A stretch of 64,000 bases of DNA from Microtetraspora malaysiensis (lineage in GTDB: Bacteria; Actinomycetota; Actinomycetes; Streptosporangiales; Streptosporangiaceae), in contig NZ_BBYJ01000030.1 of the NCBI RefSeq assembly GCF_001528665.1, positions 1-64,000 of the forward strand, given 5' to 3'. This document shows positions 1 through 64,000 of this stretch, piece after piece (within the stretch, counting starts at the first letter, position 1; the number at the start of each line of letters is the position of its first letter). The notes under the pieces were generated by a model. It did no database searches and was not told the DNA's origin. It saw nothing but the letters and a program-made list of their open reading frames with translations. Position numbers and translations under genes: made by a program.

Positions 1-2265
<2,265 letters not shown>

Positions 2266-2294
2266 CGTCTCTCCTCTCTCACGTCACACCCGCG

Positions 2295-3272
2295 TCAGTG
2301 CGTGTGCTCGCCGTGCCCGGCGGAACCGGACGGGGACTCGTCATGGCCGCCCTGCTCCCCGGACGCCGGGGCACCGTCCGCGTGGAGGGTGAAGTCCGCG
2401 GTGCGGACCTTGCCGTCGTGCTGGAAGTCCAGGAAGAGCCGGTAGTCACCGCGGCTGGGCGCCTCGGCGTAGAAGACGATCTCCGGACCCGGCTGGGTCT
2501 TGCCGTCGCCCGGCTCGCCATCGGGGTGCACGTGCAGGTAGGCCAAATCGCCGCCGCGCAACGCCACCAGGTGGCCGTACGCGCCGAGGTAGGGCTGCAG
2601 GTCGGTGACCGGCTTGCCGTCCTTGCTGACCTTGAGGGTGATCCGGCTCGTCCGGCCGGGGGCCAGGTCGCCGTCGAGGGTGACGGTGTATCCGTCCACC
2701 GTCGCCGTACGGCTCACGCCCGGCAGGGCCTTCGGCGCGTAGTCGCCCGCGGCGTACAGGTCGGCGCCGAGGGTCATGCCGCTGCCGCCTTCGGGGGCGA
2801 AGTCGGCGAACATCCGGTACGCGCCCGCCTCGGGAAGGGTCAGCGGCACCGACCACACACCGTCGCCGGCCTCGGCCGGGTGCAGGTGCTGGAAGTGGGA
2901 GAGGTCCCGGGAGACCACGATGAAGTGCAGCTTCTTTTCGTGCTGCACCTGGTAGCCGGTGACCGGCTTGCCGTCGGGCCCGGTGACCGTGAACCGGAAG
3001 TCCGTGTTCTTGCCCGGCTCGACCGTCGTGGTCAGCGTGGTGAGCGTGTAGCCGTTCTGGGACACCTCGAGCCCTCCTGGAATGGCCGCCGTGCCGGCGG
3101 GGGTCGCCTGGCCGGCGGCGGTGGGGGCACCGCCGTGGTCGCCGTGGACGCTGTGCTCCTCGGCGGCCGGCGGGGTGCCGACACCTCCCACGGCGGTGCC
3201 GACTCCGAAGGTCGCGCCGAAGACCACGGCGAGGCCGAGAACGTACGCTCCGAGCTTGGCGGGGGTGTTCAT
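2295..3272 (-). CDS. Secreted/anchored His-rich copper-operon protein with duplicated domain
   Basis: A 325-residue protein with one N-terminal hydrophobic segment (about residues 6-30), either a signal peptide or a membrane anchor, so the body lies outside the membrane. The body has two similar beta-rich halves. Both contain DGKPVT followed by a short His motif (LSHFQHLHP in the first, YLHVHP in the second) and then a RMFADF or RLFLDF strand. The C-terminus is His/Gly-rich and ends GEHTH. Its ATG overlaps the copZ stop (TGATG), which implies translational coupling. Position between copZ and copA and the clustered His suggest extracytoplasmic copper binding or buffering. That role is inferred; I do not recognise a characterised homologue. 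Confidence 0.85.
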   Translation of the reverse strand: MNTPAKLGAYVLGLAVVFGATFGVGTAVGGVGTPPAAEEHSVHGDHGGAPTAAGQATPAGTAAIPGGLEVSQNGYTLTTLTTTVEPGKNTDFRFTVTGPDGKPVTGYQVQHEKKLHFIVVSRDLSHFQHLHPAEAGDGVWSVPLTLPEAGAYRMFADFAPEGGSGMTLGADLYAAGDYAPKALPGVSRTATVDGYTVTLDGDLAPGRTSRITLKVSKDGKPVTDLQPYLGAYGHLVALRGGDLAYLHVHPDGEPGDGKTQPGPEIVFYAEAPSRGDYRLFLDFQHDGKVRTADFTLHADGAPASGEQGGHDESPSGSAGHGEHTH

Positions 3273-3481
3273 CAGCGATCCACCACTTCGTATCCGGCCT
3301 CTTCGACGGCGGCGGTGACCGCGGCCGCGTCCACGGGACCTTCGCTTTCAACTGTCACCAGGCCGGTGGCGAGGTCCACCTCGACGCGCGTGACGCCGGC
3401 GACCTCTCCGACCTCTTCCTTGACCGAGCTGACGCAGTGGCCGCAGGTCATGCCCTTGACGGTGTAGGTGGCGGTGGTCAT
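3272..3481 (-). CDS. copZ: CopZ-type copper chaperone (HMA domain)
   Basis: A 69-residue single heavy-metal-associated domain with the Cu(I)-binding loop GMTCGHC at residues 10-16. It should shuttle Cu(I) to CopA or to CsoR in the cytoplasm. The ATG at 3481 is chosen because it follows AGGAG at a good distance and gives the normal family length; an upstream in-frame extension of 40 residues is Arg/Pro-rich and not HMA-like. Second gene of the csoR operon; the stop overlaps the start of the next gene. It is one of three CopZ paralogues in the first 7.5 kb. Confidence 0.93.
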   Translation of the reverse strand: MTTATYTVKGMTCGHCVSSVKEEVGEVAGVTRVEVDLATGLVTVESEGPVDAAAVTAAVEEAGYEVVDR

Positions 3482-3518
3482 ATCGATCACTCCTGTGATT
3501 CGTGAATGTCGGTGAAGT

Positions 3519-3800
3519 TCAGGAACGGACGAGGCGGGCGATGGCGTCGGAGGCTTCCTTGATCTTCGCCTCGGCTTCCGCACCGCCCTTCGCCGTAGCA
3601 TCCGCGACGCAGTGGGCCATGTGCTCGTCGAGGAGAGCGAGGGCGAAGGACTGGAGAGCGCGACTGGCCGCAGAGACCTGGGTGAGGATGTCGATGCAGT
3701 ATTTGTCTTCTTCGACCATCCGCTGCAGACCCCGGACCTGCCCCTCGATCCGGCGCAGCCGCCGGAGGTGCTCCTGCCCGGTGTCGCTGTATCCGGCCAT
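3519..3800 (-). CDS. csoR: CsoR-family copper-sensing repressor
   Basis: A 93-residue all-helical repressor without a classical HTH. The Cu(I) ligands of CsoR are all present: Cys35 (DKYCID), His60 and Cys64 (DEHMAHC). Copper binding releases the protein from its operator and derepresses copZ and copA. I prefer the ATG at 3800, which has GAGGAG upstream. An in-frame ATG at 3830, ten codons earlier, lies about 6 nt after a TATGGT hexamer and could serve a leaderless transcript. First gene of the copper operon; its own promoter region carries a CsoR-like box, so autoregulation is expected. Confidence 0.93.
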   Translation of the reverse strand: MAGYSDTGQEHLRRLRRIEGQVRGLQRMVEEDKYCIDILTQVSAASRALQSFALALLDEHMAHCVADATAKGGAEAEAKIKEASDAIARLVRS

Positions 3801-3836
3801 CTCCCCGCTCCTCTCGCTCAGGCTGCTCATGTTAAC

Positions 3837-3856
3837 ACCATACCCCCCTATGGTAT
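3837..3856 (-). promoter_or_regulatory. CsoR-like operator overlapping a -10 element (csoR operon)
   Basis: ATACC (3840-3844), seven bases, then GGTAT (3852-3856) form a 17-bp pseudo-palindrome with a C-rich centre, as known for actinobacterial CsoR operators (TACC, G/C tract, GGTA). Read on the minus strand, one arm runs into TATGGT (3842-3837), a plausible -10 hexamer. Bound CsoR would then block polymerase directly. Confidence 0.85.
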
Positions 3857-3913
3857 TTCGCCGAGTTCGGGGTACCCGGGCGCGCTCCGGATGGAGCGCG
3901 CCCCGTCCCCGCG

Positions 3914-5341
3914 TCAGGCTCCGACCGACGACGCCTCCCGCTCCCCGCTCTGTACGGCGGCGGCCTTCCGGCCGCGCATCAGCAGGAGGGTGAGCAGGGC
4001 GCCGAGCACGGCCACCGCGCCCGCGCCGACGAAGGCGGCCTGGAAGCCGTGGGTCAGCCTGGGCAGGTTCCCCAGCTCGGCCGCCCCCTGCGACGTGGCG
4101 ATCGCGGTCATAACGGCCAGGCCGAGCGCCGAGCCCACCTGGTAGGTGGTGTTGACGATGCCCGAGGCGAGGCCGCTCTCCTCCGGCCGGGCGCCGGACA
4201 TGGCCGACATCATGGCCGGAATGTAGGCCAGCGACATGCCGACCGCCGCCACCAGCGACGCGGGCAGCACATCGGCGGCGAAGGAGCCGTCAGGGTGGAC
4301 CAGGGAGAGTCCCCCGACGCCCGCGGCCAGGACGAGCAGGCCGATCACGATGAGCGGCTTGGCCCCGAACCGGCCGAGCAGCCGGGCGGTGATGCCGATC
4401 ATGAAGATCATGATCGCGATGGTCATCGGAAGCAGCGCCGCACCGCTCGGGAACGCGCCGTATCCCAGAACCTGCTGCAGGTAGAGGTTGAGGAAGTACC
4501 ACATCGGGATCCACGCGGCGCCGAGCAGCGCCATCGCCAGGTTGGCCGTGGCCAGCCCGGGGGTGCGCCAGATCCGGAGCGGCATGAGCGGCTCGCGGAC
4601 CGACCGCTGGATGACGAGGAACAGCACCAGCAGCACCACGGCTCCGACGCCCTGGACGATGGTGGCGCCGGCGCTCTGCTCGGGCGCCCGGACGATCGTG
4701 AACACGGCGAGGGCGATGCCGGCGGTGACCGCGACCGCGCCCAGCAGGTCGACCGATCCGCGCCTGCCCTGGACGGCCGGAAGCAGCGCGGGGACGGCGG
4801 CCAGCGTGGCCAGGCCGATCGGGACGTAGACGATGAACACCCACGGCCAGCTCAGGTATTCGGTGATGACGCCGCCGAGGAACACGCCCGCGGTGCCACC
4901 CGCCGGGGCGGCCGCGCCGTACAGGGCCATGGCCTTGCCGAGTTCGCGCTGGTCGTGCCCGAAGAGCATCATGAGCAGGGTCATCGCGGCGGGCGCGATC
5001 AGTGCGCCACCCACGCCCTGGACCGCCCGGCCGATGATCTCCAGCGCCGGGTTGCTCGCCGCCGCCGCGACGACGGATCCGGCGATCAGTACGACCCAGC
5101 CGGCGGTGAACACCTTGCGCGCGCCGAGCAGGTCGGAGAGCCGTCCGCCGAGCAGCAGCAGCCCGCCGAAGGCGACGACGTACGCGTTGAAGACCCACTG
5201 CAGGTCGCCCTGGGAGAAGCCCAGCTCGCGTTGCATGTCCGGTAAGGCGACTCCAATGATCGAGGTGTCCATGATGACCATGAACTGCGCGGCGGCGAGC
5301 ACGATCAGCGCCTGCCACCTGCGCGGATTGACGGCATTCAT
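3914..5341 (-). CDS. MFS drug/efflux transporter, DHA2 (14-helix) type
   Basis: A 475-residue major-facilitator protein expected to have 14 membrane segments. It exports a small molecule against the proton gradient. The N-terminal part has FMVIMDTSIIGVALPDM followed by LQWVFNAYVVAFGGLLLLGGRLSDLLG, typical of the EmrB/QacA group, with the loop-2 motif GGRLSDLLGARK. The ATG at 5341 follows AGGAG; an upstream in-frame stretch of 49 codons does not look like MFS sequence. It sits inside the copper block on the same strand, but no CsoR-like box lies in front of it, so a link to copper is only positional. Substrate unknown. Confidence 0.9.
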   Translation of the reverse strand: MNAVNPRRWQALIVLAAAQFMVIMDTSIIGVALPDMQRELGFSQGDLQWVFNAYVVAFGGLLLLGGRLSDLLGARKVFTAGWVVLIAGSVVAAAASNPALEIIGRAVQGVGGALIAPAAMTLLMMLFGHDQRELGKAMALYGAAAPAGGTAGVFLGGVITEYLSWPWVFIVYVPIGLATLAAVPALLPAVQGRRGSVDLLGAVAVTAGIALAVFTIVRAPEQSAGATIVQGVGAVVLLVLFLVIQRSVREPLMPLRIWRTPGLATANLAMALLGAAWIPMWYFLNLYLQQVLGYGAFPSGAALLPMTIAIMIFMIGITARLLGRFGAKPLIVIGLLVLAAGVGGLSLVHPDGSFAADVLPASLVAAVGMSLAYIPAMMSAMSGARPEESGLASGIVNTTYQVGSALGLAVMTAIATSQGAAELGNLPRLTHGFQAAFVGAGAVAVLGALLTLLLMRGRKAAAVQSGEREASSVGA

Positions 5342-5416
5342 GCCTGTCTCCTGGTTCTTCGCACCATAGGATGCGAAACGGGGATTGGGTGTGATGACGA
5401 GTCCGACCGGCCCCAG

Positions 5417-5444
5417 GTGGGCGTGCACGGCAATGCACGCCCAC
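5417..5444. other. Perfect 11-bp inverted repeat upstream of the MFS gene
   Basis: GTGGGCGTGCA (5417-5427) and TGCACGCCCAC (5434-5444) pair perfectly around a 6-base spacer. It lies 76 bp before the MFS start and 97 bp after the stop of the next CopZ gene. No T-run follows on either strand. It could be a repressor operator for the exporter or a mild terminator. Confidence 0.5.
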
Positions 5445-5540
5445 CCCTTATGTCCCGGGACGTTCTCCCGGCTCCCGGCGGGGGCCACTACTTCGCGGCC
5501 CTGCCGCGCGGCCCCTTGAGGGCTTTCCGCGTGACCTTTG

Positions 5541-5816
5541 CTAGGCCGGCGTCCCGGCCAGCTCGTAGCCGGCCTCCTCCACCGCGGCGCGGATCTCCTC
5601 GTCGGAGAAGCCCGCTCCGCTGACAGTGACGGCTCCGGCCGCCAGATCGACGGCCACGCCGGTCACCCCGGCGACCTTGCCGATCTCACCGGAGACCGAC
5701 GAGACGCAGTGACCGCAGGTCATGCCGCTGACCGAATAGACCCGCGTGGCGCCGTCACCGATCGCCACGGTCGTGGCAGCGGCCTCTCCGCTACAGCAGG
5801 AACATGCCGTGGACAT
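5541..5816 (-). CDS. CopZ-like HMA protein with extra N-terminal CSCC motif
   Basis: A 91-residue protein. Residues 1-9 are Cys-rich (ACSCCSG), a linker follows, and from about residue 26 there is a complete HMA fold with GMTCGHC. The HMA part is a Cu(I) chaperone. The N-terminal Cys cluster is an addition not present in the two other CopZ copies here and may be a second metal site. AAGGAGGG lies ahead of the ATG. Two CsoR-like boxes lie just upstream, so it should be copper-inducible as a separate transcript from csoR-copA. Confidence 0.88.
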   Translation of the reverse strand: MSTACSCCSGEAAATTVAIGDGATRVYSVSGMTCGHCVSSVSGEIGKVAGVTGVAVDLAAGAVTVSGAGFSDEEIRAAVEEAGYELAGTPA

Positions 5817-5836
5817 GAGCTTCCCTCCTTGGCCAG

Positions 5837-5890
5837 ATACCCATGGGGGGTATCCATCGGCGAGAAACGTAACATACCCCCTAGGGGTTT
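5837..5890 (-). promoter_or_regulatory. Two CsoR-like boxes before the CSCC-type CopZ gene
   Basis: Box 1 is ATACC (5837-5841), N7, GGTAT (5849-5853), perfect in both arms. Box 2 is ATACC (5874-5878), N7, GGTTT (5886-5890), with one base off in one arm. Both have the same 17-bp geometry and G/C-rich centres as the csoR box. They are 37 bp apart, between the FAD reductase stop and the CopZ-like start. Confidence 0.8.
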
Positions 5891-5905
5891 CTCAAGCGGT
5901 GGGGA

Positions 5906-7123
5906 TCAGGAAGTTGCGGCTTCGAGGACATCCCCGGCGGCGATTCCGCGCTTCAGCCGGTTCAGTTCCTTCGGCGCGTTCACCCCGACGGCGCCCACGA
6001 GGACACCACCCCTGAGGAAGGCCACGACGAAGCTGCCCTCTTCCGGCGCACCGTGCACCGTTCGCGCCTCGTCGGCGAGGTGGGGCAGGCCGGCGGTCTG
6101 GATCCGCGCCCCATGCGTGTGCGTCCCGAACGCGGGCACGTCCGCGTACGGCACGGCGCTCTCGGGGCCGGCGAGAAGGTTGCGCGCGGCCACCGCCCCC
6201 TGGGCATTGGCGTTGGCCCAGTGCTCCACCCGCACGAGCGCGCCCCCGTACAACTCGTGCCGCCAGCGCGCGACGTCGCCGGCCGCGACGATGGTCGACG
6301 TCCCCTCGGCGAACAGCGACGGCGTGCAGACCACTCCGTCGTCGAGCGTGAGACCGCTGCCTTCCAGCCACTCGACGTTGGGCACGATGCCCATGCCCGC
6401 GACGACGAGGTCGGCCGGGATCGACCGCCCGTCTTCGAGTCGCACGCCGGTCACCCGGCCGTCCCTGCTCTCGAAACCGGCCACCCGGATGCCGGAGATC
6501 AACTCGACACCGTTCTTCTGGTGGTGGGCGGCCAGCCACCGCGCCGTGTCCACCCCGAGGACGCGGTGCATCGGGTAGGGCCCGGCGTCGACGAGCGTCA
6601 CGGTCAGGCCGAGCGCCCTGGCCGTCGAGGCGATCTCCCCGCCGATGAATCCTCCACCGACGATGACCAGGTTCCGGTGCCCGGCATCGAGCTCGGCGCG
6701 CAGCGCCAGCGCGTCGTCGATCGTGCGCAGTTCGTGGACTCCCCCGGGCCGTTCGGCGAGCCGCCGCGGCCTGGCTCCGGTCGCGATGACCAGGCCGTCG
6801 AACGGGATCTCCGTGCCGTCGTCCAGGGTTATGGAGCCACCCCCGGTGCTCGCGGTGGCGGCACCCGGGCTTCTGTCGACGCGCAGCCTTACGGCCCGCC
6901 GGTTCCCGAGCCACTCCCCGCCGAGTTCCTCGGCACCGGGAAGGGTCACGTCGTCGTCACCGCGTAGCACGCTCTTCGAGAGTGGCGGACGGTTGTACGG
7001 CCGGTGCGTCTCCGCGCCGATCAGGGTGATGTCACCGGCGAATCCCTCGCTACGCAGGGTCTGCACGGCGCGCAATCCGGCAAGGGACGCGCCGACGACC
7101 GCGATTCTGCTCATGTCTGCCAT
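5906..7123 (-). CDS. FAD/NAD(P)-dependent oxidoreductase, ferredoxin-reductase type
   Basis: A 405-residue flavoprotein of the BphA4/putidaredoxin-reductase group that moves electrons from NAD(P)H through FAD to a partner protein. The first Rossmann motif VVGASLAG lies near the N-terminus, with RPYNRPPLSK after it as in this family. The NAD(P) motif IVGGGFIGGE is near residue 150, and AAGDVARW near the second FAD site. A C-terminal reductase domain follows. The start is ATG 7123 (MADMSRI) or 7114 (MSRI); neither has a good ribosome site, but a TATGGT element about 9 bases upstream suggests a leaderless transcript. A CsoR-like box overlaps that element. No ferredoxin gene is adjacent. Confidence 0.9.
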   Translation of the reverse strand: MADMSRIAVVGASLAGLRAVQTLRSEGFAGDITLIGAETHRPYNRPPLSKSVLRGDDDVTLPGAEELGGEWLGNRRAVRLRVDRSPGAATASTGGGSITLDDGTEIPFDGLVIATGARPRRLAERPGGVHELRTIDDALALRAELDAGHRNLVIVGGGFIGGEIASTARALGLTVTLVDAGPYPMHRVLGVDTARWLAAHHQKNGVELISGIRVAGFESRDGRVTGVRLEDGRSIPADLVVAGMGIVPNVEWLEGSGLTLDDGVVCTPSLFAEGTSTIVAAGDVARWRHELYGGALVRVEHWANANAQGAVAARNLLAGPESAVPYADVPAFGTHTHGARIQTAGLPHLADEARTVHGAPEEGSFVVAFLRGGVLVGAVGVNAPKELNRLKRGIAAGDVLEAATS

Positions 7124-7134
7124 GTCGCTGAACC

Positions 7135-7151
7135 ATACCGGGGTAGGGTAG
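7135..7151 (-). promoter_or_regulatory. CsoR-like box at the FAD reductase promoter
   Basis: ATACC (7135-7139), seven G/C-rich bases, then GGTAG (7147-7151): same spacing as the csoR box with one mismatch in an arm. On the minus strand the arm continues into TATGGT (7137-7132), matching the csoR promoter arrangement. Confidence 0.68.
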
Positions 7152-7178
7152 GGCTGGCGATGTGATGTGGATCTCACA

Positions 7179-7255
7179 GTACCTATGGGGGGTATGTCTT
7201 GCGGTGTCGCCGCCCGCATGACTATCTTTCCCTGGACGTTACCCACCCGGGGTAT
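7179..7255 (+). promoter_or_regulatory. Two CsoR-like boxes before copZ paralogue 3
   Basis: Box 1 is GTACC (7179-7183), N7, GGTAT (7191-7195). Box 2 is TTACC (7239-7243), N7, GGTAT (7251-7255). Each has one altered first base and otherwise the same 17-bp pattern. Box 2 ends 15 bases before the copZ ATG, next to its ribosome site, so it could also block a promoter placed between the boxes. Confidence 0.78.
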
Positions 7256-7270
7256 TTGCGAAGGAGCGAC

Positions 7271-7480
7271 ATGAGCGTCAGCACGTACACCGTCACCGGC
7301 ATGACCTGCGGCCACTGCGTGGGCACGGTGACGTCCGAAATCGGCAAGGTCACCGGGGTCACCGGCGTCGAGGTCGAGCTGGCGACCGGCAAGGTGACCG
7401 TGACCAGCGACAGCCCGCTGAACGAGACCCTCGTGCGGGACGCCGTCGAAGAGGCGGGCTACGAGCTCGTGGCCGGCTGA
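7271..7480 (+). CDS. CopZ-type copper chaperone (HMA domain), third copy
   Basis: A 69-residue HMA protein with GMTCGHC at residues 10-16, close in sequence to the csoR-linked CopZ. The ATG follows GAAGGAGCGAC, a strong ribosome site; a longer in-frame reading to 7199 would cross the operator region. Transcribed away from the FAD reductase, as a single gene with its own CsoR-like boxes and its own terminator. Confidence 0.93.
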   Translation: MSVSTYTVTGMTCGHCVGTVTSEIGKVTGVTGVEVELATGKVTVTSDSPLNETLVRDAVEEAGYELVAG

Positions 7481-7501
7481 GCGAGCCATACCGGGCAACC
7501 G

Positions 7502-7542
7502 ACGGCCGAGCCGAGGCGGGAATCTCTCCTTGGCTCGGCCGT
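7502..7542 (+). terminator. Intrinsic-type terminator after copZ paralogue 3
   Basis: ACGGCCGAGCC (7502-7512) pairs perfectly with GGCTCGGCCGT (7532-7542); four more pairs, one G-U, extend it to 15 bp around an 11-base loop. It lies 21 bp after the copZ stop. No clear T-run follows, which is normal in actinomycetes. Confidence 0.7.
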
Positions 7543-7572
7543 AGCTCGTAACAACCTCAGCCGCCACCTGGC

Positions 7573-8124
7573 GTGCTACCTGCTCAGCTGACGAGGCAGG
7601 GGACCCGCCGCCGCCCAGAGCGGTGGCGTGCGCGCGGCGGCGCGGCGCCGGCGGACGTCACCGTGCTTCTGGTGCTTTACGGCGCAGGAGGCGCGGCCGG
7701 GAACTTCATCGCCGGATACACGGTGAACAAGAGTTTGCGGGGCAGCTTCATCGCCGGCCTCGCGGGACTCGTGGTGTCCTTGCTGTTGCTGCTCACGGTC
7801 GGTCACGGGCCGGCCGGTTCGATCATCTCGCTGACCCTCTGGGGAGTTTCCTTCGGCGTCGTGCAGCTGTGCCAGCTCAACATGACGCAGGCCGCCGCAC
7901 CCGACACCTTCGAAGCCGCGATGTCCCTCAACACCATGGCCTACAACACGTCCATCGCCCTCGGCGCGCTCTTCGGCGGACTGTTCGCCGACCATCTGGG
8001 CGTCACAAGTGTCGTCTGGTTCGGCCTGGCACTGACCGCGGCCGCGCTGCTCCTCACGCTCGGCACCCGCCAGAAGACCGCACGCACCGTCCCCGACGAC
8101 GCGTTGGCGCCCGCCGGCAAATAG
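7573..8124 (+). pseudogene. C-terminal half of an MFS transporter (truncated)
   Basis: Reading from GTG 7573 gives 183 residues. Residues about 28-165 match the last membrane helices of a 12-helix DHA1-type sugar or drug exporter, including NFIAGYTVNKSLRG and a helix pair ending in FGGLFADHLG. A normal member has about 400 residues; the first six or seven helices are absent. The first 27 residues are Arg-rich and not transporter-like. No N-terminal half lies upstream, where copZ and its terminator stand. This is most likely a deletion remnant. Confidence 0.75.
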
Positions 8125-8155
8125 GTTGTGTCGGTTACCGGTACGAAGGAGGCGC

Positions 8156-8889
8156 GTGGGCGAGAGCACGTCGCCGGCCCGATTGGAGCAGTTGGCCCAT
8201 CGGCTGGAAGAGGCGGTGGACAAGCTGCGCGGCGTCCCCGTCGGCGTCGAGCTGCTGGACGACGGCGAACTCGTCCAGCAGCGGATCGCCGAGGCGGTAC
8301 GTTCGGCCCACGAGCTGCGCGCGATGCATCCGGTGGGCTCATCGGAGAAGGGGCGCGAGGAGCAGAAAAGCAGGAGAAGTGTGCTCGACGCCTTGCAGCA
8401 TGGCATGGCGATGCGCACCATCGTCCACGCGAGCGTGCTGGACGATCCGCGCAAGCGGCCCGAATCAGGGAACTGCACTCCTCGGGTGACCTCCACCGCG
8501 TCGTCGACGAGCCGATTCAGCAACTGCTCATCTTCGACCGCGCCGTGGCGTTCGTCCGGACGACTCCCGTCCCGTACTCGCCGGGCGCACTGATGATCAG
8601 GCAGCCGAGCCTGATCACCACTCTCATCGATCTGTTCGAGCACACCTGGAACAGGGCCCGGGAGGTCACCGAGCCGGTGCTGCGGCTGACCGCGCGTGAG
8701 CGCCAGGTGCTCGGGCTGATCGCCGAAGGGCGCTCCAACAGCGCCGTTGCCCGCGCGCTGTCGATCACCGAGGCGGCTGTCGGGAAGCATGTGGCCGGCG
8801 TGTTCGCCAAGCTTGAGCTACCGGCGACCGAGGACGTCAACCGGCGGGTGCTGGCCGTGCTCGCCTATCTGCGCGGCACCGCGAGGTAG
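8156..8889 (+). pseudogene. LuxR-type HTH regulator broken by a -1 frameshift
   Basis: GTG 8156 follows AAGGAGG and opens a frame coding RLEQLAHRLEEAVDKLRG and on to SVLDDPRKR, as in TrmB/LuxR-type regulators of actinomycetes. Near 8455-8465 the homologous reading moves back by one base and continues ARIRELHSSGDLHRVV to 8889. That part ends in a LuxR HTH (LTARERQVLGLIAEGRSNSAVARALS). Neither frame alone gives a full protein. Either the gene is dead or one base is missing from the assembly. It follows another broken gene, which favours real decay. Confidence 0.75.
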
Positions 8890-8949
8890 TGCCAGGTCTA
8901 CCTCGTCCTCGTCTTGGCCCCCTTGTACAGACGATCCGGCGTCGTTTCA

Positions 8950-9498
8950 ATGAATGACATGCAACGAATGACTGGATTGCTGGTCGGCGCGGTCTTCGGC
9001 GCGGTGTTTGTGGTCGTCAACGCCCAGAGCCCGCTGAATCCCGTGGCCGCGATTCTGCTGAAAGTGGCTGCCTGTCTGGCAGCCGTAGGTGTTCTGGCCA
9101 TGTGGTTCGTCTCCGCTCGGGGGGAGCGTGGTTCCGCCGAGGGAGCGCAGCGGAACATGTTCAGCCGTGGCTACCTGGTCGTCGTCGCCGCCGAGGTGAT
9201 CCTGCTCTTCGGCGGACTCCGGGTCCTCGCGATATGGGGGCGTCCGGTAGAAGGCAATGTGGCCTGGGTGGCGTTGGTGGTCGGCGTTCACTTCATCGCG
9301 CTTGCGCCGATCTGGAAAGACTGGAGCATCGCCGTACCCGGTGTGGTCCTCACCGTACTGGGCGCCACCGGCCTTGTCCTGGCCTCGACGGCCGCCGTCG
9401 CCTGGGTGCCGTTCGTCAGCGGGGTGCTGTCCGGAGTAGTGCTTCTGACCGGCAGCGTCGCCCTTGGCTGGCGTGCGGTGACAGCTCGAACGGCCTGA
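8950..9498 (+). CDS. Six-helix membrane protein, function unknown
   Basis: 182 residues with about six hydrophobic segments in three pairs and only a short charged loop (VSARGERGSAEGAQRN) between the second and third. I do not recognise a family. Start: ATG 8950 (MNDMQRM) is preferred; a TTG at 8914 would add 12 residues and no start has a convincing ribosome site. It is convergent with the LysE-type exporter downstream. Codon use is normal for the window, so it is probably real. Confidence 0.7.
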   Translation: MNDMQRMTGLLVGAVFGAVFVVVNAQSPLNPVAAILLKVAACLAAVGVLAMWFVSARGERGSAEGAQRNMFSRGYLVVVAAEVILLFGGLRVLAIWGRPVEGNVAWVALVVGVHFIALAPIWKDWSIAVPGVVLTVLGATGLVLASTAAVAWVPFVSGVLSGVVLLTGSVALGWRAVTARTA

Positions 9499-9565
9499 GC
9501 AGCATGTGCGTCCTTCCGGCCGCGTGACAGGCTCAGCTCTCCTGGGTGTCCTGCCGAATGCGCGT

Positions 9566-10222
9566 TCACAGCACCGCGCCGCCGCTCAGCCGGTCGCTGA
9601 TCAAGGAAATACCGACGATCACCATGCCGACACCGGACACGCGGCTGAGGACACGCGCGGCCGCGGGCCGGGAGAGCAGGAAGGTGCGTGCCACCGAGCC
9701 GAGGGCGAGGTAGAACGCGGCGCAGGTGACCGTGAAGACCAGGCCGAGGGCGGTCATCTGTACGGCCAACGGCCAGCTCCGGTCCGGGCGGGTGAACTGG
9801 GGAAGCAGAGCGATGAAGATCAGCAGGCCCTTCGGGTTGAGTCCGCTGACTCCGATACCTTGCGCGAGCGTCGCCCACCCTGTTTTGCCCCGCGCTTCCA
9901 CCACGCCGTCCACAATCACGTCGGAAGCCGCAACGTCCGGCACGGAAGGCGCGGCGAATGTCCGCACACCGTGCCAGATCAGATATCCACCGCCGAGCAC
10001 GGTCAGCACGGTGAGCGCCTTGGGGTTTTCCGCGACGAAGGCGCCGAGACCGGCGGCGACGACGAGCGTGATCGCCGCGTAGCCGAGCACGAGCCCGCCC
10101 ACGGCGGGGACCACCGACCGCCCGCGTAATCCCGCGCCGAGGGTGAACGCCCAATCCGCGCCCGGCACCATGATGAGCAGCAGGGCGACACCCCAGAAAG
10201 CGAAAACGGAGCTGACGGGCAT
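9566..10222 (-). CDS. LysE/RhtB-family amino-acid exporter
   Basis: 218 residues, six predicted helices. The N-terminal helix carries the family motif ALLLIMVPGADWAFTLGAGLRGR, and GVSGLNPKGLLIFIALLPQF in the middle is the second hallmark. The protein exports an amino acid or similar small zwitterion to relieve overload. The ATG follows GGGGAG. It is transcribed divergently from an Lrp/AsnC regulator with 110 bp between starts, the usual pairing of exporter and sensor. The substrate cannot be told from sequence. Confidence 0.92.
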   Translation of the reverse strand: MPVSSVFAFWGVALLLIMVPGADWAFTLGAGLRGRSVVPAVGGLVLGYAAITLVVAAGLGAFVAENPKALTVLTVLGGGYLIWHGVRTFAAPSVPDVAASDVIVDGVVEARGKTGWATLAQGIGVSGLNPKGLLIFIALLPQFTRPDRSWPLAVQMTALGLVFTVTCAAFYLALGSVARTFLLSRPAAARVLSRVSGVGMVIVGISLISDRLSGGAVL

Positions 10223-10332
10223 GGCTTCTCCCCTGTGGCAAACGGACTCTATGCGGGAAGTTACCTGCGAACAGCCGGAAAGTGATTCCAACTTCTTGCT
10301 GGTACGGCGGCCCAAATAGAAGAATCCCGCTC

Positions 10333-10794
10333 ATGGACGCCATCGACCGGAAAATCCTTGCCGCACTCCAGGAGGACGGCCGCCTCACCATCACCGAACT
10401 CTCCGCACACGTCGGGTTGACCGTGTCGCCCTGCCACCGTCGGCTCCGCGAACTGGAGCGCACGAAGACGATCCGCGGCTATCGGGCGGTCGTCGCCCCC
10501 GAAGCCGTCGGGCTGAACTTTCAAGCGCTCGTCTTCGTGACCATGCGGCAAGAAGACCGCGGCACCCTTCTCGGTTTCGAGGAAGCCGTCGCCGAAATCC
10601 CCCAGGTCGTCCAGGCGCAACGCCTGTTCGGCGACCCCGACTATCTCCTGCGCGTCCTCACCACCGATCTCGCCGCCTACCAGCGCCTGGAAGACGACCG
10701 GCTCGCCGCGCTCCCCGGCATTCAGCGACTGACATCGACCCTCGTCATGAAGCAGATCGTCGACGACCGCCCCCTGACCGGTCCGGAAAAGTAA
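10333..10794 (+). CDS. Lrp/AsnC-family transcriptional regulator
   Basis: 153 residues. An N-terminal HTH (LDGRLTITELSAHVGLTVSPCHRRL region, residues 12-45) is followed by a RAM domain that binds amino acids and oligomerises. The ATG at 10333 is the first that gives the usual MDAIDRKIL start. Its divergent neighbour is a LysE-type exporter, so it probably activates that gene when its amino-acid ligand accumulates. The shared 110-bp spacer holds AAGT-N7-ACTT (about 10280-10295) as a weak candidate site. Confidence 0.9.
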   Translation: MDAIDRKILAALQEDGRLTITELSAHVGLTVSPCHRRLRELERTKTIRGYRAVVAPEAVGLNFQALVFVTMRQEDRGTLLGFEEAVAEIPQVVQAQRLFGDPDYLLRVLTTDLAAYQRLEDDRLAALPGIQRLTSTLVMKQIVDDRPLTGPEK

Positions 10795-10874
10795 GCACGA
10801 GAATCCGGACGACACCGCGCCGCCTCCGCGCTCTCAGCTCCGGGGTGATCGCGGAGTGCCCCGTCCACTCCTGG

Positions 10875-11723
10875 TCAGGCGGTGGGCGGCCCTGCGGGCA
10901 GGACGGCGCGTGGGCGGGGCGGCGGCCCCTCCCGGCGGCCCCACTCCCTCGGGTAGCCGAGGGACACCTCCTCGAACGGCACCCCGTCATAGCAGGTGCT
11001 GCGCGGGATGTGCAGGTGGCCGTAGACCATGACGGCGGCGTTGAACCGCTGATGCCACTTGGCGGTTCGCTCGGTGCCGCACCAGAGGGCGAACTCCGGA
11101 TACCTGAGCACGAAGGTGGGATCCCGCACCAGCGGATAGTGGTTGACCAGGACGGTGGCGAGCTCCGGGTCGCGGTCGGCCAGCCGGCGTTCGGTTTCCG
11201 CGATCCGGGCAGCGCACCACGCCTCCCTGCTCGGGTACGGGTCCGGGTGCAGCAGCCATTCGTCGGTACACACCACACCGGCGTCGTCGGCGTGATCCAG
11301 CGCCTGCTCCATGGTGGTGGTGCCCTGCGGCCGGAAGGTGTAGTCGTACCCGATGAACAGTGGGGCCACCGTGACCGGGCCGCCCGCGCCGCGCCACACC
11401 AGGTAGGGGTCCTCCGGGGTGACCACGCCGAGGGAGCGGCAGAGCTCCACGATGTGCCGATAGCGCGCCTCACCCCGGAGCCGCACGGGGTCCTCCGCCG
11501 GCGTCCACAGCTCGTGGTTGCCGGGCGCCCACACCACCTTGGCGAAGCGCTCGCTGAGCAGGCGCAGCGCCCACTCGACGTCGGCCATGAACTCGCCCAC
11601 GTCACCGGCGACCAGTAGCCAGTCTCCGTCGTTCTCCGGCTGCAGCCGCTCGACGATCTCGCGGTTCTCCGGGTGGCGCACGTGCAGATCGCTGATGGCG
11701 AGCAACCTCGGCGTGGAGATCAT
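10875..11723 (-). CDS. Calcineurin-like metallophosphoesterase
   Basis: 282 residues with all the metal-site motifs of the family: ISDLH (residues 10-14), GDVGE, GNHE, a later His in VNHYP, and GHLH near residue 237. Two metal ions in this site hydrolyse phosphoesters. The size and motif spacing fit the small bacterial group often found next to phosphopantetheinyl transferase genes in streptomycetes; no such gene is adjacent here. It lies between a convergent Lrp gene and the GAF regulator and appears to have its own promoter. Substrate unknown. Confidence 0.9.
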   Translation of the reverse strand: MISTPRLLAISDLHVRHPENREIVERLQPENDGDWLLVAGDVGEFMADVEWALRLLSERFAKVVWAPGNHELWTPAEDPVRLRGEARYRHIVELCRSLGVVTPEDPYLVWRGAGGPVTVAPLFIGYDYTFRPQGTTTMEQALDHADDAGVVCTDEWLLHPDPYPSREAWCAARIAETERRLADRDPELATVLVNHYPLVRDPTFVLRYPEFALWCGTERTAKWHQRFNAAVMVYGHLHIPRSTCYDGVPFEEVSLGYPREWGRREGPPPRPRAVLPAGPPTA

Positions 11724-11748
11724 GGTGGAGATCCTAGGCGTGAATGGG

Positions 11749-13344
11749 TCAGTCGATCGATCTCCGGGCCCCCGTGTGACGGCTGATCGTGGGCGCTTCG
11801 TCGTCCTCCTTGAGCAGCCAGGCGAGCCTGGCCGCGGCGACCGCCTGACGCGGATCGCGGGCGGGCGACTCCGCGACGAGGCGCTCGAACACTTCGATGT
11901 CCTCGCTGCCGGGCTCGCTCTGCCCGAACGTCCACAGCGCCTCGTGGTCCTGGGTGTCGAGGACCGCGGACCGCAGCGCCGTGACGAGCTGGTCGCGTTC
12001 GGCCCTGATCGCCGGCGCCTCCGACCGGGCGAGCAGCGGGGCGTGCGCCGCCGCCACCGCGGCGCGGATGTCGCCGGAGCGCAGCGCGTCGCGCACGGTC
12101 AGGAAGTCGGCTTCGACCTCGGCCCGCAGCCGGTACGGCTTGGCCGTCATGGCGGCCTCGCCGAGCTGGGCCCGGAGCCGGTGGATCTCGGCGCGTACGG
12201 TCGTCGGGTTGCCGTCGTCGCCGTAGAGCTGCAGGGCGAGCTGCTCGGCGGTCAGCCCGGCGGGGCGCAGCGCGAGCAGCGCGAGCAGCTCGGCGTGCCG
12301 CAGGGTGAGCGGCAGCTCCCGGCCGTCCAGCACCGCCACCGGCCGGTCGCCCAGGAAAGACAGCGACAGTATGGGACGCGGCGGCGCCGGGGCCGTCCTC
12401 GGCAGCCGGACCAGGTAGCCCTCGGGCAGCGGCTCGACCAGGGCCTCACGGCCGTCCGCGAGCGGCACCCGGTCACTTCCGGGCCGTATCGCCAGCCGCT
12501 CGGGCCACGGCCCGCCGAACGGTTCCGCGGCGATCACCCGCCCCGTCGCGGTGACCAGCGCGCCCGGCTCGCCGCGCAGGCCGATCAGGCGGGGCAGGTG
12601 CTTCACCCGCAGCCGCTCGTCCCGCATCTCCATCTGCCTGCGCAGGTGGCTCTCCGCGAGCCGCGCGCTGGCGGAGACCAGGGTGACGACGGCGGGGTGC
12701 AGCTCGTGCAGCAGCCCGCTGATGTCGATCACGCCGAGCGTGCGCCCGCTGTCGGGGTCGTGGACGGGCGCGGCGGCGCAGGTCCACGGGTGGTAGGTAC
12801 GCACCAGATGCTCGGCGGAGTAGATCTGCACCGGCGCGTCGACGGCGAGGGCGGTGCCCATCGCGTTCGTCCCGATGGCCCCCTCCGCCCAGCCCGTGCC
12901 CTCGCACAACCCGACCGGGTCGGCGATCCGGCACAGCCCGGCGGGCCCCTCCCGCCACAGGATGGTGCCGGCCGCGTCGGTGACGATCATGACGTATGAC
13001 GACTGGTCGGCGATGCTGACGAGCAGTTCGCGGAGCAGGGGCAGCACGTCACGCAGCGGATGCGCGGAGCGCACGTCCGGTACGTCCTCCGGCTTGTACA
13101 CCACCGGTGGGCGGAAATGCTCCGGATCGACCCGCGCCGCGAGGGAGCGCCGCCAGGAGTCCAGGATCACCGAGCGCGGCGCCGCCCGCGGCCGGTCCCC
13201 GCTCAACATGGCCTCGCGGACCTGCTGCAACACGGAGAACTGCGCGGCCGGATCAGATGCCACATCCACGGTGGTCGCAGCTTTCGCGATCTCAGCGTCC
13301 AAGGTGCACTCCGCGGCGACGTCGGCGAGGGCGGTTGCGTCCAC
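11749..13344 (-). CDS. GAF-domain transcriptional regulator of the aldehyde operon
   Basis: Up to 531 residues. The N-terminus has [16 protein letters not shown], typical of AcoR-like sensors. A GAF domain follows with [13 protein letters not shown] near residue 157. The C-terminal half has no AAA/sigma54 module; it has a winged HTH ([20 protein letters not shown], then [10 protein letters not shown]) like that of SARP or OmpR proteins. Divergent from the aldehyde dehydrogenase gene, it probably controls that operon in response to an alcohol or aldehyde. The start is uncertain: GTG 13344 gives the longest form, and TTG 13302 has a better ribosome site (CGGAG). Confidence 0.85.
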
Positions 13345-13437
13345 CCGAACGAGCGCCCCCGTACCTGGTCTTGCTCACAGCAGCATGCCTTGCCGTTCCG
13401 CCCCGAACAAGGGCGATACGTCCCCCGTTCAGGCCTC

Positions 13438-13452
13438 TGCAACGGCGGTGCA
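13438..13452. promoter_or_regulatory. Imperfect 15-bp palindrome in the aldehyde operon control region
   Basis: TGCA-N-CG-N-CG-N-TGCA, with one mismatched pair, lies 60 bp before the dehydrogenase ATG and about 94 bp before the regulator start. Position makes it a candidate site for the GAF regulator. Confidence 0.4.
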
Positions 13453-13512
13453 ACGTCGGCGCTTTTACCTTTTGCCACATCTCGTCGGTCCAGGACCCAG
13501 GAGGGCGAACAC

Positions 13513-15036
<1,524 letters not shown>

Positions 15037-15047
15037 TCGAGCGGTCC

Positions 15048-15092
15048 GTACGCGAGGGGCGCCCCGGGGTTTCCCAGCCGCCCCTCGCGTAC
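15048..15092 (+). terminator. 14-bp hairpin between aldehyde dehydrogenase and DUF779
   Basis: GTACGCGAGGGGCG (15048-15061) pairs perfectly with CGCCCCTCGCGTAC (15079-15092) across a 17-base loop, 11 bases after the dehydrogenase stop. No T-run follows. It could be a partial terminator or a 3'-end stabiliser that makes the first gene more abundant than the rest. Confidence 0.6.
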
Positions 15093-15122
15093 CGGCCATC
15101 CCCGAAGCAGGGAGCCTCGCAC

Positions 15123-15533
15123 ATGGCAGTCAACCGGGTGGACGTCACCGCCGACGCGGCCGTCCTGCTGCGCCGCCTCGCCGGCACGCACGGCCCGCTG
15201 ATGTTCCACCAGTCAGGAGGATGCTGCGACGGCAGCTCCCCCATGTGCTACCCGGCCGGGGAGTTCCGCACCGGGAACGCGGACGTACGCCTCGGAGATC
15301 TCCGGGTGGACGGCGTGGGCGAGCCGATCCCGGTGTGGATGTCCGCGTCACAGTTCGAATACTGGAAGCACACCCACCTCACCATCGACGTGGTGCCGGG
15401 CCGAGGGAGCGGCTTCTCACTGGAGGCCCCGGAGGGTGTGCGTTTCCTGATCCGTTCACGGCTGCTCACCGACCAGGAGCTCGCCGAACTGGACGGCCGC
15501 GAGCAGCAGCCCGTCCCGGCCGAGGAGAGGTGA
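15123..15533 (+). CDS. DUF779 protein
   Basis: 136 residues matching DUF779, a family nearly always found next to acetaldehyde-type dehydrogenases. The conserved stretch MFHQSGGCCDGSSPMCY (from about residue 26) contains three Cys and could bind metal or undergo thiol chemistry. ATG 15123 follows GAAGCAGGGAG-like sequence. Its function is unestablished; location suggests help with aldehyde detoxification or dehydrogenase maturation. Confidence 0.88.
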   Translation: MAVNRVDVTADAAVLLRRLAGTHGPLMFHQSGGCCDGSSPMCYPAGEFRTGNADVRLGDLRVDGVGEPIPVWMSASQFEYWKHTHLTIDVVPGRGSGFSLEAPEGVRFLIRSRLLTDQELAELDGREQQPVPAEER

Positions 15534-15535
15534 GC

Positions 15536-15809
15536 GTGTCCGGCCCGCTTGCCCCGTCCGGCGAAGAAGGCGCGCGTGACACGCCCGGCCCGCCTCCGGA
15601 CCGCGTACGACCGGCCGACGAGGTGTGGTCGAAGCTCGGCGCCGCGCCCGGCCTCTGCGGCGTCTGCACGCATCGCCTGGTCAACGAGACCCGGCGAGGC
15701 ACCGCGTACCTGCGGTGCGGACGGGCGTCATGGGACGCCCGTCTGCCGCGCTACCCCCGGCTGCCGACGGAGCGATGCGTCGGCTACGAAACAAGTGACG
15801 GGATCGAAG

Positions 15810-15817
<8 letters not shown>
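15536..15817 (+). CDS. Small Cys4 protein, putative metal-binding
   Basis: 93 residues from GTG 15536, two bases after the DUF779 stop and with AGAGGTGA as ribosome site. The C-terminal part has CGVC, then RCGR, then a final Cys in PRLPTERCVGYE. This pattern resembles small actinobacterial proteins with a CxxC...C...C layout and a PxLPxxRCxGY ending, likely zinc- or iron-binding. Its last 8 bases overlap the start of the synthetase gene, so it belongs to the aldehyde operon. Function unknown. Confidence 0.75.
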
Positions 15818-17687
<1,870 letters not shown>

Positions 17688-17849
17688 CCCGACCGTACGT
17701 CCGGCTTGCCGGCTGAGCGGCGAGATCGGAGGCGGCGGCGTGCCGGGCGTGCGCGATGGATTTCTGGCACGCCCGGCGATGTTCGGAGCGCTCGGGTACG
17801 TGGGCCTCGGCGGCTGCGCGGGCGGTTCACCGCATCTACGCTGCCGATC

Positions 17850-18446
17850 ATGGCCAAAATTCGTTCGGTCGCCACTCTCACGCCTCACTTCCGGGATTTC
17901 CTCCCCCTGTGGGTATCCCGGCAGCCGTGGTATCTCGGAACCGGCATCCCGTCGTTGTCTCCGGTCGGCTTCATCCGGTTCGACGACCCCGCCGGCGAGG
18001 TCGGCATCGAGACGCATCTGGTGACCGACGGCTCAGCGATCTATCAAATCCCGATGACCTACCGCGGCGCTCCCATCGAGAACGCCGGGGCGGAAGAAGC
18101 GCTCATCACGACGGCCGAACACAGCGTGCTGGGAACCCGCTGGATCTACGACGGCGAGGCGGACCCCGTCTGGATCAGCGAGGTCCTCCGCCTGGTCCGA
18201 ACCAACGGGACCTCCGACCCTGGCCATGAAAAGGGCGCGAGAGAGGCGTACGCGCAGGGCCGACACGTGATGCCGGGTGAGCTGACCAGTGATTTGGTGA
18301 CCATCGAGTTGAGGCGGGCGCCGACCGTAGATCCGCCTGCCGGCGAACCTGACATCGTGGGCCTGATGACGGGGACCTGGTATCCGAACGGCCCTGACGC
18401 CGCCGTCGCGACCGGCTGCCTCGCCGTGGTTCGTCAATCGGGCTGA
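17850..18446 (+). CDS. Maltokinase N-terminal cap-like domain protein
   Basis: 198 residues. EEALITTAEHSVLGTRWIYDGEADPVW and similar text recall the stand-alone proteins named after the N-terminal cap of maltokinase. There is no kinase domain, so it is not itself a maltokinase. An ATG at 17850 is used because upstream in-frame sequence is Arg-rich and unlike the family. No operon partner is clear; the next gene, on the other strand, is a phosphotransferase-fold protein, which may be chance or a functional pair. Family assignment is moderate. Confidence 0.65.
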   Translation: MAKIRSVATLTPHFRDFLPLWVSRQPWYLGTGIPSLSPVGFIRFDDPAGEVGIETHLVTDGSAIYQIPMTYRGAPIENAGAEEALITTAEHSVLGTRWIYDGEADPVWISEVLRLVRTNGTSDPGHEKGAREAYAQGRHVMPGELTSDLVTIELRRAPTVDPPAGEPDIVGLMTGTWYPNGPDAAVATGCLAVVRQSG

Positions 18447-18483
18447 CCGACGCCCACGACGAGGCCGGGCCGGATTCAACCGG

Positions 18484-19431
18484 TTATTTGGACGACGCCC
18501 GCTCCGACAGGAGGTCTCGGAGCAGGCCGAAGCTCTGGTCGCGGAACTCGAAAAGGCCGTGCTCGATGCCGTGCAGGACGTCCTCAGCCGCGTCCGCCAG
18601 CTCCCAGAAGCGGAGCTTGCGCTCAAGACTGTCGGTGAACGGCACGCCCCGAAGCTCCTGAAGGCGCCGGATGAACCCCGCCCCCGTCTCGGACCAGAGG
18701 TAACACAGGTCATAGTCCGGGTCGCCGATCGCGGTGTCACCGAAGTCGATCAAACCGGTCACGTCCGCACCGGTCACGAGGAGGTGGTCGAGGCTGATGT
18801 CGGCGTGGATCAGCACCGGCTCGTAGTCAAAGCAGGAGTCGTCGCCGAGGTAGGTCTCGAAGGCGGCGAGCAGCGCCCTGGACTCTCCCGACGGAAGCGC
18901 CGGGATGACCTCGGCACGCAGCAGGTCCAGGCACTCGCCGAACTCCGCCCGCGGATCCCATTCGGGTACGCCGAGCTCGCGTGCGCGTCCGGTCGGGAAG
19001 GCGTGAATCGCGTCGATCAGCGCGGCAACGCGGCCGATCGGCGCGGGCTCGTCCAGCAGCCCGCGCCGGTGCCACTCCTCCTCCGACAGCGATTCACCCG
19101 GTACGGCGGGATAGCAGCAGAACTCGCCGGGGCCGAGCGGGTTGGGGGCGGTGAAGGCGAACTGCGGGATCGGAAGCGGGAGATGTCCGGCGAGTTCGGG
19201 CAGAAGGGCGGCCTCGCAGGCGATCCCCTCGGCGCCGTCCTCGTTGCGCGGGAAGCGCAGGACGAACGGCGTGCCGCCGTCGCCGTCCGGGAGGTCGAGT
19301 CGGAGGGCGACGCTCTCCATCCCCGCGCCCAGCGGGCGCATCGCACCATGCGCGAGATCGTCGCGGACGCTCGCGAGCACGGAGCGAACCCGTGATTCCC
19401 AGTCGTCGGGGAGGGTGGCGTTCCAGATCAT
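18484..19431 (-). CDS. Aminoglycoside-phosphotransferase-fold kinase
   Basis: 315 residues with the APH/choline kinase fold. The catalytic loop is LIHADISLDHLLV, where the usual HxDxxxxN appears with His at the last position, and the metal motif is LIDFGDTAIGDPDYDL. The N-terminal lobe has VLRFPRNEDGAEGIACEAALL. Such proteins phosphorylate antibiotics, sugars or small metabolites; nothing here fixes the substrate. Divergent from rtcB across a 345-bp spacer. Resistance is one possibility, housekeeping metabolism another. Confidence 0.85.
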   Translation of the reverse strand: MIWNATLPDDWESRVRSVLASVRDDLAHGAMRPLGAGMESVALRLDLPDGDGGTPFVLRFPRNEDGAEGIACEAALLPELAGHLPLPIPQFAFTAPNPLGPGEFCCYPAVPGESLSEEEWHRRGLLDEPAPIGRVAALIDAIHAFPTGRARELGVPEWDPRAEFGECLDLLRAEVIPALPSGESRALLAAFETYLGDDSCFDYEPVLIHADISLDHLLVTGADVTGLIDFGDTAIGDPDYDLCYLWSETGAGFIRRLQELRGVPFTDSLERKLRFWELADAAEDVLHGIEHGLFEFRDQSFGLLRDLLSERASSK

Positions 19432-19776
19432 CGTTGTTTCCCATGGGTTGGGCAGGCCCGAAGCCGGGATCAGAATCGGGCGTCAGGCTAACGGCGCCCT
19501 TCCGGGAGCGCCATCGATTTACGATCGGCTTCTCCCCGGCCGGCCGTAGCTGAACAAACCCCGGCGTCAGGAGATACCGGTACGGCCGTACGACCGCACA
19601 CGTTCACACAGACAGTGATAACTATGCGCCGGATCGTAGCTATATAGGGACTTTCGTCCCGGCGATCCGGGTCTCTGGCCAGCGGACGGCGGCCCCCGCT
19701 CGGCGGAGGGTGGATGGAGAGGCGGTGCGGAGACAGCCGGCCGGGGCGATCACTCACCGATGGGACCAGGCCAGTC
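19432..19776 (+). other. 345-bp spacer with a nested hairpin upstream of rtcB
   Basis: No open frame here looks coding. Within it CCGGATCG (19629-19636) pairs with CGATCCGG (19663-19670), and inside that GGGAC (19647-19651) pairs with GTCCC (19656-19660) around TTTC. The 42-base structure ends 106 bases before the rtcB start and could lie in its leader. The region is less GC-rich than its surroundings (TATATA at 19641). Confidence 0.45.
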
Positions 19777-21174
19777 GTGAAACTCGTTCAGGAGACACCG
19801 TTCCGATTCCGGATCGAACGGCACGGGCCGATGCGGGTGCCCGGGGTCGTGTTCACCACCCCTGACCTCCTTCCCGAAGAGGAGGCCCTGCGGCAGGTCG
19901 CCAACGTGGCGACTCTGCCGGGCATCGTCCGGGCGTCGTACGCCATGCCCGACCTGCACTGGGGGTACGGCTTCCCGATCGGCGGCGTGGCCGCGACGGA
20001 CGTGGCGGCGGGGGGAGTCGTCTCCCCCGGCGGGGTCGGATTCGACATCTCCTGCGGGGTTCGCCTCCTCGCCGCCGACCTGCTGCGCGAGCAGCTCGCT
20101 CCTCGGCTGAACCGGCTGATGGACGAGCTCGACCTGGCCACGCCGCGCGGGCTCGGACGCGGCGGCGTGTGGCCGCTGCCCGGGTCCGCGCAGCTCGGCC
20201 GTGTGTTGCGCGAGGGGGCACGCTACGCCGTGGAACAGGGGCACGGGGTTCCCCGCGATCTCGACCGGTGTGAGGATCAGGGCGCGGTCGCCGGCGCCGA
20301 CCCGGCACAGGTCAGCGGCCGGGCCGTCGAAAGAGGCGCCGTCCAGGTCGGCAGCCTCGGTTCGGGAAACCACTTCCTCGAAGTCCAGGCCGTCGCCGAG
20401 ATCTACGACGCCGAGGTGGCCGCCGCGTTCGGCCTCCGGCTCGGGCAGGTGTGCGTGATGATCCACTGCGGCTCGCGCGGCCTGGGGCACCAGATCTGTA
20501 GCGAGCACGTCCGTTCCATGGACAAGGCCATGGCGCGGTACGGCATCCACGTTCCCGACCGGCAGTTGGCCTGCGCCCCCGTCGATTCACCGGAGGGCCG
20601 GGCGTATCTGGGCGCGATGGCCGCCGCCGCGAACTACGGCCGGGCCAATCGCCAACTGCTGTCCGAGGCGGCCCGGCGCGTCTTCGAACGTGTCACCGGC
20701 GCCGCCCTCGACCTCGTGTACGACGTGTCGCACAACATGGCCAAGCTCGAAGAGCACGACGGCCATCGGCTGTGCGTCCACCGCAAGGGCGCCACCCTGG
20801 CGCTCCCGCCGCACCATCCCGACCTCCCCGCCGACCTGGCGCCCTTCGGCCAGCCGGTGTTCATCCCCGGCACGATGGGAACCGCCTCGCACGTCCTCAC
20901 CGGGGTGGCCGACGGGCCCGCCTTCCACTCCACGTGCCACGGCGCGGGCCGGGTCCAGAGCCGCCACCAGGCCGCGCGCTCCATCCAGGGCCGCGACCTG
21001 CGCGACCGGCTGGAGGCGCGGGGCATCGCCGTACGCGCGTCGTCGTGGCGCGGCCTGTCCGAGGAGACTCCGACCGCCTACAAGGACGTCGACGCCGTGG
21101 TCGCCGCCGGCGTCGGCGCCGGGCTGTGCGGCAACGTCGCCAGACTGGTGCCGCTCGGCGTGGTGAAGGGCTGA
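19777..21174 (+). CDS. rtcB: RNA 3'-phosphate (RtcB) ligase
   Basis: 465 residues. RtcB joins RNA 2',3'-cyclic phosphate or 3'-phosphate ends to 5'-OH ends using GTP and Mn(II). Visible parts are the metal Cys in GFDISCGVR (Cys93), [32 protein letters not shown] and the guanylylated His in [10 protein letters not shown] (His388). GTG 19777 is the chosen start; AGG lies 8 bases ahead. The next gene, 4 bp on, is archease, the known activator of RtcB. An Rnl2-type ligase follows on the other strand. Confidence 0.95.
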
Positions 21175-21178
21175 CCCC

Positions 21179-21628
21179 ATGGAACGGCACCCCGAACCCG
21201 GTTCAGGACCGCCTCCGACCCGGGGCCACACCACCCTGCCGCACACCGCGGACGTACGCATCAGGGCGTGGGCGCCGACGCGTGCCGAGTGCGTCGCGGA
21301 AGCCGTCCGCGCGATGGTTGAGGGCTTCGCCGACCTCTCCGACGCGGTTCGCTGCGGCACTCGGTCGTTCCAGGTCGAGGCCGGGCCCCCGGAGGACCAG
21401 ATCCTGGCCGTACTCGATGAAGTGATCTATGAGATGGACGTCGGCGCCCGCGTTCCCTGCAGCGTCGGCGTCCGCGAGGACGAGGACGGGCTCCATCTGA
21501 CCCTGGGCATGACCGACGTCTCGACCGTCCCCCAGATCGGGGCGGTTCCCAAGGGGATCTCCCTCCATGACCTGCGATTCGACCGCGCACCCGAAGGATG
21601 GGTGTGCACGGTGACCGTGGACGTATGA
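21179..21628 (+). CDS. Archease (RtcB cofactor)
   Basis: 149 residues. The core begins LPHTADVRIRAWAPT and contains LLxEVIYEMDV-like text and a C-terminal DLRFDRAPEGWVCTVTVDV strand, as in archease. The family speeds RtcB guanylylation and allows multiple turnovers. The first 18 residues are a Pro-rich extension. It starts 4 bp after the rtcB stop, so the two are co-translated. Confidence 0.92.
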   Translation: MERHPEPGSGPPPTRGHTTLPHTADVRIRAWAPTRAECVAEAVRAMVEGFADLSDAVRCGTRSFQVEAGPPEDQILAVLDEVIYEMDVGARVPCSVGVREDEDGLHLTLGMTDVSTVPQIGAVPKGISLHDLRFDRAPEGWVCTVTVDV

Positions 21629-21670
21629 CCGAGCGCGTGCGACCTCATCCGCCCAGGTCGGGCGGCCGAT

Positions 21671-22621
21671 TCAACGACCCTGAAATGTGGCCAGCGTGCG
21701 GGCCGCGGGCGTGAGCGCGGCGGCCAGGCGTCGGCGGTCGGGCTCGGGCAGCCCGCCGAGGTCGTCGTCGAGGTCGGCGAGCAGGTCGGCCACCACCTCG
21801 GCGGCCAACTCGGCGGTGCCGGTGGCCGGGCCGAGTTTGCTGCGGGCCGCGTCGACCCGCGGCGGGGTGAGCCGCTCCACCGCGGCCGCCAGCAGCCAGG
21901 CCGGCACTCCCGTCACTCCGCCGGGCGGCGGCACGAACGGCCGGGCGCCGTTGTAGCGGGCGTCCTCGGCGAAGTCGGGATGTTTGACCTTCAGTACCGG
22001 CCGCGGTCCCCGTTCGCCGGTGTCCCAGGAACCGGCGGGCTTGAGGACGTAGCCTTCGGCCCGGTTGCCGGGGAGTTCCGGAAGGCCCAGCATTCCGGGC
22101 ACGAGCGTCGGGAAGTCCACCGTCAGCTCCGCCAGCTTCTGCCGCCGGCCGTGCCCCAGCAGCGGCACGCACTCCAAGCCCACGCCGGACACCAGTTCCG
22201 CCAGCTCGGCGCGGCTCATCCAGCGTGGTCCCGACGGTGTCTCGACGGCGCCGTCGAAAGCCAGCCATATCAGGTCAGGGCTGTACCAAACGCCGGTCTG
22301 CACCGGGCCAATGTCCTCGACCGGCGATACCCGCGGGTGCGGATAGCCTCCGCCCGCCAGCTCCCCGTACAAGATCACGTTATGTCCGGCGGCCCGGGCC
22401 GCTGCCGCCGCCGCTGTCGCCAGCACCGGCCACAGGCGCGTCAGCCCGAAGAATGTCTCCAGCCGATCCTCGCCCAACAGCCCGCGCCGTCCGGCCGCCC
22501 GCGCGGTACGGCCGTCGCTGACCAGCGCGAGATGCGCACCGTGCACCTTCTCCTCGGCCACCCAGCTCCCGCCGGGCAACGTCCCGTCGCCGAACCGCTG
22601 CGGGATCTTCGGGTACCACAC
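21671..22621 (-). CDS. Rnl2-type ATP-dependent RNA ligase
   Basis: 316 residues. It has nucleotidyltransferase motif I EEKVHGAH with the adenylated Lys25, motif IV RAEGYVLKP and motif V KVKHPDF, matching T4 RNA ligase 2-type enzymes that seal 3'-OH and 5'-phosphate ends. GTG 22621 is chosen since GGAGGT lies 7 bases upstream; a TTG 69 bases earlier has no such site. The C-terminal third is helical and unlike T4 Rnl2. Its 3' end faces archease, 42 bp away, so two chemically different RNA ligases adjoin. Confidence 0.87.
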   Translation of the reverse strand: MWYPKIPQRFGDGTLPGGSWVAEEKVHGAHLALVSDGRTARAAGRRGLLGEDRLETFFGLTRLWPVLATAAAAAARAAGHNVILYGELAGGGYPHPRVSPVEDIGPVQTGVWYSPDLIWLAFDGAVETPSGPRWMSRAELAELVSGVGLECVPLLGHGRRQKLAELTVDFPTLVPGMLGLPELPGNRAEGYVLKPAGSWDTGERGPRPVLKVKHPDFAEDARYNGARPFVPPPGGVTGVPAWLLAAAVERLTPPRVDAARSKLGPATGTAELAAEVVADLLADLDDDLGGLPEPDRRRLAAALTPAARTLATFQGR

Positions 22622-22747
22622 GGTTCTGACCTCCGTTCCGTGCCCGGACACTTCGGCGGGCAGTTTCGCCGACGCCCACCTGGAGATCAATTCATTTTCC
22701 GGCTCCGAATCGCCGTTCCCGATCCAGCGATGACGTAGCCGCCGCCC

Positions 22748-23266
22748 TCACCGACGAACAGGGCGGTGGTCCCCTCCCGTACGGCGCAGCCCGATCCGGA
22801 ACGGAGAGGCGGGGCCCGCGGGCCGAACGGCGAGCAGGATGAGGACCGCGTAGGTCATCTGGTAGGCGTTCACGCCGAGGTTCCACCCGGCCGCCGGCTC
22901 CCACACCTCCCAGCACCGGGCGCCGACCGTGGACAGGTCGTACGCGATGAACGCCGGCTTGAGAAGGGCCGGGAGCAGCACGTACACCGCGACGACGCGG
23001 GCCACGACCCGGCTCGGCCGTCTCCCCCGGGTGATCAACCACAACGCGAAGGCGAGCGGGACGACGACGAAGTTCCATCCCAGGAACGACGCCCAAGCCG
23101 ATGACGGGTAGACCTCGGTGTGGAAAATGTGGGCCGGACAGGTGGGCGGATTGATCAGCATGTAGCTACTGATCAGCATCGACTCCGGGAGCAGTCGCAG
23201 CGCCAGGGGCAACAGCGCCATCGCGGTCGCGACCGTCCAGAGCCGGAACCCGCGTGACCGCCACAT
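22748..23266 (-). CDS. Four-helix membrane protein, function unknown
   Basis: 172 residues with about four hydrophobic segments. Between the first two is a loop with paired Cys and aromatics (PTCPAHIFHTEVYPSSAW) likely outside the cell. A C-terminal tail is basic. ATG 23266 is preferred, with GAGGAG 10 bases upstream; a GTG at 23287 is possible. No family recognised. It is divergent from the ABC exporter operon; 200 bp lies between. Confidence 0.7.
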   Translation of the reverse strand: MWRSRGFRLWTVATAMALLPLALRLLPESMLISSYMLINPPTCPAHIFHTEVYPSSAWASFLGWNFVVVPLAFALWLITRGRRPSRVVARVVAVYVLLPALLKPAFIAYDLSTVGARCWEVWEPAAGWNLGVNAYQMTYAVLILLAVRPAGPASPFRIGLRRTGGDHRPVRR

Positions 23267-23387
23267 GTGAATCCGACTCCTCACCACCCGAAATAGACCA
23301 GGGGCACCTTATCCGCAAAAGGATCCAAATGTAGGGCGTTACGTTTCCGCCCCAACCACTGCCACTCCCCCGGAAAAGCGGCGGCGG

Positions 23388-23411
23388 CACCCATGACGAT
23401 CGTCATGGGTG
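23388..23411. promoter_or_regulatory. Perfect 24-bp palindrome before the ABC/two-component operon
   Basis: CACCCATGACGA (23388-23399) is followed directly by its reverse complement TCGTCATGGGTG (23400-23411). It lies 55 bp before the ATP-binding gene, where an autoregulating response regulator usually binds. The likely binder is the NarL-type regulator at the end of the same operon. Confidence 0.72.
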
Positions 23412-23466
23412 AAGTCACGATTCACGCCACTTATCGGCAAAGAGCGGCGAATCTACTGTCGAAGTC

Positions 23467-24363
23467 ATGGAGAACTCGGCAGTCCTCTTTCACGAGGTGA
23501 GCAAGCGTTTCGGCACGACGCGGGCCCTCGACCACACGAGCTTCACGGTCGGTCGAGGCGAGACGGTCGCCCTGCTGGGACACAACGGCGCGGGCAAGTC
23601 CACCGCGGTCGACCTCATGCTCGGGCTCCGCCGCCCGGACGAGGGCGACATCACCATCCTCGGCACGTCCCCGTCGCGGGCGGTGGCGAGCGGCCGGGTC
23701 GGCGCGCTGCTGCAGACCGGCGGCCTGCCCGACGGGGCGACGATCCGCGACATCGTACGGCTGGCCTGCGGCCTGTACGGCGGGAAGCGCCACGTCGGCG
23801 AGGTCCTGGAGCTGGCGGGGCTGACGGAACTGGCCGGCCGCCAGGCGACCGAGCTGTCCGGCGGCCAGGCGCAGCGGGTGCGGTTCGCCATCGCGGTCTC
23901 CGGCCGTCCCGACCTGCTGTTCCTCGACGAGCCGACGGTCGCTCTCGACGTGGAGGCGCGCCGCGAGTTCTGGGCCGTGGTCCGGGGCGCGGCCGAGGGC
24001 GGCGCCAGCGTGGCCTTCGCCACGCACTATCTGGAGGAGGCCGACCAGTTCGCCGACCGGGTGGTCGTGCTGAGCCACGGCCGGGTGGTCGCCGACGCCA
24101 CCCCCTCCGCGATCAAGGCGATGGCGGGGGGCCGCACGGTCCGCTGCGTGCTCGCCGCGCCGGACCCGCAGCGCCTGCTCGCCCTGCCGGGCGTGGTCGA
24201 CGTGACGATCCACGGAAACGACGTACTGCTCCGCACGGATGACGCGGACCGGACCGTCGAGATGCTCTACACCTCGATCGGCGGCGTACGCGACCTCGAA
24301 GTGACCGGTGCGGGTCTGGAAGAAGCCCTTATCTCCCTCTCGTCGAGGAAGGACCAGTCATGA
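23467..24363 (+). CDS. ABC-2 type exporter, ATP-binding protein
   Basis: 298 residues. Walker A is GHNGAGKST (38-46), the signature LSGGQAQR, Walker B LLFLDEPT. The C-terminal part after residue 215 is the extension seen in DrrA/CcmA-type drug or lipid exporters. It energises the permease encoded next, with which it overlaps by 4 bp (ATGA). The operon then continues into a sensor kinase and a regulator, an arrangement typical of exporters that respond to cell-envelope stress or to antibiotics. Confidence 0.93.
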   Translation: MENSAVLFHEVSKRFGTTRALDHTSFTVGRGETVALLGHNGAGKSTAVDLMLGLRRPDEGDITILGTSPSRAVASGRVGALLQTGGLPDGATIRDIVRLACGLYGGKRHVGEVLELAGLTELAGRQATELSGGQAQRVRFAIAVSGRPDLLFLDEPTVALDVEARREFWAVVRGAAEGGASVAFATHYLEEADQFADRVVVLSHGRVVADATPSAIKAMAGGRTVRCVLAAPDPQRLLALPGVVDVTIHGNDVLLRTDDADRTVEMLYTSIGGVRDLEVTGAGLEEALISLSSRKDQS

Positions 24364-25079
24364 TGTCGTTCATGCGCTTTGAGATCACTCGTACAGCGCG
24401 CAACGTGAAGTACCTGATCTTCCTGATCGCCGTCCCCGTCGGGTTCTACCTGCTCTGGGGACGCCAGAGCGGCGATCAGGACGGCGTGCAGATCTCGGCG
24501 CTGGCGCTGGTCGCGATGGCCGTGTACGCCGCGACGGGCGGAGCGCTCATGGCGGCCGGGGGCGGAGTCGCCGACGACCGGGCCCAGGGGTGGATCCGGC
24601 AGCTGAAGGTCACCCCGCTCAGCGACGCCCAGTGGCTGGCCGGCCGGATCGTGCTCGGCGTCCTGATGGTCCTGCCCGGCGTGGCCGGCGTGTCCCTGGC
24701 GGGGCTGCTCGCCGGCCACGTGCACCTGCCGGCCGGGCGGTGGGCCGCGCTGATCGGGCTGTTGCTCGTCGGCTCGCTGCCGTTCGGGCTGCTCGGCCTG
24801 TTCCTCGGTCTCATCCTGCGGGGCAAGACCGCCCAGCTCGGCATCGTCGTCGTCTTCTTCGCGCTCGCCGTGCTCGGCGGGGTGATCGGAGCGGGCGCCC
24901 TGCCCGGAGTCTGGGAGAAGATCCGGCAGCTCACCCCGTCCTACGGGCTCGTCCAGGGCGGCAACGCGGTGATCGCGGGGCACGCGCCCACGGTCACGCA
25001 GGCCGTCGTGCTGGCCGTCTGGACCGTCGTCGCCGGTGTCGCCGTGATCCTGCGGTGGCGGCAGAGCTCGGGCGCATGA
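24360..25079 (+). CDS. ABC-2 type exporter, membrane protein
   Basis: 239 residues with about six helices. The start is MMSFMRFEITRTARN, then FLIAVPVGFYLLWG as the first helix; the mid loop VADDRAQGWIRQLKVTPLSDAQWLAGR is characteristic of ABC-2 permeases. It forms the channel with the upstream ATPase. ATGA overlaps link it to both neighbours. Substrate unknown. Confidence 0.9.
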   Translation: MMSFMRFEITRTARNVKYLIFLIAVPVGFYLLWGRQSGDQDGVQISALALVAMAVYAATGGALMAAGGGVADDRAQGWIRQLKVTPLSDAQWLAGRIVLGVLMVLPGVAGVSLAGLLAGHVHLPAGRWAALIGLLLVGSLPFGLLGLFLGLILRGKTAQLGIVVVFFALAVLGGVIGAGALPGVWEKIRQLTPSYGLVQGGNAVIAGHAPTVTQAVVLAVWTVVAGVAVILRWRQSSGA

Positions 25080-26209
25080 GCGCCGTGTCCGACGGGCCGG
25101 CGGACGGCTCCGCGCAACGGATCACCTCGGTGTGGTCGGCGCGGAGCTGGTCCCGTTTCATCCTGATGATCGTGGCGACGGTCTTCGCCTCGATCGTGTA
25201 CGTGAACGGTGCCCACCCCGCGTGGGCCGTCGCCCTCACCCTCGGGCTCGCCGCGCTGACCGCCGTCCTCGGCGTGGTGGCCCGGGTCGTCCCGGACGAT
25301 CGGGAGAGTCACTGGCTCCTCGCGTTCGGGGCGCTGGTGGTGCTCGCTCTCGGGCTGGTGGCGTGGGGTGGCCCTGAGTGGGCGGTGAATGTCGCCTGGG
25401 CGACTTCGGCCGCGGGATGGAGCCGCAGGAAGCGAAGGAAGCCGCTGATCCTCGGCGTCGGCGCGGTGACCGGGCTGCTCGTCCTCGCGCACGGCGCGGA
25501 CGCCGGACAGGCCGTGATCCTCACCGCGTCCGTCCTGCTGATCGGCATGTTCTCGGCCCAGGCGCGCAGGAGCGCCGAGCTGATCGACGAGCTCCGGGAA
25601 ACGCGTCGGGAGCTGGCCCGGCTCGCCGTACTGGAGGAACGCAACCGCATCGCCCGCGACCTGCACGACCTGGTCGGGCACAGCCTCTCGGTCGTCGCGG
25701 TGAAGACGGAACTTGCCCGCCGCCTGCTCCCCATCGACAAGGAACGGACCGACGCGGAGCTGAAGGACATCGACGCGACCGTGCGCCGGGCCCTCTCCGA
25801 GGTGCGGCAGGCCGTCACCGGCTACCGCCAGCCCACGCTCGCCGCGGAACTGTCGTCCGCCGTCCAGGCAGCGGAGGCGGCGGGCATCGCGTGCACCGTA
25901 CGCGCCCCGGACACCTGGGATCTGCCGGTGCCCGTGGAGGGCCTGCTCGCGTGGACGGTGCGCGAGGGGATCACCAACGTCCTGCGGCACAGCGGCGCGT
26001 CGTCGTGCGTCATCACCGTGTCCGCGGACCCTTCCGTGTCGGTGGAGGTCGCCGACGACGGCTCGGGCGCCCCGGACGGAGGACGTCCGGGCAACGGGCT
26101 CGCCGGGCTGAGCGAGCGGGCCCGCGCCCTCGGCGGGTCGCTCACCGTGGGACGCCGCGACGGAGGCGGCTTCCTGCTGAGGATCGAGGCGCCGAAGGAG
26201 ACACGATGA
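25076..26209 (+). CDS. NarL-type sensor histidine kinase
   Basis: 377 residues. Four or five N-terminal helices (to about residue 155) form the sensor; a short coiled coil (AELIDELRETRRELARLAVLE) leads to the HisKA_3 site RNRIARDLHDLVGHS with His197. The ATP-binding domain has REGITNVLRHS (N box) and VADDGSG, then GNGLAGLSERARALGG. Similar to DesK/LiaS kinases, with little outside the membrane, so the signal is probably in or at the membrane. ATG 25076 overlaps the permease stop. Confidence 0.92.
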   Translation: MSAVSDGPADGSAQRITSVWSARSWSRFILMIVATVFASIVYVNGAHPAWAVALTLGLAALTAVLGVVARVVPDDRESHWLLAFGALVVLALGLVAWGGPEWAVNVAWATSAAGWSRRKRRKPLILGVGAVTGLLVLAHGADAGQAVILTASVLLIGMFSAQARRSAELIDELRETRRELARLAVLEERNRIARDLHDLVGHSLSVVAVKTELARRLLPIDKERTDAELKDIDATVRRALSEVRQAVTGYRQPTLAAELSSAVQAAEAAGIACTVRAPDTWDLPVPVEGLLAWTVREGITNVLRHSGASSCVITVSADPSVSVEVADDGSGAPDGGRPGNGLAGLSERARALGGSLTVGRRDGGGFLLRIEAPKETR

Positions 26210-26814
26210 CGATCCGCATCCTGCTGGCCGAGGACCAGACCATGTTCCGGGGCGCGATGGCGGCGCTCCTGTCGCTTGAACCCGGCTTCGAGGTGGTCGG
26301 CGACGTGGCGCGTGGCGACCAGGTCGTGGGCGCCTGCGAGGCGTTCCGTCCCGACGTGGCGCTGCTCGACATCGAGATGCCCGGCATCGACGGGCTGGAG
26401 GCGGCCAGGCGGCTGCGTACGGCGGTGCCCGAGACGAAGGTCGTCATCGTCACCACCTTCGGCCGGCCGGGCTACCTGCACGCCGCGCTCTCCGCCGGAG
26501 CCAAGGGGTTTCTCATCAAGGACACCCCGATCGAGCAACTGTCGGCCGCGATCAGGAAGGTCGCGGAGGGCGGGCAGGCGATCGACCCGGCGCTGGCCGT
26601 CGCCGCGCTCAGCGAGGGGGCGAGCCCGCTCACGCCGCGGGAGAGGGACGTGCTCGCCACCGCGCGCGGGCACGGGACCATCGCGGACATCGCCCGTGGC
26701 CTCCACCTCTCGGCAGGCACGGTGCGCAATCACCTGTCCGCGGCCATCCAGAAGCTCGGCGCGCGGACCAGGGCCGAGGCCGTGGAGATCGCGGAGCGCA
26801 AAGGCTGGCTCTGA
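26206..26814 (+). CDS. NarL/LuxR-type response regulator
   Basis: 202 residues. The receiver has acidic ED at 9-10, the phosphorylated Asp55 in LLDIEMPG and Lys in FLIKDTP. A LuxR HTH (PLTPRERDVLATARGHGTI, then GLHLSAGTVRNHLS) forms the C-terminus. It should be phosphorylated by the kinase whose stop it overlaps, and bind in front of the operon; the 24-bp palindrome at 23388 is the obvious target. Confidence 0.93.
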   Translation: MTIRILLAEDQTMFRGAMAALLSLEPGFEVVGDVARGDQVVGACEAFRPDVALLDIEMPGIDGLEAARRLRTAVPETKVVIVTTFGRPGYLHAALSAGAKGFLIKDTPIEQLSAAIRKVAEGGQAIDPALAVAALSEGASPLTPRERDVLATARGHGTIADIARGLHLSAGTVRNHLSAAIQKLGARTRAEAVEIAERKGWL

Positions 26815-26930
26815 GCGGCTCACCCACCGCTCAGGAATCCCCGTACGACGTGCCCGAGCGATCCGGCCGTCGAACACCGGGTGCGGCCTCGCCGCGCGCG
26901 GGTAGTGCTCAGCCGCGGTTTTGTCCCCCA

Positions 26931-26959
26931 AATGTGATCACTCATTACTAATGTGATCA
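26931..26959 (+). repeat. Two direct copies of AATGTGATCA before the Cys-rich peptide gene
   Basis: AATGTGATCA occurs at 26931-26940 and 26950-26959, 19 bp apart (nearly two helical turns). The first copy lies within the 8-bp palindrome GTGATCAC. The second overlaps the earliest candidate start codon. A paired regulator site is likely. Confidence 0.5.
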
Positions 26960-27267
26960 ATGTGCGGAAAACGATCATGGCGGCTTTTGCCGCGGCAACA
27001 TTGCTGCTCACCTCCGGCGCCCCCGCCTTCGCGGCCACCAGTACGCATTCGCACACGACCTCGGCCGGCTGGTGTCAGAAAAAGCAACCGTCAGGCAGGT
27101 ACTACTACCTGCACAAGAAACACTGGGACTGCGTCTCGCCCGGCGCCTTCTGTTCCACCGCCCAGCGCAACGCCTACGGATACTCCATGCGGGCCGCCGC
27201 CCACGCCAAGCGATACAAGTGCGTCAGATACCCCAGCAACACCTGGCACTGGAAGCCGAAGCCCTGA
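26953..27267 (+). CDS. Small secreted Cys-rich protein
   Basis: Up to 104 residues. A signal peptide (KTIMAAFAAATLLLTSGAPAFA) ends near residue 28. The mature part of about 76 residues is basic and aromatic with four Cys (GWCQ, WDCV, AFCS, YKCV), which could form two disulfides, and ends in WHWKPKP. Start candidates are GTG 26953, GTG 26962 and ATG 26977; none has a strong ribosome site, and 26953 lies inside a direct repeat. No family recognised; a toxin, inhibitor or wall-associated protein are all possible. Confidence 0.7.
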   Translation: MINVRKTIMAAFAAATLLLTSGAPAFAATSTHSHTTSAGWCQKKQPSGRYYYLHKKHWDCVSPGAFCSTAQRNAYGYSMRAAAHAKRYKCVRYPSNTWHWKPKP

Positions 27268-27292
27268 CCGCTCGCCGACATTACCGACCGGA

Positions 27293-27324
27293 CGGCACCG
27301 CCGCGTTCTCCCTCGGCGGTGCCG
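27293..27324 (+). terminator. Terminator after the Cys-rich peptide gene
   Basis: CGGCACCGCCG (27293-27303) pairs perfectly with CGGCGGTGCCG (27314-27324) around 10 bases; pyrimidine-rich CTCTTCTCTCC follows. It lies 25 bp after the stop. Confidence 0.8.
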
Positions 27325-27534
27325 CTCTTCTCTCCCCGCCCGTCCACAGCGCCCCGCTCACCGTGATCAGGACCGCGGGGCACGGTCGTGGCCCAACCTG
27401 GCGGTGAGCGTGGCCGCCAGGTGGCCGCATCCGGCCATCTGGCCCGCCGACTCGCGGCGGGGACCGGACGGCGGCCACCTGTAGCATGCCGCTGGCCCGA
27501 TCGACCGAGCACCACTCCACAAAAGGAGCGCCTC

Positions 27535-28479
27535 GTGCGAGACATCACCGTATTCAGCGGCAGCGCCCACCCCGAACTCGCGGCCGAAATCTGCGCCCAC
27601 TTGGGAACGCCGCTGCATCCGGTCCAGATCAAGCGTTTCGCCAACGACTGCCTGGAAGTTCAGTTGCAGGCCAACTGCAGAGAACGCGACGTGTTTCTCA
27701 TCCAGCCTCTCGTCCCTCCGGTGCAGGAACACCTCGTCGAGTTGCTCCTGATGCTGGACGCCGCCCGGGGCGCCTCGGCCGCCAGGACGACCGTGGTGAT
27801 GCCCCACTTCGCCTACGCCCGGTCGGACAAGAAGGACGCCCCCCGCATCTCCATCGGCGCGCGCCTGGTCGCCGACCTCCTGGTCGCCGCGGGGGCGAGC
27901 CGCGTGCTCACGATGACCCTGCACTCGCCCCAGGTCCACGGATTCTTCAGCGTTCCGGTCGATCATCTGCACGCCCTGCGCGAGCTTGCCGCGCATTTCC
28001 GCCAGTACGACCTCTCCAACACCGTCATCGTCTCCCCCGACCTGGGCAACGCCAAGGAGGCCGCGGCCTTCGCCCGGCTCCTGGGCGTCGAGGTCGCGAT
28101 GGGAGCCAAGCAGCGGCTGAGCGACGACCGGGTCACCATCAGCTCGGTGATCGGCGATGTCACGGGCAAGGACGTCATCGTCCTGGACGACGAGATCGCC
28201 AAGGGCACGACGGTGATCGAACTGCTGGACCGGCTCCGGGAACGCAAGGTCGGCTCGATACGCGTCGCCTGCACCCACGGCCTGTTCGCCGGCGGAGCGG
28301 TCGACCGCCTCGGCAGCCAGTCCGATGTGGCGGAAATCGTCTGCACCAACACGGTGCCGGTCCCGGCGGCCGCGCCCGGTTCCAAGCTCCGCGTCCTGTC
28401 GATCGCACCCGCCCTCGCCGAGGCCATGCGTCGCATCCATGACGGCGAATCGGTCAGCGCCCTGTTCGACGCACCTTGA
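27535..28479 (+). CDS. Ribose-phosphate pyrophosphokinase (divergent paralogue)
   Basis: 314 residues. It should make PRPP from ribose 5-phosphate and ATP. The ATP/phosphate loop has PHFAYARSDKKDAPRISIGARL, and the PRPP-binding loop reads LDDEIAKGTTV where housekeeping enzymes have DDMIDTGGT-like text. SSPDLG-like VSPDLGNAKEA is kept. Start GTG 27535 follows AAAAGGAGCG. The altered PRPP loop and the isolated position, away from glmU or rplY, suggest a second, specialised copy rather than the main enzyme. Confidence 0.85.
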   Translation: MRDITVFSGSAHPELAAEICAHLGTPLHPVQIKRFANDCLEVQLQANCRERDVFLIQPLVPPVQEHLVELLLMLDAARGASAARTTVVMPHFAYARSDKKDAPRISIGARLVADLLVAAGASRVLTMTLHSPQVHGFFSVPVDHLHALRELAAHFRQYDLSNTVIVSPDLGNAKEAAAFARLLGVEVAMGAKQRLSDDRVTISSVIGDVTGKDVIVLDDEIAKGTTVIELLDRLRERKVGSIRVACTHGLFAGGAVDRLGSQSDVAEIVCTNTVPVPAAAPGSKLRVLSIAPALAEAMRRIHDGESVSALFDAP

Positions 28480-28523
28480 CGGCATAAATCACGCCATAGC
28501 GCGGTCCCAGCCATTCAGCCGAG

Positions 28524-28557
28524 GGCCCAGGTCAAGGAGCATCCCTCGACCTGGGCC
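28524..28557. terminator. Shared terminator between convergent genes
   Basis: GGCCCAGGTC (28524-28533) pairs with GACCTGGGCC (28548-28557). TCATATTTCC follows on the plus strand. It lies between the PRPP synthetase and the convergent dehydrogenase and may serve both. Confidence 0.7.
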
Positions 28558-28586
28558 TCATATTTCCCGGAACACCCCGGCCGGGC

Positions 28587-29390
28587 TCAGACCTGCTTGA
28601 GGAACCCGCCGTCGACGGCGAAGTCCGCTCCGGTCGTGCTGGCCGAACGGGGTGAGGCGAGCAGGGCCACCACGTCGGCGACCTCCTGGGGGTCGACCAG
28701 ACGACCGGTCGACAGCTTCATCATTTCGGGCGCCACCTGGTCCATGACGCTGTCACGATCGGTTCCGGCCTGGGCCGCGATGATGTCGGCCGCGCCGCCG
28801 CTCTCGGTCCACCACGCCGTGCGCACCGGGCCCGGCGAAATGGTGTTCACCCGGATGCCCTGGGGAGCGAACTCCTCGGAGAGGGCCTTGGTCAGGTTGT
28901 TGAGTCCCGCCTTGGCGGCGTTGTAGTCGACGTTCATGGGAGCGGGCAGGCGGGCGCTGCCCGAGGAGATGTTCACGATCGAGCCTCCGCCGCGGGCCAG
29001 CATCGGCGTGATGGCCGCCCGGACGGCCCGTACGACCGAGAACAGGTTGAACTCGAACATGACCCGCCAGTCCTCGTCGTTCGGGGCCAGGAACGAGAAG
29101 CGCGGCAGGGCCACGCCGGGCGGCGGCCCGCCGGCGTTGTTCACCAGGATGTCGAGCCCGCCGAACTCGGAAACGGCCCGCTCCACGATGTGCCCGGGAG
29201 CCTCCGGGTCCGTGAGATCGGCCGGAACGTGGACCAGGTCGCCGGTGAGCGCGCCCAATTCGGGGGTGCTCTTCCGCGAGGCGGCCACAACGCGGACACC
29301 CTCGCCCAGGAGAGTGCGCGTGACGGCCAGACCGATGCCCTTGGACGCGCCGGTGACGACGGCGACCCGGCCGGAAAGCTGGAGATCCAT
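28587..29390 (-). CDS. Short-chain dehydrogenase/reductase
   Basis: 267 residues, classical SDR. The cofactor motif is VVTGASKGIGLA (TGxxxGIG), NNAG follows at about residue 87, the catalytic Ser in NISSGSARL and Tyr-Lys in YNAAKAG. The C-terminus has TGADFAVDGGFLKQV. The Arg after the cofactor loop (AASRKS) suggests NADP. The ATG follows GAGGGAAG. Just upstream a 22-bp inverted repeat overlaps a TATAAC element. Substrate unknown; alone on this strand. Confidence 0.92.
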   Translation of the reverse strand: MDLQLSGRVAVVTGASKGIGLAVTRTLLGEGVRVVAASRKSTPELGALTGDLVHVPADLTDPEAPGHIVERAVSEFGGLDILVNNAGGPPPGVALPRFSFLAPNDEDWRVMFEFNLFSVVRAVRAAITPMLARGGGSIVNISSGSARLPAPMNVDYNAAKAGLNNLTKALSEEFAPQGIRVNTISPGPVRTAWWTESGGAADIIAAQAGTDRDSVMDQVAPEMMKLSTGRLVDPQEVADVVALLASPRSASTTGADFAVDGGFLKQV

Positions 29391-29741
29391 ATGTACTTCC
29401 CTCGTCGTGATTTCCGCCCGGAAAAGGCGGACGGTTTCGTTATAAAAACCGTATGAGCGGGCGCGTGACGAGGACCGGCGCGATTCAGACGAATAATTGC
29501 AGCGGAAATCGGACCCGAAATTCTGCGTCTCCGCGCATACGCCTCGAACGCGACGGCGCCGGCTCCGGCTCTGGAACCCCTCATCGCTCTTCTCCCACGG
29601 CGGAGCGGCGACCCGCGCAACGCCTCCGAGCCGGAGAAGTCGCAAGGTCCCGTGCCGTAGGGACCGAAGTCCCTGGGCCGACAGCCGGCACCCCCACAAG
29701 GCTGGGAGAACAGGACATGTCCCATTGGGGGGTGGGATCCG
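29391..29741. other. 351-bp spacer with an SDR promoter/operator
   Basis: ACGGTTT (29431-29437), eight bases, AAACCGT (29446-29452) make an inverted repeat whose centre contains TTATAAC on the minus strand, a likely -10 for the dehydrogenase. A TetR-type repressor would fit. The rest, to 29741, shows no coding frame with normal codon use; it is locally AT-richer (ATAATTG near 29493). Confidence 0.5.
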
Positions 29742-30005
29742 ATGACACTTCACGAGTCCGGTACGGGGAGCACAGCCGAGGAGACGCACCGGCTGACGGT
29801 CGAACTGGACCTTCTCAAGGGCCGGGTGAGCCGCCTGGAGCAGCAGGTCCGGACCCTGGCGGAGGCGAACCTGGCCCTCGCCCGCGGCATGGAGGCGAAC
29901 CCGCTGGAAGAACCCGACCAGACACGCCCCGCGCACAGCGCCCGGCTCGCCCACGAACTGCTGCTCGCCGCCGACCTGGTGCCCCCGAAAGCCGAATCGG
30001 AGTAA
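29742..30005 (+). CDS. Small coiled-coil protein
   Basis: 87 residues. Residues 13-50 (RLTVELDLLKGRVSRLEQQV and on) have a clear heptad pattern, so it probably forms a helical dimer. The rest is acidic and flexible. GGTGGGATCCG precedes the ATG. It is 92 bp before the KdpD-like gene in the same direction and may be co-transcribed. No family recognised. Confidence 0.6.
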   Translation: MTLHESGTGSTAEETHRLTVELDLLKGRVSRLEQQVRTLAEANLALARGMEANPLEEPDQTRPAHSARLAHELLLAADLVPPKAESE

Positions 30006-30096
30006 TCGCCGGTAGTCCGTACCGCCGCACCGGCCGCCGCCCACCGCGGAGCACCGAGCGTGCCGTTCTCCGGGCCCGTCTACGGGCAGGAGGGCA

Positions 30097-32646
30097 GTGG
30101 TGGAAAGGCGAGACATGGAACGTGGCCGCTTGCGGGTGTATCTGGGCGCCGCTCCGGGGGTGGGAAAGACCTACGCCATGCTCGAGGAGGGGCAGCGCGT
30201 CAAGGCCGGCGGCGCCGACGTGGTCGTCGGGCTTCTCGAATCGCACGGCCGCCGGTTGACGGCGAAGATGGCCGAGGGGCTGGAGGTCGTCCCCCGCCGC
30301 ACCGTGATCTATCGGGGTCGGCCGTTCACGGAGATGGACACCGAGGCGGTGCTGGCGCGCCGGCCGCAGGTGGCGCTGGTGGACGAGCTGGCGCACACCA
30401 ACGTGCCGGGGGCCGGGAAGGAGAAGCGGTGGCAGGACGTCGAACGGATCCTCGACGCGGGTGTCGACGTGGTCACCACGGTGAACATCCAGCACCTTGA
30501 GTCGCTCAAGGACGTCGTGGAGCAGATCACCGGCATCAGGCAGTCCGAGACGATCCCCGACGAGGTGGTCCGCCGCGCGGACCAGATCGAGCTGGTGGAC
30601 CTGACGCCGGAAGCGCTGCGCCGCCGCATGGTGCAGGGATACATCTATCCGGCCGACCGCGTCGACGTGGCGCTGACGCACTACTTCCGGCCGGGCAACC
30701 TCACGGCGTTGCGGGAGCTCGCCCTGCTGTGGCTCGCCGACCGGGTCGAGGAGGGCCTGCAGCGCTATCGGGTCGAACACGGCATCGCGACGCCGTGGGA
30801 GACGAAGGAGCGCATCGTGGTCGCGCTGTCCGGCGACGCCGCCGAGCAGGCGCTGATCCGGCGCGCCGCGCGGATCGCCGACCGGACCCCCGGAAGCGAG
30901 CTGCTCGCGGTGCACGTGATCCGCACCGACGACGCGCCCGGGGCCGACCCGGCGGTCCTGGCCGGTCAGCGGGCTCTCGTGGAGTCGCTCGGTGGTTTCT
31001 ATCACCAGGTGGTCGGCGCCGACGTGGCGGCCGCGATCCTGCAGTTCGCCCGCGCGGAGGACGCCACCCAGCTCGTCCTCGGCGGCGCCGGGCGCGGGCG
31101 GCTCGCCGCGCTCCTGCTCGGCGACCGGGTGGTGGACAAGGCGACCCGGATGGCGGGCGCCATCGACGTCCACGTCCTGCCGCACAAGCGGAAGACGCGC
31201 GCGCCCACCCTGACCTTGCCGTCGCTCACGCGTGGCCTGGGGAGCGCCCGGTTCCGGTGGGGCGTCACGCTGGCGGCGCTGCTGGTGCCGGGCCTGACGC
31301 TGGCGCTGGTCTGGCTGCCCGGCCCCGGCCTGGCGGGCGTGCTCCTGCTGTACCTGCTGGCCGTGGTGACCGTCGCGCTGGTCGGCGGGCTGTATCCGGC
31401 GCTGGTGGCGGCGGTCGGCGCGGGCGTGCTGGCGGACTACTACTTCGTCCCGCCGATGGGCTCCCTGGCGATCGGACGGCCCGCCAATGCGGCCGTCCTG
31501 GCGGTGTTCGTCGTGGTCGCGTCGATCGTCAGCGGGGCGGTGGAGCGGGCGGCGCGCAGGTCGCGCACCGCCGCACGCTCCTCTGTGGAGGCGGCGACGC
31601 TCTCGGACCTGGCGATCGGCGCGCTGCGCGGGGGGAACGATCTCCCCGCCCTGCTGGAGCGGGTACGGGTGACCTTCGGGCTGGACTCGGTCAGCCTCCT
31701 GGAGAGCGACGGTGCGGGCGGGCACCGCTGGTTCGTCGTCGCCAGCTCGGGGTCCATGCCGCCGGAACGTCCCGAGGACGCCGACACGGAGGCGGCGATA
31801 GGAGGCACCCTGGTGCTGGCCGGGCACGGCCGTTCTCTCGACGCCGGCGACCGGCGTGTTTTCGCCGCGTGCGCCGCCCTTGTCGCGGCCAGCCTGGAGG
31901 AGCGGCGCAGCGAACGGCGGGCCGAGGAGCACCTGGCGGACCGGCGGCGCACCGATCTGCTGCGGACGGTCGCCGGCGATCTGGAACCTGAGCTGGCGGT
32001 CGCACGGCACGCCGTGGAAGGACTGCGCGACCGAACGGCTCCCCGTACGGAGGACGAATGGGACGAGCTGTGCGCTCAGGCCGAAGGCGCCGTCGAGCGG
32101 GTCCACGGCCTGGTCGCCGATCTCGTGGACGTGAGCCGCCTGAACGGGGCGCTGGACGTCTTCCTCCGCCCGGTCGACGTCGGCGACGTCCTGATCGTCG
32201 CCGTCGACGATCTGGGGCCCGGAGGGCACGATCTGGTCCTGCGCCTGCCCCAGGAACTACCGAATGTGATCGCCGACGCCGTACTGCTGACCCGGCTGGT
32301 CACCTACCTGGCCGCCGACGCGCTGCGGCGGAGCTCCGCCGATGCGGCGCGTCTCCACATCGAGGCGGCCCAGGTGGACGGACGCGTGGAGATCCGGCTG
32401 GTCGATCACACGGCCCCCGTCCCCCGGATGTGGGAGCGGGACGCCGACGGGCGTCCGGTCGGCATCGTGCCCCGCGTGTGCGCCGACCTCGCCCGGGCGA
32501 TCGGCGGCGTGCTGCGCTGGGAGGAGATCGCGGGCGGCGGTTGCACCGCCGTGCTCAGCCTTCCCGCCGCCGCGTCCCGTGCGCCGGCCGCGCCCGACGT
32601 GGCGCGTCCGGGTCGCTCAGGAGGCGGCGGCTACGCGGGCGCGTAG
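30097..32646 (+). CDS. KdpD-like sensor protein with degenerate kinase core
   Basis: 849 residues. N-terminal KdpD domain with Walker A GAAPGVGKT (17-25) and VDELAHTNVPG, then a universal-stress domain (about 235-355), four DUF4118 helices (about 390-490), a GAF-like domain, and a region where a HisKA/HATPase core belongs. There the H box reads VAGDLEPEL, with Gly627 in place of the phosphorylated His of SHDLRTPL, and no N box is seen (LVTYLAADALRRSS). It therefore should not autophosphorylate. No kdpE or kdpFABC is near. Start GTG 30097 or 30100 (AGGAGG ahead), or ATG 30115. Its end overlaps the convergent DUF1540 gene by 16 bp. Confidence 0.87.
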   Translation: MVERRDMERGRLRVYLGAAPGVGKTYAMLEEGQRVKAGGADVVVGLLESHGRRLTAKMAEGLEVVPRRTVIYRGRPFTEMDTEAVLARRPQVALVDELAHTNVPGAGKEKRWQDVERILDAGVDVVTTVNIQHLESLKDVVEQITGIRQSETIPDEVVRRADQIELVDLTPEALRRRMVQGYIYPADRVDVALTHYFRPGNLTALRELALLWLADRVEEGLQRYRVEHGIATPWETKERIVVALSGDAAEQALIRRAARIADRTPGSELLAVHVIRTDDAPGADPAVLAGQRALVESLGGFYHQVVGADVAAAILQFARAEDATQLVLGGAGRGRLAALLLGDRVVDKATRMAGAIDVHVLPHKRKTRAPTLTLPSLTRGLGSARFRWGVTLAALLVPGLTLALVWLPGPGLAGVLLLYLLAVVTVALVGGLYPALVAAVGAGVLADYYFVPPMGSLAIGRPANAAVLAVFVVVASIVSGAVERAARRSRTAARSSVEAATLSDLAIGALRGGNDLPALLERVRVTFGLDSVSLLESDGAGGHRWFVVASSGSMPPERPEDADTEAAIGGTLVLAGHGRSLDAGDRRVFAACAALVAASLEERRSERRAEEHLADRRRTDLLRTVAGDLEPELAVARHAVEGLRDRTAPRTEDEWDELCAQAEGAVERVHGLVADLVDVSRLNGALDVFLRPVDVGDVLIVAVDDLGPGGHDLVLRLPQELPNVIADAVLLTRLVTYLAADALRRSSADAARLHIEAAQVDGRVEIRLVDHTAPVPRMWERDADGRPVGIVPRVCADLARAIGGVLRWEEIAGGGCTAVLSLPAAASRAPAAPDVARPGRSGGGGYAGA

Positions 32647-32915
32647 GTCAGGCAGTCGGCCTCGCTCCGCGACTGCCCGACGACGATTCCGGGAGCCTGG
32701 CATTCGAGCTGCGTGTTGTATCGGCAGTCGGACACCTTGCACGCGCCGACCCGGCCGGTGGTGGCGGGGTCCCCGCCCTTCGAGGAGACGCCGAAGAAGG
32801 TGTCGCACTGGGCGAGGTGCGCGTCCCCGATCGTGATCGCGAGCGCGTGGCAGGCGCGATCCCGGTTGTACGCGCACGACTCGACCTGGCACTCGTTGAC
32901 TGTGGGCATCTCCAT
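32631..32915 (-). CDS. Protein with two DUF1540 motifs
   Basis: 94 residues containing two copies of the DUF1540 pattern: CQVESCAYNRDRACHALAI near residue 9 and CKVSDCRYNTQLECQAPGI near residue 56. Each brings four Cys counting a later one (AQCDTF, ADCLTY), suggesting two metal sites. ATG 32915 follows GGGAG; ATG 32909 is possible. Function unknown; such proteins in clostridia and actinobacteria are small and cytoplasmic. It heads away from two DUF1876 genes upstream on the same strand. Confidence 0.85.
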   Translation of the reverse strand: MEMPTVNECQVESCAYNRDRACHALAITIGDAHLAQCDTFFGVSSKGGDPATTGRVGACKVSDCRYNTQLECQAPGIVVGQSRSEADCLTYAPA

Positions 32916-33119
32916 CGCTGCGGCTCTCCCAAGGATCAGGGGCCGCCCCGTGGAGCCTCCCCGCTCGTCTGTCCGTCCGATTCGCCAGGTGGCACATGGG
33001 CGCGCACCCGGCGCCCCTCTCGTACCGCTCGGCAACGCCCTTCACGCCCATGCCGCGCCCAACTCTTCGACAAGGTCGCTCAGCCGCCGGGCGGGGAGAG
33101 CCGCGGAGAGCCCCCGGTT

Positions 33120-33398
33120 TCACCGCTGATCCAGGCCGGGCATCTCCTCGATCGTCATCCCCCGGGAGAGCATTTCCTTGAGCGCCGTCTGGTACAGGCA
33201 GTGGCTCAGCCTGGCCAGGGCGCGGGCGGCGGCCAGTTCGTCGCCGACCTCCGGAACGAGCCGGTCGTCCGGACTCCGGCGGGCGTGGCCGGCGCCGGAG
33301 ACGCTGACGCCGTCCGCGACGGCCAACGCGGCACGGGCATGGGTGTCGTCGCCGTGCTCGCTGATGTCGATGACGACGTTCCACCGTTTGTCGGTCAT
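33120..33398 (-). CDS. DUF1876 protein
   Basis: 92 residues, starting MTDKRWNVVIDISEHGDDTHARAAL, the typical DUF1876 beginning. The helix GDELAAARALARLSHCLYQTA follows. The C-terminus extends 13 residues beyond its neighbour. AAGGAG precedes ATG 33398. The family is restricted to actinobacteria and its role is not settled. It follows a second DUF1876 gene by 29 bp, so the two are probably one transcript. Confidence 0.87.
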   Translation of the reverse strand: MTDKRWNVVIDISEHGDDTHARAALAVADGVSVSGAGHARRSPDDRLVPEVGDELAAARALARLSHCLYQTALKEMLSRGMTIEEMPGLDQR

Positions 33399-33427
33399 CC
33401 TCGAACTCCTTCGCCCAGATCGTCCGC

Positions 33428-33664
33428 TCAGCCGGCGATGTCCTCCGGGCCGATGGCGGACAGCTTTCGCGTCAGGTCGGCCAGTGCCCGGGCGATCGCC
33501 AGCTCGTCGCCGATGCCGGGGACGGGAGCGTCCGTCGGGTCGCGGCGCGCACGGCCGACCCCCACCACGTGGGTGTCGTCCCCGGTGGACAGGACCGCGC
33601 GAGCGGTGGTGGCGTCGTCGTCCTCGTCGACGTAGATCCGGATGCTCGACCGCTTGGCTTCCAT
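33428..33664 (-). CDS. DUF1876 protein, paralogue
   Basis: 78 residues with the same plan as its neighbour: a first strand MEAKRSSIRIYVDEDDDATTAR, VVGVGRARRDP, then GDELAIARALADLTRKL. The two share clear but moderate identity, so the duplication is not recent. ATG 33664 is chosen as it begins the domain. Confidence 0.84.
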   Translation of the reverse strand: MEAKRSSIRIYVDEDDDATTARAVLSTGDDTHVVGVGRARRDPTDAPVPGIGDELAIARALADLTRKLSAIGPEDIAG

Positions 33665-33834
33665 GGTCGCCCCCGTCCCATGGTGTGGACGGCACGTGCC
33701 CGTCGCCGGCGCCGCGCGCCTCTCACGTTTCCATCCCACGCCCTGACGACCCGCGCTCCCCAGAGGCGAAGGTCCCGCCGTACGGCCGCGCGGAGCCTCC
33801 CTGGTACGCGGGAACGGTCACCGAGTGGGCTCGA

Positions 33835-34086
33835 TCATTCCCCCGACTCAGCGGCAGGATCCGTCGGGCCGGCCATTCCGGCGGGCAGCAACAGGAAGAC
33901 CTTCCTCTCCAGGCGGTCCATCCTGCCCCGCCGTCCGAAAACCAGTCCGGCGGCGAAGTCCACGAACTGCTTGGCCTCGCCGTCGGGCAACCCCGTCAGA
34001 TCCATCACCACCGGGGTGCCAGTGCGGAAGTAGTGCCCCACGTACAGCGCCTCGTTGTAGTCCCGCGGACGCAGCGTCTTGATCAC
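33835..34086 (-). CDS. SepF-like short protein
   Basis: 83 residues. TLRPRDYNEALYVGHYFRTG, then VVMDLTGLPDGEAKQFVDFAAGLVFGRRG and VFLLLPAG match the core fold of SepF, the protein that ties FtsZ to the membrane. The N-terminal membrane-binding helix and linker of true SepF are missing; the protein is just the core. GTG 34086 has no well-spaced ribosome site. Actinomycetes often carry extra short SepF-like genes outside the division cluster. It may be a regulator or a decoy of division; this is inference. Confidence 0.8.
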   Translation of the reverse strand: MIKTLRPRDYNEALYVGHYFRTGTPVVMDLTGLPDGEAKQFVDFAAGLVFGRRGRMDRLERKVFLLLPAGMAGPTDPAAESGE

Positions 34087-34181
34087 CGCTCCAGTCTGCC
34101 CCCGGGGTGGCGAGCCGCCAAGCTCATCCCCTGCGGGCCTACGCGAGGCGGAACCTCCGCACTCGCCGCCATTATGCGGGA

Positions 34182-34631
34182 ATGAGGAGATTCTGGAGCG
34201 CCATCGAGGCCCGCCTGCTGCGGCGGCGGGCAGAGCGGAGCGACCCCGCCGAGGCGGAGGTCGAGGCGATCGCCCGGGCCACCTGGTCCCTGTTGCTGGA
34301 GGCGCTACGTCATCTCGCCCTGCCCGCCCACGAGCAGATCCGCTGGATCGGGAACATGTGCGTGGACGAGCTGGCCCTCGACTTCGACGACACCTACCAG
34401 GTGTCGTGGGCCGCGCAGGAGATGGGATGGATCTCCGCGGAGCTGTCGCGGCACCTCGACGAGATCGACCGGCGCCTTACGCAGCTCTCGGGTGAGGGCG
34501 AGGCGCCCTGGAGCGAGGAGGGCCTGTACCAGCACCCCACCTGGGCGACGCTGCGCGAGCTGGCCGCCCGCGCCATCGCCCTCATGCCGCCGGAGCCGTG
34601 GCTCGCCGAGCCGCCACCTGCCCGGCCCTGA
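34182..34631 (+). CDS. Hypothetical helical protein
   Basis: 149 residues, mostly helical, soluble, with many acidic and Trp residues (QEMGWISAELSRHLDEIDRR). No family recognised. ATG 34182 is preferred; an ATG at 34107 is in frame but would overlap the SepF-like promoter area. The stop is 11 bp from that of the convergent MFS gene. Confidence 0.6.
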   Translation: MRRFWSAIEARLLRRRAERSDPAEAEVEAIARATWSLLLEALRHLALPAHEQIRWIGNMCVDELALDFDDTYQVSWAAQEMGWISAELSRHLDEIDRRLTQLSGEGEAPWSEEGLYQHPTWATLRELAARAIALMPPEPWLAEPPPARP

Positions 34632-34642
34632 GGGCTTCCGGT

Positions 34643-36103
34643 TCAGCCGGCCGCGTTCTCGCCCGCGAGCACGCCCGCCGGGGCCCGCCGACGGGCCGGG
34701 ATCGCCAGCGCCAGCAGCGCCGCCACCAGCGCCGCGCTGCCGCCGATCACGAAGCTGGTACGGAACCCGGTCATCGAGGGCACCGAAGCCGGCCCCAGAG
34801 GCACCACCATGTGGCTGAGCACGACGCCGACGACGGCGCTGGCGCTCGACGTGCCGATCGAGCGCATGAGGCTGTTCAGGCCGTTCGCGGCCGCCGTCTC
34901 CGAGGCCGGCACCGCCGACATGATCAGCGCGGGCATCGCGGCGTACGTGAACGCGATCCCCGCCGAGATGACCGCGGAGATCAGGCCGATCTGCCACACC
35001 TGCCGGGTCATCCCCAACGCCATCGCGTACCCGCTGAGGATCACCAGGCAGCCGATGACCAGCGAGGTCCGCGGGCCGCGGGCCGCCGAGATGCGCGCGG
35101 ACAGCGACGAGACCACCACCATCACCATGCCGCCGGGCAGCAGGCACAACCCGGCGGCCACCATGGACCGGCCCAGGCCGTACCCGGTGGCCTCCGGCAG
35201 TTGCAGGAGCTGCGGGAGGACCAGCGCCTGCGCGTACATGGCGAACCCGACCACGACAGAGGCGAGGTTGGTCATGAGGACCCGGGGGCGCGCGCTCGTC
35301 CGCAGGTCCACCAGCGCGTCACGGGCACGCAGCTCGTACCGGCCCCATACGAGCAGCACGAGTGGCGTCGCGCCGAAGAGGCCGAGCGTGACGGGGCTCG
35401 ACCAGCCCCAGTCGCCGCCCTTGGAGACAGCGAGCAGCAGACAGATCAGCCCGGCGGAGAGTCCCAGCGCGCCGACGACGTCGAAACGGCCGCCGCTGCG
35501 CAGCGGAGACTCCGGCACCAGGGCGACCACCAGCGCCAGCACCACCACGCCCAGGCCGGCGGACGCCCAGAAGAGCACGTGCCAGTGGACGTACTGTGCC
35601 ACCGCGGCGGCGGCCGGCAGACCGAGCGCCCCGCCGATGCCCATCGAGGAGCTCATCAGCGCCATCGCCGAACCCAGCCTCGCGGGCGGCAACTCGTCGC
35701 GCATGATGCTGATGCCGAGCGGGATCACCCCGATGCCGAACCCCTGCAGCGCCCGCCCGGCGACCATGGGCACGAGCGAGCCGCTCAGCGCGCACACCAC
35801 GGACCCCACGACCAGCAGCGCCAGGCAGAGCAGCAGCATCCGCCGCTTGCCGTACATGTCGGCGAGCCTGCTGATGACCGGCGTGGCCACCGCGCCCGCC
35901 AGCAGCGTCACCGTGATCACCCAGGACGCGTCGGAAGCGGTGGTCCGCAGCAGAACGGGTAACTCGGCGAGCAGCGGAAGCACGAGGGTCTGCATCAGGG
36001 CGACCAGGATGCCCGCGCAGGACAGTACGGCGATCACGCCTCTGGCGCGTCGTGAGCCGGTCTCAGCGCCTTCCTCATGACCGGTCAGTGACGTCGCGCG
36101 CAA
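34643..36103 (-). CDS. MFS efflux transporter, DHA2 type
   Basis: 486 residues, about 14 helices. SDASWVITVTLLAGAVATPVISRLADMYGKRR carries the loop-2 motif, and GRALQGFGIGVIPLGISIMRD the antiporter motif C region. A TTG at 36103 is the only start near the first helix, with GGAGG 5-6 bases upstream. It should export a drug-like compound by proton antiport. It is divergent from a DsbA-like gene across 257 bp that contain the palindrome TGCATCATGCA (36175-36185). No regulator gene is adjacent. Confidence 0.9.
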   Translation of the reverse strand: MRATSLTGHEEGAETGSRRARGVIAVLSCAGILVALMQTLVLPLLAELPVLLRTTASDASWVITVTLLAGAVATPVISRLADMYGKRRMLLLCLALLVVGSVVCALSGSLVPMVAGRALQGFGIGVIPLGISIMRDELPPARLGSAMALMSSSMGIGGALGLPAAAAVAQYVHWHVLFWASAGLGVVVLALVVALVPESPLRSGGRFDVVGALGLSAGLICLLLAVSKGGDWGWSSPVTLGLFGATPLVLLVWGRYELRARDALVDLRTSARPRVLMTNLASVVVGFAMYAQALVLPQLLQLPEATGYGLGRSMVAAGLCLLPGGMVMVVVSSLSARISAARGPRTSLVIGCLVILSGYAMALGMTRQVWQIGLISAVISAGIAFTYAAMPALIMSAVPASETAAANGLNSLMRSIGTSSASAVVGVVLSHMVVPLGPASVPSMTGFRTSFVIGGSAALVAALLALAIPARRRAPAGVLAGENAAG

Positions 36104-36360
36104 AAGGCCTCCGCTTGCGGATCCGGCGGAGCGGCCTATATCCCGACACCGCAGTCTCGGTGGTACATGTCATATGCATCATGCACAATCGCTCATGTCA
36201 GGACTCAGGCGGGCCTCACTCAGCGCGCCCTGGCCCCCGCGCGGCGGCTCCTGTGGCCCTCTCCCGCACCGGGATCCCCGGAACCCGGCGGCCTGCGTGA
36301 GAGTCGGCCCCCGATACCATCGGCGGCGCAACCGTGCGCCATTCTTAGGGGCAATTGATC

Positions 36361-37035
36361 GTGGAAACCTCCCGCCTCCAGGCGATCCGTACGCGCATGG
36401 TCAAGCTGGCCGCCGCGGCCGTGGCCCTCATCGTGCTCGGCGTCATCACGCTGGCGCCGGACGGCCGCCGGGAGGGGAGCGCCCCGTCCGATCTCGTCTC
36501 GTTCCGCCCCGACGGGACCATCCTGATGGCGCTCCCCGGCGTGGCCTCCCCCGTCCTTGAGGTGTACGAGGACTACCAGTGCCCGTACTGCCGCGACTTC
36601 GAGCAGCTCAACGGCGGCACCGCCAGGGATTGGGCGGCGCAGGGCAAGGTCGCGTTGGTCATCCACCCCTTCACGGTGTTCGGCGAGAACTCCGGCGTGA
36701 CCCGTGACAACTCGCGCCGGGCGCTCATGGCGTCTCTGTGCGTCACCGATCCGCGCAAATGGCTCGCCTACCACGACGAGCTGTACGCCCACCAGCCCGA
36801 AGAGACGCGGGAAGGCGGCTTCGCCGTCGAGGAACTGGTGCGGTACGCCAAGGGGGTCGGCCTCGCCGAGGAGGAGTTCGCCGCCTGTCTGAACTCGGAC
36901 AAGACCTCCGCCCGCGCCGACGCGCTGTCGAAGCTCGCGTTCACGCGCGGGGTGCAGGGCACGCCCACGATCCGCCTGGACGGGCGCGACCTCGACTGGA
37001 CCAAGCCGTGGGCCGCGCCCGTACAGCAGGCGTGA
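36361..37035 (+). CDS. DsbA/thioredoxin-fold exported protein
   Basis: 224 residues. One N-terminal helix (MVKLAAAAVALIVLGVITLAP region, about 14-34) anchors it with the catalytic domain outside. EDYQCPYCRDFEQL has the CPYC active site, and GTPTIRLDG contains the cis-Pro loop. Fits the DsbA/DsbG-like actinobacterial group that forms or repairs disulfides outside the membrane. The start is GTG 36361 or TTG 36355; AGGGG lies ahead of both. A pairing terminator follows. Confidence 0.9.
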   Translation: METSRLQAIRTRMVKLAAAAVALIVLGVITLAPDGRREGSAPSDLVSFRPDGTILMALPGVASPVLEVYEDYQCPYCRDFEQLNGGTARDWAAQGKVALVIHPFTVFGENSGVTRDNSRRALMASLCVTDPRKWLAYHDELYAHQPEETREGGFAVEELVRYAKGVGLAEEEFAACLNSDKTSARADALSKLAFTRGVQGTPTIRLDGRDLDWTKPWAAPVQQA

Positions 37036-37061
37036 CCCCGGGGCCGTGAACGGCCCCGGGG
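37036..37061. terminator. 12-bp hairpin between convergent genes
   Basis: CCCCGGGGCCGT (37036-37047) and ACGGCCCCGGGG (37050-37061) pair perfectly around GA, directly after the DsbA-like stop. No T-run. It may end both this gene and the convergent aldo/keto reductase. Confidence 0.65.
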
Positions 37062-37113
37062 ACGGCCCCGCACCGCTCCCTCGACCCCGGCGAACGGTTG
37101 CGGACCGCGCGCT

Positions 37114-37986
37114 TCAGACAGCCCTGCTGAGGCTCTCGAACTCGTCGTCGGTCAGCTCGACCTCCGCCGCCGCCACGTTCTCCTCCAGGTGCGCGACGCT
37201 TGACGTGCCGGGGATCGGGAGCATCACCGGCGAACGGCGCAGCAGCCAGGCCAGCGCGAGCTGGGCGGGAGTCGCGCCGTGCTCCTGGGCGATGCTCGCC
37301 AGCGGGCCGCCCGGCTTGGCCAGCTCACCGGTCGCCATCGGGAACCAGGGGATGAAGCCCAGCCCCTGCCGCTCCGCGTACTCCAGCACGGCCTCCGACT
37401 TGCGGTTCGCCAGGTTGTACAGGTTCTGCACTGAGACGATCTCGGTGATTGACCTGACCTGCTCGATCTCCTCGACCGAGACCTCGGACACCCCGATGTG
37501 CCGGATCTTGCCCTCGGCCTTCATGTCGGCCAGCACGCCGATCTGGTCGGCGACCGGCACCTGCGGGTCGATTCGGTGCAGTTGCAGCAGGTCGATCCGC
37601 TCCAGCCGCAACCGGCGGAGCGACATCTCGACCTCCTGCCGCAGGTATTCCGGCCGCCCGACCGGGTGCCACTCCCCGGGACCGGTGCGTACGAGCCCCG
37701 CCTTGGTCGCGATCACCAGCGATTCACCGTACGGGTACAGCGCCTCGGCGATGATCTCCTCGCTGACGTAGGGACCGTAGGAGTCGGCGGTGTCGATGAA
37801 GTCGACCCCGAGCTCCACGGCCCGGCGCAGCACCGCGCGCGCCTCGCCCCGATCGCGCGGCTCGCCCCAGACGCCCGGCCCGGTGAGCTGCATCGCGCCG
37901 TATCCGAGCCGGACGACCGGCAGATCCCCACCGAGAAGGAAGGTGCCGCTGCGTTGCGCCGGAAGGCGCTCCGCCTGTCCTGCCAT
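37114..37986 (-). CDS. Aldo/keto reductase
   Basis: 290 residues. Catalytic Asp and Tyr lie in [16 protein letters not shown], Lys in [11 protein letters not shown] and His in DLLQLHRID. The C-terminal NADPH site has [15 protein letters not shown]. It reduces an aldehyde or ketone with NADPH; substrate unknown. ATG 37986 opens the domain with GGGGGTGG upstream; an earlier in-frame stretch is not AKR-like. Divergent from the MmcQ/YjbR gene. Confidence 0.92.
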
Positions 37987-38125
37987 GTGCCACCCCCAAG
38001 AAGGTCGTACGACGTGTCCCACCCAGTCTCCGTGTGCCACGAAACGGACGCGATGGAGCCCCCGGCGGAGACGACCCGCATCCGTCGGCGGGAAGAATGT
38101 CGGTCCCGGTTGATAGACCTGCGGC

Positions 38126-38488
38126 ATGGAAAGTCTCACTGATCAGGCCGCCGGTGTGGAGGAGTTCCTGCGGATCGTGCGGGGGCTTCCGGAGGCCGAG
38201 CTTGGTGCCCCGGGGACTCACGTCGGTGCGAAAGTACGCGGCAAGGGGTTCGCCTATCTCAACGAGGACAAGGGCGTCGCGCTGGTGAAGGCGGAGCTGG
38301 AAGAGCGGGAGGCGCTCGTCGGGCAGGACCCGGAGGTCTTCACCCGCTCCTACACGTCGGGCCGCTTCGGTTGGGTGGAGATCCGGCTGGACAGGGTGCC
38401 GCCGGACGAGCTGGCCGAACTCGTCACCGAAGCGTGGTGCCTCACCGCCCCTCGGCGCCTGGTCGAGGAGTACGAAGCCGGAAGGTGA
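38126..38488 (+). CDS. MmcQ/YjbR-family protein
   Basis: 120 residues. [39 protein letters not shown] and [14 protein letters not shown] match the MmcQ/YjbR (DUF419) double-wing fold. [22 protein letters not shown] is the typical C-terminal helix. The biochemical role is unknown; a DNA-binding-like fold has been noted for the family. TGATAG lies 12 bases before the ATG, and no ribosome site is visible, so a leaderless message is likely. Confidence 0.85.
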
Positions 38489-38551
38489 GCCGGCTCGGCG
38501 ACCCCACGACGTTCCCGCCGTCGGCAGGAACGCCGCCAGGTGGCCGGCAGA

Positions 38552-39601
38552 TCAGGAACGTTGTCCGCCGCCGGTGGCGAGCTCCTTGACGCGGCCCACC
38601 ACGCCCTCCTCGGGCGCGAGCGGGGGCGTGTCCATCCCCCAGCCTCGCTGCAGGCCCTCCAGGAACTCCTCCAGCGCCTGCCGCCCGTTCCTGAGCGGGT
38701 GCCAGCCGAGCTCGTCGTGGGCCCGGGAGACGTCCATCAGGGGGATCTTCAGCGCCATCTCCAGCAGGCCGGGCGCGGCGGGCACCAGGCGCAGGTGCCA
38801 GCCGGCCGCCAGCGCCGTTCTCGCCACCAGGGCGGGCATCCGCACCACCCGCGTATTGAAGATCTCCGCCAGAATCTGCGGCGTGATGACCGGGTCGGCG
38901 GCGAGGTTGAAGGCGCCGATGACGGGCCGGGTCACCGCGAGCCGGTAGGCCTCCGCGGCGTCCTCGGCGTGCAACGCCTGGAACCGCAGCCCCGGGATGT
39001 CCGGCACGAAGGGGACCCTCCCCGGACGGACCAGCCGCCCCGGCACGAGCGGGCCGGCGAAGATCCGCCGCTGCTCGCTGGCCGCCTCGCGCTTGAAGAT
39101 GAAGCCCGGCCGCATCCGGACGACCCGGATGTCGGGGTGGTCCCGTTCGAAGATGTCCAGCAGCCGCTCGACGTAGGCCTTCTCCCGTCCGTACGCGGCG
39201 TCCGGCCAGCCGTGGGTCGGCCAGGTCTCGTCGACGGCCTGCTCCTTCGGCCCCGGCGAGTACGCTCCGACGGACGAGGCGTAGACCAGCGTGGGCACGT
39301 GCGCCTTTCCGACCGCGCGGAACACCCGCTCGCTGCCCATCACGTTGACCCGCCAGGTCGTCACCGGATCATGGGTCGGCTGGAACAGCCAGGCCAGGTG
39401 GACCACGGCGTCGGCGCCTGTGAAGATCTTGGCCAGGTCCGCCGTGGCGATGTCGGCCGTCCGCCACTCTGTCTTGCCGGGCCGCCACCCGGGAAACCGC
39501 CGGGCGACGCCCACGATCGAGCTGACCTCCGGATCCGCCTCCAGCGCGGAGACCAGGCTTGTCCCTACGTTGCCGGTCGCTCCGACCACGACTACTCGCA
39601 T
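38552..39601 (-). CDS. NAD-dependent epimerase/dehydratase (extended SDR)
   Basis: 349 residues. The cofactor loop is VVGATGNVGTSLV near the N-terminus, and the active site is YASSVGAYS plus YGREK (YxxxK). Extended SDRs of this type act on nucleotide sugars, sterols or quinone-linked substrates; none is indicated. The C-terminal half has LHAEDAAEAYRLAV, common in the family. Single gene; no operon partner. Confidence 0.9.
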   Translation of the reverse strand: MRVVVVGATGNVGTSLVSALEADPEVSSIVGVARRFPGWRPGKTEWRTADIATADLAKIFTGADAVVHLAWLFQPTHDPVTTWRVNVMGSERVFRAVGKAHVPTLVYASSVGAYSPGPKEQAVDETWPTHGWPDAAYGREKAYVERLLDIFERDHPDIRVVRMRPGFIFKREAASEQRRIFAGPLVPGRLVRPGRVPFVPDIPGLRFQALHAEDAAEAYRLAVTRPVIGAFNLAADPVITPQILAEIFNTRVVRMPALVARTALAAGWHLRLVPAAPGLLEMALKIPLMDVSRAHDELGWHPLRNGRQALEEFLEGLQRGWGMDTPPLAPEEGVVGRVKELATGGGQRS

Positions 39602-39712
39602 GCGCCCCCGCTGCCCCGGGCAAGGCCGTCAAAACCCTCCGGCCTGCGGGTTCACCCGTTTCCCGCGCGCCGCGTACGGGCATGAGCCGATCTCTGGGAA
39701 AGAAGGGTGCTC

Positions 39713-40132
39713 ATGCTGAGGATGCTGGTGCGCGGCGCTGCCGGGGGCGCCCTCGCCACCGTGGCGCTGACCGCGGTGTCGCTGGCCGGAGATCAGGCCT
39801 GGCTCATGCGTGACCGGCCGTCCGGACGCGTCACTCCCGGCCCGCTGCCCCGCCGCCGGGCCCGGCCCACCGAGTCCCTCACCCATTTCGGGTTCGGCGT
39901 GGCGTCCGGAGCCGTGCTCTGCGCCCTGTCGCGCGGGCGGGCCGGCCTGCCGCTCGGCGTCGGGTACGCGCTGGCGGCCTGGGCCGCGAGCCAGCGCGGC
40001 TGGGTGCCGCGCATCGGCATCCTGCCGCCGGACACCCGCGACGACTCCTCCCGCACCGCCGTGCTCGCCGCCGGCCATGTGGTGTACGGAATGGTACTCG
40101 TGGCCACGGTCAACCACCTCGCCCGCCCCTGA
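39713..40132 (+). CDS. Small membrane protein, DUF1440-like
   Basis: 139 residues with about three hydrophobic segments (10-30, 55-90, 115-135). Loop sequence TPGPLPRRRARPTESLTHFGFGVASG recalls small actinobacterial membrane proteins grouped with DUF1440, but the match is weak. ATG 39713 follows AGAAGGG; GTG 39707 is possible. Function unknown. Confidence 0.65.
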   Translation: MLRMLVRGAAGGALATVALTAVSLAGDQAWLMRDRPSGRVTPGPLPRRRARPTESLTHFGFGVASGAVLCALSRGRAGLPLGVGYALAAWAASQRGWVPRIGILPPDTRDDSSRTAVLAAGHVVYGMVLVATVNHLARP

Positions 40133-40320
40133 AAGCCCCGGCGGCCCGGCTGAGCGTGAAGGCCTCCTGGACGTGACCTTGAGAGACAAGCCGGGGGCAC
40201 CTGATTGATTCCGGCGCCACCGTGCCCGGACCCCTGTACGACCGAGCCGGAGCCGCTGCTGGAGGAGCCGGCGACAGCGTCACTGAAACAACTCGGAATC
40301 TGCCGCTTCACAAGCCTCGT

Positions 40321-40959
40321 TCAGTGTGACCAGCGGCCGGTGAAGAGCTCCTCGCCCGGTGGCGAGCCGGGCAGCGGGACGGGTCCCGGCCGCAGCCCGT
40401 CGAGCACGATCGTGATCAGCCGCCGGCGAGCCTCGGTAGCGGCGGGCAGCAGGTCGTCCCTGCCCTGCTTGCGAAGTTGATCGATCATCGGGGAGCGGCC
40501 GAGCTGTTCGATCAGCAGTGAGATGTCGACCGCCGCCACATCGGTGCGAAGGACACCCGCTTCGTGTGCTCGCCGTATCAGCCTTTCCAGCAGCTCGTCG
40601 CCGAGGCGGGCTTTGACGCTCATCTCCTGCGTCACCTCGATGGTGCCGGCCACGGGCGCCAGCGAGCCCTGCCCGAACTCGACGCATCCCTGGACGAAGC
40701 TCGCGAGTCCAGCCCACGGATCGGGGCTGGCCAGGCCCTGCTCGGCGACGTCGTTCCAGTGCTCGAGGGAAAGCAGGCTGAGCCGTTGAAACAGCTCCTC
40801 CTTGGTCTTGTAACGGCGGTAGAGACTGCCGATGCCGACGCCGGCCCGGGCGGCGATGGCGGCCACGGACGCGTGCGCGCCGTCTTCGGCCAGCACGTCG
40901 CGGGCGGCCTGGAGCAACGCATGGTCGTTGCGTTCTGCGAGAGCTTTGCGTGTGGTCAT
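40321..40959 (-). CDS. TetR-family repressor
   Basis: 212 residues. The N-terminal HTH (AARDVLAEDGAHASVAAIAARAGVGIGSLYRRYKTKEELF) is classical. The C-terminal domain has the SBP-like RLLEQLGRSP-type helix of TetR proteins that bind hydrophobic ligands. ATG 40959 or GTG 40965 are equally good. Divergent from an NTF2-like gene, with two perfect palindromes in the 89-bp spacer, so it probably represses both itself and that gene. Confidence 0.92.
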   Translation of the reverse strand: MTTRKALAERNDHALLQAARDVLAEDGAHASVAAIAARAGVGIGSLYRRYKTKEELFQRLSLLSLEHWNDVAEQGLASPDPWAGLASFVQGCVEFGQGSLAPVAGTIEVTQEMSVKARLGDELLERLIRRAHEAGVLRTDVAAVDISLLIEQLGRSPMIDQLRKQGRDDLLPAATEARRRLITIVLDGLRPGPVPLPGSPPGEELFTGRWSH

Positions 40960-40980
40960 CGCCACAGATACTACCAGTTG

Positions 40981-41031
40981 CGGAGCGATTCGCTCCGATG
41001 TAACGTTCGAAGCGGAGCGAATCGCTCCGCT
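40981..41031. promoter_or_regulatory. Two perfect TetR-type operators
   Basis: Operator 1: CGGAGCGA-T-TCGCTCCG (40981-40997). Operator 2: AGCGGAGCGA-A-TCGCTCCGCT (41011-41031). Both share the core GGAGCGA/TCGCTCC; centres are 32 bp apart, about three helical turns. They fill the spacer between the TetR gene and the NTF2-like gene, and operator 2 lies 17 bp before the latter start. Confidence 0.88.
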
Positions 41032-41048
41032 AGTTGAGGAGAGATGAC

Positions 41049-41414
41049 ATGAACACCGACATCAAGGCGATCGAACAGCTTGTCCGCGACGCCGAAGACC
41101 TGCAGAGCGACGTGGCCGGCTTCACCGGGCTGCTGACCGACGACGTGTCCCTGGTCAACTTCACCGGCATCCGGCTGCGTGGCCGCGAACAGGTCACGCA
41201 GGTGCTGACCAAGGCGCTGGAAAGCCCGCTGAAGGACGTGCTGACCAAGAACGAGCTGCTCGAGGTCACCTTCCTTCGCCCAGACGTGGCACTGGCCAAC
41301 CTGATCAAGCACGTCAACGACGGCCGCACCGGCGCGCTGACGTTCGTCCTGGTGAAGGACGACGGCACCTGGCGGATCGCGCTGGCCCAGACCACCCCGG
41401 TGGTGACGCCCTGA
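41049..41414 (+). CDS. SgcJ/EcaC-type NTF2-like protein
   Basis: 121 residues, NTF2/SnoaL-like fold: IEQLVRDAEDLQSDVAGFTGLLTDDVSLVNFTGIRLRGREQV, then ALTFVLVKDDGTWRIALAQTTPV. Members are small enzymes or binding proteins; SgcJ and EcaC are the named prototypes. GAGGAGAG precedes the ATG. Strict operator control by the adjacent TetR suggests induction by a small hydrophobic molecule that the protein may handle. Confidence 0.85.
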   Translation: MNTDIKAIEQLVRDAEDLQSDVAGFTGLLTDDVSLVNFTGIRLRGREQVTQVLTKALESPLKDVLTKNELLEVTFLRPDVALANLIKHVNDGRTGALTFVLVKDDGTWRIALAQTTPVVTP

Positions 41415-41904
41415 GCGTGGCGACGGGCCTGGGCCGAGTCGCCCGAGGTCAGGTTGATCAACATCGTGCCGTCCAGCTCGCTCTCGCTCGCGCCGAGCAG
41501 CTCATGCCTGGCCTGGTAATCGGTGACGAGATGATCGTGAGGGAACCTGCCTTGAGCGCGTCGCCAACCGTTGGCGCCAGCCGTGCGCCCTCTGCCACCA
41601 GCTGGCCTTGGAGGCCGTGCGATTCCACACGGTTGTGGGATGCCCGGCGTTCAGGAACGCGGCCGAACGAGTGGCCAACGAGGGCTATCCCCCCTTTGAC
41701 GATGCCGACCAGGAGCTCGTCCCTGCCTGAGCCATCTGCTGGGTCTTCGGCCGGTGGCCCGGGGACTCGTTCGCAGGGATCTTCCAGGCGTCTTGCGCGG
41801 CTGGCGGGAGCAGGCGGTGGCGTTGCCGGCCACGGCGGAGCGGCCGAGTCACCCAGAAAATCAAAGAGGCCGGTTCCGAAGATCGGAACCGGCCTCTGGC
41901 CTGG
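41415..41904. other. 490-bp region without an intact gene
   Basis: Frames are open but unconvincing. One plus frame near 41608-41720 reads LALEAVRFHTVVGCPAFRN and ERVANEGYPPFDDADQEL, which has gene-like composition but neither start nor continuation, so it may be a relic. The tRNA terminator lies at the right-hand end. Confidence 0.5.
41852..41895 (-). terminator. Strong intrinsic terminator of tRNA-Ala
   Basis: GAGGCCGGTTCCGA (41865-41878) pairs perfectly with TCGGAACCGGCCTC (41882-41895) around 3 bases. On the minus strand TTTGATTTTC follows, a real T-rich tail. It begins 7 bases after the tRNA end. Confidence 0.9.
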
Positions 41905-41978
41905 TGGAGCTATGGGGATTTGAACCCCAGACCCCTTCGATGCGAACGAAGTGCGCTACCGGACTGCGCTATAGCCCC
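41902..41978 (-). tRNA. tRNA-Ala (anticodon CGC)
   Basis: Cloverleaf on the minus strand: acceptor GGGGCTA with TAGCTCC, anticodon stem CTTCG/CGAAG around loop TTCGCAT, T arm TGGGG-TTCAAAT-CCCCA. The anticodon is CGC (reads GCG). The acceptor holds the G3-U70 pair that marks alanine. CCA is encoded (41902-41904). Confidence 0.95.
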
Positions 41979-42038
41979 AATGCCTCGACTAGATTAGCAA
42001 ACATTCGGAGTCGTTCGCGCCAACCCCGTCGATCCCCG

Positions 42039-42830
42039 TCAGTCGCCGACCGCACGCCTGCCGGAGTACTGGTCGGAGTACTGGTCGAAGACCGGGACCC
42101 GCTTGCGCGCCTCCAACATGATCACTTCCGCCTCGCGGGCCATGGCCTCCATGGCGCGCCGGCGCTCACGCTGCTTCGCGAGCCGCTCCGCGCGCGCCTT
42201 GGCGGCCAGCTCGCGCCGCTCCGCGTCCACGCGTACGGCGACACGCAGCACGGCGAGGTACGCGACGAGGAGGACGCCTGAGGGTGCCACGGCCCACCAC
42301 GGCATCACCCTGACGGCGGCGGTGACGGTGGAGGCGATGACGAGCAGGATGCTCCAGAGCATCCGCCTGCGGCGGCGGGCGATGATGAGCGCGCGATGCC
42401 GCCGAGCGGCCCGGCGTGCGCGCGCCGCGCGATCCTCCCGGGGCCGGTCCGCGCCGTCGGCGGCCGGAGCCGCATCCGAGCGGTCCGCCTTGTCACCGGC
42501 GTCGCCGGCCGCCTCGTCCGCAGAGGACGCCTCCTGGGAGACACCGACACCCGAGGCCCCCGAATCAGCGGACAGGGCGCCCTGCCTGGCCGCCTCCACG
42601 ACGGGGGCGGGTAGCGGAACGGTGAGCGGAGCGGAGCCCGCATCCGCGTCGGCCTCCTGGACGGACTCCGGCTGCGGACTCTCGATGACCGTGTCCGCGT
42701 CAGCCGCGGGCTCGGCGGGCTCGTCCTCGTACAGGTCGTCGATGGCGTGCTTGTCCCTGCGCAACCACATCGGCAGCAGGACCCCGAGCCACATGACGAC
42801 GATGGCGAGGTAGAGGAGGACGCTACCCAT
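42039..42830 (-). CDS. GlpR/SepX-like divisome membrane protein
   Basis: 263 residues. One N-terminal helix (LLYLAIVVMWLGVLLPMWL), a long acidic, Ala/Asp/Glu-rich linker (about 30-140), an Arg-rich stretch, two more helices (about 155-200), and a charged C-terminal helix with ARAERLAKQRERRRAMEAM. This plan, and its place beside rimJ, moeA/glp and galU, match GlpR of corynebacteria and SepX of streptomycetes, membrane proteins of cell division that pair with the MoeA-like Glp. ATG 42830 follows GGAGGTG. Assignment rests on topology and neighbourhood. Confidence 0.8.
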   Translation of the reverse strand: MGSVLLYLAIVVMWLGVLLPMWLRRDKHAIDDLYEDEPAEPAADADTVIESPQPESVQEADADAGSAPLTVPLPAPVVEAARQGALSADSGASGVGVSQEASSADEAAGDAGDKADRSDAAPAADGADRPREDRAARARRAARRHRALIIARRRRRMLWSILLVIASTVTAAVRVMPWWAVAPSGVLLVAYLAVLRVAVRVDAERRELAAKARAERLAKQRERRRAMEAMAREAEVIMLEARKRVPVFDQYSDQYSGRRAVGD

Positions 42831-42981
42831 GCGACCACCTCCGGAGATGCCGAGCACACCTGCGGACTCTGGACGTCGGAGATGTGCTCACGTCACGCAC
42901 CGTAAGACTGCGTGTCACTGATTGACGAGCATTCGATGCGGTGTGTCGCGAGATCGTCAAAGCTCTTCATGTAATTTGATC

Positions 42982-42999
42982 CCGGTGAGTGATCACCGG
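42982..42999 (-). terminator. Short hairpin after rimJ
   Basis: CCGGTGA (42982-42988) pairs with TCACCGG (42993-42999) around GTGA, 7 bp after the rimJ stop on the minus strand. GATCAAATTAC follows, so a terminator is plausible. Confidence 0.55.
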
Positions 43000-43005
43000 A
43001 AACGC

Positions 43006-43653
43006 TCACTGTCCCGGGGTCGTCTCCGTGCGCCTGGACGCGGCGGCCTCGCGGGCGCGCCGCCACTGGACGAGGAGCCCGCGCGGGACGTCCTCGACCG
43101 TCAGCGCGTAGCAGATGTGGTCCCGCCACGCGCCGTCGATGTGGAGCTGGCGCTTGCGGACGCCCTCCTCCCGGAAGCCGAGCTTCTCCACCACTCTGCG
43201 GCTGGCGTGGTTCTCGGGCCGGATGTTGGCTTCGAGGCGGTGCAACCCGGTCGTGAAGAAGCAGTGGTCGACGGCCATGGCCAGCGCGGTCGGGATGATG
43301 CCGCGCCCGGCGAGCGCGCCGTCCACCCAGTAGCCGACCTGGGCGGAGCGGGCGGAGCCCCAGACGACGGCGCCCACGGTGAGCTGCCCGGCGAACTGCC
43401 CCTGGTAGGTGACCACCCAGGGCAGCGCGAGCCCCTGCCGCGCCTCGCGCCGCAGCGTGCCCACCATCGACACGTACGGCCCGAGGCCGGTCCGGAAGAG
43501 CGGCGTCTCGGGGTTGCTCGGCTCCCACGGGCGCAGCCAGTCGGCATTACGCAGCCGCGTCTCCCGCCAGGCCCGGACATCACGCAGCCGCAGGGGGCGG
43601 AGCCCGACGGGCCCCTCGGTCAGGGCCGCCGGCCAGCCGCGAAGTCGATCCAC
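43006..43653 (-). CDS. rimJ: GNAT acetyltransferase, RimJ-type
   Basis: 215 residues. GLRPLRLRDVRAWRETRLRNADWLRPWEPS at the start, VGYWVDGALAGRGIIPTALAMAVDHCF (acetyl-CoA loop) in the middle and NIRPENHASRRVVEKLGFREEG near the end are all typical of ribosomal-protein N-acetyltransferases. It would acetylate an N-terminal residue, perhaps of S5; related proteins modify other targets. It follows mogA by 54 bp in the glp cluster, its regular place in actinomycetes. Confidence 0.9.
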   Translation of the reverse strand: MDRLRGWPAALTEGPVGLRPLRLRDVRAWRETRLRNADWLRPWEPSNPETPLFRTGLGPYVSMVGTLRREARQGLALPWVVTYQGQFAGQLTVGAVVWGSARSAQVGYWVDGALAGRGIIPTALAMAVDHCFFTTGLHRLEANIRPENHASRRVVEKLGFREEGVRKRQLHIDGAWRDHICYALTVEDVPRGLLVQWRRAREAAASRRTETTPGQ

Positions 43654-43707
43654 GGGTCAATCATCTCCCGGAAGACGGCCAGGGCGCCACGCTGGTACCG
43701 GAACCGG

Positions 43708-44184
43708 TCACCGGCGGTGGTCGCCGCCCCGGATCTGGTCCACGGCGTGGGCCAGGATCGGGGCGAGCACCGCCATCCCGTCGCGTACGCCGCCCGAGGA
43801 GCCGGGCAGGTTGACGACCAGTGTGGACCCCGCCTGTCCGGAGAGACCGCGGGACAGGACCGAGGCGGGCACCTTCTCGCGGTTGGCCTGCCGTACGGCC
43901 TCGGCGATGCCGGGGATCTCGCGGTCGAGGACGCGGCGCGTCATCTCGGGTGTGAGATCGAGAGGCGTGAGGCCGGTGCCGCCGGTCGTCACGATGACGT
44001 CGTAGCCGTCGGCGAGGCCTTTCCGGAGCGCCACCTCGACCGGTTCCCCGTCGGGGACCACGGCCGGGCCGTCGACGGTGGCGCAGCCCGCCTCGGCGAG
44101 CAGCCTCGCCAGCAACGGCCCCGAGGTGTCCTCGTAGATCCCGGCGGAGGCGCGGTTCGAGACGGTGATCACGAGTGCTTTCAC
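43708..44184 (-). CDS. MogA/MoaB-type molybdopterin adenylyltransferase
   Basis: 158 residues. The MPT-binding motifs are TTGGTGLTPLDLTPE and a C-terminal VVNLPGSSGGVRDGM. It adenylates molybdopterin as a step before metal insertion. MoaB-like members without activity exist and cannot be excluded by eye. It overlaps the moaC stop by 4 bp and precedes rimJ. Confidence 0.9.
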   Translation of the reverse strand: MKALVITVSNRASAGIYEDTSGPLLARLLAEAGCATVDGPAVVPDGEPVEVALRKGLADGYDVIVTTGGTGLTPLDLTPEMTRRVLDREIPGIAEAVRQANREKVPASVLSRGLSGQAGSTLVVNLPGSSGGVRDGMAVLAPILAHAVDQIRGGDHRR

Positions 44185-44687
44185 GGGCGCGTCCAGACGC
44201 CGGCCTTGCCGCCGGTCTTCTCCTCGACGCGCACACCGGTGATGACGGCGGCGGGATCGACCGCCTTGACCATGTCGATCAGGGCGAGCGCCGCGACGGT
44301 GACGGCGGTCAGCGCCTCCATCTCGACGCCGGTGCGGTCGGCCGTCCTGACCTTGGCGGTGATCTCCACGCCGCTGTCGACGACGTCGAGCACGACCTCG
44401 ACCCCTTGGACGGCGATCGGGTGGCAGAGCGGGATGAGGTCGGGAGTGCGCTTGGCGCCCATGATTCCGGCGATCCTGGCCACGCCGAGCGCGTCGCCCT
44501 TGGGGACGTCGCCGGCGCGGAGCGCGGCCACGGCGGGCGCGGCGAGCAGGACGCGCCCGGTGGCGGTCGCCGTACGGATCGTGACGTCCTTGGCGGAGAC
44601 GTCCACCATGCGTGCCGCGCCGGTTTCGTCGATGTGCGTCAGGTCGTGCGTCGTTTCGCCCGCCGACTCGCGGGTCGGGTCGCTCAT
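44181..44687 (-). CDS. moaC: Cyclic pyranopterin monophosphate synthase
   Basis: 168 residues. LTHIDETGAARMVDVSAKDVTIRTA opens the fold; PKGDALGVARIAGIMGAKRTPDLIPLCHP and GVEMEALTAV contain the active-site Lys and Glu. It makes cPMP with MoaA, the first Moco intermediate. MoaA is not in this window. Its stop overlaps mogA, and moeA lies upstream by 52 bp. Confidence 0.94.
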   Translation of the reverse strand: MSDPTRESAGETTHDLTHIDETGAARMVDVSAKDVTIRTATATGRVLLAAPAVAALRAGDVPKGDALGVARIAGIMGAKRTPDLIPLCHPIAVQGVEVVLDVVDSGVEITAKVRTADRTGVEMEALTAVTVAALALIDMVKAVDPAAVITGVRVEEKTGGKAGVWTRP

Positions 44688-44739
44688 CTCTCCTCCTCGC
44701 CCGGTACGGCGGCGCGTACGCGGGTCAGGCCGTGCCCGC

Positions 44740-45936
44740 TCACAGCGGGATCACGTCCACTTCGGCTCCCTCGGGGAGCTCGGTCACGTCCTCCGGCACG
44801 ACGACGAGGGCGTTGGCGGAGGCCAGCGCGGCGAGCTGGTGCGAGCCCTGCCCGACGACGGGGGCCACCGTGCTGCCCTGGGCGTCCCGCGTCAGCACGG
44901 CCCGCAGGTAGGAGCGTTTCCGCGCGGGCGAGCGCAGGGACGCCGTCATGGTCGCCCGTACCGTCACGGGAGGCCCCTCGGGCAGGCCGCGCATCTTGCG
45001 CAGGGCCGGCTCGACGAAGACCACGAACGACACGAACGACGAGACCGGGTTGCCGGGCAGCGTGAAGATCGGCACCTCGTCGTCGCCGACCACGCCGAAG
45101 CCCTGCGGCATCCCGGGCTGCATGGCGACCTTGTCGAAGACGACCTTGCCCAGCGGGGCCAGGGCCTCCTTGACCGGCTCGTACGCGCCCATGGAGACGC
45201 CGCCGCTGGTGATCACCGCGTCGGCCCGGACGAGCTGGGCCTCGAGCGATTCGAGGAACCGCTTCGGGTCGTCGGTGACCGCCCCGGCGCGGAAGACCTC
45301 TCCCCCGGCCTCCTGTACGGCGGCCGCCAGCATGAAGCTGTTGGACTCCCAGATCTGGCCGTGGCCGAGCGGCGTCCCCGGCTCGGCCAGTTCGGCTCCG
45401 GTGGACATCACCACGACGCGGGGGCGGGGCCGTACGAGGACCCGGCGGCGGCCGACCCCGGCGAGGATGCCGAGCTGCGCCGGTCCGATCACGGTGCCTT
45501 CGCTCAGCACGATGTCGCCCGGGCGCACGTCCTCCCCCATGCGCCGGACGGCGTTGCCCTCAGGCACCGGCCGGTTGACGGTGACGCGGGCCGTGCCCCC
45601 GTCGGTCCATTCGACGGGGACGATGGCGTCGGCACCCGCGGGCACGGGCGCGCCGGTCATGATGCGCGTGGCCATGCCCGGCCCCATCGCGCGCAGTTCG
45701 CTGTCTCCCGCCGCCACCTCCTCGATCACCGGGAGCACGACCGGTGTGCCGGCCACGTCGCCGGCGCGTACGGCGTAGCCGTCCAAGGCCGAGTTGTCGA
45801 AGGGAGGAAGCGCCACGGGCGAAGCGACGTCCTCGGCGAGCACGGTGCCGTGCGCGCGTTCGAGATCGATCTCGAGCGGGGCCAGCGGCCGCACGGTCGC
45901 GAGGATGTCGGCGAGGTGCCGATCGACGGATTTCAT
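44740..45936 (-). CDS. MoeA/Glp gephyrin-like protein
   Basis: 398 residues, MoeA fold: LPPFDNSALDGYAVRAGD, RIMTGAPVPAGADAIVPVE, STGAEL, ITSGGVSMGAYE, LPGNPVSS. MoeA inserts molybdenum into adenylated molybdopterin. In actinobacteria the copy beside galU and glpR is Glp, which works in cell division with its membrane partner GlpR; here the partner-type gene is at 42039-42830. Both uses may be combined. Follows galU by 15 bp. Confidence 0.9.
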   Translation of the reverse strand: MKSVDRHLADILATVRPLAPLEIDLERAHGTVLAEDVASPVALPPFDNSALDGYAVRAGDVAGTPVVLPVIEEVAAGDSELRAMGPGMATRIMTGAPVPAGADAIVPVEWTDGGTARVTVNRPVPEGNAVRRMGEDVRPGDIVLSEGTVIGPAQLGILAGVGRRRVLVRPRPRVVVMSTGAELAEPGTPLGHGQIWESNSFMLAAAVQEAGGEVFRAGAVTDDPKRFLESLEAQLVRADAVITSGGVSMGAYEPVKEALAPLGKVVFDKVAMQPGMPQGFGVVGDDEVPIFTLPGNPVSSFVSFVVFVEPALRKMRGLPEGPPVTVRATMTASLRSPARKRSYLRAVLTRDAQGSTVAPVVGQGSHQLAALASANALVVVPEDVTELPEGAEVDVIPL

Positions 45937-45951
45937 GCCTCTAGGATCCCG

Positions 45952-46857
45952 CTAGGACCCCGCCTGGTCGAGGAACTCACGCAGCCACGGGATGAACTCC
46001 GGCGCGAGGTCGTCGCGCCCGGCCGCGAACTGGACGACGGTCCGCAGATAGTCGAGCTTGTTGCCGGTGTCGTAACGGCGGCCGCGGAACAGCACGCCGT
46101 GGACGGGCCCGCCCTCGTCGGAGCCGCGGGAGGCCAGCGTGCGCAGGGCGTCCGTGAGCTGGATCTCGCCGCCGCGGCCGGGCGGGGTGTTCTCCAGCAC
46201 CTCGAAGACGGCCGGGTCGATCACGTAACGACCGATGACCGCCCAGTTGGACGGCGCCTCGTCGGCCGGCGGCTTCTCCACCAGGTCGGTCACGCGCACC
46301 ACGTCGTCCTGCTCGGTGGCCTCGATGGCGGCGCAGCCGTACAGGGAGACCTGCTCGCGCGGCACCTCCATCAGGGCGATGACGCTGCCGCCGTAGGTGC
46401 CGCGTACCTCGATCATGCGCTTGAGCAGGGGGTCACGGGGGTCGATCAGGTCGTCACCGAGGAGGCAGGCGAACGGCTCGTCGCCGACATGCTGCTTGGC
46501 GCACAGCACAGCGTGGCCGAGGCCCTTGGGCTCTCCCTGGCGGACGTAATGCATGGTGGCGAGGTCGACGAGCTCCTGGACCTGCGAGAGGCGCTCCTCG
46601 TCGCCCTTCGCCCGCAGCGCGTCCTCCAGCTCGTACGCGACGTCGAAGTGGTCCTCGATCGACCGCTTGTGGCGGCCGGTCACCATCAGAACATCGAGCA
46701 GACCAGCGGAGACCGCTTCCTCGACGACATACTGAATGGCCGGCTTGTCGACAATCGGCAACATCTCCTTGGGCGTCGCCTTGGTCGCGGGCAGGAACCG
46801 GGTGCCGAGACCCGCCGCCGGCACGACAGCTTTCGTTACGTTCTCAAAGTCAGCCAT
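45952..46857 (-). CDS. galU: UTP-glucose-1-phosphate uridylyltransferase
   Basis: 301 residues. AVVPAAGLGTRFLPATKATPKEMLPIVDKP is the nucleotide loop; LLGDDLI and VEKPP follow. It makes UDP-glucose for wall polymers and trehalose. The ATG at 46857 has a weak ribosome site, and only 12 bp separate it from the divergent cyclo-ligase start, so its promoter must lie within that gene or the message is leaderless. Confidence 0.95.
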   Translation of the reverse strand: MADFENVTKAVVPAAGLGTRFLPATKATPKEMLPIVDKPAIQYVVEEAVSAGLLDVLMVTGRHKRSIEDHFDVAYELEDALRAKGDEERLSQVQELVDLATMHYVRQGEPKGLGHAVLCAKQHVGDEPFACLLGDDLIDPRDPLLKRMIEVRGTYGGSVIALMEVPREQVSLYGCAAIEATEQDDVVRVTDLVEKPPADEAPSNWAVIGRYVIDPAVFEVLENTPPGRGGEIQLTDALRTLASRGSDEGGPVHGVLFRGRRYDTGNKLDYLRTVVQFAAGRDDLAPEFIPWLREFLDQAGS

Positions 46858-46869
46858 GGTGGAACACTA

Positions 46870-47457
46870 ATGGAGCAGGCTATGGACAAGATGAACCTGC
46901 GGCGACGGATTCTTAACACACGGTCAGGACTCGATGAGAAAACCTTGCGCGATTCGTCCGCAGCGGTCAGAGAGAACCTGCTCCAGCAACCCTGGGTCCA
47001 GATGGCCGGACTGGTCGCCTGTTACTGGTCGATCGGGTCCGAGCCGTCGACGCACGGCCTCGTCCTCGCCCTGTGGAAGCACGGCACGACCGTGATGCTG
47101 CCGGTGCTCCAACCGGACAACGATCTCGACTGGGCCGTGTACGACGGTCCCGACTCCCTCGCCCCCGGGCCGTACGGGATCATGGAGCCGGTGGACACGC
47201 GACGCGGCGTGGACGCGATCAGGACGGCGGCGCTGGTCATCGTGCCCGCGCTCGCGGTGGATCCCGCGACGGGCGTCCGCCTCGGGCGTGGCGGCGGGTC
47301 CTACGACCGCGCGCTGGCCAGAGTGGGACCCAACGTCCCGACCGTGGCACTGCTGCATGAAGGGGAGCTGATCGAGGGGATTCCCGCCGAATCGCACGAT
47401 CAGCGAGTCATGTTTGGGGCTTTACCGACCGGTATTATTCGGATGCAACAAATGTGA
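46870..47457 (+). CDS. 5-formyltetrahydrofolate cyclo-ligase
   Basis: 195 residues. Typical parts are LRRRILNTRSGLDEKTLRDSSAAV, VACYWSIGSEPSTHGLVLAL, VIVPALAVDPATGVRLGRGGGSYDRAL. It converts 5-formyl-THF to methenyl-THF with ATP, salvaging folate. Starts ATG 46870 or 46882; the second has GGAG closer. Divergent from galU, a layout known from other actinomycetes. Confidence 0.92.
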   Translation: MEQAMDKMNLRRRILNTRSGLDEKTLRDSSAAVRENLLQQPWVQMAGLVACYWSIGSEPSTHGLVLALWKHGTTVMLPVLQPDNDLDWAVYDGPDSLAPGPYGIMEPVDTRRGVDAIRTAALVIVPALAVDPATGVRLGRGGGSYDRALARVGPNVPTVALLHEGELIEGIPAESHDQRVMFGALPTGIIRMQQM

Positions 47458-47490
47458 CGCCAGCGCCGTCGGAGCGCGAAAGGGGGGCAG

Positions 47491-48999
47491 GTGGGGCTGA
47501 ACGTATGGCTGCTCCTGTCCGCCATCGTCGTGATCACGGCAATCGTCTCAGTCCGCCTCGCCCATCGCACCGGCCTCCCCAGCCTGCTGATCTACCTCGG
47601 CCTCGGCCTGCTGCTGGGTGAGGCGGGCTTCGCGCACATCCACTTCGAGAACGCGGCCCTCTCCCAGCAACTCGGTCTCGTCGCGCTCGCCGTCATCCTC
47701 GCGGAGGGCGGCCTCACCACCCACTGGCAGAGCGTGCGCCGCGCGGTGCCCTCGGCCCTGGTCCTGGCCACGGTCGGCGTCGCCGTCAGCATCGTGGTGT
47801 TCGCGCTGGCCGTGTACAACATGCTCGACATGAGCTGGCGGATGTCGCTGCTGCTCGGCGCGGTGCTCGCCTCGACCGACGCGGCGGCCGTCTTCTCCGT
47901 GCTGCGGCGGCTTCCGCTGCCGCCGCGGCTCGCGGGCGTGCTGGAGGCGGAGTCGGGTTTCAACGACGCGCCGACCGTGATCGTCGTGACCATGCTCAGC
48001 CTGCCCTCCGAGCCCCTACCGTCCGTGTGGGAGATCCTGGTCAACGCGGCGTACGAGCTGGCGGCGGGCGCGGCGCTCGGGCTGGCGATCGGGCCCCTGG
48101 CGGCGTACCTGCTGCGCCGGGTGGCGCTCCCCGCCTCCGGCCTCTATCCGATCGCCGTCATGGCCGTCGCGTTCCTCACGTACACGGGGGCCGTGCAGCT
48201 CCACGCGAGCGGTTTCCTCGCCGTATATCTCGCGACCCTGATCATCGGGAACAGCCGGCTGCCGCACCGGGCCGCCACCAGGGGCTTCGCGGAGGGCTCG
48301 GCGTGGCTGGCGCAGATCGGGCTCTTCGTCATGCTGGGCATGCTCGCCAGCCCGGCCGAGCTGCCTCAGACGATCGTCCCCGGCCTGCTGGCGGGCTTGG
48401 TCCTCGTGCTGCTCGCCCGCCCGATCTCCGTCGCCGTCAGCGCCCTTCTCGTACGTCTCGCCCGGATCGACCGGATCTCCTGGAGGGAGCAGGTCTTCCT
48501 CTCCTGGGCCGGGCTGCGCGGCGCGGTCCCCATCGTCCTGGCCACGATTCCCTGGGCGGACGGCATGATCGGGGCCAAGGGGGTGTTCAACGAGGTCTTC
48601 ATCATCGTGGTCGTTTTCACGCTGCTGCAGGGGCCCACCCTGTCCCTCCTGGCCAAGGCGCTCGGCATCAGCGCCGAAGGGGAGGCCCGGGACATCGACG
48701 TCGAGGCCGCGCCACTGGAGGAACTGAAGGCCGACCTGCTGCAGGTGCGAATACCCGTCGGCTCGCTGATGCACGGCGTGGAGATCTTCGAGCTGCGGCT
48801 TCCGACGAACGCGGCGGTGACGATGGTCGTACGCGAGGGACGCTCCTTCGTCCCGACGCCGACCACGCAGTTGGAGGCTGGGGACCAGCTCCTCGTGGTG
48901 ACCACGGCCGCGCAGCGGGAGGAGGTCGAGCGACGCCTGCGCGCCGTGAGCCGCAAGGGCAAGCTGGCCGGCTGGTACGGCGAACGCGGCACCACTTGA
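47491..48999 (+). CDS. Potassium/proton antiporter, CPA1 (NhaP2-like) with TrkA_C
   Basis: 502 residues. About 12-13 helices (to 385), with GLLLGEAGFAHIHFEN, ASTDAAAVFSVLRRLPLPPRLAGVLEAESGFNDAP (ion site) and LSWAGLRGAVPIVLAT. The C-terminal TrkA_C-type domain (about 400-485) can bind a nucleotide ligand and gate the pore. It would export K+ or Na+ for H+. GTG 47491 follows GGGGGGCAG. Probably single. Confidence 0.92.
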   Translation: MGLNVWLLLSAIVVITAIVSVRLAHRTGLPSLLIYLGLGLLLGEAGFAHIHFENAALSQQLGLVALAVILAEGGLTTHWQSVRRAVPSALVLATVGVAVSIVVFALAVYNMLDMSWRMSLLLGAVLASTDAAAVFSVLRRLPLPPRLAGVLEAESGFNDAPTVIVVTMLSLPSEPLPSVWEILVNAAYELAAGAALGLAIGPLAAYLLRRVALPASGLYPIAVMAVAFLTYTGAVQLHASGFLAVYLATLIIGNSRLPHRAATRGFAEGSAWLAQIGLFVMLGMLASPAELPQTIVPGLLAGLVLVLLARPISVAVSALLVRLARIDRISWREQVFLSWAGLRGAVPIVLATIPWADGMIGAKGVFNEVFIIVVVFTLLQGPTLSLLAKALGISAEGEARDIDVEAAPLEELKADLLQVRIPVGSLMHGVEIFELRLPTNAAVTMVVREGRSFVPTPTTQLEAGDQLLVVTTAAQREEVERRLRAVSRKGKLAGWYGERGTT

Positions 49000-49000
49000 A

Positions 49001-49050
49001 GCCGCCATCTCACCATGTGGACGCCCGGTGTCCCGGCATGTGATGGCGGC
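49001..49050 (+). terminator. Hairpin after the antiporter gene
   Basis: GCCGCCATC (49001-49009) pairs with GATGGCGGC (49042-49050) just after the stop, with further partial pairing inside (CACCATG with CATGTG). CTTGAAG also flanks both sides as a repeat. Terminator-like, without T-run. Confidence 0.55.
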
Positions 49051-49261
49051 ATCTCTTGAAGTGCGACCTCCGGAACGCGCCCGAACGGGCGTGAACGCCC
49101 CGGCCGCCGCCCGTTCCGCGTACGGCACCGGCGTTCCGGCAGGTCACAAGGGGCTCCCCGGTCGCCGGTAGGCAATAAACAGGCCCTGAGTAGCGTTTAT
49201 GCTTCTCGGCTGCGTACCATTAGCAGTCGCACCGGTTGAGTGCTAGTTTCAGGAGGAGCGC

Positions 49262-49582
49262 GTGCCCACCTACCAGTACGCCTGTACCGCTTGCGGTGAG
49301 CAGCTGGAGGCAGTCCAGAAGTTCTCGGACGCCCCGCTCACCGACTGTCCGCAATGCGCCGGCAAGCTGCGCAAGGTGTTCTCCGCCGTCGGCATCGTGT
49401 TCAAGGGATCCGGTTTCTACCGCACCGACAACCGGTCCTCCAACTCGTCGAAGTCCACGACGTCGACCTCCTCGGCCTCCGGCGACTCGTCGAAGACGGA
49501 GTCCGCCCCCGCCGCGAAGACCGAGTCCGCCGGTTCGTCGGCCGCTCCGGCCGCCGCGTCGAGCAGCACGTCCGCGGCTTAA
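49262..49582 (+). CDS. FmdB-type zinc ribbon protein
   Basis: 106 residues. PTYQYACTACGEQLEAVQKF and DCPQCAGKLRKVFSAVGIVFKGSGFY form the FmdB zinc ribbon with two CxxC pairs. The remaining 50 residues are Ser/Ala/Thr-rich and disordered. The family is linked to gene regulation of formamidase in methylotrophs; its general role is unknown. GTG 49262 follows AGGAGGAGCGC. Confidence 0.9.
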   Translation: MPTYQYACTACGEQLEAVQKFSDAPLTDCPQCAGKLRKVFSAVGIVFKGSGFYRTDNRSSNSSKSTTSTSSASGDSSKTESAPAAKTESAGSSAAPAAASSSTSAA

Positions 49583-49607
49583 CCCCCGGACAGTCCGGTA
49601 CGGCCCC

Positions 49608-49727
49608 AGGCCCGGCTCGGCCGGGCCTCGCCGGGCGGCAGGCGTCCCCTGCGGGGTGCGGCGCCACACCGGACAGCGTGGAGTGCCCGGCATGGCCGGC
49701 GGCGAGCAGCGCGCGAAGTTATCCACA
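49608..49727 (+). promoter_or_regulatory. Terminator-like hairpin and a DnaA-box match before MTA phosphorylase
   Basis: AGGCCCGG (49608-49615) pairs with CCGGGCCT (49621-49628) and may end the FmdB message. Further on TTATCCACA (49719-49727) matches the DnaA-box consensus exactly, 42 bp before the next start. Confidence 0.45.
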
Positions 49728-49769
49728 GGCCCGAATCGCCCCCGGCGCCCTTTCGCTTAGGGTCGCCCC

Positions 49770-50573
49770 ATGGTCACTCGCGCAGACATCGGCGTCATCG
49801 GCGGTTCGGGGTTCTACTCCCTGCTCGACGACGCCGAAGAGATCCAGGTCGCCACTCCGTACGGGCCGCCCAGCGACACGATCACGCTGGGGCGCATCGG
49901 CGGGCGCTCCGTGGCGTTCCTCCCCCGGCACGGTCGCGGACACGTGCATCCGCCTCATCGCATCCCTTACCGCGCCAACATGTGGGCGCTGCGGTCGCTC
50001 GGCGTCCGCCAGGTCCTCGCGCCGTGCGCCGTCGGCTCGCTCCGCGCCGAATACGGCCCGGGCACCCTCGTGGTCCCCGACCAGATCGTGGACCGGACGA
50101 TCAGCCGTGAGCGGACGTACTACGACGCCGGCGCCGTCCATGTGTCGTTCGCCGATCCCTACTGCCCCAACGGACGCGGCGTCGCCGTGAGCGCCGCCCG
50201 CGAGAGCGGGTGGCCCGCCGTCGACGGCGGCGCGCTCGTGGTGATCGAGGGGCCGCGCTTCTCCACAAGAGCCGAGTCCCAGTCGTACGCCGGGTCCGGC
50301 TGGTCGATCATCGGCATGACGACGATGCCCGAGGCCGTGCTCGCCCGCGAGCTCGCCCTGTGCTACACCTCGATCTCCCTGGTCACCGACCATGACGCCG
50401 GGGTGATGGCGGGCGAGGGCGTCACCCACGAGGAGGTCCTCGCCGTCTTCGCCGCCAACGTCGAGCGGATGCGGGGGCTCATCGAACGGGCCGTAGCGGC
50501 GCTGCCGGAGGAGCGCGACTGTCCCTGCGGCAGCGTCCTCGACGGCATCCCGCTCCCGATCGCGCTCCCCTGA
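49770..50573 (+). CDS. 5'-methylthioadenosine phosphorylase family protein
   Basis: 267 residues of the MTA/PNP type-I phosphorylases. GVIGGSGFYSLL binds phosphate; FLPRHGRGHVHPPHRIPYRANMWAL and IEGPRFSTRAESQSY line the nucleoside pocket, and SLVTDHDAG ends the site. MTA is released from polyamine or homoserine-lactone-like synthesis and cleaved to adenine for salvage. A sulfur-free nucleoside cannot be ruled out. Confidence 0.92.
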   Translation: MVTRADIGVIGGSGFYSLLDDAEEIQVATPYGPPSDTITLGRIGGRSVAFLPRHGRGHVHPPHRIPYRANMWALRSLGVRQVLAPCAVGSLRAEYGPGTLVVPDQIVDRTISRERTYYDAGAVHVSFADPYCPNGRGVAVSAARESGWPAVDGGALVVIEGPRFSTRAESQSYAGSGWSIIGMTTMPEAVLARELALCYTSISLVTDHDAGVMAGEGVTHEEVLAVFAANVERMRGLIERAVAALPEERDCPCGSVLDGIPLPIALP

Positions 50574-50578
50574 TCCTG

Positions 50579-51169
50579 ATGCGTGCCCTGAGCCGTCGGC
50601 TCGCCCGGCATCGCCGCCTCATCGCCGCGTCGCTCGCCGCCATCTGCGTGGCGTGCGCGCTGCTCTCGGTGCGGCCGCCACCTGGCGTCGCCGTCGTCAC
50701 CGCGGCCCGCGACCTCCCCGGTGGCCGGCTGTCCGCGGCCGACGTCACCGTCGTACGACTGCCGCCCGAGGCGGTGCCCGACGGAGCGTTCGACGAACGT
50801 GCCTCGGTCGTGGGCGGGGTCCTGTCCGGGCCGGTGCGCCGGGGAGAGCTCCTGACCGACGTCCGGCTGCTGGGGCGCGGTTTCCTGGCGGCTCTGGGCT
50901 CCGGGCTGGTCGCGACGCCGGTGCGGATCGCGGACGCCGACGCGGCCGCCCTGCTCTCGCCGGGCGACGTGGTCGACGTCCTCGCGGCCTTCGGCCAGGA
51001 GACCGCTCAGGCGGTCACCGTCGCCCGGGAGGTCGCCGTCGTGACCCGGCCGGTGACCGGGACGATCGAGGGCGCGCTCCTGGTGCTCGCCACCACGAGC
51101 GAGCAGGCGCTCGCCCTCGCCCGGGCACAGTCGGCCAGCCGGCTCTCGGTGACCGTCCACCCGCGATAG
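50579..51169 (+). CDS. SAF-domain (CpaB/RcpC-like) protein
   Basis: 196 residues. A single N-terminal helix (LIAASLAAICVACALLSV) is followed by a SAF domain (ARDLPGGRLSAADVTVVRLPPEAVPDGAF) and a second part with VDVLAAFGQETAQAVTVAREVAVV. CpaB proteins stabilise secretins of Flp-pilus systems, but no tad genes are near. In actinomycetes a stand-alone copy usually sits here next to mscL, which is missing. Five bp after the MTA phosphorylase stop. Confidence 0.87.
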   Translation: MRALSRRLARHRRLIAASLAAICVACALLSVRPPPGVAVVTAARDLPGGRLSAADVTVVRLPPEAVPDGAFDERASVVGGVLSGPVRRGELLTDVRLLGRGFLAALGSGLVATPVRIADADAAALLSPGDVVDVLAAFGQETAQAVTVAREVAVVTRPVTGTIEGALLVLATTSEQALALARAQSASRLSVTVHPR

Positions 51170-51268
51170 CTCCGCAGATCATGAGAAACAGTACGGGCGC
51201 CTGCGCGATCGAGGAACGGGAGCTGAGCGCCCTGACAGCGCGCAGGCGCACAGCACGGGATCGCCATG

Positions 51269-51340
51269 ATCGCCGTCTTCGGACGCCCTCCCGGGACAGC
51301 CAGGATCGCCGTCTTCGGACGCCCTCCCAGGACGACTACG
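51269..51340 (+). repeat. Tandem 36-bp repeat, two copies
   Basis: The first 24 bases of each unit (from ATCGCCGTCTTCGGACGCCC at 51269 and again at 51305) are identical, the remaining 12 diverge. A degenerate start of a third copy, ATCGCCATG, lies at 51260. The second copy ends in the CtaG stop codon. Confidence 0.75.
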
Positions 51341-52139
51341 AGGCGACGACCGTCGCTTGGGTCCGACGCCTCCCCTTTCGGGGGGTCGGGCGCCAGGTCA
51401 CCAACAGGGCCATGGCCAGCAACAACTCCGCGATGTCGCCGCCGTAGTACATGATCTCGGCGGCGCCACGCAGTTCCGCCACGGGCACCCGTACGTCGAC
51501 GAGGAGCCCGGCATACATGAGCTGGGCCAGCGCGGCGTGCACGGTGATCGCCACACCCAGGACCACCAGCCTCGTCCGCACGGATGGTCGCCGGGGTGCC
51601 GGGTCCGGCCCCGCGACGGCCCACCCGAACAGGTACCCGGCCAGCACGAAATGGAGGTGCACGAGGTGATGCGGCACCTGGCCGTCCATGACCAGCCGGT
51701 ACAGCGGGGTGAAGTACAGCGCCGCCATGCCGCCCAGGTTGAGCGCCAGCGCGAGCCATGGATCGGCGAGCACCCGCGCGGGCCGGCTGTGCAGCAGTCG
51801 CGCCACGCGACGCCTGCCCACCGCGGGGAGCGACCGCAGCAGCAACGTCAGCGGAGCCCCCAGCACGAGAGCCGTCGGCGCCAACATCCCGAGAAGGAGA
51901 TGTTGCAGCATGTGGCCGCGGAAATCGTGTTCGGCGAAGGTCGCGACCGGCGGGAGCAGCGCGACGGCGAGCAGCACCGCACCAATGACGGCGCTCGCCA
52001 CCCGCCCGCCGCTCCACCCTCTGGGCTCACGCCGTCGGCCGCGGGCGAGCAGCAGATACCCGGCGACGGCGACCACGATGACCGCGATCAGCGGCCACGC
52101 GGTCGTTCCGGCGTGCCCCTCGTGCGCGTGCCCGGTCAC
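51336..52139 (-). CDS. CtaG-type cytochrome c oxidase assembly protein
   Basis: 267 residues with seven or so helices. HDFRGHMLQHLLLGMLAPTALVLGAPLTLLLRSLP and HHLVHLHFVLAGYLFGWAVAGPDP carry the conserved His of the caa3_CtaG family. A MYYGGDIAELLLAMALLVTW helix ends the fold. Function is copper delivery or assembly of cytochrome oxidase. The GTG start overlaps the DUF2243 stop by 4 bp (GTGA). Confidence 0.9.
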   Translation of the reverse strand: MTGHAHEGHAGTTAWPLIAVIVVAVAGYLLLARGRRREPRGWSGGRVASAVIGAVLLAVALLPPVATFAEHDFRGHMLQHLLLGMLAPTALVLGAPLTLLLRSLPAVGRRRVARLLHSRPARVLADPWLALALNLGGMAALYFTPLYRLVMDGQVPHHLVHLHFVLAGYLFGWAVAGPDPAPRRPSVRTRLVVLGVAITVHAALAQLMYAGLLVDVRVPVAELRGAAEIMYYGGDIAELLLAMALLVTWRPTPRKGRRRTQATVVAS

Positions 52140-52822
52140 CAGGCGGAGGCCGCTGCGGTCGCGCCGACACGGCGGGCGCCCCGCTGCAGCAGCCACCCTC
52201 CGGCGACGAACAGCGCGCCCAGCACGAGGAAGCCGATGTCCCACCACATCTGGTACGGCCCGCTGCGTACGTGGTGGATGGCGAGGATGTGGTGGTCCAC
52301 GATGCCCTCGACGAGGTTGAACAGGCCCCAGCCGACCAGCGCCCAGCCCCACAGCACCCGCGACGCCCAGATGCGCCTGCGGCGATGGGACATTCGCGAG
52401 TACAGCATGGCCAGACCCACCAGCACCGCCGTCCAGGTGAACACGTGGAAGAACCCGTCCCACATCGTGTTCATCCGCAGACCGGGCACGGTGTCCACCG
52501 GGTAGTAGCGCACCCCGATGTTGTCGCTGTCGGTGCCACTGAGCATGTGATGCCATTGCAGAACCTGATGGAGCATGATGCCGTCCACGAATCCGCCGAG
52601 CCCCACGCCGAGGATCACTGCGGGCAGGGCGATGTCCGGCGTCACGTCGGCCGCCCCGCCGACTCCGCCGCGTCTCCTCGGTCCGCCGGTTCCCCCCGCC
52701 TCGCCAGGTCCGGTCGGCCCACCCGGCCCGTCGGACCCACGCGGCCCGTCGGACCCGCCTGGTCCGCGCCGCCTGCCTGGTCCATCAGGTCCGTCCGGTC
52801 CCGTCGCTCTGGTCGCCATCAT
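52136..52822 (-). CDS. DUF2243 membrane protein with collagen-like N-terminus
   Basis: 228 residues. Residues about 7-50 are Gly/Pro-rich triplets (GPDGPDGPG, then GSDGPRGSDGPGGPTGPG), then four helices of DUF2243 with conserved GFVDGIMLHQVLQWHHM and NLVEGIVDHHILAIHHV, whose His could bind metal or heme. DUF2243 and CtaG genes often pair. The start ATG 52822 (or 52819) has GGAGAGGG ahead. The repeat tail is extra, not part of the family. Confidence 0.87.
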   Translation of the reverse strand: MMATRATGPDGPDGPGRRRGPGGSDGPRGSDGPGGPTGPGEAGGTGGPRRRGGVGGAADVTPDIALPAVILGVGLGGFVDGIMLHQVLQWHHMLSGTDSDNIGVRYYPVDTVPGLRMNTMWDGFFHVFTWTAVLVGLAMLYSRMSHRRRRIWASRVLWGWALVGWGLFNLVEGIVDHHILAIHHVRSGPYQMWWDIGFLVLGALFVAGGWLLQRGARRVGATAAASAW

Positions 52823-53410
52823 CAACCCTCTCCTGCCGTCACACCGACGCCGTCTGGAGGAGCCCACACGGATCCGATGCGTCCGGTCCCGCCCCGCTCG
52901 CTCGGCCCCCTGGTCCTGCCGCGCTCGGCCGGTCACCGGTGCCCGGCCCCGTCCAGTTCCTCGGCACTCGGCGGCCGGCCGGATCCGGCTTCCCCAGAGT
53001 TCGCCACGTCAGTGGGTTGGCACCCTGGACCGACCCGCCTTTCCCGTCCCCTCACCCCATAGGACCGAGGGATCGAGGACGGCGGCCGGCGCACCAGCGG
53101 ATCAGGACGACACCCGATCAGACCCGATGCTAAGCGGGGAAACCGCAGATCAGAGCGCAGGAAACGCCGTTGGCCACGGTGTCTGATCGGCCGCCCGCCG
53201 CCGCTTCACCGCCTGGGCGGGCGGCGGCCCGATCGATCTCGCCGGATTGTCGGAGGGCCTCCCTATTGTCGCGATCATGACGAACGCCTGAGATGAGGTC
53301 CGCACCGCGATCGACGCAGAGGACGCCACCGCCGTGGCGGCGCTGGTGGCCGGCTTCGATGGGGACACGTCCCCGGCCAGGCCGAGCAGTACCGACCGGG
53401 GCGAAACGGA
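52823..53410. other. 588-bp region: hairpin and a possible gene relic
   Basis: GATCGG with GCCGCCCGCC (from 53185) pairs with GGCGGGCGGC plus GGCCCGATC (53216-53234), a very stable hairpin. After it a plus frame at 53278 opens ATG ACG AAC GCC then TGA, and continues DEVRTAIDAEDATAVAALVAG, like the start of an ankyrin-type repeat gene with one stop. The rest shows nothing coding. Confidence 0.45.
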
Positions 53411-54523
53411 TCAGAGCAGGGAACCCACCTTGGGGTCGTACTCCCAGTGCCACGGCTCGAAGGGGCTGCGATACGACCAATCGGGGTGAATGAAGCCGAA
53501 ACGCTTCGAGTTTGCCTCAAGCCAGTTGAACTGGACAGACCGGAAGATCTGCACCCCACCGCAGAGATCGACGGCCATGCCCAGGCCATGGTTGCTCTTG
53601 CCGGGCGTGGCGGCCAAGCCGGGACGCTGGTAGTAAACGGCCTGCTGTTCGGGGAGGCTGCGATAACTGTCGGAGACGCAGATGGGCGCGCCGAACCGAT
53701 TCTGGTAGGCCACGTTGAGATCGGCGAAGGCGATCGCCGCGTCGGCGCGCAGCTCCTCGCCCTTCTGCGGAAGCGGGCAGAGATAGGCCCTCGGGAGCAG
53801 GCCGTTGGGGTACTGCGCGGCGAGGTCGACCCGCGTCGGGTCGCAGGCGCCCGTACCGCGATTGTTGGCGTTGACCTTGACGCCCAGTTTGACCAGCGCC
53901 CGCGTGAGCGATTTGACGAGGGTGTTCGATCGCTTGCGCAGCGCGTCGATCTCGGCGTCGAGCTGGGCCTCCTGGAGCAGGTTCTCCGCGCGCAGCTCCT
54001 GGGCTTCCTTGGCCAGTTGCTCGCGCTGCTGGAGGAGCTTGCTCGCGTCGGACACGACGTTGTTCTGTTCCGCCACTATGTGGTTGACGTCGCTGAATGC
54101 CCGGAGGGTGGACGTGCCGTCTCCGGCGGGGAGAAAGCTCCCCATGCTGTTCGCCGCCGGGTCCTGGTAGAGGTACTCGACGATCTCGGACAGGGGTTGG
54201 CGGATCTTGGCCAGTTCCTGATCGGCCCCCTGGAGCTGGGTCAGCTTCGCCGCGACCCGTTTCTCCAACGCGTCGAACTGCTTCTGCCGAGCTTTGAGCG
54301 CCCTGTTCGCGTCCTCAATGCCCTGGAACGCTTTCTGGGCCTCACGACGCAACTCGGTGAGGTTGGTCGGCTCCTTGATCGCGACGACGGCCGCATCTTG
54401 GCGTACGGCGCCGCTCGCAGGGGCGGTGCCACTCGCATGGGCGGGGCCGCCGGCAGCCCCGCCGGCGAGCGAAGTCATCGCCGTGACAACCGCGATCAGG
54501 CCCGCCGATCGAGGAGATGGCAC
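53411..54523 (-). CDS. Secreted M15 (VanY-like) D-alanyl-D-alanine carboxypeptidase
   Basis: 370 residues. A signal peptide (IAVVTAMTSLAGGAAGGPAHA) is followed by a long coiled coil (about 55-215) with RALKARQKQFDALEKRVAAK. The C-terminal M15 domain has SDSYRSLPEQQ, the zinc motif SNHGLGMAVD and the second His in EPWHWEY. It trims peptidoglycan stem peptides outside the cell. The coiled coil resembles those of cell-wall hydrolases controlled by FtsEX-like systems. GTG 54523 follows GGAGGAG. Confidence 0.92.
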   Translation of the reverse strand: MPSPRSAGLIAVVTAMTSLAGGAAGGPAHASGTAPASGAVRQDAAVVAIKEPTNLTELRREAQKAFQGIEDANRALKARQKQFDALEKRVAAKLTQLQGADQELAKIRQPLSEIVEYLYQDPAANSMGSFLPAGDGTSTLRAFSDVNHIVAEQNNVVSDASKLLQQREQLAKEAQELRAENLLQEAQLDAEIDALRKRSNTLVKSLTRALVKLGVKVNANNRGTGACDPTRVDLAAQYPNGLLPRAYLCPLPQKGEELRADAAIAFADLNVAYQNRFGAPICVSDSYRSLPEQQAVYYQRPGLAATPGKSNHGLGMAVDLCGGVQIFRSVQFNWLEANSKRFGFIHPDWSYRSPFEPWHWEYDPKVGSLL

Positions 54524-54611
54524 GATGACTCCTCCATTGCGAATTCATGACCCGGGTCAGGGACGCACGTTACTACAGCGAGCCGAATGCCCGAGGTCGC
54601 GCGTCAACCTG

Positions 54612-55064
54612 TCAGGTGGTCTGGTGCGCCCGCTCCTGGCACAGCTCCCACAGCCAGGTGTCCTGCCATTCGCGTGCGCATGCGAACTCCCCGGATCTCC
54701 GCTCGACCGTCCTCACCGGCGGCCGCTTCCGGCCAGATGACGTCGCCTTCCGCGGTGGCCGCTTCCTCTCCCCCGCCCCTGGCCGCGCAGCCGGCCTCAG
54801 CGGGGACTTAGGGCGGCGGACCCGCGGACGCGGCATGATCCCCTGATAGAGCGGCACCAGCGCCTGATAGAGCAGGTCAGGCGGCCCGGGGCGGACAACT
54901 ACTCGTGGCGGCGGTTGCTGCGGCGCCGCCTCGGCGAGCGACTCATGCCCCGGGTCTCCGTAGCCGGCCAGCTCGCCCGCGAGCAGGCCAAAGGCGAGGA
55001 TCGCCGGCGCGAGCATCGCCAGGAGAAGCAAGCGGATGCCGCGATTCCGTCTACGTCGCCACAT
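54612..55064 (-). CDS. Membrane-anchored proline/arginine-rich protein
   Basis: 150 residues. A basic start, one helix (LLLLAMLAPAILAFGLLAG), an extended Pro/Arg-rich middle (RPRVRRPKSPLRPAARPG) and a Cys pair near the end (ACAREWQDTWLWELCQE), which could be disulfide-bonded. No family recognised. ATG 55064 or GTG 55070. A perfect palindrome abuts the start. Confidence 0.6.
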   Translation of the reverse strand: MWRRRRNRGIRLLLLAMLAPAILAFGLLAGELAGYGDPGHESLAEAAPQQPPPRVVVRPGPPDLLYQALVPLYQGIMPRPRVRRPKSPLRPAARPGAGERKRPPRKATSSGRKRPPVRTVERRSGEFACAREWQDTWLWELCQERAHQTT

Positions 55065-55065
55065 A

Positions 55066-55080
55066 GTCACGAAGCGTGAC
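55066..55080. promoter_or_regulatory. Palindrome GTCACG-AAG-CGTGAC at the 5' end of the gene
   Basis: Perfect 6-bp arms around AAG, 2 bp before ATG 55064. In a leader it would mask the start codon; as DNA it could be a repressor site. Confidence 0.45.
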
Positions 55081-55226
55081 GATAATCGGGTAAGCTAGCA
55101 CCGGCCTGAGCGCTTGCCAGGGCTTTACCGCCCATCAGGGCAGCGATGACCATGAACTCAAGCGACTTATCGGCCCCAGCGGCGCACGTGGTGCCAACCT
55201 TTCGCTAGGCTTACGGGGCACGTATC

Positions 55227-55299
55227 GCCTCCGTAGCTCAGGGGATAGAGCACCGCTCTCCTAAAGCGGGTGCCGCAGGTTCGAATCCTGCCGGGGGCA
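55227..55299 (+). tRNA. tRNA-Arg (anticodon CCT)
   Basis: Acceptor GCCTCCG with CGGGGGC (one U-G pair), D arm with GCTCAGGGGATAGAGC, anticodon stem CCGCT/AGCGG around CTCCTAA (anticodon CCT, reads AGG), T arm GCAGG-TTCGAAT-CCTGC. CCA is not encoded. Confidence 0.94.
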
Positions 55300-55605
55300 C
55301 TTCTTTGACCTTGCTATTCACCGTCTGACCTGCACTTCCGTACAGGAGCAGCCGACGGGACAGAGGCAGCCGAGAGCAGCGATATGCAGCCGTAGGCCAA
55401 TGATCGCGAACCATGCGCGAACCAATCGTGGCGCTGTTTCCGCAGTTCGCAGGCGGGTTTTCGGCACGGCTCCGCCAAGCGCTCCCGTCAGATACACGGG
55501 CAAGGCGATCACTTCTCATGGCCCGTCACCGAATCTCGGACGGGTAATTGATCTTCAGCGGGGAACCCGCCAGGCTGGCTACCTCTTCAACGCTGGGAGG
55601 TGGTC
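55300..55605. other. 306-bp spacer between tRNA-Arg and the transposase relic
   Basis: No coding frame is credible; a long minus-strand frame here is read through the tRNA itself. No repeat of the tRNA 3' end was seen, so no attachment site can be named. Confidence 0.5.
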
Positions 55606-56240
55606 ATGGCTCGCCGACCGGAAGTGTTCGTCCGGCCGTTAACCATGGAAGAAGGCCGCAAGCTACAGCGGATCACGCGAAACGCGAAGGATCCGGTCAA
55701 GCTCCGGCGGGCGATCGTGGTCATGATGTCCGGCCAAGGCCAAAGCGTCCCGGACATCACCTCGTTGATGCAGGTCAGCGACGACTACGTGCGGGATGTC
55801 ATCCACGCCTTCAATGAGAAGGGGTTCGACGCGCTCGACCCAAAATGGAGCGGGGGCCGTCCACGAACGATCAGTGGCCAGGTGCGTGAACACATCTGCC
55901 TGATCGCCAAGACGGCCCCCGCCGAATGGGGCATCACCGGACACTCCACCTGGAGCCTGCGCACCCTGGCCGAGCACCTCATCACTCGCGGGGTGGTGGC
56001 GGCGATCAGCCGCGAGCACCTGCGGCGGATCCTCCGCAAAGGCGGGGTGACCTGGCAGACCACCACGACATGGAAGTCCTCCACCGACCCGCACTTCATC
56101 GCCAAGATGCAGCGCGTCCTGGACCTCTACGATCACCCACCCGCCGATGGGCGAGCGACCTGGCGTCGATGAGTTCGGGCCATTGGACTTGAGAGCGGAG
56201 CCCAGAACGAACTTCGCCGCCGGCTCGCCGATCAGAAGCC
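55606..56240 (+). pseudogene. IS630-type transposase, truncated and frameshifted
   Basis: ATG 55606 with GGGAGG ahead opens 188 codons with the HTH domain of IS630 transposases: LRRAIVVMMSGQGQSVPDITSLMQVSDDYVRDVIHAFNEKG, then SLRTLAEHLITRGVVAAISREHLRRILRKGG. The frame ends at 56172. A +1 frame from about 56145 reads VDEFGPLDLRAEPR, the segment with the first catalytic Asp. Homology fades by about 56240, so the rest of the DDE domain is lost. No terminal repeats could be found. Confidence 0.8.
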
Positions 56241-56355
56241 GGACCGGTTACCTGGCCAAGGTTACGTGACGGCCCCTAGCATCGGGGTTCCCCGGTCCCG
56301 CCTCTCGGATGCCCCCACCGCGACGGACGCCCGGCCGACTCTCGACGGAGCCCGC

Positions 56356-57318
56356 GTGCCCACGATCGACCCCCGACGTCTCCTCGTCCTCCGTGCCTTC
56401 GTGCTGTCCGACTCGGTCACCGCGACCGCGGCGGCGCTGCACCTGACGCCGTCCGCGGTGTCGCAGCAGCTCGCGGCGCTCGAGCGCGAGGTCGGCCACT
56501 CGCTCGTCGTACGCACGGGGCGCAAGCTGGCGCTCACGCCGGCCGGGCGCATCCTCGCCGGGCACGCCGAGGAGATCAGCTCCCGGCTGAAGATCGCCGA
56601 GGCCGACCTGGCCGCGCACGCGGGCGGTGTCCTCGGGCAGCTCCGGATCGGCGCCTTCCCCACGGCGATCAGCTGGTTGGTGGCACCCGCCATCGTCGAG
56701 CTGCGCCGCCAGGCGCCGGGCGTCGACGTCACAGTCATCGACGCGGAGGTGCACATGAGCCACCGGATGCTGATGCGCGGCGATATCGACGTGACCGTCA
56801 GCCTGGAGTACGAGTCCGACCCCGAGCGCGACTCCCCCGACATCGTGAAGTTCCCGCTCTACATCGAGCGGTTCAAGGCCGTCCTCCCCCACGCGCACCC
56901 GCTGGCCGGCGAGGAGGGCATCGCGCTCACCCAGCTCACCGAGGACGGCTGGATCATGCCCTCACCCGGTAACCCGTGCCGCACGATGGTGCTGCAGGCG
57001 TGCGCCGAGCTCGGCTTCCACCCGCCGATCACCCACGTTTTGGACGACTACCGCGCCGCGCTGGCGCTGGTCGCCGCCGAGGCGGGGATCTGCCTGGTGC
57101 CGGAGTCCGCGCTCTCCGCCCGCGACTCCGACTGGGTGACGATCCTGCCTACGCGCGGCATCGCGCCGCTGCGCAAGGTGATCATGACGACGCGGCGCGA
57201 CAACCAGGGCCACCCCGTCGTACGCGCGGGGCTGGAGGCGATGCGGGCCGCCGTCGCCGCGCCGGACTCGGAGATCTACGGCCCGCTCGCGCGGTCCGAC
57301 ACCTTCAGCGTCGAGTGA
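56356..57318 (+). CDS. LysR-family transcriptional regulator
   Basis: 320 residues. HTH RAFVLSDSVTATAAALHLTPSAVSQQLAALEREVG, then a substrate-binding domain of two lobes. GTG 56356 is preferred with GGAG ahead; upstream frame does not look like LysR. It overlaps the 3' end of the hydrolase gene by 14 bp, tail to tail. It may control the peptide-importer operon across this junction, though LysR genes usually sit divergent from their targets. Confidence 0.9.
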   Translation: MPTIDPRRLLVLRAFVLSDSVTATAAALHLTPSAVSQQLAALEREVGHSLVVRTGRKLALTPAGRILAGHAEEISSRLKIAEADLAAHAGGVLGQLRIGAFPTAISWLVAPAIVELRRQAPGVDVTVIDAEVHMSHRMLMRGDIDVTVSLEYESDPERDSPDIVKFPLYIERFKAVLPHAHPLAGEEGIALTQLTEDGWIMPSPGNPCRTMVLQACAELGFHPPITHVLDDYRAALALVAAEAGICLVPESALSARDSDWVTILPTRGIAPLRKVIMTTRRDNQGHPVVRAGLEAMRAAVAAPDSEIYGPLARSDTFSVE

Positions 57319-58153
57319 CGGCTCCGGCCGACGGCGCGTTCTCGCGGAGGAAGGCGTCGACGTGCCGGTGGTACTCGTCCGGCTTGTCGCGGCGCACGCA
57401 GTGGTGGGCACCCTCGATCACGACGACGTCGAATCCGGGCGCGACGGCCGTGAGGCGCTCACGGGAGTGCTTGTCGACGATGACGTCGCCGGTGCCGGTG
57501 ACGAGCAGCGCCGGTACGCCGGCCGGGCCGACCGTGATCTGCCGCGCGGTCGGCGTCCAGATCCGGCGCTTCTCATGGAGCCGCTGCTCCATGTAGTCGG
57601 TGTCGACGGCCTTCATCGCCTCGGCGAGCGGACGCAGCTCCTGCTCCGCCCAGTGGGGATTGAGCTCGCGCTGCATGTCCATGAGCTCCTCGACCGACGC
57701 CGTGTCGGCGTAGTCGAAGGGGTCCTTGGGGGGCTGCTCGACGCTGAGCCACGGGTTGGGACCGGCCTCCGGCACCCACCACGGCGGGTCCTCGAGCACG
57801 ACGCCGGCCACGAGGTGCGGGGCGTCGGCGGCGACGAAGGCGGCGATCCGCGCGCCCATGGAGTGCCCGACGATGAGCGTCTTGCGCCCGGTCTCGTCGA
57901 GCATGTCCTTGAGGATGTCGATCGCGTCCTGCACCATCACGTCGGTGGACGGAACGCCCTCGTGCTCGGGCAGACGGCTGGGCGACTTCCCATGGCCCCG
58001 CGCGTCCGGCGCCACGATGTGGTAGTCACCGCCCCAGCGGTCGACGGCGTCGCCGAAGCACGCGCCGGACTCCACGGCGCCGTGCAGGATGAGGATGGCG
58101 GGCGCATCTGCTGCGTCCCGCCCGTATTCTCGGACGAACAGGTCGGTTCCCAC
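57305..58153 (-). CDS. Alpha/beta-hydrolase
   Basis: 282 residues. HGAVESG (oxyanion), nucleophile Ser in GHSMG, Asp in GTGDVIV and His in GAHHC make the triad. PDARGHGKS is common in the family. It hydrolyses esters or amides. It is the last gene of the importer operon, 121 bp after the second ATPase, and its product may act on the imported compound. GTG 58153 has AAGGA close by. Confidence 0.88.
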   Translation of the reverse strand: MGTDLFVREYGRDAADAPAILILHGAVESGACFGDAVDRWGGDYHIVAPDARGHGKSPSRLPEHEGVPSTDVMVQDAIDILKDMLDETGRKTLIVGHSMGARIAAFVAADAPHLVAGVVLEDPPWWVPEAGPNPWLSVEQPPKDPFDYADTASVEELMDMQRELNPHWAEQELRPLAEAMKAVDTDYMEQRLHEKRRIWTPTARQITVGPAGVPALLVTGTGDVIVDKHSRERLTAVAPGFDVVVIEGAHHCVRRDKPDEYHRHVDAFLRENAPSAGAVTRR

Positions 58154-58274
58154 GTGTCCTTCTTCAGTACTCTGTCGCGCCGGCCTCCGGCCGGCTCACG
58201 ACGGGGTGGTCGTTCGGTGAGTCATGTTCATGATCGTGGCACGCCTGGTCGGCGTCGCGCAACGCTCCCGCAGG

Positions 58275-59063
58275 TCAGGCGGGCAGCTCCGCCTCCGGTG
58301 TCGCCTCGACCAGCGCGCGCGTGCAGGGGTGCTGTGGGGAGCGGAAGATCTCGTCGGACGGGCCGGTCTCGACGATGCGGCCGCGCTGCATGACGGCGAC
58401 GCGGTCGCTGTAGAGCCGGATCACCGCCAGGTCGTGGCTGACGTGGAGGAACGAGATCCCCTGGTCGCGTTGCAGGTCGGCCAGCAGGTTGAGGATCTGG
58501 GCACGCACCGACACGTCGAGCGCCGAGGTCGGCTCGTCCGCGATGATCAGGTCCGGCTTGAGGGCGAGCGCGCGCGCCACGGCGACGCGCTGGAGCTGCC
58601 CGCCGGACGCCTCGTGCGGGTAGCGCCCCAGGTAGTCGGCCCCGAGGCCGACCGACTCCAGCAGCGCGACCAGCTCGGCGGTCGACGTCGTCTCGCCGTG
58701 CGCACGGAAGACGTTCTCCAGCGTCTGCCGCACGGTCTGCCGCGGGTTCAGCGACGCCAACGGGTCCTGGAAGACCATGGCGACGTTGCGCCGCAGCCGC
58801 CGCAGTCCTCGCCGACTGAGGCCGGCGACGTCCTGCCCGTCCGTACGGACGGTGCCGGACGTCGGCACCACCAGGCCGTTGGCCATCCGCGCCAGCGTGG
58901 ACTTGCCCGAGCCGGACTCGCCGACCAGGCCGAGCGCCTCGCCCCGCTCGACGTGGAGCGAGACGCCGTCGACGGCGAGGAAGCCCTTGCGCCGGCGGCC
59001 GAAGCCACCGGCGGTGCGGTAGCGCTTGCTGACGTCGGTCATCTCCAGGATCGGCTCGCTCAC
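58275..59063 (-). CDS. Oligopeptide-type ABC importer, second ATP-binding protein (OppF/DppF)
   Basis: 262 residues. Walker A GESGSGKST, signature SGGQLQRVAVA, Walker B LIIADEPTSALD. The OppF-type region VFQDPLASLNPRQTV is present. GTG 59063 overlaps the previous stop (GTGA) and follows AGGAGG. It pairs with the upstream ATPase to power uptake. Confidence 0.93.
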   Translation of the reverse strand: MSEPILEMTDVSKRYRTAGGFGRRRKGFLAVDGVSLHVERGEALGLVGESGSGKSTLARMANGLVVPTSGTVRTDGQDVAGLSRRGLRRLRRNVAMVFQDPLASLNPRQTVRQTLENVFRAHGETTSTAELVALLESVGLGADYLGRYPHEASGGQLQRVAVARALALKPDLIIADEPTSALDVSVRAQILNLLADLQRDQGISFLHVSHDLAVIRLYSDRVAVMQRGRIVETGPSDEIFRSPQHPCTRALVEATPEAELPA

Positions 59064-60094
59064 CGGGCGACCTCCTGCGGTGCGGGGAGACGATCGAGGT
59101 GGCAGGCCGCAAGGTGCAGGCCGCCGCCCTCGCTGGTCGGGCGGACGGTGGGCAGCGGCGCCTCGACGACACAGCGCTCGCCGACCTGGTCCGCGAGGCC
59201 GCAGCGCGGCGCGAAGGCGCAACCCGGCCCGGCGTCGCGCAGCGACGTGGGTGCGCCGGGGATGGCGCGGAGCCGGGTCCGCTCCCCGCCAGTGTGGAGC
59301 CGGGCGTCCAGCCGCGGCGTGGCCGCGCGGAGACCGGCGGTGTACGGGTGGGCGGGCTGATCGAAGATGTCGCGGAGGCTGCCGTACTCGGCCTGACGGC
59401 CGGCGTACAGCACGAGGACGTCGTCCGCCGCGCTCCCCACCACCCCGAAGTCGTGGCTGATCAGGAGCATCGCCATGCCGTACTCCCGCTGGAGCTCGCG
59501 GAGCAGGGCCAGGATCTGCGCCTGCACCGTCACGTCGAGCGCGGTGGTCGGCTCGTCGGCGATGAGGAGCGCCGGCCGGTTCACCAGAGCCATCGCGATC
59601 ATCGCGCGTTGCCGCATGCCGCCGGAGAACTCGTGCGGGAAGCGGCGTACGGCGTCCGCGGGCTCGGGGATGCCGACCCGGTCGAGCATCTCGACCGCAC
59701 GGGCCCGCGCAGCGCGGCGGGTGACCGACGGGTTGTGCAGGCGGACCGCCTGGGCGATGTGCGCGCCGACGTCGAGGTACGGACTGAGCGCGGACATCGA
59801 GTCCTGGAACACCATGGCCACGTCGAAGCCGCGGGCCCGGCGCAGCTCGCGCTCGTCGGCGGAGAGCATCTCCCGGCCCGCGACGACGATCCGGCCCCGG
59901 GCGCTCGCCCCGCGCGGCAGCAGCCGCATGATCGCCCGGCCGGTGATCGTCTTGCCCGACCCCGACTCGCCGACCACGGCGAGCGTGCGGCCGCCGTCCA
60001 GACTCACAGAGAGGTCCCGGACCACATCGGCGGTGACGCCGCCGCTGGTGAACGAGACGCACAGGTCCTCGACCTGGAGTACGGGGTCAGGCAC
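59060..60094 (-). CDS. Oligopeptide-type ABC importer, first ATP-binding protein (OppD/DppD)
   Basis: 344 residues. Walker A GESGSGKTI, FQDSMSALSPYL, signature SGGMRQRAMIA, Walker B LLIADEPTTALD. The C-terminal FeS-like motif CAFAPRCGLADQVGERC is found in OppD/DppD proteins and marks transporters of the peptide/nickel family. Overlaps the permease stop by 8 bp. Confidence 0.93.
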   Translation of the reverse strand: MPDPVLQVEDLCVSFTSGGVTADVVRDLSVSLDGGRTLAVVGESGSGKTITGRAIMRLLPRGASARGRIVVAGREMLSADERELRRARGFDVAMVFQDSMSALSPYLDVGAHIAQAVRLHNPSVTRRAARARAVEMLDRVGIPEPADAVRRFPHEFSGGMRQRAMIAMALVNRPALLIADEPTTALDVTVQAQILALLRELQREYGMAMLLISHDFGVVGSAADDVLVLYAGRQAEYGSLRDIFDQPAHPYTAGLRAATPRLDARLHTGGERTRLRAIPGAPTSLRDAGPGCAFAPRCGLADQVGERCVVEAPLPTVRPTSEGGGLHLAACHLDRLPAPQEVAR

Positions 60095-61073
60095 GGCGGA
60101 TCCTCGGATCGAGAAGCGGCATCAGCAGGTCGGCGATCAGGTTGCCGACGATGATGAGGAAGGCGGAGAAGAGCGTCACCCCGACGACGATGCTCAGGTC
60201 GGCCTCGTTCACGGCGGACAGCAGCAGGTCGCCGAGTCCGTGCAGGCTGAACACCCTCTCCGCGATCACCGACCCGCCCAGGAGCGCGGTGACGTCGAGC
60301 GCGAACATCGCCGCGACCGGCACCATCACGCCGCGGACGGCGTGCCGGTTCACCTGCCGGGTCGACGCGCCGCGCGCGGTCATCGCGACGAGGTGGTCGG
60401 CCGAGAGCTCGTTGAGGAGCTGGGTGCGGGTGACCCGGATGTAGCCGGCGGCGAGGATGAACGACAGCACCATCCACGGGCCGATCAGGTGCCAGGCCCA
60501 GTCCGTCGGTGACTCCGAGAACGACACGAAGCCGGAGTACGGCAGCGCGTTGAGCATGAAGCCGAAGACCTGGACGACGAGCAGGCCGACGAGGAAGGTC
60601 GGCACTGACAGCCCGAACATCGCGAAGCCGGTCGAGAACCGGTCGACGATCCCGCCCTTGCGTATCGCCGACAACGCGCCGAGGCCGATGCCCACGACGA
60701 GGCACAGGACGGCCGCGCCGAGCGCGAGCGACAACGTGACGGGCAGCCGCTCGGCGATGAGCGTCGTGACGTCGCTGCGGTTCGGGAATGAGTAGCCGAA
60801 GCAGGGCGCGTCGCAGTGCACCTGCTGGGCGCCCTCGCCGTACGTACGGCCGACGAAGAGGCCCTTCACGAACTCGGTGTACTGCCACACCGCGCTCTGG
60901 TCGGTCTGCATGTAGGCGCTGACCTTGGCCCGGGTCTCGGGCGGGCACGGCTTGCCGCACATGGCGCGGGCCGGGTCCTTCGAGGCCCCGAAGAAGAGGG
61001 CTATCGTCACGAAGGCGATCGCGAGGAGCATGAACACCGCGGTGACCATGCGGCGGGCGATATAGACGATCAT
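60087..61073 (-). CDS. Oligopeptide-type ABC importer, permease (DppB type)
   Basis: 328 residues, six helices. It begins MIVYIARRMVTAVFMLLAIAFVTIALFF and carries the EAA-like loop DHLVAMTARGASTRQVNRHAV. A periplasmic-like loop after helix 1 has three Cys (CGKPCPPETR, CDAPCFGY). The next permease overlaps by 4 bp. Confidence 0.92.
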   Translation of the reverse strand: MIVYIARRMVTAVFMLLAIAFVTIALFFGASKDPARAMCGKPCPPETRAKVSAYMQTDQSAVWQYTEFVKGLFVGRTYGEGAQQVHCDAPCFGYSFPNRSDVTTLIAERLPVTLSLALGAAVLCLVVGIGLGALSAIRKGGIVDRFSTGFAMFGLSVPTFLVGLLVVQVFGFMLNALPYSGFVSFSESPTDWAWHLIGPWMVLSFILAAGYIRVTRTQLLNELSADHLVAMTARGASTRQVNRHAVRGVMVPVAAMFALDVTALLGGSVIAERVFSLHGLGDLLLSAVNEADLSIVVGVTLFSAFLIIVGNLIADLLMPLLDPRIRRA

Positions 61074-62029
61074 GCAGCATCCTCCGTGCGCACGTCGAGG
61101 ACGTCGCGGAGCGCGTCACCGGCGAGCGTGGCGCCGAATACGATCAGGAACACCACGGCGCCCGGGAAGAGCATGTACCAGACGTCCGCACCGCTGTAGA
61201 TCCACGACAGCGAGTCCGAGAGCAGCTTGCCGAGGTCGGGGACGTCTCCACGCAGGCCGACGCCGAGGAACGACAGTCCCGCGACGACGCTGACGTTGCC
61301 GGGCAGCGACATCGCGAACAGGACGACGACCAGGCCGAAGAGGTGCGGCAGCATCTCACGGCGGATGATCTGCCAGGGCGGAGCCCCGGTCGCGCGCGCC
61401 GCCTCGACGAAGGCGCGGGCGTTGATGGCGCCGGCCTGGGCGCCGATGATCCGGGCCGGAACGATCCAGCCGAAGAAGGCCAGTACCAGCACGAGGACCA
61501 GGCCCCGCGGCATCTCCGGTGGCACGATCGCCATGATCGCGATGACGAACATCAGGCCCGGGAAGCCGAACATGAAGTCGATCACCCGCCCCGCGACGGC
61601 GTTGAGCCAGCCGCCGAAGTACCCGGTCGCCGTACCGAGGACGGCGGCGAAGGCGATCGACAGGATGCTCGCCCCGAACGCGATGAACAGCGACGAGCGG
61701 ATGCCGTAGACGATCTGGGCGAACAGGTCGACGCCCGTCACCGGGATGACGCCGAGCCAGTGGTCGGCGCTGACGCCACCGAAGGCGCCCAGCGGACGGC
61801 CGCCGTCCGGGTCGAGCAGATCGGTGTGCAAGGTGCTCGGGTCCTGTCCCTCGATCCACACAAGCAGTGGGGCGCAGAGCCCCGCGACGAGCGGCACGAC
61901 CAGCATGACCAGGCCGGCGACGCCGGACCGCTTCCGGAGGAAGCGGCCGAGGACCGACTGCTTCCGGAGGAATCGGCGGAGGGCCGGCGTACCCCGGCCC
62001 TCCGTCTGCTGGATCTCAGCGATCGACAC
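61070..62029 (-). CDS. Oligopeptide-type ABC importer, permease (DppC type)
   Basis: 319 residues, six helices. The EAA loop is NARAFVEAARATGAPPWQIIRREMLPH. The N-terminus has an in-frame duplication, RRFLRKQSVLGRFLRKRSG (period 10 residues). GTG 62029 overlaps the solute-binding gene stop by 14 bp. Forms the channel with the DppB-type protein. Confidence 0.92.
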   Translation of the reverse strand: MSIAEIQQTEGRGTPALRRFLRKQSVLGRFLRKRSGVAGLVMLVVPLVAGLCAPLLVWIEGQDPSTLHTDLLDPDGGRPLGAFGGVSADHWLGVIPVTGVDLFAQIVYGIRSSLFIAFGASILSIAFAAVLGTATGYFGGWLNAVAGRVIDFMFGFPGLMFVIAIMAIVPPEMPRGLVLVLVLAFFGWIVPARIIGAQAGAINARAFVEAARATGAPPWQIIRREMLPHLFGLVVVLFAMSLPGNVSVVAGLSFLGVGLRGDVPDLGKLLSDSLSWIYSGADVWYMLFPGAVVFLIVFGATLAGDALRDVLDVRTEDAA

Positions 62030-63719
62030 GGACGACCAGCTCGTTCGCGAACGGCGGGTAGGCGGGGATGAAGTAGTTCTTGATCTTCGAACCGGCCAGG
62101 GCCTGCGTGCGCTGCACGAGGATCGGCACGATCGGGGCGTCCTCCATGATCTGCTTGTCGATCGCGGCCCACATCTCGGCGGCCTTGTCGAGGTTCGGCT
62201 CCGCGGTAGCGGCCTCGATCGCGGCGTCCACCTTGGGGTTGGAGAAATTCGAGGCGTTGCCGCCGCCGTTGCCGATCTCGCTCGACGCGAACAGCGGCTG
62301 GATGGTGCTCATGCCGCTCGGGAAGTCCGCTCCCCAGCCGTTCGTCGTCATGTCGTAGTCGCCGTCGGCGGACGAGATGAGCTCGTACCAGGTGTCGCCG
62401 TCAAGGCCCTTGAGCTCGACCTTGACGCCGACCCGCGCCAGCGAGTTCTTGATGCTCTGGGCTTCCTTCTCCTCGATCGCACTCACGTCGGTCGGGTAGG
62501 TCAGCGTGAGCTTCAGGTCGGAGACGCCGGCGGCGGCGAGCAGCTTCTTCGCCTTGTCGACGTTGCCGGTGTCACCGCCGTCGTACAGGTTGTACTCGGT
62601 GTAGCCGGGGATGCCGGGCGTCATGATGGTCGAGGTGATCTGGCCGCCGAACTTCGGGCCGCCGTACACGCTCTGCAGCTCGGCCTTGTTGATCGCGTAG
62701 TTGATCGCCTGCCGCACGCGGACGTCGGAGAGGACCGGGCGCTTGACGTTCATGGCGAGGTAGCGGAAGTAGCCCGACGGGCTGTTGGCCATGCGGGTGG
62801 AGATCGACGGGTCGGACTCGATCCGCTGGAACTGCGCCGGCGAGATGAGCGCGTTGCTGATCGCGGTCTTGTCCTCGCCCTTGTCGTCGATGAGGCGCTG
62901 CACGATCGTGTCGTTGTTCAGGCCCATGTCGAGGACGATCTTGTCCGGGCCGGCGAACCGGACCTGGTCGGTGTCGGCCTTCCAGTTCGGGTTGCGTTCC
63001 AGCACCGCCTGCGAGCCCTTGCGGAAGCTCGTCACCTGGTACGGGCCGCTGGCGACCGGGTGCTCGCCGTACGTCTCCGGCTCGGTGTCGGCCGCAGCCG
63101 GCACCGGCGCGAAGGCCGGCATGCTGACGATCCACGGCCAGTTGCCGAACGGGCGCGTCAGGTGGAAGACGATCTTGTGGTCGTCGACGACCTCGATGGA
63201 GTCGAGCTCCTTGCCGTCGTACGGGCCGTCGTAGTCGGTGCCGCCGACCAACAGCGTCTTGTGGTAGCCGAGGCCACCCTGGAACATCGGCGCGAACGAC
63301 CGCTCGACGCCGTACTTCACGTCCTGCGCGGTGATCGGGCTGCCGTCGGAGAACTTCAGGCCCTCCTGCAGCGTGAAGGTCCACGTCTTGCCGCCGTCGT
63401 CCGTCGTACCGGTGTCGGTGGCGAGGTCCGGCACGAGGACCGTGTCCTTGTCCGGGAACGTCTGCCACGACGTCAGCCCGCGGTGCACCCACCGCAGCCG
63501 GGTGGTCGGCACCATCTGCGCCTTGGCGGTCTCGAAGGACTCGGTCGCGCGCCGCGAGAGGTAGTGCAGGGTCCCGCCCTGGGGCACGGACTCGAGCGCC
63601 GTCGTGTTCTTGTCCTTCGTCGGCTCGGTGGACTGCGAGTTCGCGTTGCAGCCCGCCATCACGAGGGCCAGGACGAGCGCGAGCCCTGCGGGCACCACTC
63701 TCCGGGATCGGTTCGCCAT
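62016..63719 (-). CDS. Peptide-type solute-binding lipoprotein (SBP_5)
   Basis: 567 residues. Signal peptide with lipobox LVMAGC (Cys24 lipidated). The SBP_5 fold includes GKTWTFTLQEGLKFSDGSPITAQDVKYGVER and RQAINYAINKAEL. It captures a peptide or other ligand outside the cell for the permeases. First gene of the operon; strong expression is expected. The ligand cannot be told from sequence. Confidence 0.93.
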   Translation of the reverse strand: MANRSRRVVPAGLALVLALVMAGCNANSQSTEPTKDKNTTALESVPQGGTLHYLSRRATESFETAKAQMVPTTRLRWVHRGLTSWQTFPDKDTVLVPDLATDTGTTDDGGKTWTFTLQEGLKFSDGSPITAQDVKYGVERSFAPMFQGGLGYHKTLLVGGTDYDGPYDGKELDSIEVVDDHKIVFHLTRPFGNWPWIVSMPAFAPVPAAADTEPETYGEHPVASGPYQVTSFRKGSQAVLERNPNWKADTDQVRFAGPDKIVLDMGLNNDTIVQRLIDDKGEDKTAISNALISPAQFQRIESDPSISTRMANSPSGYFRYLAMNVKRPVLSDVRVRQAINYAINKAELQSVYGGPKFGGQITSTIMTPGIPGYTEYNLYDGGDTGNVDKAKKLLAAAGVSDLKLTLTYPTDVSAIEEKEAQSIKNSLARVGVKVELKGLDGDTWYELISSADGDYDMTTNGWGADFPSGMSTIQPLFASSEIGNGGGNASNFSNPKVDAAIEAATAEPNLDKAAEMWAAIDKQIMEDAPIVPILVQRTQALAGSKIKNYFIPAYPPFANELVVRVDR

Positions 63720-64000
63720 AGATCGCGCTTCCTATGAGGCGGTCCCGATCGGCCGGGTCCGCTTTGGATCTCAGGAAGGGAGTCTGTTGGCGGGCGAGAG
63801 CGCGCGTCCATCGAGGAGTTCTACAGGGGACCTTTCAGAAAATCTGAAAGATCACGGAGATTTGCGCGCGCGGCGTCCACGATAGTCCGGCGGTCCCGGT
63901 GGCTGGAAGACCGCGGCGTACGGGGCGAACCCCCAAACCTACGAGTTCGGGGGTTCTTGTTTCGGTGCTGGTGCGACGCGCCGCTCAGCGGTCGCACCCT
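63720..64000. promoter_or_regulatory. Importer promoter region with palindrome CTTTCAGA-AAA-TCTGAAAG
   Basis: Perfect 8-bp arms at 63832-63839 and 63843-63850, 113 bp before the lipoprotein start, likely a regulator site. Further out GAACCCCC (63927-63934) pairs with GGGGGTTC (63949-63956) followed by TTGTTT, a terminator on the plus strand for a gene not in this window. No coding frame is clear in this stretch. Confidence 0.55.

Follow-up and report, generated by a model that had tools for sequence, protein, structure and literature searches.

A block of copper genes opens the 64,000-nucleotide stretch of Microtetraspora malaysiensis DNA analysed here (the window), which is the start of contig 30 in the 8.8-Mb genome of this Streptosporangiaceae-type soil actinobacterium, and 17-bp palindromes of the form ATACC-N7-GGTAT stand in front of its genes. 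Are these boxes operators of the copper repressor CsoR, and which genes would they place under copper control? We consider it very probable (about 0.88) that six such boxes are type-2 operators from which CsoR would be released by Cu(I), and that the promoter of a FAD-dependent reductase gene receives an additional input from a CRP/FNR-family regulator. Binding of CsoR, its release by copper, the identity of the activator and the role of the enzyme are what we infer in this reading.

Genes of the copper block

On the minus strand, domain matches identified copA, encoding a copper-exporting P-type ATPase (1..2265), the gene of a YtkA-like protein that is probably secreted or membrane-anchored (2295..3272), and copZ1, encoding a copper chaperone with an HMA domain (3272..3481). 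These genes share a unit with csoR (3519..3800, minus strand; PF02583), for which the start at 3800 (MAGYS, with a ribosome site) is probably correct rather than 3830. A leaderless csoR read from the ATG at 3830 was dropped: the paralogues on contigs C14 and C17 begin, after a ribosome site, at the position that corresponds to 3800, which makes a short leader likelier. Also on the minus strand are copZ2 (5541..5816; HMA domain) and the gene of a FAD-dependent NAD(P)H reductase (5906..7123), a ferredoxin-reductase-like protein with Pyr_redox_2 and Reductase_C domains and one cysteine. A third chaperone gene, copZ3 (7271..7480; HMA domain match), is read from the plus strand. Ahead of the HMA domain, CopZ2 is extended at its N terminus by a segment containing CSCC, where an additional metal might bind.

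Window position 1 is a contig end within a repeat (1-2276). The copA gene shares 99% identity with a second copy, at C14:1-2273, and the C14 contig breaks at the same base, whereas the csoR and copZ parts of the window are only ~90% identical to C14; this difference suggests gene conversion or a recent duplication of copA. An MFS gene of the window, considered as a possible fifth member, is without a box in the motif scan of this stretch; it is separated from copZ2 by a strong hairpin (-28 kcal/mol) and directly follows the FAD-reductase gene in two relatives (L071, L079). Upstream of it, a perfect inverted repeat, TTCGCA-N8-TGCGAA (5358-5377), surrounds a TATGGT hexamer and possibly serves another repressor as operator. 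The open frame at 7573-8124 covers only positions 28-179 of the 347 of the MFS_1 model and is probably a truncated transporter gene.

Six boxes cluster between the genes

A preliminary description of the window had placed six CsoR-like boxes of constant length upstream of the genes of this block. We found them at 3840-3856, 5837-5853, 5874-5890, 7135-7151, 7179-7195 and 7239-7255, each 17 bp long and with zero or one mismatch to ATACC-N7-GGTAT, and all six centres fell within the 521 intergenic bases of 3519-7480. No other site with zero or one mismatch occurs in the 64-kb window. In a first-order Markov simulation 0.17 sites were expected per 64 kb, no 3.4-kb interval held more than one site across 400 runs, and the Poisson probability of six sites was below 1e-14. 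Five of the six boxes have the TAC-N9-GTA geometry with G/C tracts that marks type-2 operators; in the box at 5874 one arm is altered to GTT instead of GTA. Since one-arm variants of this kind recur in relatives, they are probably weaker real sites.

Boxes lie over or around predicted promoters

As expected of operators, the boxes lie beside or over predicted promoters of copper genes. The box of the csoR-copZ1-ytkA-copA unit (3840..3856, minus strand) ends in a TAT that begins the -10 element TATGGT (3837-3842), and this promoter form is matched at the csoR genes of C14 and C17. At copZ2, the altered box (5874..5890, minus strand; GTT on the plus strand) runs into the -10 element TATGTT (5871-5876), a variant also present in Microtetraspora fusca (L032) and in L064; the second copZ2 box (5837..5853, minus strand), located in the predicted 5' leader, is kept in the same two relatives. 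The box of the FAD-reductase gene (7135..7151, minus strand) runs into a TATGGT -10 element (7132-7137). Because its ATG at 7123 follows only 8 bases past this element, the reductase would have a near-leaderless start, an arrangement common to most relatives, and its promoter has no clear -35 element. The GGTAT arm thus runs into a -10 element at three promoters; the overlap described earlier for csoR and the reductase gene held and could be extended to copZ2, but it does not apply to the copZ3 box, which lies downstream of the predicted start.

The copZ3 promoter is predicted at 7199..7228 on the plus strand (TTGCGG at 7199-7204, an 18-bp spacer and TATCTT at 7223-7228), and the -35 TTGC and the -10 positions were found again in relatives. 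One box, the middle one of the divergent region (7179..7195), lies just upstream of the -35 element, and the copZ3 box (7239..7255, plus strand), recognised by its motif match, lies just 3' of the predicted transcription start; this flanking arrangement is kept in relatives. The middle box is supported by its motif match and by its spacing: in L032, L035, L071, L073 and L075-L077, from several genera, the neighbouring boxes are 43-45 and 58-61 bp away. By this prediction, copZ3 is controlled via boxes that flank its promoter and not via one placed over the -10 element.

The probable regulon extends beyond the window

Pattern searches of the whole genome for the 17-bp box (zero or one mismatch plus a run of four G or C bases), as the preliminary description had proposed, returned 13 sites. 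Ten are at copper loci (the six of the window, one at C14 and three at C17:317-322k), one is at a CstR-type locus and two are elsewhere, one of these within a gene. The C17 sites precede csoR, a gene of the CMD family (AhpD-like) and a unit encoding a YtkA-like protein, a CMD protein and an MFS transporter. In all, two further csoR loci of the genome carry boxes. A copper regulon is very likely. The four units assigned to it earlier stood for the local block, where copper genes lie 3' of the boxes, but they are only its local part, because the boxes at C14 and C17 take it beyond four units.

The FAD-reductase box is conserved with its subfamily

Relatives were drawn from the family level, the genus being represented by one genome. 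The closest named relative at the locus is M. fusca, with 90% identity in the FAD reductase and six boxes in the same order as in the window; in Streptosporangiaceae, Actinomadura and Nocardia the boxes are kept while the spacer letters vary. Including the window, we compared 38 FAD-reductase loci of 55-100% identity from Nonomuraea, Actinomadura, Nocardia and others, some of which are the same species from two collections, leaving 30 distinct promoter sequences. A CsoR box stood upstream of the orthologue in all 38 loci and all 30 distinct promoters, and in most of these loci a divergent copZ3-like gene adjoins the reductase gene. None of 20 distant homologues (17 loci of 23-40% identity and three paralogues of the same genome of 43-44%) had a box. 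Presence at all orthologues and absence from these distant homologues argue strongly that the box is a feature of this subfamily. The reductase also contains His200, Trp287 and His337, residues not found in the paralogues of the same genome. A role as thiol-disulfide reductase was ruled out, as these flavoproteins have at most two cysteines, none of them conserved.

A CRP/FNR-like dyad accompanies the FAD-reductase promoter

Between the boxes of the divergent region we noticed an element that the preliminary description had missed, the CRP/FNR-like dyad GAGA-N6-TCAC (GAGATCCACATCAC; 7162..7175, minus strand), centred ~43 bp ahead of the start predicted for the FAD-reductase gene. In E. coli, class II activators are centred at -41.5, close to this distance. 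In 27 of the 38 loci the FAD-reductase box is preceded, at a distance of 22-26 bp, by a G(T/A)GA-N6-TCAC dyad; among 19 non-redundant promoters 13 have it and six do not. The dyad was almost never found at other offsets, and shuffled sequences gave a mean of 0.03 and a maximum of 2. Against the TGTGA-N6-TCACA core, GTGA-N6-TCAC was present with zero or one mismatch in 13 of the 19 promoters, the window copy (GAGA) having one mismatch. The dyad also resembles the CRP/GlxR consensus TGTGANNTANNTCACA (PMC4254451). It is probably a second regulatory input, and the one strong Crp homologue of the genome, at C17:335917, would be the candidate binder.

CsoR, its paralogues and competing readings

The local CsoR scored 104 bits against PF02583 (cut-off 22.8), and its best solved relative is CsoR of Streptomyces lividans (4adz, 132 bits). 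Aligned with its paralogues and 4adz, it has the Cu(I) ligands Cys45-His70-Cys74, and the RLxR DNA-contact motif of helix 1, defined for CsoR (PMC3902906), reads RLRR in all four CsoR-type paralogues of the genome, which also encodes two CstR-type members. Together with the fit of the boxes to the Streptomyces operator, these features speak for the CsoR recognition claimed at the outset, binding itself being predicted. Over the 93 residues that they share, the C14 CsoR and the local one differ at a single position, and their boxes at a single base; the csoR box at C17:318451 is letter for letter the window csoR 17-mer; the fourth CsoR, at C17:4297, is without a box of its own.

That the boxes are chance G/C-rich palindromes is extremely improbable. 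The bare TACC-N7-GGTA is indeed not enriched genome-wide (28 sites against 48 for the reversed control), but this reading was refuted by the intergenic clustering and by conservation across genera, to which the G-tracts add. A more serious alternative, which we regard as rather doubtful, is that the boxes are read mainly by another CsoR, such as that at C17:4297, or partly by CstR-type persulfide sensors, so that the block would not be under its own CsoR alone. The number of paralogues and the identical box at C17:318451 fit this idea, CstR-type genes at C5 and C11 have close look-alike boxes upstream, and action at distant sites is known from the S. lividans regulator as well (PMC3902906). 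The look-alikes deviate, however, in spacing or in one arm, autoregulation from a box at csoR itself is the usual layout, and the C14 protein, given the single residue difference, would act identically. With four paralogues, 'the' repressor is ambiguous and sequence does not decide which one dominates at the boxes; since boxes of similar form also accompany the CstR-type regulators encoded here, sequence alone is no proof of the regulator. We retain CsoR-type control of the block as the preferred reading.

The dyad at 7162-7175 could instead serve as an extended promoter element or be bound by some other dimeric repressor, an explanation that we consider less likely than not. Its half-sites are often uneven (GAGA/TCAC), and in some relatives a TTGCC-like stretch follows; on the other hand, GTGA-N6-TCAC fits the CRP/GlxR core, and a centre near -43 is near the class II position.

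Discussion

We propose that apo-CsoR, from the local gene, the near-identical C14 copy or another paralogue, would occupy each box as two tetramers. It would cover the -10 element at csoR, copZ2 and the FAD-reductase gene and sit on both sides of the copZ3 promoter, and the additional boxes of copZ2 and of the divergent region would make repression stronger. Once Cu(I) occupies the Cys-His-Cys site, CsoR would be released, and the exporter CopA, the chaperones CopZ1-3, the FAD reductase and the YtkA-like protein would be switched on. A CRP/FNR-family activator, bound ~43 bp ahead of the start, is probably also required at the FAD-reductase promoter, which would then answer to copper as well as to a second signal, metabolic or redox.

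In S. lividans, the CsoR operator is a 21-nt pseudopalindrome, ATATACCCCTNAGGGGTATAT, and its TAC-X9-GTA inverted repeat around G-tracts is indispensable, since binding was lost when any base of the repeat was complemented in both arms; the CsoR-4375 regulon has operators at csoR, copZA1 and copZA2 (PMC3902906). The window shares with it the type-2 operator ATATACCCC-N5-GGGGTATAT in TAC-N9-GTA geometry, the CsoR ligands and RLxR, copZ and copA as targets and a box at csoR itself. It differs in having more boxes per promoter (two at copZ2; two outer and a shared middle one at the FAD reductase and copZ3), csoR in one operon with copZ and copA, a FAD reductase as target, a CRP-like site in one promoter and four CsoR paralogues. 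The mycobacterial RicR regulon (NCBIfam NF052430) likewise has a CsoR-family copper repressor at several scattered promoters, but the window CsoR reaches 145 bits where the cut-off is 175, and the targets differ. CstR-type persulfide-sensing repressors belong to the same protein family and have similar G-tract boxes in this genome; unlike the window CsoR, they have no copper-binding His where the alignment would place it and adjoin rhodanese and beta-lactamase-fold hydrolase genes. Two CstR-type regulators, in L025 (3578-4587) and L026 (4101-5599), have CsoR-like boxes, and boxes of this type precede rhodanese, sulfite-exporter-like and beta-lactamase-fold hydrolase genes.

The predicted regulon is a real, well-conserved CsoR regulon of a known kind, and a multi-box copper regulon is hereby confirmed from sequence in a little-studied actinobacterial family. 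What the analysis adds is a flavoenzyme as a constant box-bearing member, together with the conserved CRP/FNR-like site. A literature search, with most subscription journals outside its coverage, returned nothing relevant on a CsoR-controlled FAD reductase. We infer an NAD(P)H-driven reductase role of the flavoprotein in copper handling. Tentatively, and at somewhat less than an even chance, this ferredoxin-reductase-like subfamily may be a dedicated copper-response enzyme in several actinobacterial genera; it might, for instance, use NAD(P)H to reduce Cu(II) or quinones and so feed CopZ and CopA, and its promoter would combine CsoR de-repression with CRP/FNR-family activation. If the proposal is true, copper export would be linked to metabolic state through joint CsoR and CRP/FNR-family control.
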